Shown piece by piece: positions 1 to 41,318 of a DNA stretch of 41,318 bases; positions within the stretch are counted from its first letter, which is position 1, and the number at the start of each line of letters is the position of its first letter. The stretch covers positions 1 to 41,318 of the forward strand of contig JAHJJD010000114.1 of assembly GCA_018822845.1 (NCBI GenBank), read 5' to 3'. Under the pieces are notes generated by a model that made no database searches, had not been told where the DNA came from, and was given only the letters and a program-made list of their open reading frames with translations. The stretch is from Gammaproteobacteria bacterium. GTDB lineage: Bacteria > Pseudomonadota > Gammaproteobacteria > Thiotrichales > Thiotrichaceae. The position numbers and the translations under genes are program-made.

Positions 1-2
1 CC

Positions 3-125
3 CGTTATCATCAGGTTCTGGATGCCCGGCACATGCCGGTAACGTTGGGTGTTTGCGCCGAGGAAGCCGGGGAACTGCAACCAGGCTTCATCACCGCTCA
101 GATAAGGAGCCAGACAATTGATTGA
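3..125 (+). CDS. 3' end of an unidentified CDS (partial)
   Basis: Frame 3 stays open from the window edge to a TGA at 123-125 and encodes about 40 residues containing HMPVTLGVCAEEAGELQPGF. The composition looks protein-like, but I recognise no family. A second frame is also open nearly as far, so the choice of frame is tentative. The 91 bases that follow, up to the TetR gene, show no clear hairpin or other structure. Confidence 0.3.
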   Translation, partial: RYHQVLDARHMPVTLGVCAEEAGELQPGFITAQIRSQTID

Positions 126-216
126 CAGGCAATAGAATTGGAGTTGCAGGAATACTGTCACAGTAATGGACAACTGTTCCTTAAGCCTGGCCTGTACACA
201 GGGCAACTAATGCAAT

Positions 217-834
217 ATGTTGGTATCCATGAGACGTACAAATGAAGAAGCGAACCTGACCCGCCAAAAACTGTTGGATACTGCCTTGCTGGAGTTCACC
301 CGTGTGGGATACGGAAGGGCAACATTACAACAAATTGCCGAGAATGCCGGAATGACCCGTGGGGCGGTTTACCACCATTTTTCCAATAAGGCTCAAATGT
401 TTACTGAGCTGGTGGATGGTGTCGAACTGGAGCTGGATGCGTTGATCGCCCAACTGCGGCTGCAAGGCACATCTGTACAGGAACAGTTGCGGTATGTGCT
501 GGTTGGGATTATCCGTCATCTTGCCCAATCGCCCCGCTACGAATCCATTGTTCGCCTTATCCTGCTGGAAACCGATGGGCATCCCGAACTGGAAGGGGTA
601 CGGGAAACCCTCAAGGCCAGGCGGCAACGGCAAAAGCAACTGTTATCCCAGTTGTTTGAAAGTTGCAGGGCGCAAGGGGTGCTTTACCCTCAGCTTGCCG
701 CTGATACAGCCGCCGAAGCAGTACTGATTTACCAACAGAACCTGCACCGGCACTGGATTGCTTTCCGCTCTTTTTCCACCGGCCAGCAACTGGAAGATCT
801 GGTGGACATCCTGTTGCGCGGCTTGTTTATCTGA
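217..834 (+). CDS. TetR/AcrR-family transcriptional regulator
   Basis: A 205-residue repressor-type protein. The N-terminal TetR_N helix-turn-helix lies at about residues 36-58 (TLQQIAENAGMTRGAVYHHF), very close to AcrR/TtgR-type recognition helices. The remaining 140 residues are a helical ligand-binding and dimerisation domain of the AcrR C-terminal sort. An alternative start is the ATG at 229; neither start has a convincing Shine-Dalgarno sequence. Family members are usually one-component repressors released by small hydrophobic or aromatic ligands. Only about 100 bp separate it from the GH9 cellulase gene, and that gap holds a 30-bp palindrome of AcrR-operator appearance, so I infer that it controls the cellulase and possibly itself. 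The ligand cannot be inferred. Confidence 0.9.
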   Translation: MLVSMRRTNEEANLTRQKLLDTALLEFTRVGYGRATLQQIAENAGMTRGAVYHHFSNKAQMFTELVDGVELELDALIAQLRLQGTSVQEQLRYVLVGIIRHLAQSPRYESIVRLILLETDGHPELEGVRETLKARRQRQKQLLSQLFESCRAQGVLYPQLAADTAAEAVLIYQQNLHRHWIAFRSFSTGQQLEDLVDILLRGLFI

Positions 835-867
835 AAATTTGATTTTTATCATTATCCTGACAAATGA

Positions 868-897
868 CTATATACATTCATGCATGTATGTATATAG
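868..897. promoter_or_regulatory. Palindromic operator, probable TetR/AcrR binding site
   Basis: A 30-bp inverted repeat in which 14 of 15 symmetrical pairs match; the single mismatch is 878/887. The half-site reads roughly CTATATACAT-CATG. From memory it resembles the AcrR/MtrR/TtgR operator type (TACATACATT/AATGTATGTA). It lies between the TetR gene and the GH9 start, 43 bp upstream of the cellulase ATG. Confidence 0.7.
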
Positions 898-905
898 CAT
901 GACGC

Positions 906-920
906 TTGAATATTATTCAA
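906..920. repeat. Perfect 15-bp palindrome in GH9 leader
   Basis: TTGAATA-T-TATTCAA, with perfect 7-bp arms around a single T, just upstream of the GH9 ribosome binding site (GAGGGAGG at 925-932). It may be a second operator or an AT-rich leader hairpin. Its function is not known. Confidence 0.4.
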
Positions 921-940
921 AAGCGAGGGAGGGATTCACG

Positions 941-2881
941 ATGAGAAACAAGCGTTTGTGGATAGCCACATTACTGGCTCTATCCGGCGTTACCACCACC
1001 GGGCTGGCGGCAGAGCGGCCTTTGATTATGGTTGACCAGTTTGGTTATTTGCCCACTGCCAACAAGGTGGCTGTGTTGGCAGACCCGCAAAAGGGCTTCA
1101 ATGCAAGCCTTGCCTACACACCCGGCAGCAAGCTGGAGGTGCGCAGGGCAACAGATAATAGGGTGGCTTACACCGCAGCCCCAACCAAATGGAACAGTGG
1201 AAAAACCGACACGATATCAGGGGACAAGGCGTGGTGGTTCGACTTTTCATCCGTACAGGCCACAGGCGATTACTACATTTATGACCCCAAAACCAAACGC
1301 CGTTCGCATATTTTCAGGGTTGGGGACAATGCCTATGATGCTGTCCTGCAAGCCGCCATGCGGGCTTTCTTCTACCAGCGGGTCAATGCCCACAAGCAGC
1401 CACCCTATGCAGATGTGCGTTACAGCGATGCCGCCAGCCATGGCAATGCGGAGCAGGACTTGGATGCCCGTGCCATGAACCCGGCAGACCCGGAACAATC
1501 AGACGTTGCCACGTCCCGTGATTTGTCCGGTGGTTGGTATGATGCGGGTGATTTCAACAAATATGTCAATTATGCAGATGGGGCGATCCATGACCTGCTG
1601 TATGCCTATCAGGAAAACAGCAGCGCCTGGGGCGACGATTATGCCATCCCGGAATCCGGCAATGGCATCCCCGATGTGCTGGATGAACTGAAGTGGGAAC
1701 TGGACTGGCTGCTAAGGATGCAGAATACGGACGGTAGCCTGCTACACAAGGTAACGTCGATTGAATGGGATGATGTCAGCCCACCCAGCACGGATCTGAT
1801 CCCACGCCGCTATGCGCCAGCCACCGCCTCCGCCACCCTGTCCGGGGCAGGTGCATTTGCCCATGCCGCCAAGGTTTTTGGAACCATTCCGGCTTTTTCC
1901 ACCTATGCGGCTGAGCTGAAAGAAGCGGCCATCAAGGCATGGGATTGGCTGGAAGCCCACCCGCAGGCAATCCCTTCCTTGTACAACAATGCCGGGTTCG
2001 TCACTGCCGGGGCGGAAGATTGTCTGTATGGTAGCCTTGATCGAACCAACTGCGGGCATGAGCAATACGCCAACCGGGTGAACGCAGCCATCCACCTGTG
2101 GGCGCTGACCGGCGAGCAGCGCTTTGCCGACTACATCCTCCAACATGCCGAAACTGACACACCGCTGATGAAGCAGGGCGACCTGACCCACCAGGGCATG
2201 GCGGCGGAATCCCAGGATGCGTTGCTGTATTACGCCTCTTTACCAGAAGCAAATGCTACATTGGCGGGGAAAATCCGTTCTGCCTACAAGGATGCCTTGT
2301 CCTGGAAATATGCCTGGACACGCTTTGCCCCATTGGCACGTTTCAAGGAAAACCGGGATCCTTACCGTGCCTATCTGGATGAATACCTGTGGGGCAGCAA
2401 CCACTCCAAATCCGTTGCCGGGACCAGTTTGTGGAACGCCAGCCAGTACAGTGTGCCAGTCTCCGCTGCTGATGCCACCGTAGCCAAAAACGGGGCGGAA
2501 GGCTACCTCCATTACCTGCACGGGGTGAACCCCCATGCGCTGGCTTTCCTGTCCAATATGGGACAAGCCGGGGCGGAAGAATCCGTACCGGAGATGTACC
2601 ATATGTGGTTTGCCGACAAGACCCAGTGGGACAATATCCAGACATCCAATGGCCCTGCTCCCGGTTTTCTGGTCGGTGGGCCAAACCAGTACTGGAAATC
2701 TGCCACCGTTTATATTGATGGCGTGAAAGACAGCAACCACAACCTGAAAAGCCAGCCCGCCATGAAACGCTACTGGTCATGGAACAATGCAACACAGTAT
2801 TCCTACGAAATTACAGAGCCTGCCATTAACTACCAGGCTGCTTATGTGCGCCTGTTGTCCAAGTTTGTTGTGAAACAGTAA
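941..2881 (+). CDS. Secreted glycoside hydrolase family 9 endoglucanase
   Basis: A 646-residue cellulase hydrolysing beta-1,4-glucan. The ATG at 941 is chosen because it follows GAGGGAGG and begins a typical Sec signal peptide (MRNKRLWIATLLALSG, cleavage near GLAA-ER). The frame is open further upstream, but that part crosses the operator. Residues of about 27-125 form the CelD_N-type immunoglobulin-like domain. The GH9 (alpha/alpha)6 barrel follows. GGWYDAGDFNKYVN holds the catalytic-base aspartates (about D201/D204), GVNPHALAFLSNMG matches the GH9 histidine signature, and YEITEPAINYQAAYV near the end carries the acid Glu (about E626). No cellulose-binding module is visible. Export to the periplasm or exterior is predicted. 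Its neighbours are a TetR regulator upstream and a convergent GH5 cellulase. Confidence 0.93.
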   Translation: MRNKRLWIATLLALSGVTTTGLAAERPLIMVDQFGYLPTANKVAVLADPQKGFNASLAYTPGSKLEVRRATDNRVAYTAAPTKWNSGKTDTISGDKAWWFDFSSVQATGDYYIYDPKTKRRSHIFRVGDNAYDAVLQAAMRAFFYQRVNAHKQPPYADVRYSDAASHGNAEQDLDARAMNPADPEQSDVATSRDLSGGWYDAGDFNKYVNYADGAIHDLLYAYQENSSAWGDDYAIPESGNGIPDVLDELKWELDWLLRMQNTDGSLLHKVTSIEWDDVSPPSTDLIPRRYAPATASATLSGAGAFAHAAKVFGTIPAFSTYAAELKEAAIKAWDWLEAHPQAIPSLYNNAGFVTAGAEDCLYGSLDRTNCGHEQYANRVNAAIHLWALTGEQRFADYILQHAETDTPLMKQGDLTHQGMAAESQDALLYYASLPEANATLAGKIRSAYKDALSWKYAWTRFAPLARFKENRDPYRAYLDEYLWGSNHSKSVAGTSLWNASQYSVPVSAADATVAKNGAEGYLHYLHGVNPHALAFLSNMGQAGAEESVPEMYHMWFADKTQWDNIQTSNGPAPGFLVGGPNQYWKSATVYIDGVKDSNHNLKSQPAMKRYWSWNNATQYSYEITEPAINYQAAYVRLLSKFVVKQ

Positions 2882-2950
2882 GCGGGGGATGAAGTCCAGC
2901 GGAAGCCTGCCTTTTATGCCCTATCAGGTTTCACCCCGTTTATTCTAGCC

Positions 2951-2981
2951 AGAAAAAAGGGGAAACCTTGCGGTTTCCCCT
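2951..2981 (-). terminator. Rho-independent terminator of the GH5 gene
   Basis: A 10-bp perfect stem (AGGGGAAACC / GGTTTCCCCT at 2958-2967 and 2972-2981) with a TTGC loop. Read on the minus strand it is followed by six T, so it terminates leftward transcription from the GH5 gene. The plus side lacks a T-run, but the hairpin may also slow GH9 transcripts. Confidence 0.85.
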
Positions 2982-3007
2982 CAACTCCTCGTGAAAAGTC
3001 AGATTGT

Positions 3008-5527
3008 TTATTTCACCGTCAGGGTAACGGTTTTGCCGTTGTTGGCTGTGCTGCTGTCCCCGGTGTCGGATACTGCTTTGCCGTTCAGGGTAAGGCTGCC
3101 AGCTACAGCAGGGCGCAGGTAGATGTAACGGTTACGCGATACCCCTTTTGCCAGATCACCAAAACTGCACACTACTTCCATCGCAGAAGGCACACATTCC
3201 GCCGCACCGGATACCCAGGTGGTGTTGGCAGGCATGGGCAATACAAACCGTGCATTTTTCGCCAGATCCTTGCCATTGTTCTTCAGTACGAAGTTAAACC
3301 CAACCGCTGCACCTGCCTTCGGCTTGGTAGAGGTTGCCCTAAACGTGGTCAATGCCATATCTGCATTGCCTGTGGCAGGCGGGGTAGCGGCAATGGTCAA
3401 ACTCAATGCTTGGGTGTCGGATAAGCTTTTGCCATCTGTTACCTTGACGCTGAAACTGGCTGTCCCCGCCGTGGTGGGTGTGCCGCTGATGACCCCTGCG
3501 GTGCTGAGGGACAAGCCTGCTGGCAGGCTACCGCTATTGAGTGACCAGCTATAGGGGGCCGTGCCACTACTGACTTTCAAGGTTGCGCTGTAGGCAGCTC
3601 CCGCTGTCCCCGCCGTCAGGCTGGTGGTGGTGATGTCCGGTGGTACGGCAACGGGTTGATCTGCCACAGCCATGCTAATGGCTTGTGTATCGGTGGTGGC
3701 TTTCTGATCAGTGACTGCCAGGGTGAAACTGAATGTCCCCGCCGTGGTGGGCGTACCAGTCATTTTGCCATCACTACCCAAGGTTAACCCTGCGGGTAAG
3801 CTGCCTGCTGCCAACGACCAGGTGTAAGGTGATGTACCACCACTGGCACTCACTTGTGCCGAATAAGCCGTACCCACAGTCCCCTTAGTCAGGCTGGTGG
3901 TGGTGATGTTTAACGCCACTGGAGGTGGCGGCGGTGGAGGTTCAGCCCCGTTAATCGCAGGTAATGCCGCTTTGAGGGCTGCCGTGGTTTTGGTGTGTTC
4001 ATTGGGGTAGCTGTTCCAACTGCGGTAGATACCAAAGTTGTTTTCATTGTAATGGAACAACTGGCGGCTGATACCGAAATGGTCAAACGCAGCATTGGCA
4101 TGTTGCAACCATGTCTCACCGTTTACGCCCGGTAATTCGTATTTCTCGAACGTTACCCCGTATTCACCGATATTGAACGGTACGGTGAAACTGTCAGTGG
4201 CAGCATCGTAGAACTCGGTCAAGCCCTCCCCTTCACGGAGCTGCTGTTTGAACTGTGCCAATGTGCCAACGTAAGGTGTGTTATTGGTATGCGAACCTGC
4301 CCAACTCCACGGTTCATACCAGTGGACATCGTAGAGGATATTGTCGTCCGCCAGTTTGTACATGCCCTTGTCGCTGGGGTGGAAAGACACTTCCACGTCA
4401 ATCAGGTGATTAGGGTCAACAGCGCGGATTTTGTTGATCAGGGTTTGGGCGTAGATAAACCAGTTGTTGATGTGCGGTTCGTTAATCAGGTCATAAGCAG
4501 CGATGGTGGTTTCATTGCGGTAACGCTGGGCGATGGCAACCCACAGATCTTCCAGGCGTTTTTTCAGGTCAGCACGGTTACCAAAGCCTTTGAAGTCGTT
4601 GCTTTGGTAGCCACCGGGCGGGACGTGCATGTCCAGGATCAGGCGCAAGCCATTTTGTTTAGCCCATTGGATGTGGCGGTCGACCAATGCCCAACCTTCA
4701 TTCTTGTAGACACCGGGCGCGGTGCTGCTCTCAAACAGGTTGTAAGACAGCATCAGGCGCACACTGTTGAAGCCGAGGTCACGGATTTCCTGGTAAGACG
4801 CTTCATCAACGTTCTTGTACTTGAAATCATCGAGGGGCGGCGGCGGGTCAACATCATTGCCCAGATCGTACAGGTAAACGTTGATCCCTTTCATCAGGAA
4901 CGGGGTTTTCTGCGGCCCCATCACCAGGCGGTTGCCGTCAGCATAGATTAAGGTTGAGGCATCCAGCGTGGCGGGTGGTTGGTAGCCAACCTCGTCTGTA
5001 GTCAGTGGTTTCACAAACACTTCATCCACATGGAACGGCTTGTTGGCAGCAGCCCCGCTAATACAGACTTTGAGCGTATCGCCGGGAGTGAAACTGGCTT
5101 GCCACACCCCATAAACCCGTGTCCATTTGTCGGGATAAACCTTGGCATCGTAGCTGGATTGCTCGCCGTCCAGGGTGATTGGGCTAGCCCCGTTCTTGAT
5201 CAAGCCAAAGGAAAGGTTGGCGGAACTGCCCACGCCACTGCTCAAGCGTACCCGCGCCCCAAACTCGTAGAGCGTGCCATTTTGCAGGCTGGCGGTGTTC
5301 AAGCTGTACAATGCCCCGGTCGTACACCCGCTATAGGCGGAATCGACTTTCATCCCGGCTTGACCGGCATAAGCAGCCGCCGGGTCAAGGGTGAGGATGG
5401 ATTTGCTGCTTGTCCACGGCAGCACACCACTTTCAAAGCCGCCGTCTGTTATCAGGTTTCCTGCCAATGTTGTTTGCGCTGCCAGAATTAGGGGGATGGA
5501 AACCAAGCCCCATGTGTACGTTTTCAT
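3008..5527 (-). CDS. Secreted multidomain GH5 cellulase with CBM, Ig-like repeats and DUF11
   Basis: An 839-residue exported glucanase. The order is: signal peptide (about 1-22), a CBM4/9-like jelly roll (about 23-175), and the GH5 (beta/alpha)8 barrel (about 190-525). A proline-rich linker (PPPPPPP) leads to two He_PIG immunoglobulin-like repeats (about 540-710) and a C-terminal DUF11 domain (about 720-839). GH5 hallmarks are LGFNSVRL, LILDMHVPPGG, YDLINEPH (acid/base E350), VHWYEP and NIGEYG (nucleophile E455). The two Ig repeats are also near-duplicates in DNA with a 273-bp period. DUF11 and He_PIG repeats are common on surface-anchored or adhesive proteins, so cell-surface display is possible. 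The gene converges on the GH9 cellulase and is followed by its own terminator. Confidence 0.93.
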   Translation of the reverse strand: MKTYTWGLVSIPLILAAQTTLAGNLITDGGFESGVLPWTSSKSILTLDPAAAYAGQAGMKVDSAYSGCTTGALYSLNTASLQNGTLYEFGARVRLSSGVGSSANLSFGLIKNGASPITLDGEQSSYDAKVYPDKWTRVYGVWQASFTPGDTLKVCISGAAANKPFHVDEVFVKPLTTDEVGYQPPATLDASTLIYADGNRLVMGPQKTPFLMKGINVYLYDLGNDVDPPPPLDDFKYKNVDEASYQEIRDLGFNSVRLMLSYNLFESSTAPGVYKNEGWALVDRHIQWAKQNGLRLILDMHVPPGGYQSNDFKGFGNRADLKKRLEDLWVAIAQRYRNETTIAAYDLINEPHINNWFIYAQTLINKIRAVDPNHLIDVEVSFHPSDKGMYKLADDNILYDVHWYEPWSWAGSHTNNTPYVGTLAQFKQQLREGEGLTEFYDAATDSFTVPFNIGEYGVTFEKYELPGVNGETWLQHANAAFDHFGISRQLFHYNENNFGIYRSWNSYPNEHTKTTAALKAALPAINGAEPPPPPPPVALNITTTSLTKGTVGTAYSAQVSASGGTSPYTWSLAAGSLPAGLTLGSDGKMTGTPTTAGTFSFTLAVTDQKATTDTQAISMAVADQPVAVPPDITTTSLTAGTAGAAYSATLKVSSGTAPYSWSLNSGSLPAGLSLSTAGVISGTPTTAGTASFSVKVTDGKSLSDTQALSLTIAATPPATGNADMALTTFRATSTKPKAGAAVGFNFVLKNNGKDLAKNARFVLPMPANTTWVSGAAECVPSAMEVVCSFGDLAKGVSRNRYIYLRPAVAGSLTLNGKAVSDTGDSSTANNGKTVTLTVK

Positions 5528-5604
5528 ATGATGCTTCCTCGCTTGCCTGTCAATGTGATTGTCATCGCCTTCGTTAGGTTATTGTTTGCCATTTAAGCAA
5601 AACC

Positions 5605-5625
5605 AATGTTTACAACGATAACATT
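5605..5625. promoter_or_regulatory. Inverted repeat upstream of GH5 gene (candidate operator)
   Basis: AATGTT (5605-5610) and AACATT (5620-5625) flank a 9-bp spacer containing AACGATA, about 80 bp upstream of the GH5 ATG. The region 5528-5704 is AT-rich and non-coding. It also holds a second loose repeat, ATAAGC/GCTTAT at 5636-5662. The cognate regulator is unknown; LacI-type or TetR-type proteins are possible. Confidence 0.35.
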
Positions 5626-5704
5626 AGGCTAAAGGATAAGCTTGATTATTGTCAATGCTTATAGAGAGCGATCATTTTTTTGTAATAAGTTAAGCCATGA
5701 GGGG

Positions 5705-6334
5705 CTACGGTTGGTGGAAACCCAAGCCTCGCAAAACAGCATCAATATGCCAGTCCAGTGTGTCGGCAAACATATCTTCCGGCAGGTGTTGGTCAATGAT
5801 GAGGCTGCAAATTCCGTGGAACGGTGCCCAGCAAAACAGTGCTTGTGTTTCCAGGTCAGCCGTGTCGATCAAACCGGCTTGTTGGCATTCTTCCAGTAAC
5901 CAAACAAATTCGGCGAAATTTTCTTCGCGTGCAGCGGCCAGTTCCGTGCTTTCATTGTTGCCCACCAGGTTTTCACGGTACATGAGGCGATAATAGTCAC
6001 GATTATTGACTGCAAAATGGAAATAGTGGCGAGCCAGTTTGCGCAACCGCCCGATGGGGTTCAAACCGGCCTCCAACCGGATAGCACGATCCTGGGCAGT
6101 GAGGCGGGCAAAGGCGCGGGTGGCAACTTCACACAAGAGTTCGCTCTTGCTGGCAAAATGCCGGTAAGGCGCGGTACGTGCAACCCCAAGGCGTTTACCC
6201 AGTTCAATCAGGGTAATCTGGTCGAGTTCATTGGCAGCCAGCATCTGCTCGGTTTCAAGTACCAGTGCAACACGCAAGTTACCGTGATGGTAAACGCCTT
6301 TTCGTTTCTTCTCCGGCTTCTCGTTTTCCACCAT
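5705..6334 (-). CDS. TetR-family transcriptional regulator (WHG/TetR_C_33-like)
   Basis: A 209-residue regulator. A basic N-terminus (EKPEKKRKGVYHHGNLR) precedes the helix-turn-helix at about residues 40-62 (TLIELGKRLGVARTAPYRHF). The HHGNLR start and the C-terminal half, with RDYYRLMYREN and WAPFHGICSLI, fit the TetR subgroup with a WHG-type ligand domain. It is co-directional with and downstream of purD, separated by about 120 bp that contains a weak TTGGT/ACCAA inverted repeat (6366-6387), and it precedes the GH5 gene. It could regulate the GH5 gene, but no direct sequence evidence ties it to a target. The annotated ATG gives the full family length. Confidence 0.88.
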   Translation of the reverse strand: MVENEKPEKKRKGVYHHGNLRVALVLETEQMLAANELDQITLIELGKRLGVARTAPYRHFASKSELLCEVATRAFARLTAQDRAIRLEAGLNPIGRLRKLARHYFHFAVNNRDYYRLMYRENLVGNNESTELAAAREENFAEFVWLLEECQQAGLIDTADLETQALFCWAPFHGICSLIIDQHLPEDMFADTLDWHIDAVLRGLGFHQP

Positions 6335-6452
6335 AAAAATCTGCCCGGCGTTACCCCTGTTCTGTTTGGTTAAGTCTTATTTACCAATAGTCGTATAAAA
6401 GGCCAAAGAGGTTCACCGAGATACGCATTGTAATGGCGGAAGTCCTATGGGT

Positions 6453-7739
6453 TCAGACCTGCTCCCGCGCCACCGCACGATGCCCAATATCCGTCCGGTA
6501 ATACACATCCGCCCAGTCGATTTCCTTCACCAGCGCATACGCATTCGCTTGTGCTTCGGTAACGGTGTTGCCCAGACCCACAGCGCACAGCACGCGCCCG
6601 CCGTTGGTTACAACCTGGCCATCCTTCAGTTCCGTGCCCGCATGGAACACTTTGCCATCCAGATACGCCGCCTTGTCCAGCCCGGCAATTGCGTCGCCCT
6701 TGCGGTAACTGTCAGGGTAACCGCCTGCCGCCAGCACCACGCCCAGTGATGCACGGCTGTCCCATTGCGCGGATACCTTGTCCAGCCTGCCCTCCAGCGC
6801 CGCTTCCAGCAGCCCGACGAAATCGGATTGCAAACGCACCATGATCGGCTGGGTTTCCGGGTCGCCGAAGCGGCAGTTGAATTCCAGTACTTTCGGCGTG
6901 CCATCCGCCGTGATCATCACCCCTGCGTACAGGAAACCGGTGTAGGGGATGCCATCCGCCGCCATGCCGCGCACGGTCGGGTAAATGACTTCCTGCATGA
7001 TGCGCTCGTGCATCGCGGGCGTGACCACCGGGGCGGGGGAATACGCGCCCATGCCACCGGTATTCGGCCCCTGGTCGCCGTTGTCGCGCGCCTTGTGATC
7101 CTGTGAACTGGCCATCGCCAGCACATGTTCGCCATCCACCATCACGATGAAACTGGCTTCCTCGCCGACCAGAAATTCCTCAATTACCACCCGGCTGCCT
7201 GCCGCGCCGAAAGCATTGCCCGCCAGCATGTCATTCACCGCTGCAATCGCTTCTTCCTCGGTTTGCGCCAGGATCACGCCCTTGCCTGCCGCCAGCCCGT
7301 CGGCCTTGACTACGATCGGTGCGCCCTTGGCCTTGATGTAGGCCACCGCAGGCTCGATTTCGGTGAAATTGGCGTAATCAGCGGTGGAAATGTGGTGACG
7401 TGCCAGAAAGTCCTTGGCGAACGCCTTGGAAGATTCCAGTTGCGCCGCCAGTTGGGTCGGGCCGAAACAGCGCAATCCTGCTGCCCGGAACTTGTCCACA
7501 ATGCCTTTGGACAGCGGCGCTTCGGGGCCAACCACGGTCAGCTCAATGGCATGTTCCTGCGCATATGCTACCAGCGCATCCACGTCTTCCGCCGCAATCG
7601 GCAGGTTGCGCATGTCCGGCTCACTGGCCGTGCCCGCATTGCCGGGGGCAACCAGTACTTCATTTACCCGCCCGGATTGCGCAATTTTCCACGCCAGCGC
7701 ATGTTCGCGCCCGCCGCCACCTACCACCAGAACTTTCAT
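6453..7739 (-). CDS. purD: Phosphoribosylamine-glycine ligase
   Basis: A 428-residue GAR synthetase catalysing the second step of de novo purine synthesis: phosphoribosylamine + glycine + ATP to GAR. The start MKVLVVGGGGREHALAWK was chosen because GGGAG precedes this ATG and it matches known PurD N-termini; the frame extends only nine residues upstream. ATP-grasp signatures are present: KADGLAAGKGVI, EEFLVGEEASF, SQDHKARDNGDQGPNTGGMGAY and LEFNCRFGDPETQ. The usual PurH partner is not in the window. It is a single gene, transcribed divergently from the small lipoprotein gene. Confidence 0.97.
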   Translation of the reverse strand: MKVLVVGGGGREHALAWKIAQSGRVNEVLVAPGNAGTASEPDMRNLPIAAEDVDALVAYAQEHAIELTVVGPEAPLSKGIVDKFRAAGLRCFGPTQLAAQLESSKAFAKDFLARHHISTADYANFTEIEPAVAYIKAKGAPIVVKADGLAAGKGVILAQTEEEAIAAVNDMLAGNAFGAAGSRVVIEEFLVGEEASFIVMVDGEHVLAMASSQDHKARDNGDQGPNTGGMGAYSPAPVVTPAMHERIMQEVIYPTVRGMAADGIPYTGFLYAGVMITADGTPKVLEFNCRFGDPETQPIMVRLQSDFVGLLEAALEGRLDKVSAQWDSRASLGVVLAAGGYPDSYRKGDAIAGLDKAAYLDGKVFHAGTELKDGQVVTNGGRVLCAVGLGNTVTEAQANAYALVKEIDWADVYYRTDIGHRAVAREQV

Positions 7740-7855
7740 GTTTGCTCCCAAAATCCTGAAAAACACACCATTAAAGCGGGATTGTGTAGCCGTTTCAATA
7801 GTTCATGCGTTTAATCTGAAGTGTGTTGAAGCCGGGAAAGAGGGAACTCCGGGAT

Positions 7856-8191
7856 ATGGATATGTATTATTGCGGCTTTTTACTGGCCGCCACCTTGTTG
7901 GGAGGGTGCAGACAGGAAACTACCCAGCCCAGCGTCGAATTGCCACCCAACAGGGTGGTGGCCACGGTTTACGCGGCAAACGCTGATACTGGTGATGTGG
8001 CCTGCCACCGTGCGCCTGATGCAACTGCCCCCATCGTGACCTTGCTGCGCAATGGTCAGCTTGCCGATCTGGTATCGCAGGAAGAAGGCACCTTCAAACG
8101 TGGCGAGGAATACTGGTTGCATGTCTACCCGCGCCTCGGTCACCGCCCCAGTTGTTACATCAATACCAGCCAACTGGTGCCGGTTTCGTGA
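7856..8191 (+). CDS. Small lipoprotein, SH3-like fold possible
   Basis: A 111-residue predicted lipoprotein. The ATG at 7856 is preferred because AGAGGG lies upstream and the signal sequence then begins at once. An upstream GTG at 7823 would add eleven charged residues. Residues MDMYYCGFLLAATLLGGC form a short hydrophobic signal with lipobox LGGC. The mature part (TVYAANADTGDVACHRAPDA, then LLRNGQLADLV and EEYWLHVYPR) has the layout of a bacterial SH3-like domain with two extra cysteines, but similarity is only suggestive. It sits just before fkpB, 45 bp away, and could share its transcript. The function is unknown. Confidence 0.75.
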   Translation: MDMYYCGFLLAATLLGGCRQETTQPSVELPPNRVVATVYAANADTGDVACHRAPDATAPIVTLLRNGQLADLVSQEEGTFKRGEEYWLHVYPRLGHRPSCYINTSQLVPVS

Positions 8192-8236
8192 TGCTTTTGC
8201 TATCCTGCCGGTTTTGACACGCATAACCGGGGCATC

Positions 8237-8671
8237 ATGAGCAAAACCATCCAGCCTGACAGCCGCATCCGCTGGCGCTACAAACTGTTTCTGGCCGACG
8301 GCTATCTGGTGGAAACCAGTGAAGACCCCGACGGCGACATCCTGCAACTTGGGCAGGGCGAAATCCATTCCAATCTGGAAAGCGCTCTCGTCGGCCTGCC
8401 GGAAGGTGATAAATTCCGCCTGATCCTGCTGGCTTCCGAAGCCTTCGGCATGCCAGACCCGGATGCCATCCAGCAACTGCCGCGCGAGCGTTTTCCTGAA
8501 GACATGAAGCTGGCGGAAGGGCAGATCATCAGTTTCGAGCTGCCATCCGGGCAGGAAACGCCGGGGGAAATCCTTTCCATCAGCGATGAAAGTGTGGAAG
8601 TGGATTTCAACCACCCGCTGGCCGGGCATCACCTCACGTTTGAACTCGAAATCCTGGCGATATTGGACTAA
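8237..8671 (+). CDS. fkpB: FKBP-type peptidyl-prolyl cis-trans isomerase, SlpA/FkpB type
   Basis: A 144-residue cytoplasmic FKBP of the SlyD/SlpA class. The fold strands are visible around [14 protein letters not shown], the IF-domain insertion ([21 protein letters not shown]), and the closing [18 protein letters not shown], which is the SlyD/SlpA hallmark. No histidine-rich metal tail is present, so it is SlpA rather than SlyD. It sits 58 bp upstream of ispH, which repeats the E. coli fkpB-ispH order. The ribF-ileS-lspA part of that cluster is absent here, and ribF lies 24 kb away. Confidence 0.92.
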
Positions 8672-8729
8672 ACCGGCGGCTGCCTGTAGGCTTCCTGCAT
8701 CCCGTAACCAGATGGAACAGACCAGCAAC

Positions 8730-9668
8730 ATGCAAGCGATCCTCGCCAATCCACGCGGCTTTTGCGCCGGTGTTGACCGCGCCATTGAAATTGTTGACCG
8801 CGCGCTGGAAGTGCTCGGCGCGCCGGTCTATGTGCGCCACGAAGTCGTCCACAACCGTTTCGTGGTCAATAACCTGCGTGACAAGGGCGCGATCTTCGTG
8901 CAGGAACTGGATGAAGTGCCGGATGATGCCACCGTGATTTTCAGCGCCCACGGCGTTTCCCGCGCGGTGCAGGAAGAAGCCAAACGGCGTGGCCTGAAAG
9001 TGTTCGACGCCACCTGCCCGTTGGTGACCAAAGTACATATCGAAGTGATGCGTTACAGCCGTGAAGGGCGCGAAACCATCCTCATCGGCCACAAGAACCA
9101 CCCGGAAGTGGAAGGCACCATGGGGCAGTACGACACTGCTTTCGGCGGTGCTGTCTATCGGGTCGACTCCCCCGAGGAAGTGGCGGAATTGCAGGTCAAC
9201 AACCCGGAAAAGCTCGCCTTCGTCACCCAGACTACCCTGTCGGTGGATGACGCTTCCATCGTCATCGACGCCCTGCGCCAGCGTTTCCCCGCCATCGTCG
9301 GGCCAAAGAAGGATGACATTTGCTACGCCACCCAGAACCGCCAGGATGCGCTGAAAAAGCTGGCGGATGAAAGTGATCTGGTGCTGGTGGTTGGCTCGCC
9401 CAACAGTTCCAATTCCAACCGTTTGCGCGAAATTGCCGAGAAGCGCGGCACCCCGGCCTATCTGATTGATGGTGCGGAAGACATCCGTGCGGAATGGCTG
9501 GCAGGCAGGCAAAGTATTGGCGTGACGGCTGGTGCTTCCGCCCCGGAGGTGCTGGTGGAAGGGGTGATAGCCCACCTGCAAGCCCACGGCGCGAATGTGC
9601 GGGTGCAGGATTCCGGCATCAGCGAGAATGTGTCATTCGTACTGCCGAAAGAGCTGCGTAAGGTCTGA
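8730..9668 (+). CDS. ispH: 4-hydroxy-3-methylbut-2-enyl diphosphate reductase
   Basis: A 312-residue [4Fe-4S] enzyme giving IPP and DMAPP from HMBPP, the last step of the MEP isoprenoid pathway. The three cluster cysteines are at C12 (RGFCAGVD), C96 (DATCPLV) and C198 ([10 protein letters not shown]). The catalytic Glu is in HPEVEGT (E126) and the substrate-binding histidines are in RHEVVHN and SAHGVS. The ATG at 8730 matches the E. coli N-terminus ([17 protein letters not shown]). An in-frame ATG at 8712 would add only six residues. The frame continues upstream over fkpB, but that part is a shadow. Confidence 0.97.
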
Positions 9669-9680
9669 TGGGTATGGGTT

Positions 9681-10271
9681 TTAACAACCGGTGTTGCCAA
9701 CCTTGCAGGAGCTGGCCCGCCCGGTAATCGGCTTGATTTTCACCAGATATACATTTTCATCATTCCGCCGGAGGTTCAGCGTACCGCTGAATGAAGTATT
9801 GCCATTGGGCAGATAGCGGATGGCCCGGCCCAGGGTAGAACCAGCCGTATCGGGGCGCACGGTCAGGCTGCTCATACCGCTTGGCACATCTTCGCTCAGT
9901 ATTGTCTCAGGGGCTTCTGCCGTACCGTTGCCGTCAAAATCACAGACATTCGTGGTATCAATCACTTCGTCGGGATTACAGTCGACAAAAATGATCCAGC
10001 CATCCTCAAATCCTGCGCCAGCAGCTGCATCAGCAGCGGTTGCGCAGGTATTGTCGGCTGCCTTGGCGCACATGGTAACGGGGAATGAACGTTTGATGGC
10101 TTCTGAGCGGGTATAAAAGATAGCTGAAAAAAGCTGGTTGTTGATGGCGGTGAGGCGATTGTTTTCCATCATGCTGCTGAGGGACGGTGCCGCAACCGAG
10201 GCGAGTATGGCAACAACGGCCAGTGTCACCATCAGCTCAACAAGTGTCATGCCTTGCTGTTTATTGTTCAT
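9681..10271 (-). CDS. FimT/GspH-like type IV pseudopilin
   Basis: A 196-residue prepilin-like protein. MNNKQQG-MTLVELMVTLAVVAIL is a classic class III leader, with cleavage by PilD-type peptidase after Gly7 and the +5 Glu present. It is followed by the hydrophobic alpha-1 spine. The C-terminal globular part contains IRYLPNGNTSFSGTLNLRR, the typical FimT/GspH end, and a cysteine pair (SCKVGNTGC) that could close a terminal loop. Minor pseudopilins of this group prime pilus assembly or bind DNA during uptake. The gene stands alone here, without pilV, pilW, pilX or pilE neighbours, so its partners must be elsewhere. Confidence 0.88.
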   Translation of the reverse strand: MNNKQQGMTLVELMVTLAVVAILASVAAPSLSSMMENNRLTAINNQLFSAIFYTRSEAIKRSFPVTMCAKAADNTCATAADAAAGAGFEDGWIIFVDCNPDEVIDTTNVCDFDGNGTAEAPETILSEDVPSGMSSLTVRPDTAGSTLGRAIRYLPNGNTSFSGTLNLRRNDENVYLVKIKPITGRASSCKVGNTGC

Positions 10272-10395
10272 GATGCTTTCCTTCCGGGTATGTTATTTTT
10301 GGGATTCAGGAAAGAGAAGGCGTCCATGCCATGCACGTACTTCCATATTGACGCAGAGTATACAGATTCACCCCGACCGGGAAGGGTACAAGAGG

Positions 10396-11289
10396 ATGAA
10401 CGGCTTTCCAAAGCAGACCAGTAACGCGCTCGAAAATATGCTCAAGCAGCATTTCGGCGCATCCATCCACTTGCAGGCGTTGGAACCCGTCGGTGGCGGG
10501 TGCATCAACCAGACCTGCAAGGCCACACTCGCTGACGGTTCCGTCTGGTTCATCAAGCTCAGTCAGGCTGGCAGGCTCGACATGTTCGTGGCGGAAAGCG
10601 ATGGCCTGCACGCCATTCGCGCCACCAACACCCTCTATGCGCCCGAACCGGTCGGCTACGGAACGGCGGAAAACAGCGCCTGCCTGATCCTTGAATACCT
10701 CGACCTGCGCGGTCGCAGCCAGTCACGGCTGGCGGGCGAACAACTGGCGGCCATGCATCGGCACACGGCGGAACGGTTCGGCTGGTTGCGCGACAACACC
10801 ATCGGCAGCACCATGCAGCGCAACCGCCAGCATGACGACTGGGTGGAATTCTGGCGGCAGGAACGGCTGGTTTTCCAGCTCAGGCTGGCCCGGCACAACG
10901 CCTACCCGACACGTGCCTATGAGCAGGGAATGCAACTGGCCGCAAAGCTGGATGCTTTCTTCACCGACTACCAGCCGCAGGCTTCACTGCTGCACGGCGA
11001 TTTGTGGGGCGGCAATATGGCGTTTGCGCAGGATGGCAGACCGGTCATTTTCGACCCGGCGGTGTATTACGGCGACCGCGAAGCCGATCTGGCGATGACG
11101 GAATTGTTTGGTGGTTTTGATGCGGAATTTTACGCCGCCTACAATAGCGCATGGCCGCTGGATGCTGGCTACAAGGTACGCAAGACGCTTTACAACCTTT
11201 ACCATATCCTCAACCATTTCAACCTGTTTGGTGGTGGCTACGGGATGCAGGCGGCGCGCATGACGGAAAGCCTGTTGGCGCAGGTTTGA
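10396..11289 (+). CDS. Fructosamine kinase-family protein
   Basis: A 297-residue aminoglycoside phosphotransferase-fold kinase of the fructosamine/ketosamine-3-kinase (YniA) family, inferred to phosphorylate glycated amines so that they decompose. Visible motifs are GGGCINQT (nucleotide loop), SLLHGDLWGGNMAF (catalytic loop with the base Asp) and VIFDPAVYYGDREADLAMTELFGGF (metal-binding DPA/DREAD). The ATG at 10396 gives the standard family length, with GAAGGG upstream. The frame is open further upstream but is antisense to the pseudopilin there. Its TGA abuts directly on the stop codon of the convergent trkH gene, with no spacer. Confidence 0.93.
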   Translation: MNGFPKQTSNALENMLKQHFGASIHLQALEPVGGGCINQTCKATLADGSVWFIKLSQAGRLDMFVAESDGLHAIRATNTLYAPEPVGYGTAENSACLILEYLDLRGRSQSRLAGEQLAAMHRHTAERFGWLRDNTIGSTMQRNRQHDDWVEFWRQERLVFQLRLARHNAYPTRAYEQGMQLAAKLDAFFTDYQPQASLLHGDLWGGNMAFAQDGRPVIFDPAVYYGDREADLAMTELFGGFDAEFYAAYNSAWPLDAGYKVRKTLYNLYHILNHFNLFGGGYGMQAARMTESLLAQV

Positions 11290-12741
11290 TTATTTGCGCC
11301 AGAAAGCAGGGGTGAGTATAACCAGCATGGTAAACAGCTCCAGCCGCCCCATCAGCATCGCCAGACACAGCCACCATTTCGAGAAATCATCCATTCCCTG
11401 GAAAGTTGCTGCGACCTCGCCCAGCCCTGGCCCCAGATTGTTCAGCGTGGCTGCCACTGCCGAAAACGCCGTCACCTGATCATATCCCTGCGCCATCAGC
11501 ACCAACATGAACACCACGAATACCGCGATATAAACCGAAAAGAACCCCCATACGGCATCCACCACATTTTCCGGCAAGGGCTGGCGGTTTACCTTGATGC
11601 TAAAGCGCGCATTCGGATGGATCAGGCGGCTGACCTCGCGCATCCCCTGTTTCACCAACAGCAGGAAACGGATTACCTTGATGCCACCTGCTGTTGACGC
11701 CGCGCAACCGCCCACAAAACTGGCGAGTAGTAGCAGCACTGGCAGGAATCCTGGCCATTGGCTGTACCCGGTGGTGGTAAACCCCGTGGTGGTGCCAATC
11801 GATACCACATGAAACAGTGCATGGCGCAGGGCTTCCGACAGTTCCGTATGCGTCTGGGTATACAGGAGGTAGGTGGCGCTGATCACCGATAATGCCAGCA
11901 TCATGCTGATGTAAGTGCGGAACTCGGAATCCCGCCAATACCCTGACATGTTGGCGCTGCGCCAGGCAATGAAATGCAGGCCGAAGTTTGCCCCCGACAA
12001 CAGCATGAAAACCATTGCCACCGACTCGATTGCATGGTTGTCGAAATGCCCGATACTACTGTCGTGGGTGGAAAATCCGCCGATCGCCACAGTAGTGAAA
12101 CTGTGTGAAACTGCATCGAACCAGTCCATGCCCGCCAGCCGGAAAGCCAATGCACAAAATACTGTCAACGATAGATAGATATACCACAGCAACTTGGCCG
12201 TTTCGGTAATGCGTGGGGTCAGTTTGGAATCCTTCATTGGCCCCGGCGTCTCCGCCCGGTACAACTGCATCCCCCCCACGCCCAGCATCGGCAGTATCGC
12301 CACTGCCAGCACGATGATGCCCATGCCGCCCAGCCATTGCAGTTCCTGCCGGTAAAACAGCAGTGAGCGAGGCAAACCATCCAGCCCCAGAATCACGGTT
12401 GCCCCGGTCGTGGTCAGCCCCGAAACAGATTCAAATACCGCATCCGTCACGGAAATTTCCAGGGAATCCGACAGCACGAATGGCACGGCACCCGACGTCC
12501 CCAGCACAGTCCAGAACAGCACCACGATCAGGAAACCATCGCGTGAACGCAACTCGCGGCGTTCCCGGCGCACTGGCAGCCACGTGATCAGGCCGCCGGT
12601 CAACACCAGCACAAAACCTTTCCAGAATGGGGCCAGTTCCGGGTCGCCCATCATCCAGCCGACCAGGATAGGTGGCAGCATGGTCAGGCTGAAGGTCATC
12701 AGCAGCAAGCCGAGAATCCGTTGTATTACCTTGAACTGCAT
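11290..12741 (-). CDS. trkH: Trk potassium uptake channel subunit TrkH (copy 1)
   Basis: A 483-residue inner-membrane K+ translocating subunit of the SKT superfamily, with four M1-P-M2 repeats. Selectivity-filter loops are TTTGATVILG, TVAIGGFSTHDSS, GTTTGFTTTGYSQWPGF and ATLNNLGPGLGEVA. It ends with LFTMLVILTPAFWRK, as TrkH proteins do. It is the last gene of the trkA-trkH-trkH unit, 20 bp after the second copy. It is very similar to that copy in sequence and identical in length. Its third filter (TTTGFTTTG) differs from copy 2 and is closer to E. coli TrkH. It needs the TrkA RCK protein for gating. Confidence 0.96.
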   Translation of the reverse strand: MQFKVIQRILGLLLMTFSLTMLPPILVGWMMGDPELAPFWKGFVLVLTGGLITWLPVRRERRELRSRDGFLIVVLFWTVLGTSGAVPFVLSDSLEISVTDAVFESVSGLTTTGATVILGLDGLPRSLLFYRQELQWLGGMGIIVLAVAILPMLGVGGMQLYRAETPGPMKDSKLTPRITETAKLLWYIYLSLTVFCALAFRLAGMDWFDAVSHSFTTVAIGGFSTHDSSIGHFDNHAIESVAMVFMLLSGANFGLHFIAWRSANMSGYWRDSEFRTYISMMLALSVISATYLLYTQTHTELSEALRHALFHVVSIGTTTGFTTTGYSQWPGFLPVLLLLASFVGGCAASTAGGIKVIRFLLLVKQGMREVSRLIHPNARFSIKVNRQPLPENVVDAVWGFFSVYIAVFVVFMLVLMAQGYDQVTAFSAVAATLNNLGPGLGEVAATFQGMDDFSKWWLCLAMLMGRLELFTMLVILTPAFWRK

Positions 12742-12761
12742 TCAGTTTTTGAGAATCCCTG

Positions 12762-14213
12762 TTAGCGCCGCCAGAAAGCGGGAGTAAACAACACCAGTAC
12801 GGTGAACAGTTCCAGCCGTCCCATCAGCATTGCCAGCGACAGCCACCACTTGGAAAAATCGTTCAGCCCGGCAAAGTTGGAAGCCACATCGCCAAGCCCC
12901 ACCCCCATGTTGTTCAGGGTGGCGGCAACGGCGGCAAAGGCCGTGACCTGATTTTCCCCAGCCGCCATGATACCCAGCATGAACACCGAGAACACGGCAA
13001 TATACATGGCGAAAAACCCCCACACCGCTTTTACCACCTTTTCAGGGACCGGTTCGCGGTTTATCTTGACATGCAGTTGGGCGCTGGGGTGTGACAGCAG
13101 GTTCATTTCGCGAAAACCCTGTTTCATCAGCAACAGGAAACGGATCACCTTGAGACCACCTCCGGTAGAGCCTGCACAACCACCGACAAAGCTGGCAAAG
13201 ACCAGCAGGACAGGCAGGAAGTTTGGCCAGATGGAATGATCCGTGATCAGCAGTCCGGTCGAGGTCATGACCGAAGTAACATGGAACAGTGCAAAGCGGA
13301 AAGCTTCCTCCACATTGGAGGCGGTGTTGAACTTCCACAACATCGCCGTTGCCACGCAGGTCATCAGCAGGATCACCAGTAAATAGGTCCTGAATTCGGA
13401 ATCGCGCCAGTAGAGGCCAGGATGCAGGGAACGCCACGCCAGAAAGTGCAGGCTGAAATTCATGCCTGCCAGGAACATGAACACTACCGTGATGTAATCG
13501 ATGGCCGGGTTGTCGAAAAAGCCGATGCTGGAATCATGGGTGGAAAATCCGCCGGTCGACAGCGCCGAAAAGGCATGGCACACGGCGTCGTACCAGTTCA
13601 TGCCTGCTACCCGGTAGGCCAGGATGCACAGCAAGGTCAGCGCCAGATACACATACCACAACAGCTTGGCGGTTTCGGTAATGCGCGGGGTCAGTTTGGC
13701 GTCCTTGATTGGCCCCGGCGTTTCTGCCCGGTAAAGCTGCATTCCTCCGACCCCCAGCATGGGCAGGATGGCAACCGCCAGTACGATGATGCCCATGCCG
13801 CCCAGCCAGTGCAGTTCCATGCGGTAAAAGTTGATGGAGCGTGGCAGGCTGTCAATGCCAACCAGCACGGTGGCACCGGTGGTGGTAAAGCCGGATACCG
13901 TTTCAAAGAAGGCGTCGGCGGCACTCAGGTTGAGTTCTTCCGCCAGCAGGAAAGGTGTTGTGCCTGCCGCGCTGAGGATGGTCCAGAACAGCACCGCAAT
14001 CAGGAAACCGTCGCGCAGGCGCAGGTCGCGGCCTTCGCTGCGTACGGGCCACCACATCGCCAACCCCGCCAGCAGGATCAGCAGAAAGCCATCCCAGAAA
14101 GGTGCAAGCTGCGGGTCGCCCATGATCCACCCAACCAGGATCGGTGGCAGCATGGTCAGGCTGAACACCATCAGCAACAGACCCAGGATACGCTGGATGA
14201 CTTTGAATTGCAT
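12762..14213 (-). CDS. trkH: Trk potassium uptake channel subunit TrkH (copy 2)
   Basis: A 483-residue paralogue of the neighbouring TrkH, located directly downstream of trkA (3 bp gap). Both proteins begin MQFKVIQRILGLLLM, and they align throughout without length change, so this is a tandem duplication. Filter loops are TTTGATVLVG, ALSTGGFSTHDSS, MTSTGLLITDHSIWPNF and ATLNNMGVGLGDVA. The third loop, TSTGLLITD, departs from the usual T-T-x-G-F-T-T/S-T pattern. The other three are conserved. E. coli likewise has two subunits (TrkH and prophage TrkG), so different affinity or ion preference is plausible but unproven. Confidence 0.96.
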   Translation of the reverse strand: MQFKVIQRILGLLLMVFSLTMLPPILVGWIMGDPQLAPFWDGFLLILLAGLAMWWPVRSEGRDLRLRDGFLIAVLFWTILSAAGTTPFLLAEELNLSAADAFFETVSGFTTTGATVLVGIDSLPRSINFYRMELHWLGGMGIIVLAVAILPMLGVGGMQLYRAETPGPIKDAKLTPRITETAKLLWYVYLALTLLCILAYRVAGMNWYDAVCHAFSALSTGGFSTHDSSIGFFDNPAIDYITVVFMFLAGMNFSLHFLAWRSLHPGLYWRDSEFRTYLLVILLMTCVATAMLWKFNTASNVEEAFRFALFHVTSVMTSTGLLITDHSIWPNFLPVLLVFASFVGGCAGSTGGGLKVIRFLLLMKQGFREMNLLSHPSAQLHVKINREPVPEKVVKAVWGFFAMYIAVFSVFMLGIMAAGENQVTAFAAVAATLNNMGVGLGDVASNFAGLNDFSKWWLSLAMLMGRLELFTVLVLFTPAFWRR

Positions 14214-14216
14214 ACA

Positions 14217-15590
14217 TCAGAAGAAGTGGATGCCTACCTGGAACAGCTTTTCAACCGCAGGCACATAGCGTTTGTCGGTGACGAACATGATCACATGGTC
14301 ATTGGCGCTAATGACAAGCTCGCCGTCGGCCATCAGGATTTCATCCCCCCGTACCAGCGCTCCGATGTTGGCACCTGGCGGCAACTTGATTTCATCCAGC
14401 CGTCTGCCGACCACGCGGGAGGTTTTGAAATCGCCGTGGGCGACTACCTCGATGGCTTCCGCCGAACCGCGCCGCAAGGCATGCACCGCCACGATGTCAC
14501 CCCGGCGGATGTGGGTCAGCAGCGCACCGATCGTTACCTGCTGCGGGGAAATCGCCAGGTCGATGCTGCTTTCCACCAGATCCAGGTAACTCGGGCGGTT
14601 GATCAGGCACATGACGCGCTTGGCACCGAGCCGTTTGGCCAGCATGGAGGAGAGGATGTTGGCTTCGTCGTCATTGGTGATGGCGATGAAGACATCGGTG
14701 TTTTCGATGTTTTCCTCAACCAGCAGGTCTTCGTCGGCGGCGTCGCCTTCCAGCACGATGGTCTTGTCGAGGCGTTCGGCCAGCTTGGCGGCGCGCTCAT
14801 TGTTCTTCTCGATGATTTTGACCTGGTAGCGGGCGTCTTCCAGCAGGCGTGCCAGCCGGTTGCCGATGTTGCCGCCACCAGCGAGGATGATGCGCTTGTA
14901 AGGTTTGTCCAGTTTGCGCAGTTCGCTGATGATGGCACGGATGTGTTTGGGGCTGGCGATGAAAAAGATTTCGTCGTCGATTTCAACCACGCTTTCGCCA
15001 GTGGGAATGATTGGTTTGCCTTTACGGAACATGGCGGCGACCCGTGCCTTGATGCCTGGCATGTGTTCGCGCATTTCCTGCAATTGGTGGCCGATCAGTG
15101 GGCCATCCTGCAATGCCTTGACCCCAACCATCTGCACCTTGCCATTGGCGAAATTGAGCACCTGCAACGCGCCGGGGTGGGAAACCAGGCGGAAAATGTG
15201 TTCCGTCACCAGTTGCTCCGGGCTGATCAGCACGTCGATGGGTACGGCTTCGGGGCCGAACAACTCCTTGCGGTCAAGGTAGTGGGAGGAGCGGATGCGG
15301 GCAATCTTGGTGGGGGTGCGGTACAAGGTGTGCGCGATCTGACAGGCGGCCATGTTGATTTCGTCGCTGTTGGTCACGGCCACCAGCATGTCGGCATCCT
15401 CGATGCCAGCGCGTTCCAGTACACGCGGGTAGGATGCCTGACCGACTTCCACCCGCACATCCAGCTTTTCACGCAAATCCCGCAGGGCAGCGGCATTGGT
15501 GTCGATAATGGTGATGTCGTTGTCTTCGCTGGCCAGCGATTCGGCTAGCGAATGCCCGACTTGTCCGGCTCCCAGGATCAGGATTTTCAT
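14217..15590 (-). CDS. trkA: Trk system potassium-binding regulatory protein TrkA
   Basis: A 457-residue peripheral membrane protein with two tandem RCK modules. Each has an N-terminal Rossmann NAD-binding half ([20 protein letters not shown] at the start and [17 protein letters not shown] near residue 237) and a TrkA_C half. It gates TrkH in response to nucleotides. It lies 9 bp after ntrX and 3 bp before trkH copy 2, consistent with one transcript. The long antisense plus-strand frame covering this region is a coding shadow. Confidence 0.97.
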
Positions 15591-15599
15591 TGTATTGTG

Positions 15600-16982
15600 T
15601 TAGCGTCCGAATTTTTTGGGGTCGACATCCAGGGAACGCATTTTGCGGTACAGATGGGTGCGTTCCATCTTGACCATATCCGCCAGTTTGCTGACGTTGC
15701 CATCCACCTTTTTGAGCTGGTAAATCAGGTAATCGTGTTCGAACTGTTCGCGTGCCTGACGCAATGGCAGGTCGAACAGGCTTTCCGGTGCCTGACCGAT
15801 TTCCTGCGAGAATACCGGAATGCGTGCGCCGACAGCTTCTTCCGCCTCCTCCAGCGATACTTCGGTTTCGGTGCCGAGGATTAGCAGGCGCTGCACCAGA
15901 TTGCGCAGTTCGCGGATGTTGCCCGGCCAGGAATGGTTGCGCAGGAAATTTTGCGCAGGCAGGGCAATGTGCCGGTAGGGCAGGCCATCCTGTGCGGTCA
16001 GCGCGTCGACGTAATGGTTGAGCAGTTCAGGCACGTCTTCGGCGTGTTCACGCAGCGGCGGGATCATCAGTGGCACCACGTTCAGCAGGTAGTAGAGTTC
16101 CTCATTGAATTTGCCGCCCGCTACGTCATCCTGCAAGTCATGGGTGGAAGACACCATCAGGGTGGTATCCATGTCTACCCACTCGCTGCCGCCGATGCGC
16201 ATGAAACGGTTTTCCTTGAGGGCGTGCAACAAGCGGGACTGGGTGTCAGTGTCCAGCTCGAAAATTTCCGCCAGATACAGCACGCTGCCGTTGGCTTCGT
16301 CGAGCAGGCCGTACTGGATCTTGCCGTTTTCCTCGCTGCCGAACAGCAGTTTGCCCAGCGAGGCAGTGGTGGCTGCGCTGGAGGAAAGGGCGGTGCGCAC
16401 GAACGGGCGATCCTTGCGTGGGCTGCGGGCATGGATGTAGCGGGCGAAGGATTCCTTGCCGACCCCCGGTTCGCCGTACAACAGGACACAGGTGTTGTGT
16501 TGGGCGATGCGTTTGGCCTGTTCGCGCAGGCGCTGCATGGCCTGGCTGTTGCCGACCGGTTCGAGCGTGCCAGCCACCTGTTTGCGCAGACCCCGGTTTT
16601 CCTGCTCAAGTTGGCTGGAGCGCAACGCATTGCTGATGGTCAGCAGCATCTTGGCCATCGACAACGGCTTTTCGATGAAATCATACGCGCCGAGTTTGGT
16701 GGCCTCGACGGCGGTTTCAATGGTGCCGTGGCCTGACATCATCACCACCGGGCAGCACAGGGTTTCATTTTCGCGCCACTCCTTGAGCAGGGAAATGCCG
16801 TCCTGCCCCGGCATCCAGATGTCCAGCAGGATCAGGTCGGGTTTGCGGCTGCGGTGCAGTTCGCGCGCCTTGGCGGCGTTTTCGGCAGTAACGACCCGGT
16901 AGCCTTCGTCTTCCAGAATTTCACTGACAAGCTGGCGGATATCCGGCTCGTCGTCCACGACCATGATGTATTGTGCTGTCAT
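15600..16982 (-). CDS. ntrX: NtrX-like response regulator with degenerate AAA+ domain
   Basis: A 460-residue protein: receiver domain (1-120; acidic pair D10/D11, phospho-acceptor D54 in LILLDIWMPG, K105), AAA+ region (about 140-380) and a Fis-type DNA-binding helix-turn-helix (about 425-455, GNVSKLADMVKMERTHLYRK). Walker A is kept (GEPGVGK, 170-176), as is the sensor II motif WPGNIREL. The GAFTGA loop expected after LLFGSEENG is absent. Walker B reads LYLAEI instead of LFLDEI, and the FREDLYYRL arginine-finger stretch reads FNEELYYLL. It is therefore unlikely to be a sigma-54 activator or an active ATPase. It is encoded immediately after its likely kinase NtrY and ahead of trkA. Confidence 0.92.
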   Translation of the reverse strand: MTAQYIMVVDDEPDIRQLVSEILEDEGYRVVTAENAAKARELHRSRKPDLILLDIWMPGQDGISLLKEWRENETLCCPVVMMSGHGTIETAVEATKLGAYDFIEKPLSMAKMLLTISNALRSSQLEQENRGLRKQVAGTLEPVGNSQAMQRLREQAKRIAQHNTCVLLYGEPGVGKESFARYIHARSPRKDRPFVRTALSSSAATTASLGKLLFGSEENGKIQYGLLDEANGSVLYLAEIFELDTDTQSRLLHALKENRFMRIGGSEWVDMDTTLMVSSTHDLQDDVAGGKFNEELYYLLNVVPLMIPPLREHAEDVPELLNHYVDALTAQDGLPYRHIALPAQNFLRNHSWPGNIRELRNLVQRLLILGTETEVSLEEAEEAVGARIPVFSQEIGQAPESLFDLPLRQAREQFEHDYLIYQLKKVDGNVSKLADMVKMERTHLYRKMRSLDVDPKKFGR

Positions 16983-17008
16983 TTATCCCTGCTCCTTTAG
17001 TATTTTTA

Positions 17009-17111
17009 CCCCTCACCCCAACCCCTCTCCCTCAAGGGGAGAGGGGCTAAGAACTTCTCTTTCTTACTCCCCCTCGCCCCTTGAGGGAGAGGGGGCTGGG
17101 GGGTGAGGGGG
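17009..17111. repeat. GC-rich palindromic intergenic element (double unit)
   Basis: Two units in inverted orientation between ntrY and ntrX: 17009-17047 (CCCCTCACCCCAACCCC...) and 17069-17111 (...GGCTGGGGGGTGAGGGGG). Each unit also contains its own shorter palindrome built on CCCTCAAGGGG or CCCCTTGAGGG. Related units occur at 33367-33405 and, in variant form, inside fmt. It is probably a REP/MITE-like mobile palindrome. Between cotranscribed genes its RNA hairpins may modulate expression or decay. Confidence 0.8.
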
Positions 17112-17120
17112 TTCTTCCCT

Positions 17121-19292
17121 TTAATCCAGCGGAAAGCGTATGGTAATCATAGCCCCTCCGTCCTCATGATTGCGCGCGCCCAGATGACCGGAGTGTTCCT
17201 CAACGATCTTTTTCACAATGGCCAGCCCCAGCCCGGTGCCTTTGTGCTTGCTGGTGACGTAAGGCTCAAACAGGCGTGGCAGCAATTCTGCCGGAATGCC
17301 GGGGCCGTTGTCGTGAATGCTGAGCAGCACCTGTTCCGCCTGGGGCAGCCAGCGGGTGTCCAGGACGATGCATCCATTACTGGTATGGCTTTCCTCCAGC
17401 GCTTCCAGCGCATTCTTGATCAGGTTGACCAGTAGCTGGCGGATACGGCTGGGATCCAGCCGCAATGCTGGCAAGTGTTCATCCAGCGACAGTTTGATCG
17501 TAATCCGGGCTTCGTTCATACGATACAGCTCTGTTACTTCCTGTACCAGTGTATTCAGGTCGACCCTTTGCAAGTGTAGCGCAGGTGCGCGCGCATATTC
17601 GCTGAAAGCGTTGACCATGGTCTTGAGCGTATCGACCTGCTGGACGATGGTGTTGGTCATGCGCGTGAGGAAGCTGGCGGATTCTTCATCCAGCACCTTG
17701 CCCAGCTTGCGGTTGAGGCGTTCAGCGGAAAGCTGGATGGGCGTCAGCGGATTCTTGATTTCATGGGCAAGGCGTCTGGCCACTTCGCTCCAGGCAGCGT
17801 CGTGCTCTGCCTGTATCAGGTCGGTTACGTCGTCAAACACCAGTACGGAACCTTGCCGCCCGGATGCGTCACCGGGCAATGGCGCGCCCCGGCAGACCAG
17901 CAATAGCCGCCCTGATTCGGTGGACAGGGAAATTTCCGACTGCCATTCGCCTTCCGCGCCCATTTTCAGCAGGTGCGGTTGCACGACTTCCAGAAACGGA
18001 TGCATATCGGGCAGTTTGTCGCACAGTTCTGGCAAGGTCTGGCCAGCATGTTGCAGCAAGGGCTGCCGCAGGATATTGCTGGCGGCGCTGTTGATGCGGC
18101 GGATGACACCACTTTCATCCAGCGTGATGACGCCGGAGGAAAGGTGTTCCAGCACTACATGCAGGTAGTCGTGTTCCTGCTGCAACTGGCGGCGGGCGTG
18201 TTCGCGTTCCTGCTGTGCATCCGACAGGCGTTTGGTCATGGTGTTGAAGGAACGCGCCAGCAGGCTGAAGTCGTCGCGTTCGGAAACCGGCAGTTTCTTT
18301 TCCAGATCGCCCGCCGCCACCGCCAGGGTGCCTTCCACCAGCGTGCGTACCGGGCGGGTCAGGCGGCGCGAGAACACAAACGCAGCCCACAGCGAGAACA
18401 GCACGGTCATTACCATGACCACCAGGATGATCAGGCGGAAGGCGTTCTTGACGGCTTCCCGCTGAAAGTTGAGCAGTTTGTATTCGTTGCGCGCGGCAAT
18501 AACGCTTTTCGACAAGCTTTGCTCACGCTCGGAAACCGGGAAGCGGGCGATCAGAACGCCTGCCTGCGGGCGTTCTTCCGCCCCGTAACGCACCCGAATG
18601 GCGACCTGCACGGATAGTTGGTCATCGCCTTTCGGCTCCAGTTCCGAGTAATACTCTCGCACTTCCAGTGTCTGGAAAATGCTGCGGTCAGGCAGGTGAG
18701 GGATCAGCAATTCCGTGTCTTCCGTCGCCAGGGCCACCACATTCTGGTTTGGGTCTGTCAGGAAGACTTCCTGTGCGCCGGTTTGCAGGAAGTGATCCAG
18801 CAAGGGGGGAATGTCGGCCTGAACCTTGCCCCGCATGGCGTTGGCAAGCCGTTCCAGCTCGGCCAGATGCTGGCGGCGACGGGTCTCCAGTGCAATCTGG
18901 CTGAGTTCCACCGAGTCGTCGAGGGCGCGCTCAATGGGTACGGCGAACCAGCGGTCGATACGCTCGCCAACCAGATTGACGGAAAACAGTGAGACGAACA
19001 GGGCAGGCAGCAGGCTCAACACCAGAAACCCGGTCATTAGCCGCAGGGTAAAACGGGAACCGGCCTGACGGGTGCGCCACTGGTGGAAAACCCTGACCAG
19101 ATTGACGAAGATGACGATGCTCAGCAGCAGCAGAATGATGGCGCTGAGGTAAAGGTGCATGTCACCGTAGCGTTCGGCCTGTTGCTGGCTGAGGGTGGCC
19201 ATGTTCAGCAGTGACAGGGAGGCCAGCAGCAGCAGGAAAATCATGACTGCCGGAAGCCATTGCCAGATACGTTTGCTCAGGGGATCGGCCAC
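17121..19292 (-). CDS. ntrY: NtrY-like sensor histidine kinase
   Basis: A 723-residue inner-membrane kinase. Transmembrane segments lie at about 12-32, 46-66, 84-106 and 284-306. The large loop at 107-283 is extracytoplasmic. HAMP follows at about 307-360, PAS at about 372-480 and HisKA with H510 (EVARRLAHEIKNPLTPIQ). The HATPase end carries the N box (LLVNLIKNALEAL), DNGPGIP and GTGLGLAIVKKI. This layout is that of NtrY, the partner of NtrX, linked in other bacteria to nitrogen or redox/envelope responses. The signal here is unknown. Its start overlaps the DUF4390 gene by 16 bp, suggesting translational coupling. Confidence 0.95.
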   Translation of the reverse strand: MADPLSKRIWQWLPAVMIFLLLLASLSLLNMATLSQQQAERYGDMHLYLSAIILLLLSIVIFVNLVRVFHQWRTRQAGSRFTLRLMTGFLVLSLLPALFVSLFSVNLVGERIDRWFAVPIERALDDSVELSQIALETRRRQHLAELERLANAMRGKVQADIPPLLDHFLQTGAQEVFLTDPNQNVVALATEDTELLIPHLPDRSIFQTLEVREYYSELEPKGDDQLSVQVAIRVRYGAEERPQAGVLIARFPVSEREQSLSKSVIAARNEYKLLNFQREAVKNAFRLIILVVMVMTVLFSLWAAFVFSRRLTRPVRTLVEGTLAVAAGDLEKKLPVSERDDFSLLARSFNTMTKRLSDAQQEREHARRQLQQEHDYLHVVLEHLSSGVITLDESGVIRRINSAASNILRQPLLQHAGQTLPELCDKLPDMHPFLEVVQPHLLKMGAEGEWQSEISLSTESGRLLLVCRGAPLPGDASGRQGSVLVFDDVTDLIQAEHDAAWSEVARRLAHEIKNPLTPIQLSAERLNRKLGKVLDEESASFLTRMTNTIVQQVDTLKTMVNAFSEYARAPALHLQRVDLNTLVQEVTELYRMNEARITIKLSLDEHLPALRLDPSRIRQLLVNLIKNALEALEESHTSNGCIVLDTRWLPQAEQVLLSIHDNGPGIPAELLPRLFEPYVTSKHKGTGLGLAIVKKIVEEHSGHLGARNHEDGGAMITIRFPLD

Positions 19293-19864
19293 ATTACTCC
19301 TTCAGCTTCCAGTGAATAACGGTCGCTAAACAGCGCCTGTATCTTGAGCGGCAGATAAAGGGTTTTCGGGGTCAGTTTCGCCGACACAAAGATGGATGCA
19401 TCATTGTTATAGGCTGCTGGTGGCAGGTTGGGCAAGGGTTCATCTACCAGTGTGCCCATCCGGTTCAGGGCTGAAACCAGATTGGGGTAACTCCAGCTTT
19501 CTTTCGTGCCAGTGCGGAAAACCTGGTACTGCTTGCTGAGTGTGTGGTATTTCAGTTCGGCTTTGACGCTATACAGGCGCTTGCGGGTATTCCACCACCA
19601 GGTATTGTGCCATTCCAGCTCGAAGTTGATTTCGTTTTCCAGCGTCATGCCGTTCAATAAGCCTTCACGCAGGTAAGGTGTCAGTTGGTAGTCAAGCTTC
19701 AGGCTGCTCAGCAGGGATTGGGGGCTGTTACCGGCGTGGATGGAAAATTCACGGAAGCGTAGCCCTGTATCAGCCGCAACAGCCTGCCCTAGCAGCAAGG
19801 CCAGCATTAGTCCGGTCAATAACCGGTAAAATCCTGAAAAACGGGTAGTTGATGTCACATTCAT
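19277..19864 (-). CDS. DUF4390 domain protein, exported
   Basis: A 195-residue protein with a signal peptide (residues of about 1-31, cleavage near QAVAA-DT). The rest matches the DUF4390 pattern: N-terminal beta strands, then NEINFELEWHNTWWWNTRK and a conserved C-terminal FSDRYSLEAEGVMWPIP. Start MNVTSTTRF is fixed by a 4-bp ATGA overlap with the rsmB stop; the frame is open upstream, but that is a shadow of rsmB. DUF4390 genes commonly sit between rsmB and ntrY in beta- and gammaproteobacteria, so a role in presenting an envelope signal to NtrY is plausible but not shown. Confidence 0.88.
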   Translation of the reverse strand: MNVTSTTRFSGFYRLLTGLMLALLLGQAVAADTGLRFREFSIHAGNSPQSLLSSLKLDYQLTPYLREGLLNGMTLENEINFELEWHNTWWWNTRKRLYSVKAELKYHTLSKQYQVFRTGTKESWSYPNLVSALNRMGTLVDEPLPNLPPAAYNNDASIFVSAKLTPKTLYLPLKIQALFSDRYSLEAEGVMWPIP

Positions 19865-21168
19865 TGTTTCCCGCCCTGCTTCTCCAGCAGTGCGTAATAA
19901 AAGCCATCCATGCCTTCGCTCCCTGGCAGGATTTGTCGCCCTATGGGCAGTGCGCGTCCCCATTCTGCCGTAATCGGCAGATGCACTGCATCGTTTTGTT
20001 CTTGCAGAAAACCTTCTACCTGACGGATGTTTTCGTCCGGCAGGATCGAACAGGTCGCATACAGCAATTTGCCACCCGGTTGCAGGGTTTGCCACAGCGC
20101 ACGCAGCAAACGCGCCTGTTCCTGTTGCAGGCTTGCAATATCGCCTTCCCGCCGTAATACCTTGATGTCGGGGTGGCGGCGGATGACGCCGGTTGCGGAA
20201 CAGGGCGCATCCAGCAGTATGCGGTCGAATGCCTGGCCGTCCCACCAGCTGAGTGGTTCACCTGCGTCAGCTGCCAGTATTTTGGCGTGTAGATGCAGGC
20301 GGCGCAGGTTTTCGTGTACCCGTTGCAGGCGGGCGTCACTGTTGTCGATGGCCAGCAGTTGCAAGTCGTCAGTCATTTCCAGCAGGTGGCAGGTTTTGCC
20401 TCCCGGTGCGGCACAGGCATCCAGCACCCGCATGCCCGGCTGGCAGTCCAGCAAGCCTGCGGCGAGTTGCGCGGCAGCGTCTTGCACTGACACAGCACCT
20501 TCGGCAAAAGCCGGTAGCTGTTCGACGCCGATTGGCGCTTGCAGGTTCAATGCACTGCCCACACCTGCTACCGGGTCGGCAGGAATGGCGGAAGCCCGCA
20601 ACAATTGCCAGTAAGCCGCTGTCGTCTGGATGCGCTGGTTGACCCGCAAGGTCATCGGCGGGCGGCTATTGCTGGCTTGCAGGATGCTTTCCCAGTCGTC
20701 TGGCCAGGCACTCTGAATCCGGCTCATCAACCATTCCGGAAAGACGTAATGTGCGCTTGGTCTGGCTTCGACGCGGGCCAGAATATCGTTCTGGCTGCGG
20801 AGGAAGCTGCGCAATACGCCGTTGATCAGGTTACCTGCCCACTGTTTTTTCAGTTTTTTGGCCGCCTTGACGGTTTCGTTGACGGCTGCGTGATCTGGCG
20901 TGCGCTGGTAAATGAGCTGGTAGAGGCCAACACGTAGCAGGCATTCCACGTCCTTGTCGGCTTTTTTCAGCGGCTTGGTCAGCAGTTCATCAATGATGCC
21001 GGTCAGGCGTTCATGCCAGCGCAAGGTGCCGAAACACAGGTCGCGCAGCAGTGCCTGTTCCTGGGAGGGCAGGTTGTTGGCGGTGTAACCCTGCAAAACC
21101 TCGGTCAGGGAGTCGCCGCCATAAATGACACGTTGTAACAGGCGGGCTGCGATGGCGCGGGCGCTCAT
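19861..21168 (-). CDS. rsmB: 16S rRNA (cytosine(967)-C(5))-methyltransferase
   Basis: A 435-residue SAM-dependent enzyme that methylates C967 of 16S rRNA. An N-terminal NusB-like RNA-binding domain (about 1-140, including SYGGD-like VIYGGDSLTEVLQ and AVNETVKAAKKL) precedes the Rossmann methyltransferase. Key motifs are DACAAPGGKTCHLLE (SAM), DAPCSATGVIRRHPD and ATCSILPDEN, which carry the two catalytic cysteines. The ATG overlaps the fmt stop as ATGA. The repeat-derived fmt tail begins directly next to this start. Confidence 0.97.
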   Translation of the reverse strand: MSARAIAARLLQRVIYGGDSLTEVLQGYTANNLPSQEQALLRDLCFGTLRWHERLTGIIDELLTKPLKKADKDVECLLRVGLYQLIYQRTPDHAAVNETVKAAKKLKKQWAGNLINGVLRSFLRSQNDILARVEARPSAHYVFPEWLMSRIQSAWPDDWESILQASNSRPPMTLRVNQRIQTTAAYWQLLRASAIPADPVAGVGSALNLQAPIGVEQLPAFAEGAVSVQDAAAQLAAGLLDCQPGMRVLDACAAPGGKTCHLLEMTDDLQLLAIDNSDARLQRVHENLRRLHLHAKILAADAGEPLSWWDGQAFDRILLDAPCSATGVIRRHPDIKVLRREGDIASLQQEQARLLRALWQTLQPGGKLLYATCSILPDENIRQVEGFLQEQNDAVHLPITAEWGRALPIGRQILPGSEGMDGFYYALLEKQGGKQ

Positions 21169-22256
21169 GGGGTGTCCCCCCCCATCCCCAACCCTTCCCC
21201 CGCTAGGGGGGCAGGGAGCAGCGAGACACCCAGCAAGGAACGTCCGTTGAGGAACTGTTCTGCGCTGAGGCGTTTGCCGCCGGGCATTTGCAGGCTGAGG
21301 ATGCGTACCACGCCGTTGCCAGTGGCAATGTCGATGCCTTCCTTGCTTTCGGCGATGACGGTGCCGGGGGAGGAAGAAACCCCTCCCGCCCTCCCCTTGT
21401 CAGGGGAGGAGTTAAGGGGTACTCCGCCTTCTTGTCCCTCCCCTGACAAGGGGAGGTTAGGAGGGGTTTCTTCTACACGGGAGGCGAAAAAGCGGATGGG
21501 TTGCCCCTGATACAAACTAAATGCCGTTGGCCAGGCGTCGAAGGCGCGGATCATGCGGTCAATTTCCACCGCAGATTGCGTCCAGTCGATTTCGGCTTCA
21601 GCCTTGCTTAGTTTGTGGGCGTAAGTGGTGAATGTTTCGTCCTGTACTTCCGCTTGCAGCTTGCCTGCGCACAGCAGATCCAGCGTGTGCAGCAAGGCAG
21701 TTGCGCCATCCGCCGCGAGTTTGTCGTGAATGCTTTGCCCGCCGTCCTGCGCGGTAATCGGGCAAACCACCTTGTATAGCATGTCGCCGGTATCCAGACC
21801 CGCCGCCATTTGCATGATGGTCACGCCGGTTTCCGCATCACCGCTCTGGATGGCGCGCTGGATTGGTGCAGCCCCACGCCAGCGAGGCAGCAATGAGCCG
21901 TGGATGTTGAGGCAGCCATGGCGGGGAATATCCAGCACGGCTTGCGGCAGGATCAGGCCATAGGCCGCCACTACCATGAGGTCTGGGGCGTAGGCGCGCA
22001 GTTTCTCCTGCTCTTCGGCGGGTTTCAGGGAAACGGGTTGTTCGACCGGGATGCCTGCATCCACCGCCACCTGTTTCACCGGGCCGAACTGCAACTTGCG
22101 CCCGCGTCCGGCAGGCCGGTCAGGCTGGCAGTAGACCGCAACAAGCTGATGGCGGGAACCTAACAACGCCCGCAAGGCAGGTACGGCGAAATCGGGCGTG
22201 CCCGCGTAAATAATCCTTAGCGGAGGATCTTCCTGTACGGAATCCTGCTGGCTCAT
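21165..22256 (-). CDS. fmt: Methionyl-tRNA formyltransferase with repeat-derived insertions
   Basis: A 363-residue enzyme that formylates initiator Met-tRNA using 10-formyl-THF. The start [10 protein letters not shown] is set by a 4-bp ATGA overlap with def. The catalytic triad is present: N117/H119 in [19 protein letters not shown] and D155 in GLDTGDML. The protein is nearly 50 residues longer than E. coli Fmt. About 35 residues (262-296, starting [13 protein letters not shown]) come from a 101-bp palindromic element inserted in frame between the catalytic core and the C-terminal OB-like tRNA-binding domain. The last 20 or so ([20 protein letters not shown]) come from a second element. The core and C-terminal domain ([12 protein letters not shown]...[19 protein letters not shown]) are otherwise intact, so it is probably functional. 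Confidence 0.95.
21171..21230. repeat. Palindromic element forming the fmt 3' end
   Basis: 60 bp bounded by GGTGTC (21171-21176) and GACACC (21225-21230), with an inner CCCCC-gcta-GGGGG hairpin. It is GC-rich like the other elements of the window. It encodes the last 20 residues or so of Fmt and ends 2 bp from the rsmB start codon. Confidence 0.65.
21373..21473. repeat. 101-bp palindromic element inserted in frame in fmt
   Basis: A near-perfect inverted repeat. Arms 21373-21409 and 21437-21473 pair at 34 of 37 positions, with a 27-nt centre. The ends are GAAGAAAC/GTTTCTTC, and each arm contains its own small palindrome around CCCCTTGTCAGGGG. All of it is translated within Fmt (LPLSGEG...[10 protein letters not shown]). 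Confidence 0.85.
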
Positions 22257-22795
22257 CCTGCGGCGGCCTGTGCAGGTTTGCGGGCGGCACCCTTGGCGTG
22301 TTCCTTTTCCCACTTTTCCATTTTCTTGCGCACCCGCTGCTGCTTGAGGGAAGAGAGGTAATCGACGAACAGCTTGCCTTCCAGGTGATCCATCTCGTGC
22401 TGGATGCAGACGGCGAGCAGGCCGTCGGCGTCCTTTTCGTAAGTGTTGCCGTCACGGTCGATGGCACGTACCCGGATGCGTTCGGCGCGGGTCACCTTGT
22501 CGTAATAATCGGGAACGGAGAGGCAGCCTTCCTCATGCTCAACGGAACCTTCCTGCTGGATGATCTCGGGATTGATCAGGCACAGCGGTTCGTTACCCTT
22601 TTCCGCAACGTCAATGGTGATGATGCGCTGATGGATATTGGCCTGGGTGGCTGCCAGACCAATACCCTGGGCGGCGTACATGGTTTCAAACATGTCGTCT
22701 ACAATTTGGCGAATTTGCGCATCCACGGCTTCCACCGGGGCGGCTTTCTTGCGCAAACGCGGGTCTGGATGATGTAAAATGTTCAGTCGAGCCAT
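22253..22795 (-). CDS. def: Peptide deformylase
   Basis: A 180-residue metalloenzyme that removes N-formyl groups from nascent proteins. The three family motifs are intact: [15 protein letters not shown] (metal-ligand Cys) and [12 protein letters not shown] (HExxH). The start [14 protein letters not shown] is chosen by family comparison; upstream codons read across the divergent promoter region and are rejected. A lysine-rich tail ([20 protein letters not shown]) extends the C-terminus slightly. It is the first gene of the def-fmt-rsmB-DUF4390-ntrYX-trk operon, divergent from the lysM gene. Confidence 0.97.
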
Positions 22796-22893
22796 TAGTA
22801 AATACCGAAAATCTAAAAGTTCTGAGCGTTTTTCGAGCCATAGTTTATTATAACCCGGAACGTCCAACACATAATAACGACAAGGATACCACC

Positions 22894-24030
22894 ATGCGGG
22901 ATTCTTCATCTTTTTTCTGGAAATCTGTGCTGATCAGTACAGCTTCTGTTTTTGTACTCAACGGTTGTGGTGCAACTGCGCCCGCCAAAAACGGCCCTGA
23001 TCCTTATGACAAGTACTATGGGCAACCCAACGCACAATCAAGGGATGTAGCTGATTCGGCTTTCCAGCACGGTGATATTGTAGTCAACCCGTCTGCGCCG
23101 CGTACCTATGTCGTGCAAAAAGGCGATACCCTGTGGGGTATTGCCCGCAAGTTCCTGAATACACCCTGGTACTGGCCGGAGGTGTGGGACAAGAACCAGC
23201 GCATCCAGAATCCGCACCTGATTTACCCCGGCGATGTGCTGACGCTGGATTACGTGGATGGTGCGAGCGGCGGCAAGCTGACACCGCGCATCCGCATTGA
23301 GCGGGGTGGGCGCGAAGGCCAGCCGATTTCCAGCCTGATTCCGTTCATGGCATGGCCGCGCGTGCTGGATGAGGCAACCATCGACAATGCGCCCTACATC
23401 ATTGCTTCGCAGGATGACCATTACCTGATTACCGAAGGCGAAAGGATTTACGTGCGTAACCTGCGCAATGTGCATGAGGGTTCGCGTTGCGCCATTTTCC
23501 ACAAGAACAAACCGCTGCTGGATCCGCAAACCGGCGCATTGCTGGGTTACGAGGTCACCTATGCGGGTTATAGCAGGGTGGAACGCCCCGGCGACCCGGC
23601 TACAGCTACCGTGCTTGACCTCAAGCGCGAAGCCAAACGCGGCGACCGCTTGCTGACACCGACGGATGAAACCCGTGATATGAACATGCCGATTCAGTCG
23701 CCGAATTTCAAGGTGCGTGGCGATGTTGTTGCCCTGTTTGATGCGGAAGCTGTTAGTGGCAGCTACATGATTGCCACCATCAACAAGGGCTTGCGTGACA
23801 ATATCCGTGTTGGCCATACGCTGGGTGTTTATGCGCAAGGCAGGAATGTGAGTGACCCGTACAAGCGTGAAAAAAATCGCACGGGGGCCGTTTTGCCAGT
23901 GAATGTCGGGCTTCCACCGGAAAAAGTGGCGAACATGGTCGTCTACAAGGTGACTGACAAGGTAAGCTACGGCTTGATCCTGGATGCAACCCGCGAAACC
24001 AGAATCGGGGATAAAATCGGGAATCCGTAA
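22894..24030 (+). CDS. LysM domain lipoprotein
   Basis: A 378-residue envelope protein. The signal ends in lipobox VLNGC, giving a lipidated Cys near residue 25 with Gly at +2 (outer membrane sorting expected). The LysM module at about 70-118 ([18 protein letters not shown]...[13 protein letters not shown]) binds peptidoglycan. The long C-terminal part, rich in beta strands, is conserved in the family but has no known activity. AAGGA precedes the ATG. Such a gene regularly sits between def (divergent) and dprA in gammaproteobacteria, and the dprA start lies only 16 bp downstream. Confidence 0.93.
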
Positions 24031-24046
24031 TTTACCGAAGAGAACC

Positions 24047-25207
24047 ATGACGACAAGTTTATCTGATAAGGAAATCCGCGCTCGCCTGCATTTCTGGCGG
24101 GCCAAGGGCATCGGCCCCGGCAGCGTGCGCCGTATCGTGGAACATTTCGGCGGCGCAGCGGCGGCGCTGGGGGTTTCCGACAGTGCCTTGCTGGAAGCCG
24201 GATTGCGCAAGGAAGGCATTGCCGCCTGGCGCAGCCTGCCTGCCGACGCGGCTGACCCGGACTGGCAGTGGCTGCAAGCTTCTGACCAGCACCATATCCT
24301 TGTGCCGGAACACGAACATTACCCCGCCTTGCTAAAAAGTATCCGCACGGCTCCACCCGTACTGTTCGTGCTTGGCAATCCGGAGCTGCTCAACGACCCG
24401 CAAATTGGCATGGTAGGCAGCCGCAATCCGACCCAGGGCGGCAAGGAAAATGCCAAAGCGTTTGCTGCCCATTTCGCCGCCAATGGCTTGACTGTCACCA
24501 GTGGTCTTGCGGTCGGCATCGATGCCTACAGCCACGAGGCGGCGCTGGACGGTGGCGGTAATACCATCGCCGTGGTCGGCAATGGCCTCGACATCATTTA
24601 CCCGCTGCGCAACCGCAAGCTGGCGGAACGCATTGCTGCGCAGGGAGCCATCGTTTCCGAATTTCCCATCGGCATTCCTGCCCACCCGCAACATTTTCCA
24701 CGCCGCAACCGTATCATCAGCGGCATGAGTTTTGGCGTACTGGTGGTGGAAGCTGCCTTGCAAAGCGGTACGCTGGTCACTGCCCGGCACGCGATGGAAC
24801 AGGGGCGCGAAGTGTTCGCCATTCCCGGTTCCATCCACAACCCACTGGCACGTGGCTGTCACCATCTGATCAGGCAGGGCGCAAAATTGGTGGAAACTGC
24901 CAATGACATACTGGAAGAAATTGCCCCGCAACTGAACGTCTGGCTGCAACAGGATAAAACCGGTCAGCAACCCCAGCTTCCGATGAATCTCAACCCGCTG
25001 CCCATTGACGAACCGCTCGACCCGGAATACGCTCAAGTCCTTGCTGCGCTGGGCTATGAACCACTACCGATTGACCAGATAATCCTGAATACAGGCTTGA
25101 CCGCTGAAGCGGTTTCATCCATTCTGCTTATGCTGGAACTTCAGGGCTTGGTGACGGCTTGTGGTGGTGGGCACTACATGCGGCTGGGGCCGGGAAACGG
25201 GAATTAG
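24047..25207 (+). CDS. dprA: DNA-processing protein DprA
   Basis: A 386-residue protein that loads RecA on incoming single-stranded DNA during natural transformation. An N-terminal helical region (RARLHFWRAKGIGPGSVRRI, SAM/HhH-like) is followed by the extended Rossmann domain with GMVGSRNPTQGGKENAK, TSGLAVGIDAYSH, VVGNGLDIIYP, FPRRNRIISG and TARHAMEQGREVFAIPGSI. A C-terminal winged helix (LPIDQIILNTGLTAEAVSSI) closes it. The ATG at 24047 is selected because GAAGAG lies upstream. The smg start directly follows its TAG, so the pair is probably coupled. Confidence 0.97.
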   Translation: MTTSLSDKEIRARLHFWRAKGIGPGSVRRIVEHFGGAAAALGVSDSALLEAGLRKEGIAAWRSLPADAADPDWQWLQASDQHHILVPEHEHYPALLKSIRTAPPVLFVLGNPELLNDPQIGMVGSRNPTQGGKENAKAFAAHFAANGLTVTSGLAVGIDAYSHEAALDGGGNTIAVVGNGLDIIYPLRNRKLAERIAAQGAIVSEFPIGIPAHPQHFPRRNRIISGMSFGVLVVEAALQSGTLVTARHAMEQGREVFAIPGSIHNPLARGCHHLIRQGAKLVETANDILEEIAPQLNVWLQQDKTGQQPQLPMNLNPLPIDEPLDPEYAQVLAALGYEPLPIDQIILNTGLTAEAVSSILLMLELQGLVTACGGGHYMRLGPGNGN

Positions 25208-25681
25208 ATGAAAGAAAACACACTGGATGTCCTCTTCTACCTTTTTGATAACTATCCCGAGATGGGTGAAAACCTGCCGGAAGACCGTGCCTCCATGCAT
25301 GGCTATTTGCAGGATGCAGGCTTTTTGAATAGCGAAATTACCCGCGCATTTGACTGGCTGGAAAGTCTGGGTGATGAAGCTGCCCGTGTGGAAGTGACCT
25401 ATCGGATGTCCGCTACCCGTGTTTTTTCCCGTGAAGAACAGCACTGGCTGGATGCCAACTGTCAGGGCTACCTGATGTTCCTTGAACAGGCCGGGGTGGT
25501 TAGCCCCGAAGCCCGTGAACAGATCATTGACCGTGTACTGGAACTGAAAGACGAGGATTTCAGCCTCGACCGCCTCAAATGGGTGGTATTGATGGTGCTG
25601 ATCAACCGTCCTGAAGAGGAAAACAGCTTTTTCTGGGCGGAAGGGCTGGATATGTACGGTGGGGTTCCGGTCTTTCACTAA
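25208..25681 (+). CDS. smg: Smg family protein (DUF494)
   Basis: A 157-residue cytoplasmic protein of the Smg/DUF494 family. It begins MKENTLDVLFYLFDNY and contains LPEDRASMHGYLQDAGF and the C-terminal LDRLKWVVLMVLINRP. It is normally located next to dprA, as here, with no spacer between the dprA stop and this ATG. The molecular role is unknown; the acidic, helical composition suggests a protein-protein adaptor. Confidence 0.95.
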   Translation: MKENTLDVLFYLFDNYPEMGENLPEDRASMHGYLQDAGFLNSEITRAFDWLESLGDEAARVEVTYRMSATRVFSREEQHWLDANCQGYLMFLEQAGVVSPEAREQIIDRVLELKDEDFSLDRLKWVVLMVLINRPEEENSFFWAEGLDMYGGVPVFH

Positions 25682-25753
25682 ATCGACATTTATCCGTATC
25701 CGCTGCTTGTGGCATCATACCGCCTTTGAATTACCATCGAGCAAGGCGCTGCC

Positions 25754-26608
25754 ATGACATCCAATCCAAACTGGTTTACTGAACTGTCTGATTCCGGCAC
25801 GATTTTCGGGCTGGAGTTGACTGACGCAGGCAAAATCCACGAAGAACAAACCCCCTTCCAGAAGCTGGAAATCTACGACACCAGAACCTTCGGCAAGCTG
25901 ATGACGCTGGATGGCTGCACGATGGTCACTACCCTCGACAATTTTGTTTACCACGAAATGATGGCGCACCCGGTGCTGTTCAGCCATCCGGCACCCAGGC
26001 GTGTGTGCATCATTGGTGGTGGTGACTGCGGAACCCTGCGCGAAGTATTGAAACACTCTGAAGTCGAGTCTGCTATCCAGATCGATATTGACGAGCGCGT
26101 TACCCGCGTGAGTGAGATGTTCTTCCCGGAACTGTGCGAATCCAACCATGACCCGCGTGCTACCCTGGCGTTTGAAGATGGCATCGCCTGGATCAACAAT
26201 GCCGAACCTGGTTCCCTGGACATCCTGATCGTCGACAGCACTGACCCGGTAGGCCCCGGCGCGGTGTTGTACAGCGAGGAATTCTTCCGTGGTTGCTGGA
26301 ATGCACTGGGTGAAAATGGCTTGCTGGTTCAGCAGTCTGAATCGCCGCTGGTACACGCCGCAAAGATCATCAAACCGATGCATGACACCATGCGCAAGGC
26401 CGGTTTCAGCGACATCCAGTTGCGCCAGTTCCAGCAGGTTTGCTACCCGACCGGCTGGTGGAGTTGCACGATTGCGGCGAAAAGCGGCAAGGTAGAGTTT
26501 AGCCGCGAAGCTGCGGCACAGGAGCTGGCTTTCCCGACCCGTTACTACAATGCCGAAATCCATAAAGGCAGCGCAGCCCTGCCACAATTCCTCAAGGAAA
26601 TCCTGTAA
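25754..26608 (+). CDS. speE: Spermidine synthase (polyamine aminopropyltransferase)
   Basis: A 284-residue enzyme that transfers the aminopropyl group of decarboxylated SAM to putrescine. It shows the N-terminal beta domain (WFTELSDSGTIFGLEL, KLEIYDTRTFGKLMTLDG) and the Rossmann domain with IIGGGDCGTLREVLKH, IDIDERV, DILIVDSTDPVGPG (catalytic Asp) and CYPTGWWS. The Cys in GGGDCG replaces the Gly common elsewhere. It is preceded by a 72-bp gap and followed by a terminator, so it is probably monocistronic. speD is not present. Confidence 0.96.
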   Translation: MTSNPNWFTELSDSGTIFGLELTDAGKIHEEQTPFQKLEIYDTRTFGKLMTLDGCTMVTTLDNFVYHEMMAHPVLFSHPAPRRVCIIGGGDCGTLREVLKHSEVESAIQIDIDERVTRVSEMFFPELCESNHDPRATLAFEDGIAWINNAEPGSLDILIVDSTDPVGPGAVLYSEEFFRGCWNALGENGLLVQQSESPLVHAAKIIKPMHDTMRKAGFSDIQLRQFQQVCYPTGWWSCTIAAKSGKVEFSREAAAQELAFPTRYYNAEIHKGSAALPQFLKEIL

Positions 26609-26620
26609 GCAGGGCGTGAT

Positions 26621-26666
26621 TGATCCGGGGTGATCCAGCCCCGGATTGACCGGGTTTTCTTTTTTC
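26621..26666 (+). terminator. Rho-independent terminator after speE
   Basis: Stem ATCCGGGG/CCCCGGAT (26623-26630 and 26639-26646) with an 8-nt loop. A T-rich run (TTTTCTTTTTT) follows from 26655. It lies just downstream of the speE stop. Confidence 0.8.
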
Positions 26667-26729
26667 CAGACTATGACTGATGGGCCAGCAGTGCTAATAT
26701 GCCCGTACAGGGGCTACCTGACACGACAT

Positions 26730-26758
26730 GCAGGATAATATTAAAATCAATATCCTGC
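26730..26758. promoter_or_regulatory. Inverted repeat upstream of tonB (candidate operator)
   Basis: GCAGGATA (26730-26737) and TATCCTGC (26751-26758) with a 13-bp AT-rich spacer, 32 bp before the tonB ATG. The core GATAATATT...AATATC is only loosely Fur-box-like, so the regulator is left open. Confidence 0.4.
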
Positions 26759-26790
26759 CCCGTAGAATGATTGATCTGCGAAGTTAGACG

Positions 26791-27663
26791 ATGCATGTTT
26801 TGCCTATGAATTACCTGGCCGATGAGCCGCTTGCCAAGACACTTCCGGTTGCGCTGGTATTACACCTGCTGCTAATGTTCGGTGTGGGGTTCGCACCGGG
26901 AATGGATTCGCGTGCCAAACTTTCGCCGGTGCTGGATATTACGCTGGTGCAGACCCACTCGGAAGAAGCGCCCGAGCAGGTGGATTTCATTGCCCAGGCC
27001 AACCAGCAAGCCAGCGGTAGCAGCGATGAAAAAAACCGTCCGCAAAGCCCGCTTTCTGCCCTGCAACCCCAACTCACGGATGGCGAGTCGCCCATCCAGT
27101 CGGAAGCCAGTGCGCCTGATGCGCCGCTCAAGCTAAACCCGCAAATCCTGACCACCAAGGGTGAAACGTTCAAGCGGGTGGACAAATCGCCGGAGCAGCC
27201 TGAAGAAGAATTGCCCGTAGTTGCCGAAGAGCGTGCCGATGCTACCGAGGAAATCGCCAGACTGCTGGCCGAAATGGATGAGGAAGAAGCGCGTTACGCC
27301 CGCCGCCCCCGCATCCATTTCATTGACGCCGTGAGCGCCAAAAGCGCAGTGGAAGCGGAGTACATCGATTCCTGGGTCAAGAAGATCGAGCGCGTGGGCA
27401 ATATCAACTTTCCTGACGAAGCCATCCGCCGGAACCTGAGTGGCAAGCTGATCCTCAATGTCACGCTTGATCATGGTGGCCGTGTTGTCGATGCGCAAAT
27501 CAGTGTATCATCAGGCTATGACGTGCTGGACAAGGCCGCCCTGCGCATCGTCAAACTGGCAGGGCCTTACCCCGCACTCCCCGAGGAAATCCGTCGCAAG
27601 TGGGATCAGCTCAATATTACCCGTACCTGGATTTTCCACAGCGGAATCCTGAATACCCAATAG
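26791..27663 (+). CDS. TonB family energy transducer
   Basis: A 290-residue periplasm-spanning protein. A single N-terminal membrane anchor lies at about 15-38 (TLPVALVLHLLLMFGVGFAP) and an acidic, Gln/Pro-rich spacer at about 45-185. A TonB_C domain at about 190-290 contains NFPDEAIRRNLSGKLILNVT, ISVSSGYDVLDKAALRIV and WIFHSG. No exbB or exbD is nearby. In Pseudomonas a tonB paralogue (TonB3, linked there to twitching) occupies the same place before yqgE-yqgF-pyrR-pyrB-pyrC', so this copy may not serve iron uptake. An alternative start is the ATG at 26806. Confidence 0.9.
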   Translation: MHVLPMNYLADEPLAKTLPVALVLHLLLMFGVGFAPGMDSRAKLSPVLDITLVQTHSEEAPEQVDFIAQANQQASGSSDEKNRPQSPLSALQPQLTDGESPIQSEASAPDAPLKLNPQILTTKGETFKRVDKSPEQPEEELPVVAEERADATEEIARLLAEMDEEEARYARRPRIHFIDAVSAKSAVEAEYIDSWVKKIERVGNINFPDEAIRRNLSGKLILNVTLDHGGRVVDAQISVSSGYDVLDKAALRIVKLAGPYPALPEEIRRKWDQLNITRTWIFHSGILNTQ

Positions 27664-27680
27664 TTTGACGCCAAGTGGTA

Positions 27681-28253
27681 ATGCCCGTGACCGAAAGCAT
27701 CCTTGACCTGCGTAACCATCTGCTGATAGCCATGCCCAGCATGGGCGACCCCAATTTTGACCATACTGTCACACTGATTTGCCAGCATGATGAATACGGC
27801 GCATTCGGGGTAACCATCAACCGTCCGCTGGAAATGACGGTGGGGGAATTACTCAGCCAGCTTGAAATTGAAGTGCGCGACCCGCATGTGTCCGGCCAGA
27901 TTGCCTTGAGCGGTGGGCCGGTGCAATCCGAGCAGGGTTTCGTGCTGCATGACGGGATGCGTAGCTGGGAAAGCACCCTGCGAATTGAGGAAAACCTTGC
28001 GCTGACTTCTTCCCGCGACATTCTGGCGGACATCGCCAATGGCTTTGGCCCGGAAAATTTCCTGCTGGTGCTTGGCTGCGCAGGTTGGAGCCCCGGTCAA
28101 CTGGAACATGAACTGAAGGAAAATGCCTGGCTGACCTGTCCAGCGGTTGCGTCAATCCTGTTCGACACACCCTATAACCAGCGCTGGCAAGGCGCTGCCC
28201 GTACCATAGGGGTGGATGTCAACCTGTTGGGTGTGGAAGCAGGTCACGGATGA
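27681..28253 (+). CDS. yqgE: YqgE/AlgH family protein
   Basis: A 190-residue UPF0301 protein. The family pattern is clear: LRNHLLIAMPSMGDPNFDHTV, GAFGVTINRP, LSGGPVQSEQGFVLH, FLLVLGCAGWSPGQLE and a C-terminal LFDTPYNQRW. The ATG at 27681 is used; a GTG at 27675 would add two residues. Its TGA overlaps the ruvX start by 4 bp (ATGA). The cellular role is unresolved; AlgH was once linked to alginate regulation. Confidence 0.95.
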   Translation: MPVTESILDLRNHLLIAMPSMGDPNFDHTVTLICQHDEYGAFGVTINRPLEMTVGELLSQLEIEVRDPHVSGQIALSGGPVQSEQGFVLHDGMRSWESTLRIEENLALTSSRDILADIANGFGPENFLLVLGCAGWSPGQLEHELKENAWLTCPAVASILFDTPYNQRWQGAARTIGVDVNLLGVEAGHG

Positions 28254-28684
28254 GTGGCATTACCGTGCTGGGCTTTGATTATGGCAAGGCGCGTATCGGC
28301 GTTGCGGTTGCCAACACGCTGGCGGGCGTTGCCACCCCGCAGTCCACCATTAGCGCGCGTGACGGCGTACCGGACTGGAACGCCATTACCCGTTGCTTGC
28401 AAGAGTGGAAACCCGCCCGGCTGGTGGTGGGCATGCCACGCAAGCTGGACGGTTCCGACAGTGCCATGCAGGAACCAATCGAACGTTTTATCCGCCAACT
28501 GGAAGGCCGCTATGCCTTGCCGGTTGATGTAGTAAGTGAACAACTTTCTTCCCGTGAAGCCGAGCAGCGCCTCAAGCTGGCGCGGCAGGCCGGACGCAAG
28601 CGCAAGGTGCGCAAGGAAGAAATCGACCAGGTGGCGGCAGCCATCATTCTGGAGAGCTGGATACAGGAATACCGCCATGAATAA
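28250..28684 (+). CDS. ruvX: Holliday junction resolvase-like RuvX (YqgF)
   Basis: A 144-residue RNase H-fold nuclease, implicated in pre-16S rRNA 5' maturation. FDYGKARIGVAVAN carries the first catalytic Asp (D10). VGMPRKLDGSDSAM is the central motif and the SEQLSSREAE segment supplies the Glu; it usually reads DERLTT, so the first Asp of that motif is replaced by Ser. EIDQVAAAIILESW holds the last Asp. It overlaps yqgE by 4 bp and pyrR by 8 bp, indicating tight coupling. Confidence 0.94.
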   Translation: MSGITVLGFDYGKARIGVAVANTLAGVATPQSTISARDGVPDWNAITRCLQEWKPARLVVGMPRKLDGSDSAMQEPIERFIRQLEGRYALPVDVVSEQLSSREAEQRLKLARQAGRKRKVRKEEIDQVAAAIILESWIQEYRHE

Positions 28685-29189
28685 CAAGAACTACAACATT
28701 ACCGAATTGCTCGACCAACTGGAACAACAGGTTCGCCAGTGGATGCAAACCACTGGCATTGATGACCCCCTGGTGGTCGGTATCCACACCTCCGGTGTCT
28801 GGATTGCTGAGGAACTGCACAAGCGCCTGCAACTGGAAGGCGAGCCGGGCGAACTGAGCGTTACGTTTTATCGTGACGATTTCGACCGTGTGGGTTTGCA
28901 CCCGCAGAGCAAGCCTTCCTTCCTGCCGGATGTGGATGATCACCATATCTTGCTGGTGGATGACGTCATCTATACCGGGCGCACCATGCGCGGTGCCATG
29001 AACGAACTGTTCGATTTTGGGCGACCTGCGTCCATCACCGCTGCGGTACTGGTGTCGCGTGGCGGGCGGGAATTGCCGATTGAGGCGCAGATTGCCGTAT
29101 TACATGAAGAGCCGGGCAAGGACTATACATACGAAGTCAGCGGGCCGGAGCCGTTGGCCCTGCATCTGGTGAGGAAGAAATCCGCATAA
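28677..29189 (+). CDS. pyrR: PyrR bifunctional protein (pyrimidine regulator/UPRTase)
   Basis: A 170-residue PRTase-fold protein. The PRPP-binding loop is HHILLVDDVIYTGRT, and the substrate region (FYRDDFDRVGLHPQ) follows PyrR. Start MNNKNYNIT is selected by family length and the 8-bp overlap with ruvX. In Gram-positives PyrR binds mRNA to attenuate pyr operons. In Pseudomonas-type operons it is reported to act on pyrB transcription. An inverted repeat lies in the 112-bp gap between this gene and pyrB. Confidence 0.95.
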   Translation: MNNKNYNITELLDQLEQQVRQWMQTTGIDDPLVVGIHTSGVWIAEELHKRLQLEGEPGELSVTFYRDDFDRVGLHPQSKPSFLPDVDDHHILLVDDVIYTGRTMRGAMNELFDFGRPASITAAVLVSRGGRELPIEAQIAVLHEEPGKDYTYEVSGPEPLALHLVRKKSA

Positions 29190-29220
29190 CCCCGGAACCC
29201 GTAATAATCGGTAACATCCA

Positions 29221-29281
29221 CGACGATTCGGCTTTATCGGGCTGTCATAAACTTGTAAGATAAGCGCACTCCGATTCGTCG
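29221..29281. promoter_or_regulatory. Inverted repeat in the pyrR-pyrB gap
   Basis: CGACGATTCGG (29221-29231) and CCGATTCGTCG (29271-29281) pair at 10 of 11 positions across a 39-nt spacer, ending 20 bp before the pyrB ATG. It could be an RNA leader stem or an operator used for pyrimidine control. Confidence 0.4.
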
Positions 29282-29301
29282 AAAATATAAGCGAGTGATG
29301 A

Positions 29302-30297
29302 ATGCTGAACGCGCATCTTTCCCCAGGGCCGCTACCATCCAGAATGCAGCTTGCTGCGGATGGCAAACTGAAGCATTTCCTGACGATAGAAGGGCTCCCC
29401 CCCCTGTTGCTGGAAGAAATCCTTGATCGCGCCGAACAGTTCGTAACCGTGCCCAACAAGCAGCAGAAAAAAGCCCCCCTGCTACGCGGCAAAACGGTCA
29501 TGAACCTGTTTTTCGAAAACTCCACCCGTACCCGCGTCACCTTTGAAATTGCTGCCCAGCGTTTGGGAGCTGATGTCATCAACCTCGACATCCGCACCTC
29601 ATCCGCTTCCAAGGGTGAAACACTGCTGGATACGGTGCGCAATCTGGAAGCAATGAACGCCGACATGTTTGTGGTGCGCCATGAGCATGCGGGCACTGCC
29701 CATTTCATCGCGCGTTACTGTGCGCCGCACATCAGCGTGCTGAACGCGGGGGATGGCCGCCATTCCCACCCTACCCAGGCGATGCTGGACATGTTCACCA
29801 TCCGCCAGAAAAAGGGCAGTTTCCAGCCGCTCAAGGTCGCCATCGTCGGCGACGTGCTGCATTCACGGGTGGCACGCTCGCAGATTCATGCCCTGACCAC
29901 GCTGGCGACAGGTGAGGTGCGGGTGGTGGCACCGAAAACTCTGGTTCCGGCGGGTATCGAAAAGATGGGCGTAAGCGTTTTCCACAATATGGATGAAGGC
30001 ATTGCCGACGCCGATGTCGTCATCATGCTGCGCCTGCAACGTGAGCGGATGCAGACCGCATTGCTGCCTTCCGAACGCGAATTTTTCAAGCTGTATGGCC
30101 TCACGGAAGAACGCATGAAACTGGCCAAACCCGACGCCATTGTGATGCATCCCGGCCCCATCAATCGCGGGGTGGAAATCGACACGCGCGTGGCGGATGG
30201 TGAGCAGTCGGTCATTCTGGAACAGGTTACCAACGGGATTGCAGTGCGCATGGCGGTCATGTCGATGATTATGGGTCCGCAGGGAGGTGCTGCATGA
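29302..30297 (+). CDS. pyrB: Aspartate carbamoyltransferase catalytic subunit
   Basis: A 331-residue enzyme condensing carbamoyl phosphate with aspartate in UMP synthesis. The carbamoyl-phosphate loop FFENSTRTR (about 70-78) and STRT partner residues [30 protein letters not shown] and [12 protein letters not shown] are all present. An N-terminal extension of about 20 residues before [10 protein letters not shown] resembles the Pseudomonas-type class A ATCase, which needs an inactive DHOase-like PyrC' for assembly. That partner is encoded next, overlapping by 4 bp. Confidence 0.97.
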
Positions 30298-31568
30298 GTC
30301 TGCTGATCCGTAACGCGCGTGTTATTGATTCTGCCAGCGGGCTGGATGGGTTGCGTACCATTCTTGTCGACAACGGCAGGATTGCTGCCATTGCCGAAGC
30401 GAGCGCCTGTTTCAGGGCGGAAGACGAAATCGACGCCAGCGGCTTATGGCTATTCCCCGGCGCTGTTGATCTTGCCGCCTGGCTGCGTGAACCGGGGCTG
30501 GATCAAAAGGCCACCCTGGAAAGCGAAACCCGTGCGGCAGCAGCCAGTGGCATTACCACCCTGTGCTACCAGCCGGAACCCGGTGCCAGTTTCGACAGCG
30601 CCGCCCAGGTCAAGCTGATTTACGACCTCAACGGCAGGCGGCGTTCCGCCAATGTCGAGGTGCTGGGCAATTTGACCAAGGGGCTGAAAGGCGAGCAACT
30701 CAGCAATATGGCCAGCCTCAAGCGTGCCGGGTGTGTGGGGGTGACCAATGGCCTGCAACCGTTCCACAGCCTGCAAACCCTGCGGCGGGCGATGGAATAC
30801 GCCGCTACCCATGACCTGACCGTGTTCATTTATCCGATTGAGCATGCGCTGGCGGCAGGTGGTTACATGCACGAAGGCGAGGTTTCCACCCGACTGGGTT
30901 TCCCGGCGATTCCGTCAGCGGCGGAAACCGTGGCGGTAGCGCAAACCCTGGCGCTGGCCAGCCATACCGGTGCACGGGTGCATTTCTGCCGCTTGTCTGC
31001 GCGCCTGAGTGTGAAGCTGATCCGTCAGGCCAAGGAAAGCGACCTCGACATCACGGCGGATGTGGCTGCCCATCAGCTTTTCCTCACCGAAATGGATGTC
31101 AGCGATTTCAACCCACTGTGCCATGTGATGCCGCCGTTGCGTTCCAGCCGCGATCTGGAAGCGCTGCGCGAAGGGCTGGCGGATGGAACCATCGACGCGA
31201 TTTGTTCCGACCATCAGCCGCATGAAGTGGATGCCAAGCTGGCACCGTTCCAGCAGACCGAACCGGGTATTTCTGCGCTCGAAACGCTGTTGCCGCTGAC
31301 CTTGCGTTTGGTGGACGAAGGCGTGTTGAGCCTGCCGGAAGCCTTGCGCAAGGTGACTGCGGCCCCGGCGCGTATTATCGGCAGCGAGGCAGGCCGGATC
31401 TGCGTGGGTGCGCCTGCCGATCTGGTGCTGTTCGACCCGGACGACCTGTGGGAACTGGATCTGAACAGGATGTACAGCGATGGCAAAAACACGCCATTCG
31501 CTGGCTGGAACTTCAACGGCGCGGTCAAACGCACCTTGCTGGCGGGGAAGAGTGTGTTTGTGGGTTAA
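30294..31568 (+). CDS. pyrC': Dihydroorotase-like non-catalytic subunit PyrC'
   Basis: A 424-residue amidohydrolase-fold protein. The metal-binding HxH of active dihydroorotases (PGFVDxHxHLREPG) is replaced by [14 protein letters not shown] (A61 and W63), so it cannot bind the binuclear centre. Other family blocks remain ([45 protein letters not shown]). By analogy with Pseudomonas it is a structural subunit of the ATCase holoenzyme, and a true pyrC should exist elsewhere. It overlaps pyrB (ATGA). Confidence 0.95.
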
Positions 31569-31876
31569 CTGCCCCACAAACTCGACAGAGGAACTGCCAT
31601 GAGTTTCTCGCCCAATGGCAGCGCCTCTGTCCCGTCGTACAGGATCACCCCAAGCTTCATCGAGTTCCCTGCCAATCCCGCCAACCGTTTTAGACCGCGT
31701 AAATCCTTCTCGGTGAGGGTGGCAGAGGCTTAACGCATCCTGTCACCTGCCAACTGGCGTACCAGCGTGGCTTTACCTGCTTGACGTGGCCCTGCCACCA
31801 AGACTACAGGGGTATCGGTGGGGGCTTCCTGCACATGTGCCTGCAACAGTCTGGGGTATAAGGAGGTGTCATTCAT
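31565..31876 (-). pseudogene. Remnant of AAA_14/DUF4143 ATPase with internal deletion
   Basis: The minus strand encodes the N-terminus of a DUF4143-type ATPase (MNDTSLYPRLL, Walker A region VLVAGPRQAGKATLVRQLAG) and then stops at TAA (31730-31732). The next codons in the same frame (ASATLTEKDLRGLKRLAG...GVILYDG...[17 protein letters not shown], stop at 31565) are the typical C-terminus of the same family. About 250-300 central residues are therefore missing, with an in-frame stop at the junction. Intact members often act as orphan or toxin-antitoxin-like ATPases. It overlaps the pyrC' stop by 4 bp and cannot be functional as read. Confidence 0.8.
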
Positions 31877-31884
31877 GCCGGATA

Positions 31885-31952
31885 CCTGATTCGTAAAATC
31901 AGGAATAGTATAGCCTGAAATCAGGATTATGTTATCTTGCAATCAGGAATAG
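31885..31952. repeat. Cluster of AATCAGGAATAG and CCTGATT repeats
   Basis: The 12-mer AATCAGGAATAG occurs at 31897-31908 and 31941-31952. CCTGATT (31885-31891) is inverted to AATCAGG (31897-31903), and CCTGAAATCAGG (31914-31925) is a 12-bp near-palindrome. The cluster lies between the decayed ATPase gene and trmL. It probably represents the old promoter/operator of the ATPase gene and may now influence trmL. Confidence 0.55.
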
Positions 31953-31967
31953 AAAGAGTGCTGCTTA

Positions 31968-32432
31968 ATGTTTGACATTGCTTTGTACCAGCCGGAAATT
32001 CCCCCCAATACCGGTAACATCATGCGCCTGTGCGCCAACACTGGTTGCCGTTTGCACCTGATCCACCCGCTGGGCTTTTCGCTGGATGAAAAGCAGGTGC
32101 GGCGGGCGGGGATGGATTACCGCGATCTGGCGGTGGTGCAGGAGCATGAAAGTTTCGCCGCGTTTGCCCTGGCGATGCAGGAGCGGCGGGTATTCGCCCT
32201 CAGCACCAAGGCTAGCCAAGCGTATTCGCAAGCAGCGTTTCAGCCCGACGATGTATTATTGTTCGGCCCCGAAACCCGTGGATTGCCGGAACCCTTGTTG
32301 TTCAGTCTGCCGGATGAACTGAAACTGCGTGTGCCGATGTTGCCCGATAGCCGCAGCCTCAACCTGTCGAATACGGTGGCGGTGGTGGTGTATGAGGCAT
32401 TGCGCCAACACAGTTTCCCTGAGTTGCGGTAA
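31968..32432 (+). CDS. trmL: tRNA (cytidine(34)-2'-O)-methyltransferase
   Basis: A 154-residue SPOUT-class methyltransferase (YibK type) that modifies the wobble position of leucine tRNAs. Motifs are [31 protein letters not shown] and [22 protein letters not shown], which together form the trefoil-knot SAM site. The length matches the E. coli protein closely. It lies 9 bp upstream of ribF and is probably cotranscribed with it. No strong Shine-Dalgarno is visible. Confidence 0.96.
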
Positions 32433-32441
32433 ACTCCCGGC

Positions 32442-33365
32442 ATGAAACTGATACGCCGCATTTTACCCGCCCACCCTTCCGACCCCGGTTGTGTTGCCAC
32501 CATCGGTAACTTCGATGGCCTGCACAAAGGGCATCAGTCCGTCATCCAGCATGTTGAATGGAAGGCGCAAGCGCTGGATTTGCCCGCCACCGTGATCAGC
32601 TTCGAGCCGCTGCCGATCGAGTTTTTCCGTTCCCCGCCACCGCCGCGCATTTATGCCCTGCGCGACAAGCTGCGTTTGTTGCAGGCAATGAATGTCGAGC
32701 GTTTTGCCTGCCTGCGTTTCAACCATCAGCTTGCCAGCATGGAGGCAGAAAATTTCGTGCAACACATCCTGCTGGATGGCCTGAAAGTGCGCTATCTGGT
32801 GGTTGGCGATGATTTCCGCTTCGGCAAGGGGCGGCACGGCGATTACCGGATGTTGCTGGAAATGGGTGCACAACAGGGCATGCAGGTAGTCGATACCCCC
32901 ACTTTCCTGCACGACGACGAGCGCGTCAGCAGCACCCGCATCCGCCTGGCACTAAGCACGGCGGAGCTGGAACTGGCGGCGCAATTGCTGGGCAAACCGT
33001 ACCGCATTTCCGGGCGCGTGCGGCATGGCGACAAGCGTGGCCGCACCATTGGCTTTCCTACCCTCAACATGCGGGTTCCCCAGCACATTGCCTTGCGCAA
33101 GGGTGTCTATGCGGTGAAAGTGATGGGGCTGGGGGATGACGTGGTTTACGGTGTGGCCAACCTCGGTGACCGCCCGACCGTACATGGGCTGGAAAACCGT
33201 CTGGAAGCCCACCTGTTTGATTTCAACCAGCAAGTCTACGGCAAGCACATCTGCGTTGAGCCGGTTGTGTTCCTGCGTGACGAAATGAAATTCGCCTCAT
33301 TCGACGACCTCAAAACGCAAATCGCCCGCGATGCAGAACAAGCGCGGGCGATTTTCAACATTTAA
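32442..33365 (+). CDS. ribF: Bifunctional riboflavin kinase/FAD synthetase
   Basis: A 307-residue enzyme making FMN and then FAD. The N-terminal adenylyltransferase domain has TIGNFDGLHKGHQ and VGDDFRFGKGRHGDY and ends with the VSSTRIRLAL signature. The C-terminal kinase domain (from about 185) has GRVRHGDKRGRTIGFPTLNM. In many gammaproteobacteria ribF precedes ileS-lspA; here it does not, and it is followed by a palindromic element and the convergent fbp. Confidence 0.97.
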   Translation: MKLIRRILPAHPSDPGCVATIGNFDGLHKGHQSVIQHVEWKAQALDLPATVISFEPLPIEFFRSPPPPRIYALRDKLRLLQAMNVERFACLRFNHQLASMEAENFVQHILLDGLKVRYLVVGDDFRFGKGRHGDYRMLLEMGAQQGMQVVDTPTFLHDDERVSSTRIRLALSTAELELAAQLLGKPYRISGRVRHGDKRGRTIGFPTLNMRVPQHIALRKGVYAVKVMGLGDDVVYGVANLGDRPTVHGLENRLEAHLFDFNQQVYGKHICVEPVVFLRDEMKFASFDDLKTQIARDAEQARAIFNI

Positions 33366-33366
33366 G

Positions 33367-33405
33367 CCCCTCGCCCCTTGAGGGAGAGGGGTTTGGGGTG
33401 AGGGG
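33367..33405. repeat. GC-rich palindromic element (single unit)
   Basis: CCCCTCGCCCC (33367-33377) pairs with GGGGTGAGGGG (33395-33405), with an inner CCCTTGAGGG. It is the same type as the units at 17009-17111. It lies between the convergent ribF and fbp stops and probably acts as a shared 3' hairpin. Confidence 0.75.
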
Positions 33406-33409
33406 TAAA

Positions 33410-34423
33410 TCAAACCCCGTTATGATACCCCGTCACCAGTTCCACCTCATTACGTGAACCCATCACCACCGGCACGCGCTGGTGTAGGTCGGTCGGCTGG
33501 ATTTCCATGATGCGGGTGTAAGCGGTGGTTGCCATGCCGCCAGCCTGTTCGACGATGAAGCCCATTGGGTTGGCTTCGTACATCAGGCGCAGCTTGCCGG
33601 TTTTGCCGGATGCTTTCATTTTGCTGTCCAGTGGATAGATGAAGATGCCGCCACGGGTCAGGATACGGTGGATTTCAGCCACCATGGAAGCCACCCAGCG
33701 CATGTTGAAATCCTTGCCGCGCGGGCCTTCCACGCCAGCCAGGCATTCGCTGATGTAACGCTGCATGGGTGGTTCCCAATAGCGCTGGTTGGAAACGTTG
33801 ATGGCGAATTCCCTGGTATCAGCCGGAATTTTCACATCTTCGCGGGTCAGCAGGAATTCACCGCAATCCTTGTCCAGTGTGAACATGTTCACGCCATTGC
33901 CAGTGGTCAATACCATCATGGCGGAAGGGCCATACAGACAGTAGCCCGCCGCAACCTGTGTGGTGCCCGGCTGCATGAAATCTGCTGCTGTTGGGTTGGC
34001 AACACCTTCAGGTGCCTTGATGATGGAGAAAATGGTGCCGACGGAAACGTTCACATCCATATTGGAGGAGCCATCCAGCGGATCGAAGGTCACCAGGTAA
34101 TGTCCGCGTGGAACATTGCCCGGCAGGTTGTAAACCTCATCCATTTCCTCGGAAGCCAGTGCTGCCGTGTGGCCACGGGAAAGGGCTTCGATCATCACGT
34201 CATTGGTGATGATGTCCATTTTTTTCTGCTCTTCACCCTGGACGTTTTCAGAACCAGCGGAACCCAGTACGCCGATCAGGTCGCCCTTGCTGGTCAGTGC
34301 AGCAATTTTCTTGCAGGCCAGTGCGATGTCGTTCAGTACGCAACTGAATTCGCCGGTTGCGCCGCTATGCTTGCGTTGTTCTTCGAGGATGAATTGTGTC
34401 AGTGTGGTGCCAATCTGGTACAT
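33410..34423 (-). CDS. fbp: Fructose-1,6-bisphosphatase class I
   Basis: A 337-residue enzyme of gluconeogenesis and, in autotrophs, of the Calvin cycle. Class I signatures are [20 protein letters not shown] (metal site), [28 protein letters not shown] and the ASEEMDE acidic loop. It starts with [17 protein letters not shown], typical of bacterial FBPase I. Upstream is a long non-coding leader that holds an inverted repeat and an intrinsic terminator in fbp orientation. Confidence 0.96.
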
Positions 34424-34456
34424 AACCCTAATCTCAGAAAGTAAAAAATCATCAGG

Positions 34457-34491
34457 TAGCTGATAAATAAGCTATTTCATCTGGTCAGCTA
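34457..34491. promoter_or_regulatory. Inverted repeat in fbp upstream region
   Basis: TAGCTGA (34457-34463) and TCAGCTA (34485-34491) across 21 bp, 34 bp from the fbp start. ATCATCAGG/CATCTGG adds loose extra pairing. It is a possible operator or leader stem. The rest of 34424-34744, about 320 bp without a gene, is AT-rich. Confidence 0.35.
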
Positions 34492-34534
34492 ATATAAGTT
34501 TATGATGATATTCTGATGGATTGGGCTTGTAAAT

Positions 34535-34563
34535 AAAAAAAAAGGCGGATCCGTAGACCCGCC
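34535..34563 (-). terminator. Orphan rho-independent terminator in fbp orientation
   Basis: On the minus strand, GGCGG...CCGCC (34544-34563; 5 GC pairs extended by GU, UA and CG pairs) is followed by nine T (34543-34535). No minus-strand gene lies to its right before hemF, 3 kb away, so it ends either a small RNA or a premature fbp leader transcript. A TATAAT occurs on the minus strand about 20 bp ahead of the hairpin, without a clear -35. Confidence 0.7.
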
Positions 34564-34634
34564 ATACTTGCGAGGGAATATTATAACTTTTAAGAATTAG
34601 TAGAGTGTGTAGTGTGTTAGTACTGGTTGGTCGC

Positions 34635-34640
34635 TATAAT
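34635..34640 (+). promoter_or_regulatory. Possible -10 box for the ECF sigma gene
   Basis: TATAAT in the plus orientation, 105 bp before the ECF start. No good -35 hexamer stands at the standard distance, so the assignment is weak. Confidence 0.25.
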
Positions 34641-34651
34641 TCTTGCACTGG

Positions 34652-34667
34652 TTCAAAAATATTTGAA
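34652..34667. promoter_or_regulatory. 16-bp perfect palindrome upstream of ECF sigma gene
   Basis: TTCAAA-AATA-TTTGAA, placed 12 bp downstream of a TATAAT and 78 bp before the ECF start. This position would suit an operator, but no regulator is known. Confidence 0.4.
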
Positions 34668-34744
34668 GAAAGTAGTGTTTTAGGTAATTTTTCAAAAAAA
34701 CATGTTTGTTTAGAACCAAATGAACGGTGAGAGCGACACACAGA

Positions 34745-35356
34745 ATGGAAGGTGATCTACAAGGTAACCGCTTCCGCGAGGAGCTGGTCGGTAAGTTGTC
34801 GGATGAGGTACTGCTGGAGCGGATCTGCGCAGGCGATCAACAGGCGTTCAGTCAACTGTACCTGCGTTACCAACCCCGGCTGGTGAGGCATTGCGCGCGC
34901 GTGTTGCGTGATGATCTTGCGCAGGCAGCTGATCTTGTGGATGAGGCCATGTTTGATGTGTGGCGGTCGGCTAAAAATTTTGCAGGAAGGTCGAAAGCGT
35001 CTACCTGGATTTATTCCATCGCCCGTAACAAGGTGATTTCATGGTTGCGCAAAACCTCGGAAGTGACACTGGAAGACGAGTCGCTTCTGGATGCCTTGAT
35101 TGATCCAGCCGCCAACCCCCAAGAGGAATTGGCAATGGATGATATGAAGCAGCAATTGTTTCGCCTGATGGATCAGTTGACAGAAGAGCATCGGGAAGTA
35201 CTGAAGCTGACTTATTTCGAAGACAAGTCAGTCAAGGAAGTTGCTGAGATGCTGGCCATTTCCGAGAGCACGGTAAAGACACGCATGTTTTATGCCCGTA
35301 AACGGATGGGGCAACTGCTTGAAAAAGCAGGTATCACCAGTTTTGAGATGTTATGA
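34745..35356 (+). CDS. ECF-type RNA polymerase sigma factor
   Basis: A 203-residue sigma-70 family factor lacking regions 1 and 3. Region 2 (about 25-95) has QAFSQLYLRYQPRLVRHCAR, DLVDEAMFDVWRSAKNF and TWIYSIARNKVISWLRK. Region 4 (about 135-190) has LTEEHREVLKLTYFEDKSVK, VAEMLAISESTVKTRMFYAR. The ATG at 34745 is used; a GTG at 34727 would add six residues, and GGTGAG nearby supports either start poorly. It lies 22 bp upstream of the anti-sigma gene, so they are probably cotranscribed with the S8 protease gene. The promoter specificity is unknown. Confidence 0.92.
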   Translation: MEGDLQGNRFREELVGKLSDEVLLERICAGDQQAFSQLYLRYQPRLVRHCARVLRDDLAQAADLVDEAMFDVWRSAKNFAGRSKASTWIYSIARNKVISWLRKTSEVTLEDESLLDALIDPAANPQEELAMDDMKQQLFRLMDQLTEEHREVLKLTYFEDKSVKEVAEMLAISESTVKTRMFYARKRMGQLLEKAGITSFEML

Positions 35357-35378
35357 GACGGTAACTGAGTAAAAAATT

Positions 35379-36134
35379 ATGAGTCAATACCAGCAGGGTG
35401 ACCCTGTGAATGAAGCGCGATTGCTCATTCCCTGGTATATCACCGGAAAATTGAGCGAACCAGAGCGGAAGCTGGTGGCGTCGATGCTGGAGCAGCACCC
35501 GGATTTGAAAGAAGACTACTTGCGTGAATTGCGGACGGTCGAGCTTATCCGTTCCAATGATAGCCTGTTGCAATTGACGGCTGTTGACACCACCCAGCAG
35601 CGGCTGGACAAGCTGCTGAAACGCATCCAGCGGGAAGAAGAAACCGGGGCGGCTGGCGTAACACCGTCAGCAATGGAGCCTCCCCCAGGAAAAAAGACTG
35701 TTGCCGCCGCTGGATGGGCAGCGTTTTTTCGCGGCTTGCTGCCATCCATGGAATGGTTGACGCCAGCTAATGCTGTGCTTGCCAGTCTGTTGTTGCTCCA
35801 GGCCGGGTTTGCAGGCTGGTTTGCGCATTCGTCCCTGACGGAAAGTGCCCAGGAAAAGGCTTATCTCACCGCCGAGTATGTTGACGGGTCTAACGCGGTT
35901 CCTGTTGTCAATGGCATGGTATTACTGGTCGAGTTCAATGAGAATGCCCAGATACGGCAGGTGCGTGAATTCCTCAATAAATGGAATGCGCGGATGCTGG
36001 ATGGCCCTGACGCCAACAATCTGTTCAAGATCGAAATCAAGGACGTATCAGCTTCCGACCAACGTTCGGATGCAGTCCTGCTGCAAATGCAGCAGGACAC
36101 TTCGGTAATAAGTTTTGTTGGCCGGAAATTCTGA
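35379..36134 (+). CDS. Membrane anti-sigma factor with protease-propeptide-like periplasmic domain
   Basis: 251 residues. Residues 1-110 form a cytoplasmic helical region (NEARLLIPWYITGKLSEPER, LKEDYLRELRTVELIR) like the anti-sigma domain of ECF partners; no HxxxCxxC zinc motif is present. One membrane helix spans about 129-149. The periplasmic part at about 162-251 shows the pattern of subtilisin propeptides (fervidolysin-type prodomains): MVLLVEFNENAQIRQVREFL, NARMLDGPDANNLFKIEI, then LLQMQQDTSVISFV. It presumably holds the ECF factor at the membrane until a signal acts on this domain. The S8 protease encoded next would be in the same compartment. The propeptide likeness is by pattern, not by alignment. 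Confidence 0.8.
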   Translation: MSQYQQGDPVNEARLLIPWYITGKLSEPERKLVASMLEQHPDLKEDYLRELRTVELIRSNDSLLQLTAVDTTQQRLDKLLKRIQREEETGAAGVTPSAMEPPPGKKTVAAAGWAAFFRGLLPSMEWLTPANAVLASLLLLQAGFAGWFAHSSLTESAQEKAYLTAEYVDGSNAVPVVNGMVLLVEFNENAQIRQVREFLNKWNARMLDGPDANNLFKIEIKDVSASDQRSDAVLLQMQQDTSVISFVGRKF

Positions 36135-36201
36135 CTCCGGCCTGATGTTTTCCGCAAAATGTAGTTATACTGTGCTTTGGCACAACAACTCCCTGAATAT
36201 C

Positions 36202-37446
36202 ATGTATTTGATTCCTTTTCTCCGCTTGCTTCCCTTATTTTTCCTGTTGGCACTGACTGGCTGTAGCGCTACACCGGTTGAATACAAGGTCGTCAATAAA
36301 ACGACGGATAATGAAGCCTGCCAGATTAGTGAGCAAATTTGTGTCGAGACGCATGTTTTCCGCAAGATTGATTATGAAAAGGATGAAATGCTCATCACCT
36401 ATGACAGCAACAAGCCGGGTGAGGTTGCTGACGGGGTGTTAAAGAAGTACAAGTTGCGCGCCAAACGCAGTGATGAGCTGGGTTCCATCAATACCACCAT
36501 GATTACTGCTGCTACCAATGGGCAGGATCCTTACGACCTGATGCGTTCCATCCAGCGGAATGAGCAAGAGGTGGATGCGCACACCAGCAGTTTCTATACG
36601 TCTGCGGCAGCGCCGTTGGGTGTGCTGGGGACTTATCCGCTGGGCTTGACGGGGATCGGTGCCGCCCGTGAGCATACCAGCGGCAATGGTGTGGTGATTG
36701 GCATGATCGATACACCCATCGACATTGACCATGAATCGCTGCGCTCTTCCATCCAGCGTTTCGAGCTGGTGCCTGCCGGTGATGAACGCAACCGTCTGCA
36801 CGGCACTGAGGTGGCAGGAGTACTGATCAGCCGCAACCCGCGTATAGGTGTTGCGCCAGAGGCTTCACTGGTCGCGATCAGCGCTTTCAGCACCAACCCG
36901 CAAAATCCCGATGAACGCCGTAGCAACTCCGGTCTGGTTGCGCGTGCGCTGGAGATTGCCATGCGCAATAACGTCAGTGTCCTCAACCTGAGCTTTGCAG
37001 GCAAACCAGACCCGCTTGTTGACCGGCTGGTGCAGGCTGCTATCCAGCAGGGGATTACGGTCGTTGCCTCTGCAGGGAATGGTGGGCCGGGTGCACAACC
37101 GGCTTACCCTGCCGCCCTGCCGGGTGTGATTGCGGTGACGGCGGTGGATAAGGGTGAAAAGGTTTTCAGTAATGCCAATCGGGGTAGGTACATTGATCTT
37201 GCTGCACCAGGGGTTGGGATACTGACAACTGCACCGCGCGGGGCGTTCCACGTTTCCAGCGGCACTTCGCTGGCAACGGCACATGTCAGCGGTGCCATCG
37301 CCTTGCTGAAATCCATGAGCCCCGCTTTCAGTCCGGAATTGCTGAACCACACGGCCATTGATCTCGGGGCACCAGGGCGTGACGATGATTACGGCTATGG
37401 ATTGATCAGTCTCGGGCGGGCAATGGGCGCGCTTGGGTCACGTTAA
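36202..37446 (+). CDS. Subtilisin-like (S8) serine protease lipoprotein
   Basis: A 414-residue protein. Signal MYLIPFLRLLPLFFLLALTG-C has lipobox LTGC with Ser at +2, predicting outer-membrane lipidation. Residues of about 55-135 (DEMLITYDSNKPGEVADGVL, NTTMITAATNG, LMRSIQRNEQEV) look like an N-terminal propeptide domain. The catalytic domain follows: D170 (VIGMIDTPIDIDH), H200 (LHGTEVAGVL), N293 (ASAGNGGPG) and S356 (SSGTSLATAHVSG), all intact. The ATG at 36202 is chosen because the lipobox then falls at residue 21; upstream codons overlap the anti-sigma gene. It is the third gene of the ECF cluster and probably a periplasmic or surface protease linked to that signal. Confidence 0.92.
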   Translation: MYLIPFLRLLPLFFLLALTGCSATPVEYKVVNKTTDNEACQISEQICVETHVFRKIDYEKDEMLITYDSNKPGEVADGVLKKYKLRAKRSDELGSINTTMITAATNGQDPYDLMRSIQRNEQEVDAHTSSFYTSAAAPLGVLGTYPLGLTGIGAAREHTSGNGVVIGMIDTPIDIDHESLRSSIQRFELVPAGDERNRLHGTEVAGVLISRNPRIGVAPEASLVAISAFSTNPQNPDERRSNSGLVARALEIAMRNNVSVLNLSFAGKPDPLVDRLVQAAIQQGITVVASAGNGGPGAQPAYPAALPGVIAVTAVDKGEKVFSNANRGRYIDLAAPGVGILTTAPRGAFHVSSGTSLATAHVSGAIALLKSMSPAFSPELLNHTAIDLGAPGRDDDYGYGLISLGRAMGALGSR

Positions 37447-37526
37447 TTCCCGAAAGTTTGACCTGTAGCAAGAAATAACAGGATAGCCTGAGCGTTTTGA
37501 TTTCTCTCAACGTCAGCTAATGGCCC

Positions 37527-37562
37527 TGCTCCTACGATGAAGCCAGTTTCATTGCAGGAGCA
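37527..37562 (+). promoter_or_regulatory. Hairpin burying the ribosome binding site of the DUF3149-like gene
   Basis: TGCTCCT (37527-37533) pairs with AGGAGCA (37556-37562). A second stem, 37535-37541 with 37548-37554, stacks below it across a GCCAGT loop, giving 14 pairs with one mismatch. The Shine-Dalgarno AGGAG (37556-37560), 8 bases from the ATG, is fully paired. No T-run follows, so it is not a terminator. Confidence 0.6.
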
Positions 37563-37568
37563 AACATC

Positions 37569-37715
37569 ATGGCACAATTCTTTACCAGCGCTGAAGGCAT
37601 CGTTTTCATGTCAGTCTTCACCATTGTCTTCATCCTGGGTTTCATGGGTTATCTGGCCTGGAAATTTTTCAAGCTTTCCGGCCACAAGCCTGAAGCAGGC
37701 GAGAAACTCTGGTAA
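37569..37715 (+). CDS. Small membrane protein, DUF3149-like
   Basis: A 48-residue protein with an excellent ribosome binding site (GCAGGAGCAAAC before the ATG). One hydrophobic segment, residues of about 11-33 (IVFMSVFTIVFILGFMGYLA), is followed by a basic turn (WKFFKLSGHK) and ends in EKLW. Length and layout fit DUF3149 short membrane proteins. It is encoded 122 bp after the S8 protease and converges on hemF with a 3-bp gap. The function is unknown. Overlapping longer reading frames here are not coding. Confidence 0.75.
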   Translation: MAQFFTSAEGIVFMSVFTIVFILGFMGYLAWKFFKLSGHKPEAGEKLW

Positions 37716-37718
37716 ACC

Positions 37719-39288
<1,570 letters not shown>

Positions 39289-39303
39289 GTTTCAAAGTCT
39301 CAA

Positions 39304-39933
39304 CTAGCGTACATAGGGGTTATAACGGCGCTCCTCGCCAATCTGGGTGTTGGGGCCATGACCCGGAACGACGGTTACATCGTCACCCAGCGTCCATAAC
39401 TGCTTCTTGATAGAGTCCATCAATTGCTGATGGTTCCCGCCGGGGAAGTCAGTACGGCCAATCGAACCCTGGAACAATACATCGCCAGCGAACAGCAGCT
39501 TGCTGTTTCTATGGAAAAACACCACATGCCCCGGTGTATGGCCGGGCGTATGCAACACTTCCAGTTGTTGCTGGCCGAAATCCAGCGTATCCCCATGTTG
39601 CAACCAACGGTCTGGCACGAAGGCATCACAATGCGGCAAACCAAACTGGCGGGCTTGCACGGGCAGCGCATCCAGCCAGTACTGGTCAGCTTCATGCGGG
39701 CCGCTGATGGGAATGTGGTAGTGTTTCGCCAGCGCCTGTGTGCCGCCGACGTGATCCAGATGCGCGTGGGTGAGGAACACGCCAACCGGTTGCAGACTGT
39801 GCTTTTCCACAAAGGCAATCAGCTTGTCGGCATCGCCACCGGGGTCGACGAAGGCGCACGCTTTGGTTTGCTCACACCAGATGATGCTGCAATTCTGCAT
39901 AAAAGCCGTCACTGGAATGGTTTGGTATTGCAT
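39304..39933 (-). CDS. Metallo-beta-lactamase-fold hydrolase (YcbL/glyoxalase II-like)
   Basis: A 209-residue Zn hydrolase. Metal-binding motifs are FLTHAHLDHVGG, HTPGHTPGHVVF, LLFAGDVLF and VVPGHGP. The short length without the C-terminal glyoxalase II extension matches YcbL-type thioesterases. ATG at 39933 (MQYQTIPVTAF) is used; the frame continues upstream but is antisense to the permease gene. The substrate, possibly S-lactoylglutathione or a persulfide, is not defined by sequence. It is transcribed divergently from the permease, 42 bp away. Confidence 0.93.
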   Translation of the reverse strand: MQYQTIPVTAFMQNCSIIWCEQTKACAFVDPGGDADKLIAFVEKHSLQPVGVFLTHAHLDHVGGTQALAKHYHIPISGPHEADQYWLDALPVQARQFGLPHCDAFVPDRWLQHGDTLDFGQQQLEVLHTPGHTPGHVVFFHRNSKLLFAGDVLFQGSIGRTDFPGGNHQQLMDSIKKQLWTLGDDVTVVPGHGPNTQIGEERRYNPYVR

Positions 39934-39975
39934 AATTCCGCCCTGAATCCGATTTTTCACGCGGGAGATTATACG

Positions 39976-40776
39976 TTGGAATGGTACTGGCTGGTTTCTT
40001 TTCTGGCGCTGGGCGCGGTGGTGGGCGTGGCGGCAGGGCTGCTGGGTGTGGGCGGCGGCGGCATCATGGTGCCAGTGCTGACTGCGATGTTCGTGGCGAT
40101 GGGTTTTCCCGATGAACATGTGGTGCATGTAGCGCTGGGAACCTCGATGGCAGCGATTGTGCCGACCTCCTTTGCCAGCATGCGCGCGCATCACGCCAGG
40201 GGGGCAGTGCACTGGCCAGTGGTGCGGACGATTACGCCGGGTATCCTGCTGGGAACCTTTGCCGCGACTTTTTTGGCAGCCTACCTTTCCACCTTGTGGC
40301 TGGCGGTGTTTTTCGCCTGCTTCATGGCTTATGTTTCCATCCAGATGTGGCTGAATATCAAGCCGCAGGCGCACCGGGAAGTGCCGGGGTTTGCCGGGCT
40401 TTCGGTGGCCGGGCTGGTGATCGGCAGCGTGTCGGCACTGGTGGCAATAGGCGGCGGTTCGCTTTCGGTGCCTTACCTGATGTGGTGCAACGTCAATATC
40501 CGCAATGCGATTGCGACTTCCGCCGGGATTGGTTTGCCGATTGCCGTGGCGGGGACAGTGGGCTACGTGCTTAACGGTTGGGGGCTGACCGGTTTGCCGG
40601 GGCATACCATCGGTTTTGTCTATTGGCCTGCGGTGGTACTGATTGCGCTGGTCAGTTTCTTCACTACCCGGATCGGCGCGCATCTGGCGCATTCGCTGCC
40701 AGTGGCGACGCTGAAGAAAGCCTTTGCGGTGCTATTGATTTTGTTGAGCCTGAAGATGCTGCATTCCGTGCTGTAA
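39976..40776 (+). CDS. TauE/SafE family anion permease
   Basis: A 266-residue inner-membrane protein with about eight hydrophobic segments in two pseudo-symmetric halves. The conserved loops are AAGLLGVGGGGIMVPVL and SALVAIGGGSLSVPYLMWC. The TTG start at 39976 is used because GGGAG stands 8 bases upstream; no ATG fits. The family exports or imports sulfite, sulfoacetate and other sulfonates. In a sulfur-using organism a sulfite or thiosulfate role is attractive, but the substrate is not shown. It is followed by a hairpin terminator. Confidence 0.92.
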   Translation: MEWYWLVSFLALGAVVGVAAGLLGVGGGGIMVPVLTAMFVAMGFPDEHVVHVALGTSMAAIVPTSFASMRAHHARGAVHWPVVRTITPGILLGTFAATFLAAYLSTLWLAVFFACFMAYVSIQMWLNIKPQAHREVPGFAGLSVAGLVIGSVSALVAIGGGSLSVPYLMWCNVNIRNAIATSAGIGLPIAVAGTVGYVLNGWGLTGLPGHTIGFVYWPAVVLIALVSFFTTRIGAHLAHSLPVATLKKAFAVLLILLSLKMLHSVL

Positions 40777-40806
40777 GCAAAAAAGCACCCGCGCGAGCGT
40801 TTTTGC
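40777..40806 (+). terminator. Hairpin terminator after the permease gene
   Basis: GCAAAAA (40777-40783) and TTTTTGC (40800-40806) flank a GC-rich centre (GCACCCGCGCGAGCG), directly at the stop codon. The A-run/T-run arrangement suits a bidirectional terminator. Confidence 0.55.
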
Positions 40807-40878
40807 GTCATGTAGCTTAACTTGTAGCCTGATCAGCGCCTATCGGCAGGGGCTGACCGGCAAACTCCCCGGATGATG

Positions 40879-40910
40879 CTATAGTGGATAACGATACATA
40901 CACACTATGG
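40879..40910. promoter_or_regulatory. Inverted repeat upstream of the expansin gene
   Basis: CTATAGTG (40879-40886) and CACTATGG (40903-40910) match at 7 of 8 positions around a 16-bp spacer (GATAACGATACATACA), ending 9 bp before the start codon. The spacer shares TACATACA with the GH9 operator half-site and AACGATA with the GH5 upstream repeat. Confidence 0.4.
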
Positions 40911-40919
40911 GGGCTTACC

Positions 40920-41318
40920 ATGATGGGGATATCAACGCGTGTGCCAATAATTGTGCACACCGGTCTTGTATTGATGCTGCTTTTTTTCGCTGCTGTTGCT
41001 CGTGCCGACAGCAGTACGCATAGCGGAACAGGCAGCTTCTATTTCTATAGCGGGGGTGGAAATTGCAGTTTGCCTGTCCCCGGCTACATCCTGACGGCGG
41101 CCATGAATGCCAGCGATTATGCCAATTCGGCAGCTTGCGGCGGCGTCATCGAAATCACCAACACCAATAATGGCCGGAGCGTCAAGGTTCGGGTCGATGA
41201 CCAATGCCCGGAATGCGCGCCGGGTAACGTCGACCTGTCGCGCGATGCCTTCGCGCAAATTGCTGACCTTGCCACGGGTCTGGTGCCTATCCGCTGGCAC
41301 TATGTGGCCAACGATCAG
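40920..41318 (+). CDS. Bacterial expansin (5' part, cut by window edge)
   Basis: 133 codons run to the window end without a stop. ATG ATG at 40920/40923 follows GGGGG. A signal peptide (about 1-29, LVLMLLFFAAVARA-DS) leads into an expansin D1 double-psi beta-barrel. SFYFYSGGGNCSLP, ILTAAMNASDYANSAACGG, VKVRVDDQCPECAPGNVDLS and the segment up to LVPIRWHYV align by eye with Bacillus EXLX1, including the functional Asp of the DDQCPEC motif and the Asp of VDLS. Four cysteines in the visible part resemble plant and fungal-type expansins. Expansins loosen cellulose without hydrolysis, fitting the two cellulases at the other end of the window. The D2 cellulose-binding domain would lie beyond the edge. 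Confidence 0.88.
   Translation, partial: MMGISTRVPIIVHTGLVLMLLFFAAVARADSSTHSGTGSFYFYSGGGNCSLPVPGYILTAAMNASDYANSAACGGVIEITNTNNGRSVKVRVDDQCPECAPGNVDLSRDAFAQIADLATGLVPIRWHYVANDQ

Follow-up and report, generated by a model that had tools for sequence, protein, structure and literature searches.

A predicted subtilisin propeptide-like ectodomain on a membrane anti-sigma factor encoded beside an S8 protease

ECF sigma factors linked to genes for S8 (subtilisin-type) proteases have already been published. As the report on S. meliloti RpoE6, of group ECF26, describes, this sigma factor activates a protease gene, the sigma/protease layout is widely conserved in ECF26, the ECF26 promoter consensus consists of GGAATA at -35 and GT at -10, and the C-terminal domains were likened to RsiW, with a mechanism called hypothetical (PMC6180224). 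For comparison, RpoE6, EcfR6 and SMa0142 were identified by gene layout in a sequence record that carries no annotation. Like the locus described here, the RpoE6 locus combines an ECF sigma factor with a one-helix membrane anti-sigma factor, which has a periplasmic domain, and with an S8 protease gene next to them. The S. meliloti protease belongs to the same subfamily as the present partner (3.2e-73 to the partner-S8 profile), whereas its gene is divergent and the present one is co-directional within an operon. RpoE6 gave only a remote match to the profile of the present sigma factor (1.8e-19), and the anti-sigma factor taken as EcfR6 matched neither profile A4 at 0.01 nor the wide profile at 1. 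No earlier description of a propeptide-like anti-sigma ectodomain was found in the literature searches made.

The window, i.e. the whole analyzed stretch of 41,318 nucleotides, comes from a Thiothrix-type genome and contains the three co-directional genes that the preliminary description had recognized as an ECF sigma, anti-sigma and subtilisin triad, ordered in the operon as sigma factor, anti-sigma factor and S8 protease (Table 1). The sigma factor matched Pfam Sigma70_r2 (1.4e-16) and Sigma70_r4_2 (6.8e-15); with regions 2 and 4 and an adjacent one-helix anti-sigma factor, the pair corresponds to an ECF sigma factor with a class I membrane anti-sigma factor. The sigma alignment starts at query residue 7, encoded by the ATG at 34745, in 13 of 15 genus relatives, and at residue 1 in the other two (L034 and L040). 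Because of these 13 relatives and of a promoter element ending seven bases upstream, the ATG, which had been chosen earlier, is favored over the GTG at 34727.

Table 1. Features of the locus, with window coordinates
Feature	Position	Strand	Basis or remark
Candidate short sigma-dependent transcript with intrinsic terminator at its end	34535..34623	-	start point inferred
Second, divergent promoter copy, TTGAACC-N16-CGAC	34630..34656	-	GAACC-N16-CGAC in 15/15 genus relatives
Predicted sigma-operon promoter, TAGAACC-N16-CGAC	34711..34737	+	seven bases before sigma ATG
ECF sigma factor	34745..35356	+	reading frame, Pfam and NCBIfam searches, genus alignment
One-helix membrane anti-sigma factor, 251 aa	35379..36134	+	reading frame, NCBIfam, alignment
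Anti-sigma transmembrane stretch, residues 132-150	35772..35828	+	mean hydropathy 1.51 over 19 residues
S8-prodomain-like periplasmic domain, residues 180-251, extreme C terminus	35916..36131	+	fold, profile searches
S8 (subtilisin-type) protease, lipobox LTGC, predicted lipoprotein	36202..37446	+	Pfam, catalytic residues, prodomain
Protease's own prodomain, residues 58-134	36373..36603	+	secondary structure; best matches are unprocessed pro-subtilisins
Peptidase_S8 catalytic domain, residues 161-400	36682..37401	+	Peptidase_S8 4.1e-38

The promoter element upstream of the sigma gene is common to 14 of 15 genus relatives (absent from L045), and in 15 of the 16 genus genomes the locus has it paired with the divergent copy. 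With the element ending seven bases before the ATG, the transcript of the sigma operon would be near-leaderless, and autoregulation of the module by this conserved pair is proposed from the sequence pattern. The ECF26 promoter was rejected here, GGAATA-N15-18-GT being absent before the sigma gene and GAACC-N16-CGAC standing instead. A lone GGAATA lies at about -170 of the sigma gene, without the spaced GT. The candidate short transcript matched no Rfam family at gathering score, the two top matches having E 0.22 and 0.95.

The anti-sigma factor has a single hydrophobic stretch, and it matches NCBIfam anti-sigma models weakly, never reaching the cut-off (best 1.8e-5). Matches to zf-HC2 occur in 12 of 31 aligned anti-sigma rows, the window row not being among them. 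The hydropathy of its transmembrane stretch is lower than that of 73 of 77 rows. A linker with a median of 16 residues separates membrane and ectodomain, and the last ~72 residues are predicted to form a beta-alpha-beta-beta-alpha-beta domain. In the ectodomain model, strand-helix-strand-strand-helix-strand, pLDDT was 80-93 over blocks covering residues 21-90. Foldseek searches of the model against the PDB returned EpiP protease chains (aligned part not given) and the subtilisin BPN' prosegment 1spb_P at ranks 1-6; the best match had E 0.026 and probability 1.00, and nothing reached E 0.001 or better. By our own count, 15 S8 prodomain or proprotease chains were among the 50 matches listed. The model thus predicts an S8 propeptide/I9-like fold, as the preliminary description had anticipated.

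Homology was searched among 121 S8 reading frames with a profile built from 58 ectodomains, reversed decoys serving as control. The 12 best rows all fall N-terminal to the S8 catalytic domain, and significant prodomain matches came from two unrelated S8 proteases (9.7e-5 and 2.2e-4; third row 0.034; best reversed decoy 1.7). Pfam PF22148, the fervidolysin prodomain, was the commonest Pfam match, with 7 rows in a set of 36 and 7 in a set of 24 (overlapping counts, L094 and L100 being in both sets), and its cut-off was passed in at least two relatives, L088 and L142. These data suggest partial homology to S8 prodomains at the level of the family profile. The window ectodomain sequence alone gave no Pfam prodomain match, a profile search against PDB sequences yielded five unconvincing rows, the best of them at E 0.061, and a contig scan with the anti-sigma protein as query gave no match. 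Neither A4 nor the 58-ectodomain profile returned a significant row from the partner proteases; A4 on 40 partner S8 frames gave nothing below 0.077, the best stretch lying inside the catalytic part. Compared profile to profile in the wide set, ectodomain and partner prodomain matched at E 0.0051 and probability 7%, with a score of 20.4 vs at most 12.4 across 40 shuffles, and shallower alignments gave no significant match. The two domains therefore appear weakly alike in sequence. Of the propeptide-like regions claimed earlier for both proteins, the protease's own prodomain is borne out and its likeness to the ectodomain is weak, while fold, decoy-controlled profile search, shuffled comparison and Pfam matches in relatives place the C-terminal pattern of the anti-sigma factor beyond chance.

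The partner protease starts with a Met at 36202, and its Asp170, His200, Asn293 and Ser356 recur without exception in all 25 aligned rows (window and 24 relatives). In the wider set of 40 partner frames, 39 retain the catalytic Asp, His and Ser, a contig end truncating the fortieth, and 32 retain the oxyanion Asn column, the remaining eight perhaps being misaligned. The lipidation described earlier would have a narrower range than stated: a lipobox is present in 11 of 11 genus rows tested, in L048 and doubtfully in L055, and none was found in the other 12 of 25 rows. The partner is the sole S8 gene found in this genome, as in 7 of 26 chosen genomes including this one, and the sole S8 gene common to all 16 genus genomes.

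The samples differ between analyses. A1 was built without L034 (ambiguous residues) and L042 (near copy of L041), and A2 (25 rows) without L034, L036-L038 and L042. The divergent L048, L052, L053, L055-L060 and L062 were left out of both A3 (18 rows) and A4 (36 rows), as were L037, L041 and L043 from A3 and L096, L102 and L105-L107 from A4; A5 (24 rows) was made without L143, L157, L159-L162 and L164-L169. As anti-sigma factors, L105 (by our reading a SPOR-type protein, profile match 0.00235), L107 (no domain) and L157 (implausible frame) were rejected; this screening covered matches other than L086.

Conservation of the protease gene beside the sigma pair, the other point on which the earlier account could have failed, was found at 70 of 83 accepted anti-sigma loci, with an S8 gene within 1.5 kb, and in 15 of 15 genus relatives. 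Among accepted loci matching the ectodomain profile the figure is 63 of 75, and the linkage occurs in three gene orders. Against a background of 62 S8 rows (61 genes) in 26 genomes hand-picked to span the matches (about 123 Mb), chance would place an S8 gene in roughly 0.3% of 6-kb neighborhoods vs 20 of 26 observed. The six without adjacent S8 are G347, G125, G608, G704, G629 and G761; G247 and G335, also without S8 at the locus, lie outside this set. Instead of S8, a caspase-type C14 gene lies downstream at L155 and, at a distance of some 2 kb, at L154.

Mature S8 proteases have a dedicated surface to which the propeptide fold binds, and once matured they normally go on to digest the propeptide they carried. 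By computation, the operon, predicted fold, homology, conserved neighborhood, promoter pattern and an M50 (RseP-type) gene in the genome (1.2e-68) were found. The favored reading, to which we give a probability of roughly 0.4, is an autoregulated ECF module whose periplasmic sensor is a subtilisin-propeptide homologue, and in which the sigma factor is released when the partner protease docks on the ectodomain or cuts it. We infer binding, cleavage and signal direction as follows. The S8 protease of the operon would mature, dock on the ectodomain and cut either this domain or the short linker between it and the membrane; an RseP-type site-2 protease would finish the removal of the anti-sigma factor, and the freed sigma factor would transcribe its own operon, yielding more protease. 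As input, the module would read how much of one dedicated envelope protease there is, where it is located or how active it is. A strict lock-and-key is argued against by the partner's own prodomain, the weak likeness of the two domains and the occurrence of the domain without an S8 gene. Slightly more tentatively, this may be a class of regulated proteolysis distributed across Pseudomonadota, with a zymogen propeptide transplanted onto an anti-sigma factor, a single dedicated subtilisin reporting on itself, and its binding to or cutting of the tethered propeptide as the signal that frees sigma; the clearest Thiothrix targets would be its own operon and the divergent short RNA.

It is doubtful, yet consistent with part of the data, that the S8 protease is merely a product of the sigma regulon and the ectodomain senses something else, its propeptide-like fold being inherited or coincidental. 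RpoE6 switches on SMa0142, a serine protease gene that lies divergently (PMC6180224), and the anti-sigma factor there shows no such domain; among the 80 loci kept, nine more (L202, L203, L205-L209, L217 and L220) pair a divergent S8 gene with a sigma factor and no detected domain. Some anti-sigma factors also keep the propeptide-like domain without an S8 gene; of 80 loci with sufficient flanking sequence, 10 have none next to the anti-sigma gene, and genomes G347, G125 and G608 yielded none at all. However, adjacency in the domain-bearing set, in several gene orders, speaks for a tighter connection, and this reading would leave the homology to S8 prodomains as a coincidence without explanation.

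In isolation from their protease, subtilisin propeptides fold poorly. The same fold and linkage data would also suit an ectodomain that binds the partner uncut: free protease would hold the anti-sigma factor in its folded state, with sigma off, and if damaged proteins occupy the protease, or if it is lost, the ectodomain without its ligand would become unstable and be degraded. Maturation of the protease with its own prodomain would leave the second copy free for signaling. We regard this as unlikely, as the active-site-plugging tail is largely missing: the window protein has 0 residues past the profile end, and 77 rows have at most 14, mostly -2 to 6. The ectodomain mostly ends at or a few residues from the last strand, and classic propeptide inhibition is improbable for this reason. 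Least probable by far is another small alpha-beta module whose topology is similar, for instance a peptidoglycan-binding domain of SPOR type unrelated to propeptides, which the SPOR-type L105 and one row with a SPOR match at 0.045 recall, but no SPOR entry is among the 50 fold matches listed, PF22148 passes its cut-off in two rows and the ectodomain profile finds S8 prodomains.

We know of no ligand for many anti-sigma ectodomains. Here the fold names a probable one and its gene adjoins, making the input of a widespread sigma module directly testable. Under the favored reading, predicted propeptide shape and neighboring subtilisin gene suggest that the cell reads protease state to switch sigma on; if so, a subtilisin would join the site-1 proteases, with a propeptide reused as sensor. 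Subtilisin propeptides and free-standing I9 inhibitors, of which POIA1 is an example, resemble the ectodomain in predicted fold and, partially, in sequence, whereas here an anti-sigma factor carries the domain as its C-terminal ectodomain, and in most cases the chain stops at the last strand, with no tail to fill the active site. The triad is not a replacement of the RseA system, RseA_N being present elsewhere in all 16 genus genomes. As in RpoE-RseA-DegS-RseP, the anti-sigma factor is membrane-bound, its removal by site-1 and site-2 proteolysis is expected and an M50 gene is present; unlike in that cascade, the operon itself encodes the candidate protease, an S8 enzyme, and a propeptide-like domain would serve as sensor.

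The sigma, anti-sigma and S8 protease genes named in the preliminary description were all found at 34745-37446, where they form a compact plus-strand operon flanked by fbp-like and hemF-like genes, named from reading of the translations. Each of the 15 genus relatives has the same three genes adjoining each other. With the anti-sigma protein as query, matches were obtained in 31 of 57 genomes, including the window's own and these relatives. Profiles of its C-terminal domain matched in 24/369 genomes of the class and 35/398 of the phylum, tallies that include the window's genome, already known genomes and a few false matches.

Features of the sigma/anti-sigma/protease locus
Feature	Position	Strand	Remark
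Candidate sigma-dependent short RNA	34535-34623	-	length about 89 bases; lies between the sigma and fbp-like genes
Promoter element, divergent copy	34630-34656	-	TWGAACC-N16-CGAC
Promoter element, operon copy	34711-34737	+	TWGAACC-N16-CGAC
ECF sigma factor	34745-35356	+	
Anti-sigma factor	35379-36134	+	
S8 protease	36202-37446	+	
Prodomain of the protease	residues 58-134		from structure model

Scoring covered 85 fetched loci and the window (86); L105, L107 and L157 were removed because they are not anti-sigma factors, leaving 83, which are not independent since many share one genus or family. An S8 gene lies within 1.5 kb in 70 of them, bearing out, together with the genus relatives, the expected conservation of the protease gene beside the sigma pair. 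It was scored downstream on the strand of the anti-sigma gene in 66 of the 70; in L101 it is really downstream (scored upstream owing to an overlapping frame), in L138 and L139 it is upstream of sigma and in L146 divergent. Three loci stopping near a contig edge (L051, L098, L106) were counted outside the 70, and ten had no S8 gene despite sufficient flank (L056, L062, L094, L100, L103, L104, L152, L154, L155, L156). Among the 83, eight (L048, L052, L053, L055, L057, L059, L060, L062), admitted by the full-length anti-sigma profile, gave no match at 0.001 to the profile of the C-terminal ectodomain; among the 75 loci that match it, many of them also used in building it, 63 have an S8 neighbour.

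In 26 hand-chosen background genomes (about 123 Mb by rounded listed sizes), Peptidase_S8 gave 62 rows at E 1e-10, corresponding to 61 genes (one split in two). By chance, an S8 neighbour is expected in about 0.3% of random 6-kb neighbourhoods; it was observed in 20/26. The partner is the sole S8 gene found in seven genomes, the window's among them (G000, G014, G379, G754, G428, G701 and G528), and this search found none anywhere in G347, G125 and G608. Each of the 16 genus genomes has one to seven S8 rows, the partner always present.

Several loci depart from this arrangement. At L056:5940-6716 and L062:3083-3829 an anti-sigma-like protein stands alone, with neither sigma nor S8 beside it; the genomes concerned (G024 and G035) also carry complete triads (L059 and L058). 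At two loci that lack S8 (L155:3153-3956, L154:450-2183), the anti-sigma factor with the propeptide-like domain has a caspase-type Peptidase_C14 gene nearby, adjoining it in L155 and about 2 kb away in L154. The ectodomain profile matches two separate places in L154, perhaps a tandem copy.

The ectodomain was modelled from the last 92 residues of the 251-residue anti-sigma factor with a 36-row alignment (mean pLDDT 79.7; 80-93 in blocks spanning residues 21-90), giving a predicted strand-helix-strand-strand-helix-strand order. Foldseek ranks 1-6 against the PDB were chains of the S8 protease EpiP, aligned part not displayed, and 1spb_P, the prosegment of subtilisin BPN', with TM 0.63 by target length. 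Lower rows held prosubtilisins, the subtilisin propeptide complex 2z56_B, the furin-bound PC1/3 prodomain and PCSK9 chain P, interspersed with unrelated proteins, and no PDB row reached E 0.001. The family matched by most ectodomain rows was PF22148, the fervidolysin prodomain (7/36 and 7/24), its cut-off being exceeded in L088 and L142 (27 vs 21 bits each). A profile of 58 ectodomains was run on 121 S8 frames, and the 12 best rows were all N-terminal to the catalytic domain. Matches were significant in L223 (9.7e-5) and L237 (2.2e-4), which are not partner proteases, and others were at least 0.034 (best reversed-sequence control, 1.7); the best partner prodomains reached just 0.22 and 0.59. 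Profile-profile comparison with partner prodomains scored 20.4, with E 0.0051 and a probability of 7%; none of 40 column-shuffled controls exceeded 12.4. We conclude that the ectodomain is a divergent S8-prodomain homologue. Predicted fold and family profiles thus agree with the propeptide pattern previously noted, while the window's ectodomain sequence alone has no PF22148 match.

The partner protease likewise carries the anticipated propeptide-like region, its own prodomain, ahead of the catalytic domain. Its full-length model has a pLDDT of 88.7, and the structures that match it best are unprocessed pro-subtilisin E and pro-Tk-subtilisin; fervidolysin ranks ninth. All 25 aligned rows keep the catalytic Asp, His, Asn and Ser. 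In 40 partner frames from the wider set, a rough motif search overlooked some catalytic residues; by alignment, Asp, His and Ser are retained in 39, the fortieth (L090) being cut by the contig end. The oxyanion Asn column deviates in eight (L093, L095, L096, L097, L142, L149, L153, L158), holding another residue, perhaps through misalignment. The lipidation proposed earlier is supported by sequence within the genus, where a lipobox is present in 11/11 rows tested and serine, the usual outer-membrane signal in this position, follows the cysteine in ten. It is not essential, because 12/25 protease rows, all outside the genus, have no lipobox.

Upstream of sigma, GAACC-N16-CGAC (spacer 17 if counted from GAAC) ends seven bases before the ATG; of the 15 genus relatives, 14 have the sigma-side copy and all have a divergent one. 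The window's genome contains four occurrences of the stricter TWGAACC-N16-CGAC, two of which make up the promoter pair; this pair is found in 15/16 genus genomes (G008 has the divergent copy only). As genome-wide totals are not above those of a control pattern (five in the window's genome), the promoter evidence is one of placement, not count. By this strict motif, the clearest predicted sigma targets are its own operon and the divergent transcript; looser sites would escape.

The divergent short RNA candidate comprises a promoter, a conserved 5' part for which no structure is predicted, and a strong terminator, and measures 84-89 bases in 12/16 genus loci and 144-182 in four. A TATAAT-like string inside it may mark a second promoter.

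Computational support extends to the order of the genes, the fold of the ectodomain and its homology, the S8 linkage, the promoter pattern and a candidate site-2 protease. In a 77-row topology set that includes truncated proteins and two second frames, the hydrophobic stretch preceding the ectodomain has mean hydropathy of at least 1.6 in 73 rows (1.51, below these, in the window's protein), the median length of the linker to the ectodomain is 16 residues, and in most rows the C terminus falls no more than a few residues from the ectodomain's last strand. Propeptides inhibit through the tail after that strand; since it is missing, the ectodomain appears to be a docking core, not a full inhibitor. 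Mature S8 proteases, moreover, digest propeptides. For both reasons we prefer cutting over inhibition: the partner protease would dock on the ectodomain and cut it, freeing sigma. Alternatively, the ectodomain may be a trans-propeptide, bound and uncut, or the S8 protease may be a mere output of the sigma regulon.

Full-text searches of the open-licence literature found the propeptide-like anti-sigma/S8 combination undescribed in titles and abstract openings. Anti-sigma factors have been classified by sigma-binding domain and attached domains (PMC7406223), and the words "subtilisin" and "propeptide" are absent from the main text of that paper. PMC8999054, in the passages covered, names subtilases in connection with sigma factors that lack an anti-sigma factor. 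PMC6180224 describes S. meliloti rpoE6 as divergent from a gene for a serine protease, whose activation it attributes to RpoE6, and the layout as widely conserved within ECF26; ECF sigma factors with a linked S8 gene are therefore known. Nine loci, mostly from Alphaproteobacteria in named genomes (L202, L203, L205-L209, L217, L220), resemble this layout, with S8 divergent from sigma and no propeptide-like domain detected. In the S. meliloti locus, an unannotated record whose genes were identified by layout, no frame matches the ectodomain profiles, whereas its protease falls in the partner subfamily (3.2e-73).
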